Shown: in pieces, positions 1-21,438 of the stretch
Numbering within the stretch: the first letter of the stretch is position 1
Layout of the letters: every line of letters starts with the position of its first letter
IMG/VR virus record: IMGVR_UViG_3300022890_000117
Location: 1-21,438 of that record
Reading direction: 5' to 3' (one strand)
Origin: a virus
DNA length: 21,438 bases
Translations under genes and position numbers: made by a program
The notes under the pieces: generated by a model
What the model saw: only the letters and a program-made list of their open reading frames with translations
Told to the model about the DNA's origin: nothing
Databases searched by the model: none

Positions 1-2
1 AA

Positions 3-548
3 AGAAAGATAGCAAAAACATTTTTACACATAGCAGGAAATATGAGAGCAGGGTATGATAGGAATGGAACTGAAACATTTTTAAAAGCAATTTCACTTGT
101 AAAAAATAAAGATATAAAATTTAAAATAAAAAGCCAAGTACCTTTTAAATGTAGTGATCCAAGAGTAGAAGTAATAGTAAAAGACTATAAAGAATATTGG
201 GAAAACTGGCAAGATGATGGAGATGTACTTGTAAGTCCAAGAAGATATGCAGGACAGAGCCTTACATTAAACGAAGCAATGAGTAGGGGGGTAGTTCCAA
301 TTATGCCTAAAATTATGCCACAGTTAGCCTTTTTACCGAATAAGTTATTGATAAAAGTTGCAAAAACAGATATAATTAAAATAAAGACAGACATAGAAAT
401 TGCTACAATTTTACCAATAGATATTGCAAAGAAAATAGATGAATTAGCAAATACAGATATAACAATTTTATCAAATCTTTCAAATCACATAGCAGAGGCA
501 TGGAGTTGGGAGAAATTATTACCAAAATATAAAGAAATACTATGTTAG
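3..548 (+). CDS. GT4-type glycosyltransferase, C-terminal part (5' end outside window)
   Basis: The reading frame is open from base 3, so the gene begins upstream of the window. The ATG at 42 has the local start signature (AAT before ATG), but the residues before it (FLHIAGN) look like the first strand of the second Rossmann domain of a GT4 glycosyltransferase, so I treat 42 as internal. The rest fits the nucleotide-sugar-binding half: a helix after FLKAISLVK, then the segment PRRYAGQSLTLNEAMSRG, which corresponds to the GT4 donor-binding loop and keeps the second Glu of the EX7E motif. It would transfer a sugar from a nucleotide donor to an acceptor that cannot be read from sequence. It overlaps the head-tail connector gene by 7 bases, so it is translated as part of the virion structural operon; capsid or tail glycosylation is an inference. 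Confidence 0.72.
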   Translation, partial: RKIAKTFLHIAGNMRAGYDRNGTETFLKAISLVKNKDIKFKIKSQVPFKCSDPRVEVIVKDYKEYWENWQDDGDVLVSPRRYAGQSLTLNEAMSRGVVPIMPKIMPQLAFLPNKLLIKVAKTDIIKIKTDIEIATILPIDIAKKIDELANTDITILSNLSNHIAEAWSWEKLLPKYKEILC

Positions 549-1090
549 GAACAAAGGAACAATTAAAATTACATTTAGGAATATCAAGCACAACTTATGA
601 TGATGTTTTAACACAAATACTTACACAAGTTGATAAATTTATAAAAACAGATTTAAAAAGAGAGATAGAAGCATACGAATACATAGATGATATTTATGAT
701 GGAGATATTAAATTTATAAAATTAAAAGACTTCCCATTATCAGAGGATGATTTTACTTTTGAATATAATAAGGGAGATAGTGAAACACCTGATTGGGAAA
801 CTGTACCAAGAACAGATTATGAATTATATTTTGAACAAGGAATAATTTGTATGAACTCAATTTATTATGGAAAAAGAATTTTTAGAATAAATTATACAGC
901 AGGAGATGATACTATACCTGAAGATTTAGAAATGTTAGTAATTAGATTATCATCTAAAATTTATAACAAAAGAAAAAGCGAAGGAACTTCAAATGAAAGT
1001 TTAGAAAATGTTAGTTTTGGATGGCAATCATTATTAAGTGTAGAAGATAAAATGACAATGGATAACTACAGATTAAAATATTTTATATGA
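542..1090 (+). CDS. head-tail connector (adaptor) protein
   Basis: This 182-residue protein resembles the HK97 gp6 / SPP1 gp15 adaptor family: an N-terminal helical start (EQLKLHLGI, then DDVLTQILTQVDKFIKTDL), a beta-rich middle, and a final helical section (PEDLEMLVIRLSSKIYNKRKSEG) followed by a tail containing SFGWQSLLS. In such phages it forms the ring under the portal to which the head-closure protein binds. Its place directly before the closure, gp10-like and terminator genes supports the call. The start overlaps the end of the glycosyltransferase gene through the shared bases ATGTTAG, and the stop TGA overlaps the next ATG. No Shine-Dalgarno is visible. The family call rests on fold pattern and gene order, not on a search. 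Confidence 0.7.
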   Translation: MLGTKEQLKLHLGISSTTYDDVLTQILTQVDKFIKTDLKREIEAYEYIDDIYDGDIKFIKLKDFPLSEDDFTFEYNKGDSETPDWETVPRTDYELYFEQGIICMNSIYYGKRIFRINYTAGDDTIPEDLEMLVIRLSSKIYNKRKSEGTSNESLENVSFGWQSLLSVEDKMTMDNYRLKYFI

Positions 1091-1392
1091 AAATTTTCTT
1101 TAATAAATCATATACACAAAAAAGATTAACAGATGCTAGTGATAAAGAGAGTTATACAGAATTAGGAAGTATAGAAGGTGGAATATTTAGCATGACACCT
1201 GATGACATAATGCTCACAGATGGAGATCCAGCGACAGGTGGAGTATTTTATGCAGATGAAGATGCCGACATTAAAGTAGGAGATAAAATAGTAGATGGAA
1301 GTGATGAGTGGATAGTAAAATCAATAAAAACACCAAATAATGTTATGGGATATGGATACAAAAGATGTGTAATAAATTTAAATAATAGTTAG
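1087..1392 (+). CDS. head closure / head-tail joining protein
   Basis: A 101-residue, beta-rich protein at the position where SPP1 gp16-like stopper proteins are found, between the adaptor and the HK97 gp10-like gene. The pattern is typical: an N-terminal strand, a central loop-rich part (MTPDDIMLTDGDPATGG), then a small barrel-like segment with IKVGDKIVDGSDEWIVKSI. Such proteins close the head after packaging and dock the tail. The ATG overlaps the preceding TGA (ATGA), suggesting coupled translation. Identity beyond small joining protein is inferred from order. Confidence 0.6.
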   Translation: MKIFFNKSYTQKRLTDASDKESYTELGSIEGGIFSMTPDDIMLTDGDPATGGVFYADEDADIKVGDKIVDGSDEWIVKSIKTPNNVMGYGYKRCVINLNNS

Positions 1393-1393
1393 T

Positions 1394-1840
1394 ATGATAT
1401 CTATAAAAATAAATGGATTGAAAGAACTAATGAAGAAATTTGAACAGTCACCAAAAATAGTTGAAAGTGTAAGTAGAGAAAGATTAACAGAAGCAGGAAA
1501 AATTATAGTTAGAGCAGAGGCAAAAGAAGCACCTATAAGAACAGGAAATTTAAGAAGGCATATACAATTTAAATATAAGCCGATACAAGTTATTATAAAT
1601 CCGAATGCTAAATACAGTAAATTTGTACATGGTGGAACAGGTATTTATGCAGGAAAAGGTATGATAAGACCTAAAAATGCAAAAGTTTTAGCTTGGAGAG
1701 ATGGTGGAAAATGGAGATTTGCAAAAGCAGTAAAAGGTCAAAAAGCAAACCCATTTGTAGATAGAGCATGGAAAAATACAAAATCAAAAGTAAAAGGTAT
1801 TTTAGATAAAATTTTAAAAGAAGTAACAGAAAAATTATGA
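1394..1840 (+). CDS. HK97 gp10-like tail completion protein
   Basis: The 148-residue sequence matches the HK97 gp10 family: an N-terminal helix (LKELMKKFEQ), then EAPIRTGNLRRHI, a strand section ending in YSKFVHGGTG, and the closing NPFVDRAWKN followed by a long helix. The RTGNLR segment, the V-H/E-x-GT-type turn and the C-terminal NPF-x-x-RA signature are the recognisable family marks. These proteins complete the neck/tail interface of siphoviruses. The gene starts two bases after the preceding stop and its TGA overlaps the next start as ATGA. Confidence 0.8.
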   Translation: MISIKINGLKELMKKFEQSPKIVESVSRERLTEAGKIIVRAEAKEAPIRTGNLRRHIQFKYKPIQVIINPNAKYSKFVHGGTGIYAGKGMIRPKNAKVLAWRDGGKWRFAKAVKGQKANPFVDRAWKNTKSKVKGILDKILKEVTEKL

Positions 1841-2259
1841 GTACACAATATACAACAATTAAAGCTAAAATAAAAACAGAACTTGAAACCATAACAGATT
1901 TTAAAAAAGTTTATGATTATAAAAAAGGAGATTTGGATGGTTACCCAGTTGCTTGTATAGAGGAAATGGCAGGTAGTACCGAAGAAATGAGTCGTTGTAC
2001 TACTAAAAGAGAATTTAACTGGACTATAAGAGTTTATCAAGAAATGGAAAAAGACAATGTAGGACATGTAGAAGCTGAAAGTAGAATAACAGCTATTATA
2101 GATAAACTGTGGAACTTATTTGATAAAGGATGGCAAATGGATTGCCAAGTAGATAATGCTTATATAACGAACATATCGACAGGTTATGAGGAAAGAGAAA
2201 TGAGTTTAAGAATAATAGAAATAAATTTAGTCACAATTAAAACATACGATATATGCTAA
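1837..2259 (+). CDS. tail terminator protein
   Basis: A 140-residue alpha/beta protein with the arrangement of lambda gpU / SPP1 gp17-like terminators: an N-terminal helix (YTTIKAKIKTELETI), strand FKKVYDY, PVACIEEMAGSTEEM, FNWTIRVYQEM, a helix with ESRITAIIDKLWNLFD, and the closing REMSLRIIEINLVTI strands. It would cap the tail tube to stop growth and dock to the neck. Position between the gp10-like and major tail genes is as expected. The end overlaps the next gene by 7 bases (ATGCTAA), with Cys as its last residue. Confidence 0.72.
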   Translation: MSTQYTTIKAKIKTELETITDFKKVYDYKKGDLDGYPVACIEEMAGSTEEMSRCTTKREFNWTIRVYQEMEKDNVGHVEAESRITAIIDKLWNLFDKGWQMDCQVDNAYITNISTGYEEREMSLRIIEINLVTIKTYDIC

Positions 2260-2444
2260 AAAATTTTGAAGATAAAAGTTTAAAACCAAGTCGCAAAAGT
2301 AGGAAAGGAAAAGTGGTTTTAAAAAGGTGGCACTTTCATGGAGAGGGAAAATATAAGCCACAAAATGTCATGGCTTTGACATTAAAAGAAGCTACAATAT
2401 TATTTAATAAAACTAAAAAAACAATATGGGAAGTAAAGGAATAG
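2253..2444 (+). CDS. small basic protein of unknown function
   Basis: I do not recognise this 63-residue protein. It is rich in Lys and Arg in the first half (SRKSRKGKVVLKRWHFHG) and ends in a predicted helix with TLKEATILFNKTKKTIWEVKE. It is held in the tail operon by overlaps on both sides: 7 bases with the terminator gene and 19 bases with the major tail protein gene. The overlaps and the T before its ATG support real translation. A role in tail assembly is suggested only by position; a small virion or accessory protein is equally possible. Confidence 0.5.
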   Translation: MLKNFEDKSLKPSRKSRKGKVVLKRWHFHGEGKYKPQNVMALTLKEATILFNKTKKTIWEVKE

Positions 2445-3409
2445 GCAGACTAATCCAATTTGGAATAGCAAAGGAAACAACTAGAGGAACATCAGAAAGT
2501 TCTGCTAGTTATTGGTTAGATACAATGGACTTAGATATTGATGAAAAATTTAATATCGTAACAGAAGAACAAACAGAAGGTGTTATAGAAGATAGCACAG
2601 GATCACAAATTACTCAAAAATGGTTAGAGGGTAGTTTTTCAGCTTACATTGATGATATAAGTATAGCACTTATACTTTACTCATTATTTGGTACATTAGC
2701 TACAACTGATCATTCAGGGGAAACAGCAGTCTATGATCATACTATTACAGTTGAACAAACAGCACAGCACCAAGCATTAAGTTTATTTGAAAATGATCCA
2801 CTATCAGGGGCAGATTATAAACATGCACTTGGTACAATTTCAAGTTTAGAATTAGCTTTTGAACATGGAAAGATTTTAGATTATACAGCTAATTTCTCAT
2901 CAAAGAAAGGTGCTACAGTTACAAACACTCCAGCAAATACAACTATCAAAAGATTTTTACCAAAACATTGTGCAATTAAAATTGCAGATGCTTTAGCAGA
3001 TTTAGATGGAGAAGATGCAATGAATATAAATGTAGCTAATTTGACAATAGATCAAAATTCAGAACCTAGTTTTGTATTAGGTAGTGAAGAACCAGCAGAC
3101 TTCTATAATAAACAATTTACAATAGAGGGTGACCTTGAAATAAATTGGGATGCTGAAACTTATAGAGATTTAGTAAAAAATGGAACTTATCAAGCATTAC
3201 AATTTGATTTAGTACATACAGATACTATTGGATCAGCTTCAAATCCTGAAGTAAGAATAAGATTAGCTAGATGTAGTTTTACAGAATTAGCTAGAGATAT
3301 GTCACAAAATGAAATAGTAAAACAAACATTAACTTTCAAGGCTCATTATTCAGCTACAGATAGCAAAATGGTAGATGCATTAGTTGTGAATGAAATAGCT
3401 AGTTATTAG
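2426..3409 (+). CDS. major tail (tube) protein
   Basis: A 327-residue, beta-rich protein with the character of siphovirus tail-tube proteins: an N-terminal segment (IGRLIQFGIAKETTRGTS, then SYWLDTMDLDIDEKFN), a tube-type strand set, GTISSLELAFEHGKILDYTANFSSKKG, and a C-terminal strand set ending in EIVKQTLTFKAHYS. It would polymerise as hexameric rings around the tape measure protein. It lies after the terminator and before the frameshifted chaperone, the standard place. It starts inside the preceding small gene (19-base overlap). The length leaves room for an inserted domain in the middle, but I cannot define one with confidence. Confidence 0.8.
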   Translation: MGSKGIGRLIQFGIAKETTRGTSESSASYWLDTMDLDIDEKFNIVTEEQTEGVIEDSTGSQITQKWLEGSFSAYIDDISIALILYSLFGTLATTDHSGETAVYDHTITVEQTAQHQALSLFENDPLSGADYKHALGTISSLELAFEHGKILDYTANFSSKKGATVTNTPANTTIKRFLPKHCAIKIADALADLDGEDAMNINVANLTIDQNSEPSFVLGSEEPADFYNKQFTIEGDLEINWDAETYRDLVKNGTYQALQFDLVHTDTIGSASNPEVRIRLARCSFTELARDMSQNEIVKQTLTFKAHYSATDSKMVDALVVNEIASY

Positions 3410-3459
3410 TAAAAAATTAAGGAGGGAATTTAATAAGGACAAAATAAAAATTAGTTTAT

Positions 3460-3771
3460 ATGGAAAGATTAACAAAAAAATTTAATTTACCTATTTCAAA
3501 ACAAGAAGTAGAGATTATTACTTATTTAACTTGGGGAGAAAAAGAAAAGATACAAGATGTTATGATAAGTGGTGCTAAAATTGAGGACGCACAAAGTGGA
3601 AAAGTTGGTTTTGATACAGGGGCTATGCTTAAAAGCAAATATGCTTTATTTGAAGTAGCAGTAAAAAATATAGGTGGAAAAATTTATACAAGAGAATTGA
3701 TGGATAATTTACCAGCAGATGATGGAGATTTAATAGTGAAAGAATTAGAAAACATACAAAAAAAAAGCTAG
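3460..3771 (+). CDS. tail assembly chaperone, short (G-like) form
   Basis: A 103-residue protein between the major tail and tape measure genes, where lambda gpG-like chaperones lie. It starts with MERLTKKFNLPISKQEVEI and has a helical core (WGEKEKIQDVMISG, LLKSKYALFEVAVKN-type helix, ELMDNLPADDGDLIVKELENIQ). It ends in a run of nine A residues followed by GCTAG. Reading through that run by -1 gives the long form listed separately. An in-frame TAA at 3445 excludes a longer start, and the ATG at 3460 has TAT before it. A Shine-Dalgarno-like GGAGGG at 3421 sits too far upstream to serve it. Confidence 0.75.
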   Translation: MERLTKKFNLPISKQEVEIITYLTWGEKEKIQDVMISGAKIEDAQSGKVGFDTGAMLKSKYALFEVAVKNIGGKIYTRELMDNLPADDGDLIVKELENIQKKS

Positions 3772-3965
3772 AAAAATCAAGTTGGATGATGGAATTGAAA
3801 GGGAAAAAGAGCTTAAGTAACGAAACAGTATTTTTCCTATTATCAGATAGGTTTGGCTGGACACCTTCCCAAATAAGAAATATGAGTATTATAGATATAC
3901 AAAACTATTTAGAAATGATTTCAATCAAAAATAATTTAGATAACAAAAAATATGGCAGAAAGTAG
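3460..3965 (+). CDS. tail assembly chaperone, -1 frameshift (GT-like) form
   Basis: The A9 run at 3758-3766 contains the slippery heptamer A AAA AAA in the correct phase (3759-3765). A -1 slip avoids the TAG at 3769 and continues in an open frame to TAG at 3963-3965, giving a 168-residue fusion. The second part reads LEKSSWMMELKGKK, then VFFLLSDRFGWTPSQIRNMS and IIDIQNYLEMISIK, which has the pattern of T-type domains that bind the tape measure protein. The stretch 3772-3951 has no independent start obeying the local rule and would otherwise be an unexplained gap. Programmed -1 shifting at this position is well established for lambda-like and many other siphoviruses; its use here is inferred. 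Confidence 0.82.
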
Positions 3966-5814
3966 AGAGTTACAAATACTCTTAACAATGAAGGATAAAG
4001 TTAGTTCTGAATTAAATAAATTTCAAGGTAAATTAAAAAATTTAGCACCAACTTTTAGAAAAATGGCATTTATAGGAACTGCTTCTTTTAGTGCTATTAG
4101 TTTAGCTACAGGTACTTCTATAAAAAGTTTTTCAGATTTTAATGATGCTATGACTAAAAGCATTTCTATAATGGGGGATGTTTCAAATAACGTACTTAAA
4201 AAAATGGAAAAAGCTGCTTTGGATGTTTCTAAGGTTACAGTGTTTTCTGCAAAACAAGCTGCGGATGCTTATTTTTTTCTTGCCTCTGCTGGTTTAAATG
4301 CAGAAGAATCAATAGCTACATTGCCTAAAGTTGCTGAATTTGCACAAGCGGGGGCGTTTGACTTAGCTATTGCAACTGATTTATTAACTGATGCACAGTC
4401 TGCTCTTGGTTTGGTAATAAAAGATGATGTTACAAAGAATATGGAGAATATGGTAAAAGTTTCAGATGTTCTTGTAAAAGCTAATACATTATCAAATGCT
4501 TCAGTTCAACAATTTTCAGAAGCTTTAACTAATGAGGCTGGAGCTTCTTTAAAAAGTTTTAATATTGATATGGAAGAAGGTATTGCTGTTTTAGCCGCTT
4601 TTGCAGACCAAGGAGTAAAAGGACAAGTTGCTGGTAGTGGATTAGGTCGTATTATTAGATTAATAACTACAGCTGCAACTCAGAATAAAACTGAAATGGA
4701 AAAGTTAGGAATAACAGTGTTTGATACTCAAGGAAAAATTAGAAACTTAGCAGATATTATTAGTGATTTAGAAATTGGACTTGAAGGTATGTCTGATGAA
4801 CAAAGGGTTGTAGCTTTAGAATCTATTGGTTTTACTGCAAGAATACAAGGAATGATTTTACCTTTATTAGGAACCTCTGGTGCTATTAGAGAATATGAAG
4901 CAAGTTTAAGAGAAGCAGGTGGTGTTACAAAAGAGGTCTCTGATAAACAATTAGAATCATTTAAATCACAAATGACGATATTAAAAAATAAAATTTCTGC
5001 AACATCTATAATAATAGGTGGAACATTAGCCCCTACACTTATTGATTTAATTAATAAAATATCTCCTGTAGTAGAAAAAATTAGTAATTGGGTTGAAACT
5101 AATCCAAAACTTACTAAAGTTATTATTTTATCTTCTCTTGCTATAACAGGATTATTAGCAGTAGTAGGAACTTTAGGTTTAATTTTACCAACAATAATAA
5201 CAGGTTTTAGTTTATTAATTGGAACAGGGACAACATTAGTCGGAGTAATTGGAGCTCTTTCACTTCCTGTTATTATAGTGATTGGTGCTGTTGCAGCTTT
5301 AATTGCAATAGGAGTTTTATTATGGAAAAATTGGGATACTATAATATTAAAATTAAAATTATTTGGGGCATTATTTAAATCAGGAATGCAAGAAATAGCA
5401 GAATTTTTCAAAGGTTTATGGAAAGGAGTAGCAGACTTTTTTATAGGAATTTGGGATGGAATAAAAAATGGAATAGTAACAGGATTGAATTGGGTAATAG
5501 ATAAATTAAATGTTTTTGTAAGAATGTACAATAAAATATTAACTGGATTAAATAAAATACCAACTGTCAATTTAGAAATGATGGGAGAAATACCACATCT
5601 AGCAGAAGGTGGAGTGGTAACAGAACCAACAACAGCACTAATAGGAGAAAGTGGTGCAGAAGCAATAGTACCATTAAATAAAATGAATGGAATGGGAACT
5701 ACAGTAAATATAACAGTAAATGGAGATGTAGATGGTCAAGATTTATTAGATAAAATAAAAGATAGTTTAATGACAGATTTAAAATTTAATAATAGATTAA
5801 CTGTAGGGGTTTAA
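3952..5814 (+). CDS. tail tape measure protein (TP901 type)
   Basis: The 620-residue protein has the TP901 tape-measure core: FSDFNDAMTKSISIMGDVS, a helical stretch with SAKQAADAYFFLASAG (about residues 99-114), and AQAGAFDLAIATDLLTDAQSALG. Residues about 388-458 are a long hydrophobic block, and about 550-575 carry LAEGGVVTEPTTALIGE followed by GAEAIVPL, a common C-terminal tape measure signature. It sets tail length and is ejected with DNA; at the usual 1.5 angstrom per residue a tail near 90 nm is implied. The start overlaps the -1 frameshift product. No lytic domain is visible. The stop TAA is separated from the next ATG by one base. Confidence 0.93.
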   Translation: MAESRELQILLTMKDKVSSELNKFQGKLKNLAPTFRKMAFIGTASFSAISLATGTSIKSFSDFNDAMTKSISIMGDVSNNVLKKMEKAALDVSKVTVFSAKQAADAYFFLASAGLNAEESIATLPKVAEFAQAGAFDLAIATDLLTDAQSALGLVIKDDVTKNMENMVKVSDVLVKANTLSNASVQQFSEALTNEAGASLKSFNIDMEEGIAVLAAFADQGVKGQVAGSGLGRIIRLITTAATQNKTEMEKLGITVFDTQGKIRNLADIISDLEIGLEGMSDEQRVVALESIGFTARIQGMILPLLGTSGAIREYEASLREAGGVTKEVSDKQLESFKSQMTILKNKISATSIIIGGTLAPTLIDLINKISPVVEKISNWVETNPKLTKVIILSSLAITGLLAVVGTLGLILPTIITGFSLLIGTGTTLVGVIGALSLPVIIVIGAVAALIAIGVLLWKNWDTIILKLKLFGALFKSGMQEIAEFFKGLWKGVADFFIGIWDGIKNGIVTGLNWVIDKLNVFVRMYNKILTGLNKIPTVNLEMMGEIPHLAEGGVVTEPTTALIGESGAEAIVPLNKMNGMGTTVNITVNGDVDGQDLLDKIKDSLMTDLKFNNRLTVGV

Positions 5815-5815
5815 T

Positions 5816-8524
5816 ATGAGTATTACAGTCAATAAAAATTTAGTAGATATTACAAACAAAATAGATCCAAACAGTTTAAGAGTGGATCAAAATTTAACAA
5901 GTCAAGTTGATAGATGCTCTTTTAAAATTAAAAAATCTTCCACAGTAGAAGTAGGAGATGATATAGAAGTTTTAGATGGAGCAGTAAAAGTTTTTGCTGG
6001 AGAAGTTATAAATATACAAAAGGTAAATTTATCAGTTCCTGATGGACTTATTTATACAGTTCAAGCAGTAGATTATAGTTTTGCATTACAAAATATTTTA
6101 ATATCAGAAAGCTATACAGATGAAACAATAGAAGATATTATAAAAGATATTTTTGACACTTATGTAAGTGGTTTTACTTATACAAATGTAGATTGTAATT
6201 TTGAAATAGAAAAGATAGTATTTAATAATATCAATGTAATACAAGCACTAAAAAGATTAGTAGAAATAGTAAAATATGAATTTTATGTAGATGCAGATAA
6301 AGATTTACATTTCTTTCAAAAATTTACAAATACATCTCCTTTTAGTTTAACAGATACAGATACCGATAGTATAAAAGGAACTTTAGATTTTAAAACAGAT
6401 GGTTCACAAATAGCAAATGCTGTAAAAGTTAGAGGTGGAGAATATGATGGAACTGTTTTTGAAGAAGTATTAACAGCAGGTGCAGGACAAAAATCTTTCA
6501 AGACAAAAAATAAGATGGCAGATTTAACAGTAGAATTAAATACAGGTGGAGGATATGTAAGTAAAACAGTAGGAGTAGAGTTTATAAATGATTTTACAAG
6601 TTATGATGTTTTATATAATTATCAAGATCAGTCATTTAGATTTGAAAATGGATTAAGTGCTGGAGATTTAATAAAATATACAGGAAAGCCAAAGATTAGA
6701 GTTTTAGTAGAAAGTGAAGACCCTGCAAGTATTTCAACTTATGGTAGAAGGGAAAAATTGATACAAGATACAAGCATAGAAGATAATGCTACTGCAAGGC
6801 AAAGAGCAAGTGCAGAGTTAGGGGCTTATAAAGAGCCTAATATAGAAGCAAAATTTAGTACTTATACAGCAGGATTAAGAGCAGGACAAGTAATAAATAT
6901 AAAGAATACAAAATTTGGAATTGATGCAGATTTCATAATTAAAAAAATGAGTTTTAAATCTTATACAAATGACACTTATATTTATGAAGCGAGTTTAACA
7001 ACTACAAGACAATATGAATTAGTAGAAATATTAAGTTTAATATTACAGGCAGATAATGTAAAAGCAGATGAAAGTGAACAAGCAGAGAAATTAAAGAAAG
7101 TAGAAGCTACAATAAGTGTAGGAGAGAGTATAACAAGGATTACAGGAGAGCTAGATCAAGCAACTATAGAAATAACCGAAAACATACAGAAAGACCCCTT
7201 AGGAGCGAATACAGAGCCAGACTGGGTATTAGCACCATACTTTCCAAAACAAAATTTAGCTTTAAATAGTGATTTTGAAGAAATACCAGCATCTATTGTC
7301 AATCAAACTTCAAGTGGTTATATAGATGGAACTGCAAATGGAAATCCTACTCCAACAGATTATGGTTGGTATGCAACTGTTCAAGCAGGTTCTTATTGTA
7401 AATTTGATGAAACTGTTAAAAGAAACAATAAAAATACTATGAAAGGGCATATTGATGGTAGTTATTTTGAAATTCACTCAAATAATGCTAATTTTTCTTG
7501 GGGTTATAATACAGATAAGCAATTTGAGATAATACCAAGTCACACTTATAAATTTTCTGGATGGATGAAAATAGAAAATATTTCAGGTGATAGTGGTCAT
7601 GGATTTGGAGTTGCTATTCTTTTATCAAAATTAAATGGGGATGCTTCAGAATCTAAAAATCCAATTCCATATACAAAAATAAATCAAGATTGGGTTTATT
7701 ACGAAGAAGAATTTACAGCAGGAGCAAATTCAGTAGCTGGGCATATAAGATTAACAGGATATGGTCATACAGGGGCAGGAACATTAAAAGGAGATGTTTG
7801 GTGGAGTGAAATAAAACTTATAGATACAACAAGTTCAAAAAGAGTCGGATTATTAGACAAATCAATGCAAGTTTATGGTATTTCAAAAGCAGAGGTAGGC
7901 GTTGGTTTAGTTTCTTATTGGAATTTTGATGAAAATACAGGTTTAAGCACTTTTGATAGTATTGGAAATAATGAGGGTGTTATTACTGATGCTACTTGGG
8001 CTACTGGTAAAATCAATTCTGGTTTACATTTTGAAGGTTCAAGTGGTGTAATAGCAACTGATACAAATCATTTATCTACTGGTTTTTCGGTATCTGCTTG
8101 GATAAAATTAGATAATGTAGCAGGATATGGGTCAATAGTAAGTAAAGGTGCAGCAAACGATAGAAATTATTTATTATATACTAGTAACAATCACGGTCTT
8201 TATGGGTATGAAATAGAAGGTGGAGCAAATAGGTTTTATACTGGTTCAAAAACATTATTAGTAGATACTTGGTATCATTTAGTAGTAACTTGGAATGGAG
8301 CTCACGTTCAGGGTTATGTAAATGGAGAAGCTGATGGAAACCCTTATGCCACAACTGATACACCAGCAAATGGTGGCAGTAACTTATTATATATAGGAAG
8401 GTCAAATAGTTCCCAAGAGTATTTTGATGGAACAATAGATGAAGTACTAATTTCTAATAAAGCATTAACAACTGATGAAATTGATTATTTATACAACGAA
8501 GGAGTAGGAAAACAATTACCTTAA
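5816..8524 (+). CDS. tail hub/adhesin with carbohydrate-binding and LamG-like domains
   Basis: This 902-residue protein has three parts. Residues 1 to about 410 look like a baseplate-hub (gp27/Tal-type) fold: N-terminal strands, then ETIEDIIKDIFDTYV, INVIQALKRLVEIVKYEF and a late segment GLRAGQVINIKNTKFGID. Residues about 480-670, starting ALNSDFEEIPASI, resemble a jelly-roll carbohydrate-binding module (YKFSGWMKIENISG; IKLIDTTS). Residues about 694-890 are a concanavalin-like LamG domain: GLVSYWNFDEN, FSVSAWIKLDN, WYHLVVTWNG, YVNGEADG and FDGTIDEVLISNKALT. It probably sits at the tail tip and binds surface glycans, making it the best receptor-binding candidate here. It directly follows the tape measure gene. 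Confidence 0.83.
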   Translation: MSITVNKNLVDITNKIDPNSLRVDQNLTSQVDRCSFKIKKSSTVEVGDDIEVLDGAVKVFAGEVINIQKVNLSVPDGLIYTVQAVDYSFALQNILISESYTDETIEDIIKDIFDTYVSGFTYTNVDCNFEIEKIVFNNINVIQALKRLVEIVKYEFYVDADKDLHFFQKFTNTSPFSLTDTDTDSIKGTLDFKTDGSQIANAVKVRGGEYDGTVFEEVLTAGAGQKSFKTKNKMADLTVELNTGGGYVSKTVGVEFINDFTSYDVLYNYQDQSFRFENGLSAGDLIKYTGKPKIRVLVESEDPASISTYGRREKLIQDTSIEDNATARQRASAELGAYKEPNIEAKFSTYTAGLRAGQVINIKNTKFGIDADFIIKKMSFKSYTNDTYIYEASLTTTRQYELVEILSLILQADNVKADESEQAEKLKKVEATISVGESITRITGELDQATIEITENIQKDPLGANTEPDWVLAPYFPKQNLALNSDFEEIPASIVNQTSSGYIDGTANGNPTPTDYGWYATVQAGSYCKFDETVKRNNKNTMKGHIDGSYFEIHSNNANFSWGYNTDKQFEIIPSHTYKFSGWMKIENISGDSGHGFGVAILLSKLNGDASESKNPIPYTKINQDWVYYEEEFTAGANSVAGHIRLTGYGHTGAGTLKGDVWWSEIKLIDTTSSKRVGLLDKSMQVYGISKAEVGVGLVSYWNFDENTGLSTFDSIGNNEGVITDATWATGKINSGLHFEGSSGVIATDTNHLSTGFSVSAWIKLDNVAGYGSIVSKGAANDRNYLLYTSNNHGLYGYEIEGGANRFYTGSKTLLVDTWYHLVVTWNGAHVQGYVNGEADGNPYATTDTPANGGSNLLYIGRSNSSQEYFDGTIDEVLISNKALTTDEIDYLYNEGVGKQLP

Positions 8525-8544
8525 TTTATTAAATAATATATAAT

Positions 8545-9138
8545 ATGATTAAATATAAAAAAACAAAGACAAATTTAAAGAGTGAAAACAATATCACTTT
8601 TGCAAATATTGCAGGGTGGGTAGAAAAAGGAAGTGCAGAAGCATTAAGAGTTTTTGACTGGTTACACGAACAAAACAAAGAACTCAAAAAAACAATGGAG
8701 GAAGAATTGAGAGCAGATAAAATATTATTGAAATTTAAAACAGAACATAATATTATAACAACAGTAGGACTAAATGTATTTTTAAAACTTATGACCGGTG
8801 ATACAACATATAGTGGAGAAGTAAATTATGGAGCAGTTGGAATTGGAGCATCACCGACAATAGCACTTGGAAATACAGAATTAACAGATGAACAATTTAG
8901 AACAACAATATCAAGTCAATCAGAAAGTGGTACAATGGCTTATATAGATTTTGTTTTTGGAGCTGGAGATTTTGACACAACAATTATAGGACAAATTACA
9001 GAATTTGGAAATTTTATTGATGGAGAAGCTGGAGCAGATACAGGTCAATTATTTAGTGATATAGCAACTGGTGGCTGGGATAAAAACTCAACAACAAGTT
9101 TATTCATAAGTTGTGAATATACTTTAAGCAATGCCTAA
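8545..9138 (+). CDS. phage tail-tip structural protein
   Basis: A 197-residue protein. After a helical N-terminus (to about residue 60) comes a pattern seen in many phage structural proteins: HNIITTVGLNVFLKLMTG, then GAVGIGASPTIALGNTELTDEQFR, a strand with YIDFVFGAGDF, and ITEFGNFIDG. These proteins are usually encoded near tail-fibre genes and are thought to be virion components. The start lies 20 bases after the hub/adhesin stop in a purely A/T gap and has AAT before ATG. I infer a tail-tip or fibre-base role from motif pattern and place; no enzymatic motif is visible. Confidence 0.6.
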   Translation: MIKYKKTKTNLKSENNITFANIAGWVEKGSAEALRVFDWLHEQNKELKKTMEEELRADKILLKFKTEHNIITTVGLNVFLKLMTGDTTYSGEVNYGAVGIGASPTIALGNTELTDEQFRTTISSQSESGTMAYIDFVFGAGDFDTTIIGQITEFGNFIDGEAGADTGQLFSDIATGGWDKNSTTSLFISCEYTLSNA

Positions 9139-9150
9139 TAATAAAAAAAT

Positions 9151-9957
9151 ATGAGTGAAGCAAAAAACAATTATGCAGGTGGAGAAAAAATAGCATCTGA
9201 TGACTTAAATCAAATATCACAAAATGCAAATGATGGTGGTGGTTTTAGAGATTTAATTATGGGAGATGCATTTACAGGAACTGCAACTCCACAGGCAAGT
9301 TATCAAAGTGCTAGTGATAATAAACTTTATATTTGTGATGGAAATGATGCAGATAAATTAAATTTTTTAGGATTTGTTTTAAATACAGGTTCAGCAGATG
9401 ATACAGCTGATTTACAAACAGAAGGAATTGTAAGAGGTTTTACAGGACTTGTAGAAGGAAGTTATTATTATGTTCAAGATGATAAAACAATAGGAACATC
9501 TGTCGGAACTTATGCAGTTTTAGTAGGAATAGCAATTAGTGAAACTGAATTAGTAATTTTAAAAGAAGAAACAAGATTAGTAGCAGTAGCAAGTGATAAT
9601 GAAAAAATTGATGCTGATACAGAGAGAATTGTAAGTGGAATATTTGCGTCAGGAACATTAAAAGAATTACAAATGGCTCATCACGGAGAAATTAGAATTA
9701 CTTTTGATGTTTATTGTACAAACTCAAGTTGTCATATTTATTTAAAAGATGGTAAAAGTATAGAATTAGCTTCTTATAATGATACAAGTTGGACTAGTAA
9801 AAGTGTAGATTTAACAGTTTATAAAGGAGAGATTATAAGATTTACAGGAGATACTTCAAATACAGATTCTAATGCAGCTAGAATTAGAAATGTAAGTATA
9901 AATTATGATTTAGAAATTGAAAGCTTACCACAAATAGTTACAGACCAAAGTGTTTAA
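9151..9957 (+). CDS. fibre or decoration protein
   Basis: A 268-residue protein whose first half resembles the repeated small beta-domain used in phage decoration and fibre proteins: FLGFVLNTGSADDTADLQTEG, GLVEGSYYYVQDD, then YAVLVGIAISETELVIL. The second half (about residues 160-255) is beta-rich, with GEIRITFDVYC, SCHIYLKDGKSIELAS and IIRFTGDTSN, like a small lectin-type sandwich. It starts 12 bases after the preceding stop. Role as a tail-fibre or virion-surface protein is inferred from location and composition. The two Cys residues in NSSCHIYL and VYCT could form a disulphide. Confidence 0.55.
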   Translation: MSEAKNNYAGGEKIASDDLNQISQNANDGGGFRDLIMGDAFTGTATPQASYQSASDNKLYICDGNDADKLNFLGFVLNTGSADDTADLQTEGIVRGFTGLVEGSYYYVQDDKTIGTSVGTYAVLVGIAISETELVILKEETRLVAVASDNEKIDADTERIVSGIFASGTLKELQMAHHGEIRITFDVYCTNSSCHIYLKDGKSIELASYNDTSWTSKSVDLTVYKGEIIRFTGDTSNTDSNAARIRNVSINYDLEIESLPQIVTDQSV

Positions 9958-9974
9958 AAAAATAATTAATTAAT

Positions 9975-10880
9975 ATGGATTGGTTTAAACACATTTTAAA
10001 AGGAGAAAAACAAAATGCAGTTTATTTTGATGACCTCGCATGTGCAACTAGAGCAATGCTAAAATGTATAGAAGCAGTAATGAACAAACAATTATTAGAA
10101 GGTAAAATACCAATTCAGATCCTTAAGTGGTTTAGAGAGAATGGATTTTTAATTAGTGGCAAGTTTAATTTTAATGACAGATGGATAGCTTATTTATCTG
10201 AAACAACTCGTAAAGGAAATACAAGAATAAATGTGTGGAAAGCAATACTAGAATATGGACTTATACCGCAAGAACTTTGGGATTTTGACATGGATGACAG
10301 AAAAAATAAATATGGATGGAATGATTATTATATTGATCCAACTGAAAAATGTTATGAACTTGGACAAGAGTTTTTGGAGAAAGTAAATATTGAAGAAATT
10401 AAAACGACTACTTTTAAAAGATTAGATGAAACTCCACTTACAGCTTTTGTCAGACCTTGCCAACCTGATGATAATAATATTTATCAGAAGTGCGAAAGAA
10501 ATTTTAATCACAGACTTTTGATAATGATAGATGACCCTAAATATTATATTGCTTTAGATAGTTATGAAAAGCAAAGGTTTAAAATTGGTATAAATAAATT
10601 TAAAAGATTTTATTCAAAAGATTATAACTTTTCATATTACAAATATGGAGTAGGTATTTCTTATAAAAAAGTTAGTAATATGCTAGATTTAATAAAAGGA
10701 GATGATGAGCGTGTTTACGCCATAGGAAAGAATAATAAGCTGATACACATATATAATGAGAAAGCGTTTGAAAAAGGCTTAGAGGTGGGTTTTTGGGGCA
10801 ACTGGAGTGCCATCAAGAAAGTTTCACAGTCAGAAATAGATAAAAGAGAAAAAGATAATACAATTTCATTTTTAATATAA
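9975..10880 (+). CDS. papain-like cysteine peptidase of phage type
   Basis: The 301-residue protein fits a papain-fold family often seen beside phage tail genes. Visible marks are the Cys region FDDLACATRAMLKCIEAVMN (C23 as likely nucleophile), NFNDRWIAYLSETTRKGN, the segment ILEYGLIPQELWDF, a WNDYYID segment, and a C-terminal half with NFNHRLLIMIDDPKYYIALDSY, where H179 and D195 would be the other active-site residues. It may act on peptides of the cell wall or a virion protein. It follows tail-tip genes and precedes a small membrane protein, so a role in entry or lysis is plausible. The residue after the Cys differs from typical papains, so activity is not certain. Confidence 0.6.
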   Translation: MDWFKHILKGEKQNAVYFDDLACATRAMLKCIEAVMNKQLLEGKIPIQILKWFRENGFLISGKFNFNDRWIAYLSETTRKGNTRINVWKAILEYGLIPQELWDFDMDDRKNKYGWNDYYIDPTEKCYELGQEFLEKVNIEEIKTTTFKRLDETPLTAFVRPCQPDDNNIYQKCERNFNHRLLIMIDDPKYYIALDSYEKQRFKIGINKFKRFYSKDYNFSYYKYGVGISYKKVSNMLDLIKGDDERVYAIGKNNKLIHIYNEKAFEKGLEVGFWGNWSAIKKVSQSEIDKREKDNTISFLI

Positions 10881-10888
10881 AAGATAGT

Positions 10889-11104
10889 ATGGATAAAATA
10901 AAACAAATTCTTAGTTCAGTTTTTACTGAAAGAATTATCAAAAGGTTAAAATCTTTTGCGTGGCGTTTTGCTAGTGTTTCATTGGTAGCTGGGTTATCAT
11001 GGGCTAGTAAAAATTTAGGTATGTTAGAAATACCAGTAGCTTATCAAGGAGTTATTGGATTGATTTTAGGAGAAGTAACAAAATATTTAAATACAAAAAA
11101 GTAA
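10889..11104 (+). CDS. small membrane protein, holin-like
   Basis: A 71-residue protein with a positively charged N-terminal helix (residues 1-22) followed by two hydrophobic stretches, about residues 23-40 and 48-61, and ending EVTKYLNTKK. Size, two likely membrane segments and the charged ends fit class II holins, and it sits after the peptidase gene at the end of the late operon. Similar small membrane proteins of unknown role are common at this place in phages, so holin is a guess. It starts 8 bases after the preceding stop, and the late operon appears to end in the terminator at 11190-11215. Confidence 0.55.
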   Translation: MDKIKQILSSVFTERIIKRLKSFAWRFASVSLVAGLSWASKNLGMLEIPVAYQGVIGLILGEVTKYLNTKK

Positions 11105-11215
11105 ACTCGCTTTACAGTATTTCAGATACGATAAGCAGGTCAATAATTTGTCCTTTCATTAGAAGGGTGTCCTTAACAAATTGTCGATTAAACTGCCAGA
11201 GATGGTGGTTTTTTT
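11105..11215 (+). ncRNA. structured 3' RNA region with three stacked hairpins
   Basis: The 111 bases after the holin-like gene fold into consecutive elements. H1: GCTT (11109) with AAGC (11133) enclosing GTAT/ATAC (11117-11129). H2: AATTTGT (11145) with ACAAATT (11176) enclosing CCTTTC-ATTA-GAAGGG (11152-11167); an alternative AAGG-GTGT-CCTT pairing competes with it. H3 is the terminator listed separately. No good promoter precedes it, so it may be the 3' untranslated end of the late mRNA, possibly released as a small RNA. The pairing is visible by eye; function is unknown. Confidence 0.35.
11190..11215 (+). terminator. intrinsic terminator of the late operon
   Basis: Nine-base stem AAACTGCCA (11190-11198) with TGGTGGTTT (11203-11211), including two G-U pairs in RNA, closed by the GNRA-type loop GAGA and running into seven T residues (11209-11215). 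It follows the last late gene and precedes promoter P1, so it separates the two transcription units. Confidence 0.72.
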
Positions 11216-11229
11216 GTTGCAGATAAAAG

Positions 11230-11238
11230 TTATCCCCA
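11230..11238 (+). promoter_or_regulatory. DnaA-box-like site upstream of P1
   Basis: TTATCCCCA differs by one base from the DnaA box TTATCCACA. It lies 9 bases before the -35 of P1; the perfect box at 15173 lies exactly 9 bases before the -35 of P3. Conserved spacing suggests a regulator site, which could be DnaA or another protein. Confidence 0.45.
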
Positions 11239-11247
11239 GTTGATTAT

Positions 11248-11276
11248 TTGACATTATGCTACCGATAGCATATAAT
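11248..11276 (+). promoter_or_regulatory. sigma70 promoter P1 with palindromic operator
   Basis: Perfect -35 TTGACA (11248-11253), 17-base spacer and perfect -10 TATAAT (11271-11276). The spacer holds the dyad TATGCTACCGATAGCATA (11255-11272), with 7-base arms TATGCTA/TAGCATA around a central CG. A protein bound there would block RNA polymerase. The same promoter-operator is found as P3. Predicted transcription start is near 11283, 22 bases before the 3D-domain gene. Confidence 0.85.
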
Positions 11277-11304
11277 AGTAAATGTAAGATAATAGTTTTA
11301 AAAT

Positions 11305-11808
11305 ATGACAACAAGAAAATATCACACAACAATTCCTTCAAAATTTTATGTAAGTGTAAAAGAAGAAAAAATATTATTAGATGGATATAAATTTATAATA
11401 TTATTTATATTATTATTTACTGGAGTATTATTAAAAATAGGATGTATAAATAATGAAGCCAAAGATTATAATGAACAATTTAAAACAGAAATACACAACA
11501 TGATCATGATGGATATACAAAGAGAAAAAGTGAGTATGATAACGACTGCTTATTCAGAATTTGATAGTTGTCATTATGAAGGTTGTAAAATGGCTAGTGG
11601 AAAACCTGCTTATGTAGGAGCTATAGCTTGTCCTCGTGATTGGGAATTAGGAAAGCAAGTAATCATAGAAGGAATAACCTATACCTGTGAAGATAGATAC
11701 AACCTTAATTTAGAAGATAGGATAGATATTTTTATGGGATATGGAAAAGATAGTTATATCAAAGCTATAAATTATGGTAAACAAATTAAAACAGTTATTC
11801 ATAAGTAA
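11305..11808 (+). CDS. membrane-anchored 3D-domain cell-wall enzyme
   Basis: The 167-residue protein has one membrane segment (about residues 30-46, IILFILLFTGVLLKIG) preceded by a basic N-terminus, so it is probably anchored with its C-terminal domain outside. Residues about 77-166 match the 3D / double-psi beta-barrel domain: MITTAYSEFD, CKMASGKPAYVGAIACP, LGKQVIIEGITYTCEDRYN and DRIDIFMGYG, with Asp130, Asp138 and Asp141 near the expected acidic positions. Proteins with this fold cleave peptidoglycan as lytic transglycosylases. Four Cys (89, 94, 109, 128) could form disulphides. It has its own promoter P1 and stands apart from the late lysis genes. Start confirmed by AAT before ATG. Alternative role: host cell-wall change or exclusion. 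Confidence 0.72.
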   Translation: MTTRKYHTTIPSKFYVSVKEEKILLDGYKFIILFILLFTGVLLKIGCINNEAKDYNEQFKTEIHNMIMMDIQREKVSMITTAYSEFDSCHYEGCKMASGKPAYVGAIACPRDWELGKQVIIEGITYTCEDRYNLNLEDRIDIFMGYGKDSYIKAINYGKQIKTVIHK

Positions 11809-11814
11809 AAAAAG

Positions 11815-11858
11815 TGGGGATAACTTTATTGGACAAAATTAAAAAAATAGTTTATAAT
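11815..11858 (+). promoter_or_regulatory. sigma70 promoter P2 with upstream inverted DnaA-like site
   Basis: A -35 of TGGACA (11830-11835), 17-base spacer and perfect -10 TATAAT (11853-11858). Six bases upstream of the -35 is TGGGGATAA (11815-11823), the reverse complement of the site before P1. The palindrome of P1 and P3 is absent. Predicted start near 11865, feeding the leader and the replication operon. Confidence 0.7.
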
Positions 11859-11864
11859 AATAAT

Positions 11865-11999
11865 GATTTATTTAAAAAAACAATATATGACTCAATTCAC
11901 TTGCAAAAATTTAGATAATAGAAAGTCCATATCTACCTATAAGGTGTCATCGCAAGTGTGCCTTAGAAGTAGTTATGGGCTTTTTGTAATTTAGATTAT
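11865..11999 (+). ncRNA. pseudoknotted leader RNA / attenuator before replication operon
   Basis: The transcript from P2 contains a long hairpin: AAAGTCCATATCTAC (11922-11936) pairs with GTAGTTATGGGCTTT (11969-11983) over 15 positions with one G-U and one mismatch, ending in T5 (11981-11985), an intrinsic terminator. Inside, TAAGG (11940) pairs with CCTTA (11961). The inner loop contains GCAAGTG (11952-11958), perfectly complementary to CACTTGC at 11898-11904, so a 7-bp pseudoknot can form. The ATG of the initiator gene follows at 12000. This could be an attenuator, a ligand-sensing leader, or a separate small RNA of about 120 bases. I do not recognise a known riboswitch class. Confidence 0.55.
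11887..11994 (+). CDS. possible 35-residue upstream ORF / leader peptide
   Basis: The ATG at 11887 is preceded by TAT, the local start signature, and the frame runs 35 codons through the whole terminator hairpin to TAG at 11992-11994, five bases before the initiator ATG. The product begins MTQFTCKNLDNRKSIS and has no recognised domain. Translation here would melt the terminator and could hand ribosomes to the next gene. It may equally be chance within a structured leader. Confidence 0.3.
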   Translation: MTQFTCKNLDNRKSISTYKVSSQVCLRSSYGLFVI

Positions 12000-12740
12000 A
12001 TGGAATGGAAAGGTGCTACAATTTGGCTAAGAAAAACAATAGAAAGCGATATATTTTATTGGAAACCAGACAAATGGTTTAAGATTTGGTTTTTCATAAT
12101 AAATAAAGTAAATCATACTGATAATCATTTATTTAAAAGAGGTTCAAATTTTACTACTTATAATGAAATAGCACTTTATACAAAGGCTACAAAAAATCAA
12201 ATTGATAAGTTTTTAAGATGGGCAAAACAGGAGAAGATGTTGACGACACAAAAGACGACACGAGGATTGATTGTTTTTGTGCTAAGTTATGTTAAATATC
12301 AAGACTATATAAAAACTAAAAGAGATAAAGTAGTCGAAACAGAAGAGAAACAGAAGAGAAACAAAGACGACACTATAAACAATAATGATAAGAATGATAA
12401 GAATGATAAAGAATATAATAGTATGTCGCCAATTAAAATTAGCGACCAATCAAATATAGAATTATCTAAATTATTATTTAAAAAGATATTAAAAAACAAT
12501 CCAAACTTCAAAGAACCAAACATAAATAAATGGTCAGATGATTTTAGAAAAATGAAAGAAATTGATAGAAGAACAGATGAACAAATAAAGTATTTAATTT
12601 TATGGAGCCAGAGTAATGATTTTTGGCATAAAAATATATTAAGTCCAATTAAATTAAGAAAACATTTTGATAGACTAATAGTAGAAGTGAGATCTAATAA
12701 ATCAAATAACAAAATATCAAAGGGGGTGAGAATATGCTAG
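12000..12740 (+). CDS. O-like replication initiator protein
   Basis: A 246-residue protein with two domains joined by a charged linker. Residues 1 to about 105 form a winged-helix of the phage replication-initiator type (WLRKTIESDIFYWKPDKWFKIW, FTTYNEIALYTKATKNQIDKF, TTQKTTRGLIVFVLSYVKYQ). Residues about 106-150 are low complexity (KRNKDDTINNNDKNDKNDK). Residues about 155-235 are helical (LSKLLFKKILKNNPN; DDFRKMKEIDRRTDEQIKYL; FWHKNILSPIKLRKHFDRL), like helicase-loading domains of O or DnaD-type proteins. It would bind the origin and recruit helicase. The linker-coding DNA carries direct repeats and a palindrome, as the lambda origin does in gene O. It is first in the P2 operon and overlaps the next gene by 7 bases. 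Confidence 0.72.
   Translation: MEWKGATIWLRKTIESDIFYWKPDKWFKIWFFIINKVNHTDNHLFKRGSNFTTYNEIALYTKATKNQIDKFLRWAKQEKMLTTQKTTRGLIVFVLSYVKYQDYIKTKRDKVVETEEKQKRNKDDTINNNDKNDKNDKEYNSMSPIKISDQSNIELSKLLFKKILKNNPNFKEPNINKWSDDFRKMKEIDRRTDEQIKYLILWSQSNDFWHKNILSPIKLRKHFDRLIVEVRSNKSNNKISKGVRIC
12242..12446 (+). other. candidate phage replication origin inside the initiator gene
   Basis: Within the initiator's linker-coding region are three GACGACAC copies (12242, 12254, 12366), tandem copies of the 11-mer GAAACAGAAGA (12336, 12347), tandem near-copies of AATGATAAG (12384, 12393, 12402) and a 22-bp inverted repeat with arms GTCGCCAATT and AATTAGCGAC around AA (12425-12446, 9 of 10 arm pairs), followed by AT-rich DNA. 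The mix of iterons, AT-rich DNA and an inverted repeat inside an O-like gene is the arrangement of lambda ori. Whether the initiator binds these repeats is not known. Confidence 0.5.
12722..12729 (+). promoter_or_regulatory. Shine-Dalgarno sequence, unusual for this window
   Basis: GGGGGTGA, preceded by AAA, matches the consensus AAGGAGGTGA with one change and lies at normal spacing before the ATG at 12734. It is the only well-placed strong Shine-Dalgarno I found among about 35 starts, so this gene may be set for high or independent translation. Confidence 0.6.
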
Positions 12741-13039
12741 ATATAACAGTAAATTTATATTGTGTAGTAATGAGAAATGGAATTGAAATTTGGTTAGAAA
12801 AAGAAAAAATACAAAAACTACAAGATGTATTATCAGCTATAAAACAAAGCACATTTATACATTTAGATAATAGGACTATAAATTCAGCAGATATAGTAGG
12901 GATATTTTCACCGAATGATATGGCAGATCAGACAAGAAGAAAAAATGGACAATGGAAATGTAATAATTGTGGAAGCTGGCACGATAAATTTGAAAAATGT
13001 TCTGAAGACAGTGTAATAAATAAAATTTTAAACAAATAA
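12734..13039 (+). CDS. small zinc-knuckle-like protein
   Basis: A 101-residue protein. Residues about 15-60 (GIEIWLEKEKIQKLQDVLS, then FIHLDNRTINSADIVGIFSP) form a small alpha/beta segment seen in many phage accessory proteins. The C-terminus has C76-x2-C79-x3-H83-x5-C89 (WKCNNCGSWHDKFEKC), a likely zinc site, followed by a short helix. It sits in the replication operon between the initiator and two small genes and has the window's clearest Shine-Dalgarno. It might bind nucleic acid or a replication partner; I do not recognise its function. Confidence 0.6.
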   Translation: MLDITVNLYCVVMRNGIEIWLEKEKIQKLQDVLSAIKQSTFIHLDNRTINSADIVGIFSPNDMADQTRRKNGQWKCNNCGSWHDKFEKCSEDSVINKILNK

Positions 13040-13041
13040 AT

Positions 13042-13389
13042 ATGTCACCAAAAGATGCACAATACTACGATAATATGATCCAATTAGTAAAAGGATTTAA
13101 TTATCTAAATGTAGAAGAAGAAAAGAAATTTTTATTAAAACACAATGCCATGAAGGATGGAGTAGTTATAGCAGAATACCCTAAATTATTTTATATAGTA
13201 GGAGGCGAAAAAAGAAGCCATGATGAAGGAGGTAATTTAATGGGATTAAAAGTAAAACAAGAACAGCTAGAAAAAGAAGGAAAGAATGCTTGGATAGATT
13301 ATGTACCGAGATTTTATAGCTTTTATATAATGGCAAAAACCAAAATAGAAAATGACCGAGTTTTAAAAGAAAAAATAAACAAAGAATAA
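13042..13389 (+). CDS. early-region protein of unknown function
   Basis: I do not recognise this 115-residue protein. It is mainly helical: an N-terminal helix (DAQYYDNMIQLVKGF), NVEEEKKFLLKHNAMKDG, a central strand-like EYPKLFYIVGG, and a lysine-rich C-terminal helix with FYIMAKTKIENDRVLKEKINKE. The gene is two bases from its neighbour on the left and one from the right, with AAT before its ATG, so it is part of the replication operon. No membrane segment or catalytic motif is visible. Confidence 0.55.
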   Translation: MSPKDAQYYDNMIQLVKGFNYLNVEEEKKFLLKHNAMKDGVVIAEYPKLFYIVGGEKRSHDEGGNLMGLKVKQEQLEKEGKNAWIDYVPRFYSFYIMAKTKIENDRVLKEKINKE

Positions 13390-13390
13390 T

Positions 13391-13642
13391 ATGGAAAACT
13401 ACACACCAAACCCTACACAGAAACAAATTGTATTAGACACCCTGAAAAGAGCAAATGGAGGCTGGGTGGATGGCATGTACTTCTTAAACTTGCCAAAACC
13501 AATAACCCAGTACCATGCGAGAATATGGGGATTACAAAATGATGATGGCCACATTATAGAGAGCCGAACAATAGCTGGTAAAAACTGGAAAGAGTATAGG
13601 CTCGTGGAGAAAGATTTTCAAGATAATATATTTAATATTTAA
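13391..13642 (+). CDS. winged-helix DNA-binding protein
   Basis: The 83-residue protein fits a small winged-helix group common in phages: [20 protein letters not shown] forms the first helices, [18 protein letters not shown] the recognition helix and turn, and [17 protein letters not shown] the wing. It probably binds DNA and could be a regulator; it is the only clear HTH-type regulator candidate in the window and so a candidate for the P1/P3 palindrome, though this is inference. It lies directly before recA with one base between stop and start codons. Confidence 0.65.
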
Positions 13643-13643
13643 T

Positions 13644-14624
13644 ATGGCAAAAATAAAAGAAAAATCTATACTAGAAATTATAAGAGAAAAGCATGGCCAA
13701 GAATCAATGATAAGACTAGGAGACAAACCAGCAACAGATCTAGATGTAATACCAACAGGATCAATTTCATTAGACAAAGCATTAGGCATTGGGGGAATAG
13801 CGAGAGGAAGGATCATTGAAATATTTGGAGTAGAGTCAAGTGGAAAAACTACATTAGCCCAGCACATAATAAAAGAGTCACAAAAACAGGGTGGAACTTG
13901 TGCTTTTATAGATGCTGAATATTCATTAGATCCAGCATATTCAAAAAAGATAGGAGTAAATATGGATGACCTTTTATTATCACAGCCTGATAATGGAGAG
14001 GAAGCATTAGAAATTGTAGAAACTTTAGTAAAAACAAATAAGGTAGATGTAATTGTAGTGGATAGTGTATCTGCTTTAGTACCTAAGGCAGAATTAGAAG
14101 GAGATATGGGAGAACGACACATGGGGCTTCAGGCGAGACTGATGAGCCAAGCCATGAGAAAGCTAACAGGAATAATAGCAAAAACAAACACACTTGTAAT
14201 TTTTATTAATCAGATCCGATATAAAATAGGAGTAGTCTATGGAAACCCCGAAGTAAGAAGCGGAGGGAATGCCCTAAAGTTTTATGCATCTACAATTTTT
14301 GATATGAGGCCAATAGCAAAAATAATAAAATACAAAGACACAGTAAATGAAAAAGTAATAGGAAGCCGAATTAGATTAAAGATAGTAAAAAATAAAGTAG
14401 GTTCACCTCATGGAAAAGTGGAATTTGATATCATGTACAACGAAGGAATTTCAAAGTCAGGAGATGTCATGGATGCTGGAATAAAAAAAGGGATAATAAA
14501 AAAGACAGCTAGTACATACAGTTTTGGAGAAATAAAACTAGGAGTTGGCAGAGAAAATGTTAAAACATTTTTAAAAGAGAATGAAAATATTTTAAAAGAA
14601 ATAAAAACTAAAATAATATGCTAA
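13644..14624 (+). CDS. recA: RecA recombinase
   Basis: A 326-residue RecA with the core intact: N-terminal helix, Walker [10 protein letters not shown] (62-70), the catalytic Glu in [10 protein letters not shown] (E92), Walker B VIVVDS (136-141), loop L1 with [18 protein letters not shown], and loop L2 region [16 protein letters not shown] then [10 protein letters not shown] (about 188-216). It forms ATP-dependent filaments on ssDNA and promotes strand exchange. It is shorter than bacterial RecA (about 350) and ends [14 protein letters not shown], lacking the acidic regulatory tail of bacterial enzymes. It lies between the winged-helix and resolvase genes and overlaps the latter by 7 bases (ATGCTAA). 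Confidence 0.96.
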
Positions 14625-15010
14625 TTACATCTCCTTTATTTGTACACCTGCCAAGAAAAACAAAAGAAGATAAAAAAATATTATTGAATTTAAATGTATA
14701 TAGAAATTTACATTACATTTCAAGCAATCAAGCCAAAGTTATTTACAAAGAACAAATGAAAAAACAACTGAAAGGGAAAAAATTAAAAACTCCAATAGAT
14801 ATAAAGTTTGTGCTTTGGAAAAAAACAAAAAGAAAAGTTGATAGAGCAAACATTTTATCAATAGTAGAAAAATATTTTTGTGATGCTTTGTTAGAACTTG
14901 GATGTATTCCTGATGACAATGACGAATACATAAAATCCACACACTACTACACAGGAGGAATAGACAAAGAAAATCCACGAGTAGACATCCAAATTAAAAG
15001 TAAAAATTAA
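14618..15010 (+). CDS. RusA-type Holliday junction resolvase
   Basis: The 130-residue protein shows the RusA catalytic arrangement: D75-x2-N78 in [23 protein letters not shown], with K85 and D89 following, and D99-D100 in [10 protein letters not shown], corresponding to the conserved Asp residues that bind Mg2+. Size fits RusA (about 120). It would cut Holliday junctions made by RecA or annealing before packaging. Start and stop are fixed by the 7-base overlap with recA and by the next ATG two bases later. Confidence 0.82.
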
Positions 15011-15012
15011 AT

Positions 15013-15171
15013 ATGACTTTTGGAGAATTTAAAAAAGAAGATAATTGGTTTTCAAATTATTTATTGAAACTTTGGGGAGAAAATAAAATACCATTATTTC
15101 CAGCAATAGAATTATACGAAAAAAAAATGGAGGAACTAATGAAAAAACCAAGACAATTAAACCTATTATAA
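15013..15171 (+). CDS. 52-residue ORF of unknown function
   Basis: A short frame with AAT before ATG, starting two bases after the resolvase stop. The product begins MTFGEFKKEDNWFSNYLLKL and ends with a basic helix (EKKMEELMKKPRQLNLL). Its stop overlaps the start of the DnaA-box/P3 region. No domain is recognised. The spacing, start signature and protein-like composition support it as a real last gene of the P2 operon. Confidence 0.55.
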   Translation: MTFGEFKKEDNWFSNYLLKLWGENKIPLFPAIELYEKKMEELMKKPRQLNLL

Positions 15172-15172
15172 G

Positions 15173-15181
15173 TTATCCACA
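15173..15181 (+). promoter_or_regulatory. perfect DnaA box upstream of P3
   Basis: TTATCCACA is an exact DnaA box, 9 bases before the P3 -35. The near-identical site before P1 has the same spacing, and an inverted version lies before P2. Confidence 0.55.
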
Positions 15182-15190
15182 GTTCAAGTA

Positions 15191-15219
15191 TGGACTTTAT
15201 GCTAACGATAGCATATAAT
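15191..15219 (+). promoter_or_regulatory. sigma70 promoter P3 with palindromic operator
   Basis: A -35 of TGGACT (15191-15196), 17-base spacer and perfect -10 TATAAT (15214-15219). The spacer holds TATGCTAACGATAGCATA (15198-15215), the same dyad as P1 with one central base changed. The weaker -35 may make P3 more dependent on an activator or weaker than P1. Predicted start near 15226. Confidence 0.8.
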
Positions 15220-15225
15220 ACATAA

Positions 15226-15317
15226 TGTAAGGTTAGAGAGGGAAAATGGGATAAGCTGGTCAAGACTGGCAAACTCCCCAGCCTCTCAATAAATAATTTA
15301 TAATTAATTTATAATAT
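15226..15317 (+). promoter_or_regulatory. structured leader of the P3 operon
   Basis: The untranslated leader contains a GC-rich island in an otherwise AT-rich gap. GAGAGG (15236-15241) pairs perfectly with CCTCTC (15282-15287); inside, GGG (15248-15250) can pair with CCC (15276-15278), or CTGG (15256-15259) with CCAG (15278-15281). It is followed by 30 A/T bases to the ATG. It may protect or regulate the mRNA; no known riboswitch is recognised. Confidence 0.4.
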
Positions 15318-15533
15318 ATGTCACATGAATATAACACACTAGACGAGACAGCAGACTTACATGAAGTCGCTGGACTTGCACCAGCAGGGAAAGACGAGGA
15401 TGGATTAGACAGCTGGGTAGGAACTAAGCAAGATTGGGCTAACTACGAGAGGTTAGCAAACGAGGAGGCAGAAAAAGAACAGCAAGGAAGTGAAGATATG
15501 AATTACGAATTGCTGGAAGAAAAATTTTTTTAA
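15318..15533 (+). CDS. very acidic small early protein
   Basis: A 71-residue protein with 20 Asp/Glu against 5 Lys/Arg (net about -15). It begins MSHEYNTLDETADLHEVAG, has LAPAGKDEDGLDSWVG in the middle and ends in an acidic helix with EEAEKEQQGSEDMNYELLEE. No catalytic motif or membrane segment is visible. It is the first gene behind P3, a typical place for phage proteins that disable host defence or host enzymes, and its charge would allow DNA mimicry, but that is inference. The ATG is preceded by TAT. Confidence 0.6.
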   Translation: MSHEYNTLDETADLHEVAGLAPAGKDEDGLDSWVGTKQDWANYERLANEEAEKEQQGSEDMNYELLEEKFF

Positions 15534-15549
15534 AAAATAATAATTAAAT

Positions 15550-16089
15550 ATGGACACACTAAACAAAATTCAGAAAGAACTGAAAGCACCGAAAGGGCAA
15601 ACAAATAATTTTGGAAAATATAAATACAGAAGTTGCGAGGATATACTAGAGGCAGTAAAAACTTTACTAGGAACATCCACTCTGACTCTTTCAGACGAGC
15701 TTGTAATGATAGGAGATAGATACTACATAAAAGCAACAGCCTGTATAAAAGACAAAGATGATATGGAAACAGTAACAGCATACGCAAGAGAAAGTCTAGA
15801 AAAGAAAGGAATGGATAAAGCACAAATTACTGGCTCAGCTAGTTCTTATGCTAGAAAATATGCTTTGAATGGTTTATTTTTAATAGATGATACAAAGGAT
15901 GCAGACACAATGGATAATCGACCTGAAACTAATAAAATAAAAGTAGAAAATGAAGCTGTAAAAATTGTTTTAAATAGATGTAAAACAATGGCAGAACTAG
16001 TAGAGGCTTGGGAAAAATTGACACCAGCAGAACAGGTTTTAAATAAAGAACAAAAAGAAATTTTAAAAGAAAAATTAAAAGAAAAATAA
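15550..16089 (+). CDS. erf: ERF-family single-strand annealing protein
   Basis: The 179-residue protein matches the ERF family: LNKIQKELKAPKGQTNNFGKYKYRSC (FGKYKYRS at 21-28) is the typical start, followed by CEDILEAVKTLL, LTLSDELVMIGDRYYIKATA and the signature GSASSYARKYALNGLFLIDD (95-114). ERF proteins bind ssDNA and anneal complementary strands in phage recombination. It is placed 16 bases after the acidic gene and 6 before the exonuclease, the usual annealase-exonuclease pairing. The C-terminal 60 residues are helical and less conserved. Confidence 0.9.
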   Translation: MDTLNKIQKELKAPKGQTNNFGKYKYRSCEDILEAVKTLLGTSTLTLSDELVMIGDRYYIKATACIKDKDDMETVTAYARESLEKKGMDKAQITGSASSYARKYALNGLFLIDDTKDADTMDNRPETNKIKVENEAVKIVLNRCKTMAELVEAWEKLTPAEQVLNKEQKEILKEKLKEK

Positions 16090-16095
16090 AGAACT

Positions 16096-16686
16096 ATGAT
16101 AATTCATAATTTCAAACAACTGTCTCCTGAATGGTTTAAAATTAGAGAATGTAAAGTCACAGCTTCACATGCAGGGGCAATAGCATCGCAAGGAGCTGGG
16201 CTGGATAGCTACATTTATAAAATGATGGCAGAACATTATTTAGAAATAGAAATAAAACATTTTGAAAATGAACACACAAAAAGAGGGATAAAATTAGAAG
16301 GAGTAGCGAGGAGATTATATGAATTAGACTATGGTGTCAAAGTGGATGAAACTGGATTTATAGAATACAATGAATTTGTAGGATGTTCCCCTGATGGACT
16401 TATAGGAAAAGACGAGGGGGCAGAAATTAAATGCCCTTGTAATAAAAACTATAAAAAAATACTTGAAACTGGAAAAGTGGATAACAACTGGATATGGCAA
16501 TGCCAAATGAATTTACTTATAACAGGGAGAAAAAAATGGAATTTAATTATATTCAATCCGAACTTTGACAAAGCAATGACAGTAATGGAAATATTGCCTG
16601 ACAAAGAAAAATTTAATAAACTTTTAGTTGGGTTTATCATAGCCGAACAAAAAATATTATCTATTAAGGATAAACATAATAAATAA
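16096..16686 (+). CDS. YqaJ / lambda-type 5'-3' exonuclease
   Basis: The 196-residue protein has the YqaJ/lambda exonuclease marks: SPEWFKIRECKVTASHAGAI at 10-29, TKRGIKLEGVARRLYE (E68 at the metal site), FVGCSPDGLIG (D100), GAEIKCPC (E110, K112) and WQCQMNLLITGRKKW. These residues form the metal-dependent nuclease core. It would resect dsDNA ends to give ssDNA for the ERF annealase encoded next to it. The ATG at 16096 follows the ERF stop by six bases and is preceded by ACT, again with T at -1. Confidence 0.9.
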   Translation: MIIHNFKQLSPEWFKIRECKVTASHAGAIASQGAGLDSYIYKMMAEHYLEIEIKHFENEHTKRGIKLEGVARRLYELDYGVKVDETGFIEYNEFVGCSPDGLIGKDEGAEIKCPCNKNYKKILETGKVDNNWIWQCQMNLLITGRKKWNLIIFNPNFDKAMTVMEILPDKEKFNKLLVGFIIAEQKILSIKDKHNK

Positions 16687-16688
16687 AT

Positions 16689-17249
16689 ATGAAAATTACA
16701 AAAGACCAAATCTTGGAAAATTTAGAGCTAGTAAAACAATATTTAGAAGAAGGAAAAAAAGAAACTCCAAGTTCAGAAGTAGCAATAAAAAGTTATAAAT
16801 ATATGTGTGATATAAATTGGGATGAAAAAGAAGAAATTTTAATTAAAGACAAACCTGAAAAAATGATTTTTGTTAATCAAAAGTTTGCTGATAATTCAGA
16901 ATTTGGAGATAATTGTGTTTTTATAAAGTGTAAATTTGGAAGTTGGTGTGAATTTGGAAGTAGGTGTTATTTTGGAAGTGGTTGTAAATTTAGAAGTGGT
17001 TGTGAATTTGGAAGTGGGTGTGAATTTGGAAGTAGTTGTTATTTTGGAAGTGGTTGTAAATTTGGAAGTTATTGTAAATTTGGAAGTTGGTGTTATTTTG
17101 GAAGTGGTTGTAAATTTGGAAGTTGGTGTGAATTTGGAAATTATTGTGAATTTGGAAGTTGGTGTGAATTTGGAAGTAGTTGTTATTTTGGAAGTGGTTG
17201 TAAAAAACAATTCCCTTATTGGGATGAAAATGGAAAACAAAATAATTAA
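16689..17249 (+). CDS. cysteine-ladder hexapeptide-repeat (left-handed beta-helix) protein
   Basis: The 186-residue protein has an N-terminal helix (MKITKDQILENLELVKQYLE), a short linker, then a repeat. From F83 to K172 there are 15 hexads of the form F-G-S-x-C-x (one with R for G, one with N for S), preceded by degenerate FADNSE and FGDNCV units. The pattern fits the left-handed parallel beta-helix motif [LIV]-G-x-x-[STAV]-x with Phe and Cys in the inward places, giving about five coils with stacked Phe and Cys ladders. There are 18 Cys in all. I do not recognise a function; possibilities are a rigid scaffold, metal or redox ladder, or a DNA-mimic like pentapeptide-repeat proteins. The N-terminal helix is shared with the gene at 18026. 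The repeats are 18 bp long in DNA and likely expand and contract. Confidence 0.75.
   Translation: MKITKDQILENLELVKQYLEEGKKETPSSEVAIKSYKYMCDINWDEKEEILIKDKPEKMIFVNQKFADNSEFGDNCVFIKCKFGSWCEFGSRCYFGSGCKFRSGCEFGSGCEFGSSCYFGSGCKFGSYCKFGSWCYFGSGCKFGSWCEFGNYCEFGSWCEFGSSCYFGSGCKKQFPYWDENGKQNN
16935..17201 (+). repeat. coding 18-bp tandem repeat
   Basis: Fifteen 18-bp units of the type TTTGGAAGTxxxTGTxxx encode the F-G-S-x-C-x hexads. The block coding for CYFGSGCK recurs near 16965, 17037, 17091 and 17181, so units appear to have been shuffled by unequal recombination rather than made independently. Confidence 0.9.
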
Positions 17250-17264
17250 TTTAAATAAATAAAT

Positions 17265-18029
17265 ATGGATCAAGAAATGGAAACACAAATAAGTAATATC
17301 GCAAAATTTGATATTACAAAAGCCGAGTTAGAAAAAGAAGTAGAGGCAACAAAAAAAATAGATTTAGAAGATTTAGAAGATAAAAATCAATTAGAATTAG
17401 TAGGAATTGCTAAAAATGATTTAAGAACTATTGAAATAGAAATAGAAAAAACAGGAAAATCTTTTCGTGATGTATTTACTAAAATGAATAAGGGAATAAT
17501 GGCGAAACAAAAAGAATTATTAGCTATTACAAATCCTGAAGTTGAAAGACTAAAAGGATTATTAGACGAGGCAAAAGAATACGAGGACAAACAAAGCAGA
17601 ATAAAATTACTTCCTTATAGAAAAGAAAAATTAGCAGAAATAAATGTAAGTAGAACTGAGGACTTTTTACTTAAATTAAATGATAAAGATTTTGCTGATT
17701 TTCTAATGTCTGAAACTGTGCTGTTTAATCAAAATGAAATTTCAAAAAAAGAGATTATTATAGCTGAAAGAGAAAAAGAAGTTGAATTAGAGAGAGCTAA
17801 AATTCAAGCAGTTGAAGGAGAAAGACAAAGACTAGAAGATGACTTAGCTGAAATAAAACAAGCCGAAGAAATTAGCAAAAAATTAGAAGAAGAAGATAAA
17901 GACTACCAAGCATTTTTATCTGATAATAACTATGACGAAAAAGAGCATAGACTTATTAGAGAAAATGGAACAGTAAAAATTTATAAGGTAATAGCAATTT
18001 ATAAATATGAAGTAAAAAATAAAATATGA
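17265..18029 (+). CDS. coiled-coil phage protein, DUF1351-like
   Basis: The 254-residue protein is strongly helical with heptad-like charge pattern: an N-terminal segment (FDITKAELEKEVEATKKID), a middle with KTGKSFRDVFTKMNKGIMAKQKELL and PEVERLKGLLDEAKEYEDK, and a long coiled coil about residues 160-215 (EREKEVELERAKIQAVEGERQRLEDDLAE). This is the shape of phage proteins commonly encoded beside ERF/exonuclease genes and thought to assist recombination. The C-terminus (KIYKVIAIYKYEVKNKI) is beta-like. Its TGA overlaps the next start. Function is not known; partner of the annealase or exonuclease is inferred from place. Confidence 0.6.
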   Translation: MDQEMETQISNIAKFDITKAELEKEVEATKKIDLEDLEDKNQLELVGIAKNDLRTIEIEIEKTGKSFRDVFTKMNKGIMAKQKELLAITNPEVERLKGLLDEAKEYEDKQSRIKLLPYRKEKLAEINVSRTEDFLLKLNDKDFADFLMSETVLFNQNEISKKEIIIAEREKEVELERAKIQAVEGERQRLEDDLAEIKQAEEISKKLEEEDKDYQAFLSDNNYDEKEHRLIRENGTVKIYKVIAIYKYEVKNKI

Positions 18030-18496
18030 AAATAACAAAAGAAGAAATCTTGGAAAATTTAGACCAAGTAAAAAAATATATAAGTGAAATAGATAATAAA
18101 CCAAAAACAGAAGAAAGAACAAAATATTGGTTTATAGATGAAGTAAATAAAAAACAACTAAGTCTATGGGAAAATGATAATATTGATAATAAAAGACTAC
18201 AAAACCACAACCTCTATCTAATTGTAGAAGATTGCGATAAACAAATAGCTAAAAACGAAGCACTAAACAAAATCAAAACTTTCATAAAAGATAATTTTGA
18301 CACATTTGTACCTGATTGGGAAGTTGAAGATGAAAATAAATATAGTATATATTATGATTATAAAGATGAAGAATGGGGAATAGAATATAATTATTATTGT
18401 AGAAAATTACATTTACTACCTTACCTAAAATCAATAGAACAAGCAGAACAACTTATAAAAGACTGCGAAAAAGAATTAGATATTTTAATTAAATAA
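18026..18496 (+). CDS. paralogous early protein, shared N-terminal tag and C-domain
   Basis: The 156-residue protein is a mosaic. Residues 1 to about 20 (MKITKEEILENLDQVKKYIS) are nearly the same as the start of the hexapeptide-repeat protein at 16689, while residues about 60-156 closely match the protein at 20575: LYLIVEDCDKQIAKNEALNK, IKTFIKDNF, DYKDEEWG and QLIKDCEKELDILIK. The middle YWFIDEVN segment resembles a small phage domain with a Tyr-rich strand. No catalytic motif is visible. It overlaps the coiled-coil gene by ATGA. I do not recognise a function; duplication with module exchange is seen directly. Confidence 0.6.
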   Translation: MKITKEEILENLDQVKKYISEIDNKPKTEERTKYWFIDEVNKKQLSLWENDNIDNKRLQNHNLYLIVEDCDKQIAKNEALNKIKTFIKDNFDTFVPDWEVEDENKYSIYYDYKDEEWGIEYNYYCRKLHLLPYLKSIEQAEQLIKDCEKELDILIK

Positions 18497-18498
18497 AT

Positions 18499-18942
18499 AT
18501 GTACAACAAATTAAAAAAACTTATACAAAAAGCAGTGCCAGAGATTATGGAATTGAAGTTTGGGTGTGAGGTAAATACAAATTTAAAAACAAGTTTAAAA
18601 CATAATAAAAGTTTTAAAGTATCAAAATCAAAAATAGTAGGCAAAGGAGAATGTAAAAATTTTCATATAGGAATATGGGAATGTATATGGTTAGAAGTAC
18701 CACAAAATACATTAAAAATACTCGGTCGCCCTATTACTCTTGCAGATGTTTTAATTGCTCTTAATAAAAAAAAAGATGATGATTATTGGTATTCTTGTAC
18801 AACAGAAGGAGAGATTAGAAAAGAATGGAATATAATTGGAAGGGAACATCACGGTATTGAAAGTTGTGGTTGGAATTTAAAAGAAGATTTAGATAATCAA
18901 TCAGATGAAGTAATAGAATTTTTATACAGTTTAATCAAATAA
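18499..18942 (+). CDS. conserved-type phage protein of unknown function
   Basis: The 147-residue protein begins MYNKLKKLIQKAVPEIMELKFGCEV, followed by a basic beta-rich part, then LKILGRPITLADVLIALN and an end with WNLKEDLDNQSDEVIEFLYSLI. This pattern, including GRPI-x-LADVL and the DNQS end, recurs in phage hypothetical proteins as far as I can recall; I cannot name a function. It starts two bases after its neighbour's stop, with AAT before ATG. It contains several Cys and Trp residues but no recognisable metal site. The 67-base gap after it holds a weak GCTAA/TTAGC hairpin at 18969-18982. Confidence 0.55.
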   Translation: MYNKLKKLIQKAVPEIMELKFGCEVNTNLKTSLKHNKSFKVSKSKIVGKGECKNFHIGIWECIWLEVPQNTLKILGRPITLADVLIALNKKKDDDYWYSCTTEGEIRKEWNIIGREHHGIESCGWNLKEDLDNQSDEVIEFLYSLIK

Positions 18943-19009
18943 TTATGCCAATAAAAAAACTACAAAAAGCTAACCATTTAGCAATTTAATAATTAAATAA
19001 AATAAGGAT

Positions 19010-19306
19010 ATGGAAAATAAAACAAAAAGCGAATACCTAAAAGGACTATTTTTTAATGAGCCACACGAAAAAGCACCTGATTTTGTACTAGGTAGTATAG
19101 CAATAAAAAGATTAGAACTAATTGAAACATTACAAAACAGAACAGAAGAAAATATCAGATTAGATTGTAAGTTAGGCAGAGAAGGAAAAGGATATGCTAC
19201 TATAAATAATTATAAAAATGAAGTAGGAAAAGCACAAAACATAGAAAACAATAGTAATATGGAAGGTGCAACTAATGATACTAAAGTAGAAGACATATCA
19301 TTTTAA
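19010..19306 (+). CDS. small protein with SSB-like C-terminal tip
   Basis: The 98-residue protein has a central segment (APDFVLGSIAIKRLELIETLQN, then IRLDCKLGREGKGYATINNYKN) resembling a small phage domain often found near single-strand binding genes. Its tail is poorly structured and ends VEDISF, close to the acidic SSB tip (D-D-I/L-P-F) that recruits recombination and repair proteins, with Ser in place of Pro. A role in ssDNA transactions is suggested by this and by the recombination operon, but not shown. Start chosen at ATG 19010; a short AAGGA lies too close to serve as Shine-Dalgarno. Confidence 0.5.
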   Translation: MENKTKSEYLKGLFFNEPHEKAPDFVLGSIAIKRLELIETLQNRTEENIRLDCKLGREGKGYATINNYKNEVGKAQNIENNSNMEGATNDTKVEDISF

Positions 19307-19307
19307 T

Positions 19308-19913
19308 ATGAAGTATTTTAATAAAACAAAAGAAGAAATTAGAGGTTTTTATTTCAAAGGAAAACTAAATAAATTTTTAGATGAAATTTCAGCAGAAAAA
19401 AATTCAGATCCGAAAGAACTTATAGAACTTGCTAAATTTCTTGATACATTGAAAGAAGAAAAAATGAGGAATAAAATATTGTCTGAAAAATATGATGGAA
19501 GTTTAGAACCTCCAAAGGTTGGAGAATTACTTAGGATGACTGAACCACAAAAAGAAGAATTAAAAAAGTGGTTAAAAACTACTGAAGGAACTATACATAC
19601 GATCAAAGAGATAATGAATGAGATGAGATTGGCAATACAAAACAGAAATAGGCCTAAAAGGGATGAAATGCTTGATACAGCCATGTCTGTGATTTGTTTA
19701 ATGTTTAGCTTAGACCAGTATGAAATCGTCAATGAACAGCTTTACAGAGCCGAACTTACAAAACTAATGGATAATTTTAGTATGAGTAGAGCAGAGGCAG
19801 AAGGCAGAGCAAAACTTACTCCTGAATATAGAGAATATAAAAAAGCTAGAAGATTAAAAGAACAAGTTTTAGAATTTGAAATGATGGCTAAAAAAATAGC
19901 AGATTATGAATAA
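19308..19913 (+). CDS. helical early protein of unknown function
   Basis: The 201-residue protein is almost all helix: FYFKGKLNKFLDEISAEKN, PKELIELAKFLDTLKEEKM, PQKEELKKWLKTTEGTIHTI, then SRAEAEGRAKLTPEYREY and ARRLKEQVLEFEMMAKKIAD at the end. The last part resembles coiled ends of small phage proteins, without a name I can give. It has no membrane segment or catalytic motif. It starts one base after the preceding stop and overlaps the HNH gene by 8 bases, so the two are likely co-translated. Confidence 0.5.
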   Translation: MKYFNKTKEEIRGFYFKGKLNKFLDEISAEKNSDPKELIELAKFLDTLKEEKMRNKILSEKYDGSLEPPKVGELLRMTEPQKEELKKWLKTTEGTIHTIKEIMNEMRLAIQNRNRPKRDEMLDTAMSVICLMFSLDQYEIVNEQLYRAELTKLMDNFSMSRAEAEGRAKLTPEYREYKKARRLKEQVLEFEMMAKKIADYE

Positions 19914-20274
19914 TACAGACAGAAAAAAACATGACAGATTATTTCAAGAACACTTGATAGAAAAAAATCCAGTATCAATTTTAGGTGGAAAAACAGAAGT
20001 AATACACCATTTTATACCAAAAGCAAAAGGCTGGTCAATAAGGTGGTATGTTCCGAATGGAATACCACTCACGAATAAACAGCATGGAGAGATACATGGA
20101 AAAAGGAGAGCAGAATTAGAAGGACATATAATAAGAATAATGGAAAAGAGAGAAAAAGGTTGGAGAGATAAAATAAGAAATCAGCAAAGAAGAACAGCTA
20201 AAGATTTAAATAACTTTTTAATATTAAATCACATCTATGGAGAAATAGATAATTATATAAAATATGAAAGATAA
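19906..20274 (+). CDS. HNH endonuclease
   Basis: The 122-residue protein shows an HNH core: H34-H35 in EVIHHFIPKAKG, N51 in WYVPNGIPLTNKQH, H60 and H64 in KQHGEIHG, arranged as HH-x-N-x-H-x-H. The spacing fits small phage HNH nucleases with a beta-beta-alpha metal finger. The C-terminal half is basic and helical (IIRIMEKREKGWRDKIRNQQ), suited to DNA binding. Such enzymes nick or cut DNA in recombination, packaging or homing. It overlaps the genes on both sides (8 and 11 bases), so it is embedded in the operon rather than inserted as a free-standing homing gene. Confidence 0.75.
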   Translation: MNNTDRKKHDRLFQEHLIEKNPVSILGGKTEVIHHFIPKAKGWSIRWYVPNGIPLTNKQHGEIHGKRRAELEGHIIRIMEKREKGWRDKIRNQQRRTAKDLNNFLILNHIYGEIDNYIKYER

Positions 20275-20578
20275 AAATGCAGTAAATTTAGGTAAACTAA
20301 GCTGGGAAAAAAGAAAAAAAACAATGAACAAAAAAGAGAGGTCAGAATACATGAGTAAAATGGCAAAAACAAAATGGGATAAAATTAAAAAAAATGAAGG
20401 ACTTTTGATAAACATAGTTGAAGAAAGAAAGCTAGTATCAAGCAATATGTGTGGAAGTAGTGATGAATTTTTTCAAGCAATAGGACTTGCTTTATATTTA
20501 GCTAATAATAAACAGGCTCTTTTAATCAGAAATACTTTTAAATCAGACTGGAGTATATTTTTAAACTTACAAGTATGA
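20264..20578 (+). CDS. small basic early protein
   Basis: The 104-residue protein has a very basic first half (NLGKLSWEKRKKTMNKKERSE, then YMSKMAKTKWDKIKK), like KTKW-type segments of plasmid and phage proteins, and a helical second half with SSDEFFQAIGLALYLANNK. I do not recognise a function. It begins inside the HNH gene (11-base overlap) and its TGA overlaps the next ATG. A DNA- or RNA-binding role would fit its charge but is inference. Confidence 0.5.
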   Translation: MKDKNAVNLGKLSWEKRKKTMNKKERSEYMSKMAKTKWDKIKKNEGLLINIVEERKLVSSNMCGSSDEFFQAIGLALYLANNKQALLIRNTFKSDWSIFLNLQV

Positions 20579-21063
20579 AAAACTACATCTACCTAGACGG
20601 TAAAAAAATAGAGATTTCAGATGAAACTGCTGAAAATCTTACAAAACAATTTAATAAACCAAAAACAGAAGAAATAGAAGAAGGAACAGAATATTGGTAT
20701 GTAGATGTAGATAATGAAAAAGACCGTTATCGATGGAATAATGATAATTATGATAACAATATTTTAAAAAACCATAATCTTTATCTAAACGTAGAAGACT
20801 GCGATAAACAAATAGCTAAAAACGAAGCATTAAACAAAATCAAAACTTACATAAAAGATAATTTTGAAGAGTTTTTGCCTAATTGGGATGATGAAAATGA
20901 AGATAAGTATAATTTATATTATGATTATGAAGATGAAGAATGGGATTATTGCTCTAATGGTAATTTTAGAGAATTATTTTTACTACCTTTCCTAAAATCA
21001 GACGAACAAGTAGAACAAGTTATAAAAGACTGCAAAAAAGAATTAGATATTTTAATTAAATAA
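20575..21063 (+). CDS. paralog of the 18026 protein with a different N-terminus
   Basis: The 162-residue protein starts MKNYIYLDGKKIEISDETA, a short domain often seen at the front of phage early proteins, followed by TEYWYVDVDNEKDRYRWNND. From about residue 65 it matches the 18026 protein almost throughout: NHNLYLNVEDCDKQIAKNEA, LNKIKTYIKDNF, YYDYEDEEW, QVIKDCKKELDILIK. At DNA level a core of about 70 bases (20790-20864) is nearly identical to 18223-18297, so duplication or recombination is recent. Function is unknown. It overlaps the preceding gene by ATGA. Confidence 0.6.
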   Translation: MKNYIYLDGKKIEISDETAENLTKQFNKPKTEEIEEGTEYWYVDVDNEKDRYRWNNDNYDNNILKNHNLYLNVEDCDKQIAKNEALNKIKTYIKDNFEEFLPNWDDENEDKYNLYYDYEDEEWDYCSNGNFRELFLLPFLKSDEQVEQVIKDCKKELDILIK

Positions 21064-21099
21064 AAAATCCAGCAATTAAGCTGGGGTAAAAATAAATAT
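21064..21099. promoter_or_regulatory. intergenic hairpin, possible minus-strand terminator
   Basis: CCAGC (21069-21073) pairs with GCTGG (21080-21084) around AATTAA. On the plus strand no T run follows, but on the minus strand the stem is followed by A and six T residues, the form of an intrinsic terminator. It may stop antisense transcription or protect the mRNA. Confidence 0.35.
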
Positions 21100-21348
21100 A
21101 TGGAAAAAAAATTAGTAAGAGTTTACACAAAAATTACAGTAAACCAAATTAATGTATTTGAATCAACTAAAACTGAATATCAAAATACAAACGAAAAAGA
21201 CGAAAAAGGTAATGATATTTGGAGTGACGTAGAAATTCCAAATCAAATAACTTTAAATGAAACAGAAGAAAAATTGTATGAACAGAAATTTGAAGAAGGA
21301 GATTTAAATGTAAAAGAACTTACATTGTGGGCTAATCGTGTTAAATAA
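21100..21348 (+). CDS. small early protein of unknown function
   Basis: The 82-residue protein begins MEKKLVRVYTKITVNQINVF, then ESTKTEYQNTNEKDEKGNDI, and ends with LYEQKFEEGDLNVKELTLWA. It is acidic in the second half and beta-like in the first. No domain or motif is recognised. It is preceded by TAT before ATG and follows the hairpin gap. Its composition and position in the same run of early genes support it as real. Confidence 0.5.
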   Translation: MEKKLVRVYTKITVNQINVFESTKTEYQNTNEKDEKGNDIWSDVEIPNQITLNETEEKLYEQKFEEGDLNVKELTLWANRVK

Positions 21349-21438
21349 CCCAACCCATTATAATTTGGGGGAGGCGAGGGTGTGTAAGAAGATTAACAAC
21401 TTGGCAACTAATTAAATTACTTTTAAAAAGCTAATATG
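21349..21438 (+). other. intergenic leader and start codon of next gene
   Basis: The gap contains CCCA (21354-21357) able to pair with TGGG (21366-21369) around a TATAAT-like core, then an unusual G-rich stretch (21367-21380). The window ends in ATG (21436-21438) preceded by AAT, the local start signature, so another plus-strand gene probably begins here. No good -35 accompanies the TATAAT at 21359. Confidence 0.4.

Follow-up and report, generated by a model that had tools for sequence, protein, structure and literature searches.

A gene on a 21,438-base IMG/VR virus fragment (the window, that is, the whole stretch of DNA that was analysed) encodes a protein made largely of near-identical six-residue units built on Phe and Cys. 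The locus raises the question of what fold such a protein would adopt, how it is related to other phage proteins and what it could do for a phage.

The repeat array and its predicted fold

The encoded protein contains 18 Cys, and its residues 83-172 form 15 contiguous, in-register hexads of the type F[GR][SN]xCx (Table 1). Thirteen of the 15 read exactly FGSxCx; Arg replaces Gly in the hexad at 101-106 (FRSGCE) and Asn replaces Ser in that at 149-154. Amid the degenerate leading units, residue 72 carries an extra FGxxCx that is not in register with the array. The maximum reached in 20,000 shuffles of the protein was four FGxxCx motifs, compared to the 15 observed, so chance is excluded. At the DNA level, TRF reported an 18-bp array of 15.2 copies (16929-17201) with a 72-bp, four-hexad higher-order period. 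ORF translation, TRF and shuffling confirmed the 15 hexads, the 18 Cys in 186 residues and the 18-bp units that the initial annotation had described. Codon use over the 15 units was nearly uniform (TGT 15/15, TTT 15/15, GGA 14/15 and AGT 14/15), and the differences between units fell nearly all in the two codons flanking Cys, namely GGT, TGG, AGT, TAT, AGG or GGG before it and GAA, AAA or TAT after it. His is absent from the whole protein, the hexads follow one another without intervening loops, and the net charge of the helix is about zero, likewise near zero in the family. Two other long open frames cross the array, one antisense (16896-17288, minus strand) and one in a shifted frame (16936-17262, plus strand). 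They are by-products of the 18-bp repeat, and orf129 within orf229 of Streptococcus phage Sfi19 is probably the same kind of artefact.

Table 1. Features of the Phe/Cys repeat gene in the window
Feature	Position	Strand	Basis or remark
Phe/Cys hexapeptide-repeat protein gene, 186 aa	16689..17249	+	ORF call; Pfam Hexapep above cut-off
N-terminal leader MKITKDQILENLELVKQYLEEG	16689..16754	+	Start of an LPD5-like gene carries similar DNA (91% identical)
Conserved N-terminal segment INWxxKExxLIKDKPxKxIFxNQxFADxSEFG and degenerate leading units	16809..16928	+	Common to L003 only
18-bp tandem array with 72-bp higher-order period, encoding 15 F[GR][SN]xCx hexads	16929..17204	+	
C-terminal cap KQFPYWDENGKQNN	17205..17249	+	C-x4-P-Y-W cap; without GCFxGT domain

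The Pfam Hexapep model (PF00132) matched the window protein with 34 bits, above its gathering cut-off of 27, and the profile search matches included LpxA, LpxD and eIF2B-epsilon. When compared to the pattern [LIV]-[GAED]-x2-[STAV]-x, the window hexads agree in register and in Gly, and their core residues are Phe and Cys, which occupy the two inward-facing positions of hexapeptide helices. The sequence thus places the protein in the superfamily of hexapeptide repeats (left-handed beta-helices), with Phe and Cys as an unusual core. It shares with LpxA, LpxD, GlmU, eIF2B-epsilon and dynactin p25/p27 the six-residue period, the inward positions i and i-2 and the Gly after the large core residue. 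It differs from them in that Phe/Cys replace LIV/STAV, loops and a catalytic His are lacking and the units are nearly identical at the DNA level. The HMM search that the initial annotation had proposed against hexapeptide and pentapeptide families supported the first family, whereas the pentapeptide model (PF00805) gave no match to the window protein, whose repeat period is 6. Pentapeptide-repeat proteins (Qnr, MfpA and AlbG) are likewise solenoids, in which position i holds Phe or Leu and position i-2 a small residue, but they have a period of 5 and an acidic surface. Neither the bactofilin model (PF04519) nor the YdcK-like model (PF18836) matched the window protein.

Structure prediction, another check proposed at the outset, gave an AF2 model with a confidently predicted six-residue-period beta-solenoid at residues 61-172 (pLDDT 81-96) and low confidence for residues 1-60, and for a family representative it gave a pLDDT of 92 and an alpha/beta C-terminal domain. 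Yet neither model had a match among solved structures (PDB) at E<=0.001. The window solenoid superposed on no solved left-handed or hexapeptide helix, and its best weak matches were pentapeptide-repeat proteins, with AlbG, Qnr and MfpA among the weak Foldseek matches (TM at most 0.30, not significant). AF2 yields confident but unrealistic solenoids for perfect and near-perfect repeats (PMC11795689). Because of this over-prediction, and because the model superposes on no solved structure, the assignment to the hexapeptide class rests on the sequence evidence. In that form, as a hexapeptide beta-solenoid class with Phe and Cys at the inward positions, the beta-helix suggested by the initial annotation is supported by sequence; a left-handed course and its coil number of about five would be putative. 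A lag analysis of the core substitutions for a three- or four-hexad coil revealed no significant period once duplicates were removed.

Relatives and genomic surroundings

We searched viral and genome contigs with a degenerate DNA pattern coding for four F-G-x-x-C-x hexads in a row, which yielded 67 stretches in the former and 43 in the latter, many of the genome-contig stretches being chance repeats in other frames. Phe/Cys arrays are encoded on about 60 phage contigs. True members carry the leader MKxYTQEEFDALPVVDGxxQCPTGDYSxI followed by 6-40 hexads, and most of them end in a 70-residue C-terminal domain with a GCFxGT motif. The window protein has neither this leader nor this domain. Its nearest relative, ORF 20-553 of contig L003 (IMGVR_UViG_3300031331_000003), also lacks the GCFxGT domain and has the N-terminal segment, the hexads and the PYW cap in common with it. 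The two are 63% identical as proteins and 80% identical in DNA, but the L003 gene differs in its leader peptide and has unrelated neighbours. The C-x4-P-Y-W cap is further common to a subtype formed by L029, L037, L041 and L056.

Among cultured phages, solenoids of A-x-V-x-G-x hexads are found in Ruminococcus phiRM10, Mannheimia 587AP2, Bacteroides BF766P1, Streptococcus Sfi19 and Vibrio 1.139, and in the first three of these a GCFxGT domain follows the solenoid. They match YdcK (PF18836; solved structures 2f9c and 2pig). These YdcK-like solenoids (phiRM10 gp34, Mannheimia phage gp43 and Sfi19 orf229) are likewise encoded by phage early-region genes with varying array length, and the C-terminal GCFxGT domain of the phage relatives is common to most Phe/Cys proteins. 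They differ in having a Val/Ala core and another N-terminal domain. In Aeromonas phage AeroV_348, the unit ASVG[EK][RWG] corresponds to CSFG[EK][RWG] with Cys and Phe changed to Ala and Val, so that the most plausible reading of the Phe/Cys array is that of a variant with an exchanged core. The PHROGs of the Phe/Cys proteins and of their cultured-phage relatives are all of unknown function, the GCFxGT solenoid family corresponding to PHROG 7964/20532, and within the collection of papers that was searched, no functional study turned up for phage hexapeptide solenoids, ydcK or orf229.

Upstream of the window gene lie the recombination genes for RecA, ERF (PF04404) and YqaJ (PF09588), and downstream are encoded a predicted coiled-coil-like protein without Pfam match and an LPD5-like protein. 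The initial annotation had placed the gene in a recombination operon. It does follow ERF and YqaJ, which are early-type genes, but such an operon is not supported as a meaningful context in view of L003, where the gene sits between the terminase/portal side and an unrelated early region and where no homologue of the window ERF or YqaJ was detectable in the contig. A search for a close relative with conserved neighbours found none, and the neighbours across the family were generic early genes (replication and nucleotide metabolism). Val/Ala homologues adjoin recombination genes in the Mannheimia phage and in Sfi19, which we take to be where early cargo is normally located. Because the nearest relative sits among unrelated genes, the window gene looks like a mobile accessory cassette rather than a fixed member of a recombination operon, and a conserved operon role with ERF/YqaJ was rejected on the same ground.

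Proteins with unrelated bodies have exchanged two short N-terminal leaders (window 16678-16742, 18013-18100 and 20575-20645; L003:20-88; L238:18563-18628). MKITKxxILENL... starts the Phe/Cys gene and an LPD5-like gene, and MKNYIxLxGKKIExSxET starts a second LPD5-like gene and the L003 Phe/Cys gene. The window and L238 copies at 16678-16742 and 18563-18628 are 91% identical in DNA over 66 bp. The LPD5-like paralogues at 18026-18496 and 20575-21063 are 62% identical over 147 residues and have different leaders. In most window ORFs an A/T-rich sequence such as AATAAATATG precedes the start codon and a Shine-Dalgarno-like motif is rare; the A/T-rich upstream sequences may hint at the host group.

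Variation within and between arrays

Arrays with diverged synonymous sites retained Phe at 97%, Cys at 88% and Gly at 85% of the in-register positions. Since the core was kept despite this divergence, the constraint acts at the protein level, and the core of old arrays is under purifying selection. In 26 arrays, that of the window included, which span genomes of 27-59% GC, the third bases of Cys, Phe and Gly showed zero variation. The codon before Cys was variable in 25 of them; the exception, L055, presented no variation anywhere and lacks the family leader and domain. Allele changes in the 26 arrays amounted to at least 72 at the two first bases of the codon before Cys, 38 at the variable E/K position and 20 at the residue after Cys. 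In a set of 58 arrays that were not selected for their result, diversity at the first base of the codon before Cys exceeded that at the four-fold Gly third base in 55 arrays and fell short of it in two, and 30 arrays were polymorphic only at the former and none only at the latter, with units that are related by descent rather than independent and a codon preference that damps synonymous change. In the 24 units of phiRM10 gp34, Ala, Val and Gly are each encoded by a single codon, and the units vary only as W/R/Q, S/Y and D/N. Orthologue pairs showed few changes and no clear excess before Cys.

The frozen core codons together with the variable residue before Cys point to diversification of an exposed position. 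Other possible sources of the excess before Cys are a hotspot of mutation or, in place of an arms race, selection that keeps identical repeats from associating with one another. A diversity-generating retroelement seems an improbable source of the variation: no RT gene was noticed among the window ORFs and the codons before Cys do not look adenine-driven.

We also compared repeat number in related phages, as the initial annotation had suggested, and found that sister phages differ. L013 and L044 are exactly five hexads apart with flanks 99.94% identical, L040 and L068 differ in unit number, and so do the Vibrio phages 1.139.A, 1.139.B and 1.034.O with flanks 99.3-100% identical (100% between 1.139.A and 1.139.B, whose arrays are different), all of them as read from short-read assemblies of repeats, in which assembly error is possible. 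The solenoid gene of 1.139.B (L241:2947-3750) has stop codons inside its array and is annotated as two genes, with flanks identical to those of 1.139.A, and this interruption is either a real break or an assembly error. Deposited 'CRISPR spacers' lie inside the hexapeptide-repeat genes of 1.139.A (L239:3994-4133), 1.139.B (L241:3155-3496) and 1.034.O (L242:3155-3475), and look like false CRISPR calls.

Candidate functions

The initial annotation had named an anti-host or a scaffold protein as candidates. It is because of the evolution of the arrays that we favour a diversifying binding surface. We assign a probability of about 0.4 to a reading in which the protein has no enzymatic role and acts as a rod, its core constant and its outer surface diversifying and binding some macromolecule, probably from the host or a rival element. 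The gene would represent a mobile accessory cassette of the early region that encodes a hexapeptide-repeat beta-solenoid without enzymatic activity, in which Phe and Cys would fill both inward positions of each hexad and form a space-filling core, a larger version of Val/Ala. From the hexapeptide register, the residues just before Cys (at the corner) and just after it (on the face) would point outward and constitute the working surface. The array would grow and shrink by unequal exchange, its outward residues would diversify faster than synonymous sites, and the resulting surface may bind a macromolecule that itself keeps changing, most likely a protein of the host or of a rival element. That the protein serves to bind, and what kind of partner it binds, is what we infer. 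The array signature, with core codons frozen, the residue before Cys diverse and the length changing in sister phages, makes a binding function testable, and the arrays offer a natural repeat scaffold of near-identical units. A broader claim would be that phages possess binding rods that work inside the cell and can be re-programmed, with a Phe/Cys or Val/Ala core that stays fixed, exposed residues diversifying under selection and a length changing between sister phages, in effect a modular binder against changing host defence proteins. We regard it as doubtful; the alphabet of exposed residues is small and recurrent (E/K and W/R/G/Q).

The chief rival to the binding rod is a passive spacer or scaffold, which we consider somewhat unlikely. 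Here a rigid rod would set the distance of the N-terminal region (and of the GCFxGT domain in most relatives) or assemble phage or host components, and repeat heterogeneity would be selected only against mis-registered folding or aggregation. A spacer would fit the range of array length from 6 to 40 units while the end domains are conserved, and the fact that some solenoids carry a different end domain, of the C-x4-PYW type. Imperfection of repeats can protect a protein from aggregating and would do so here, but adjacent or stacked hexads were no more different from each other than shuffled ones. Moreover, a ruler would not tolerate the length differences between sister phages, and a tally of neighbours across the family revealed no constant partner gene.

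That the protein mimics DNA or another nucleic acid, as do the pentapeptide-repeat gyrase inhibitors Qnr and MfpA, is improbable. The proximity of recombination genes and the weak Foldseek matches to such proteins would suit a mimic, but these matches were not significant, the period is 6 and not 5, and the helix is neutral here and nearly so in the family. We give very little credence to a functional Cys ladder, which the initial annotation had advanced for metal binding or disulphides and which might also act as a thiol buffer. The 18 Cys are regularly spaced and the CCCH zinc finger matched below threshold (19.4 bits versus a cut-off of 25.8), but there is no conserved His, older arrays replace Cys by Ser, Gly, Val or Ile, and the equivalent array of AeroV_348 has an Ala/Val core, so that this claim is disfavoured. 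A hexapeptide acyltransferase, to which sub-threshold LpxD-type HMM matches and the labels of relatives (acetyltransferase or putative acyltransferase) would point, is hardly credible and largely refuted, since LpxD and the other enzyme models all scored far below cut-off and both the catalytic His and the coil-interface loop are missing. Phe/Cys relatives are currently filed as 'unknown function', 'acyltransferase' or 'polymer-forming cytoskeletal protein', and the Phe/Cys-core variant of the hexapeptide solenoid to which they belong is now defined and is spread over many phages.
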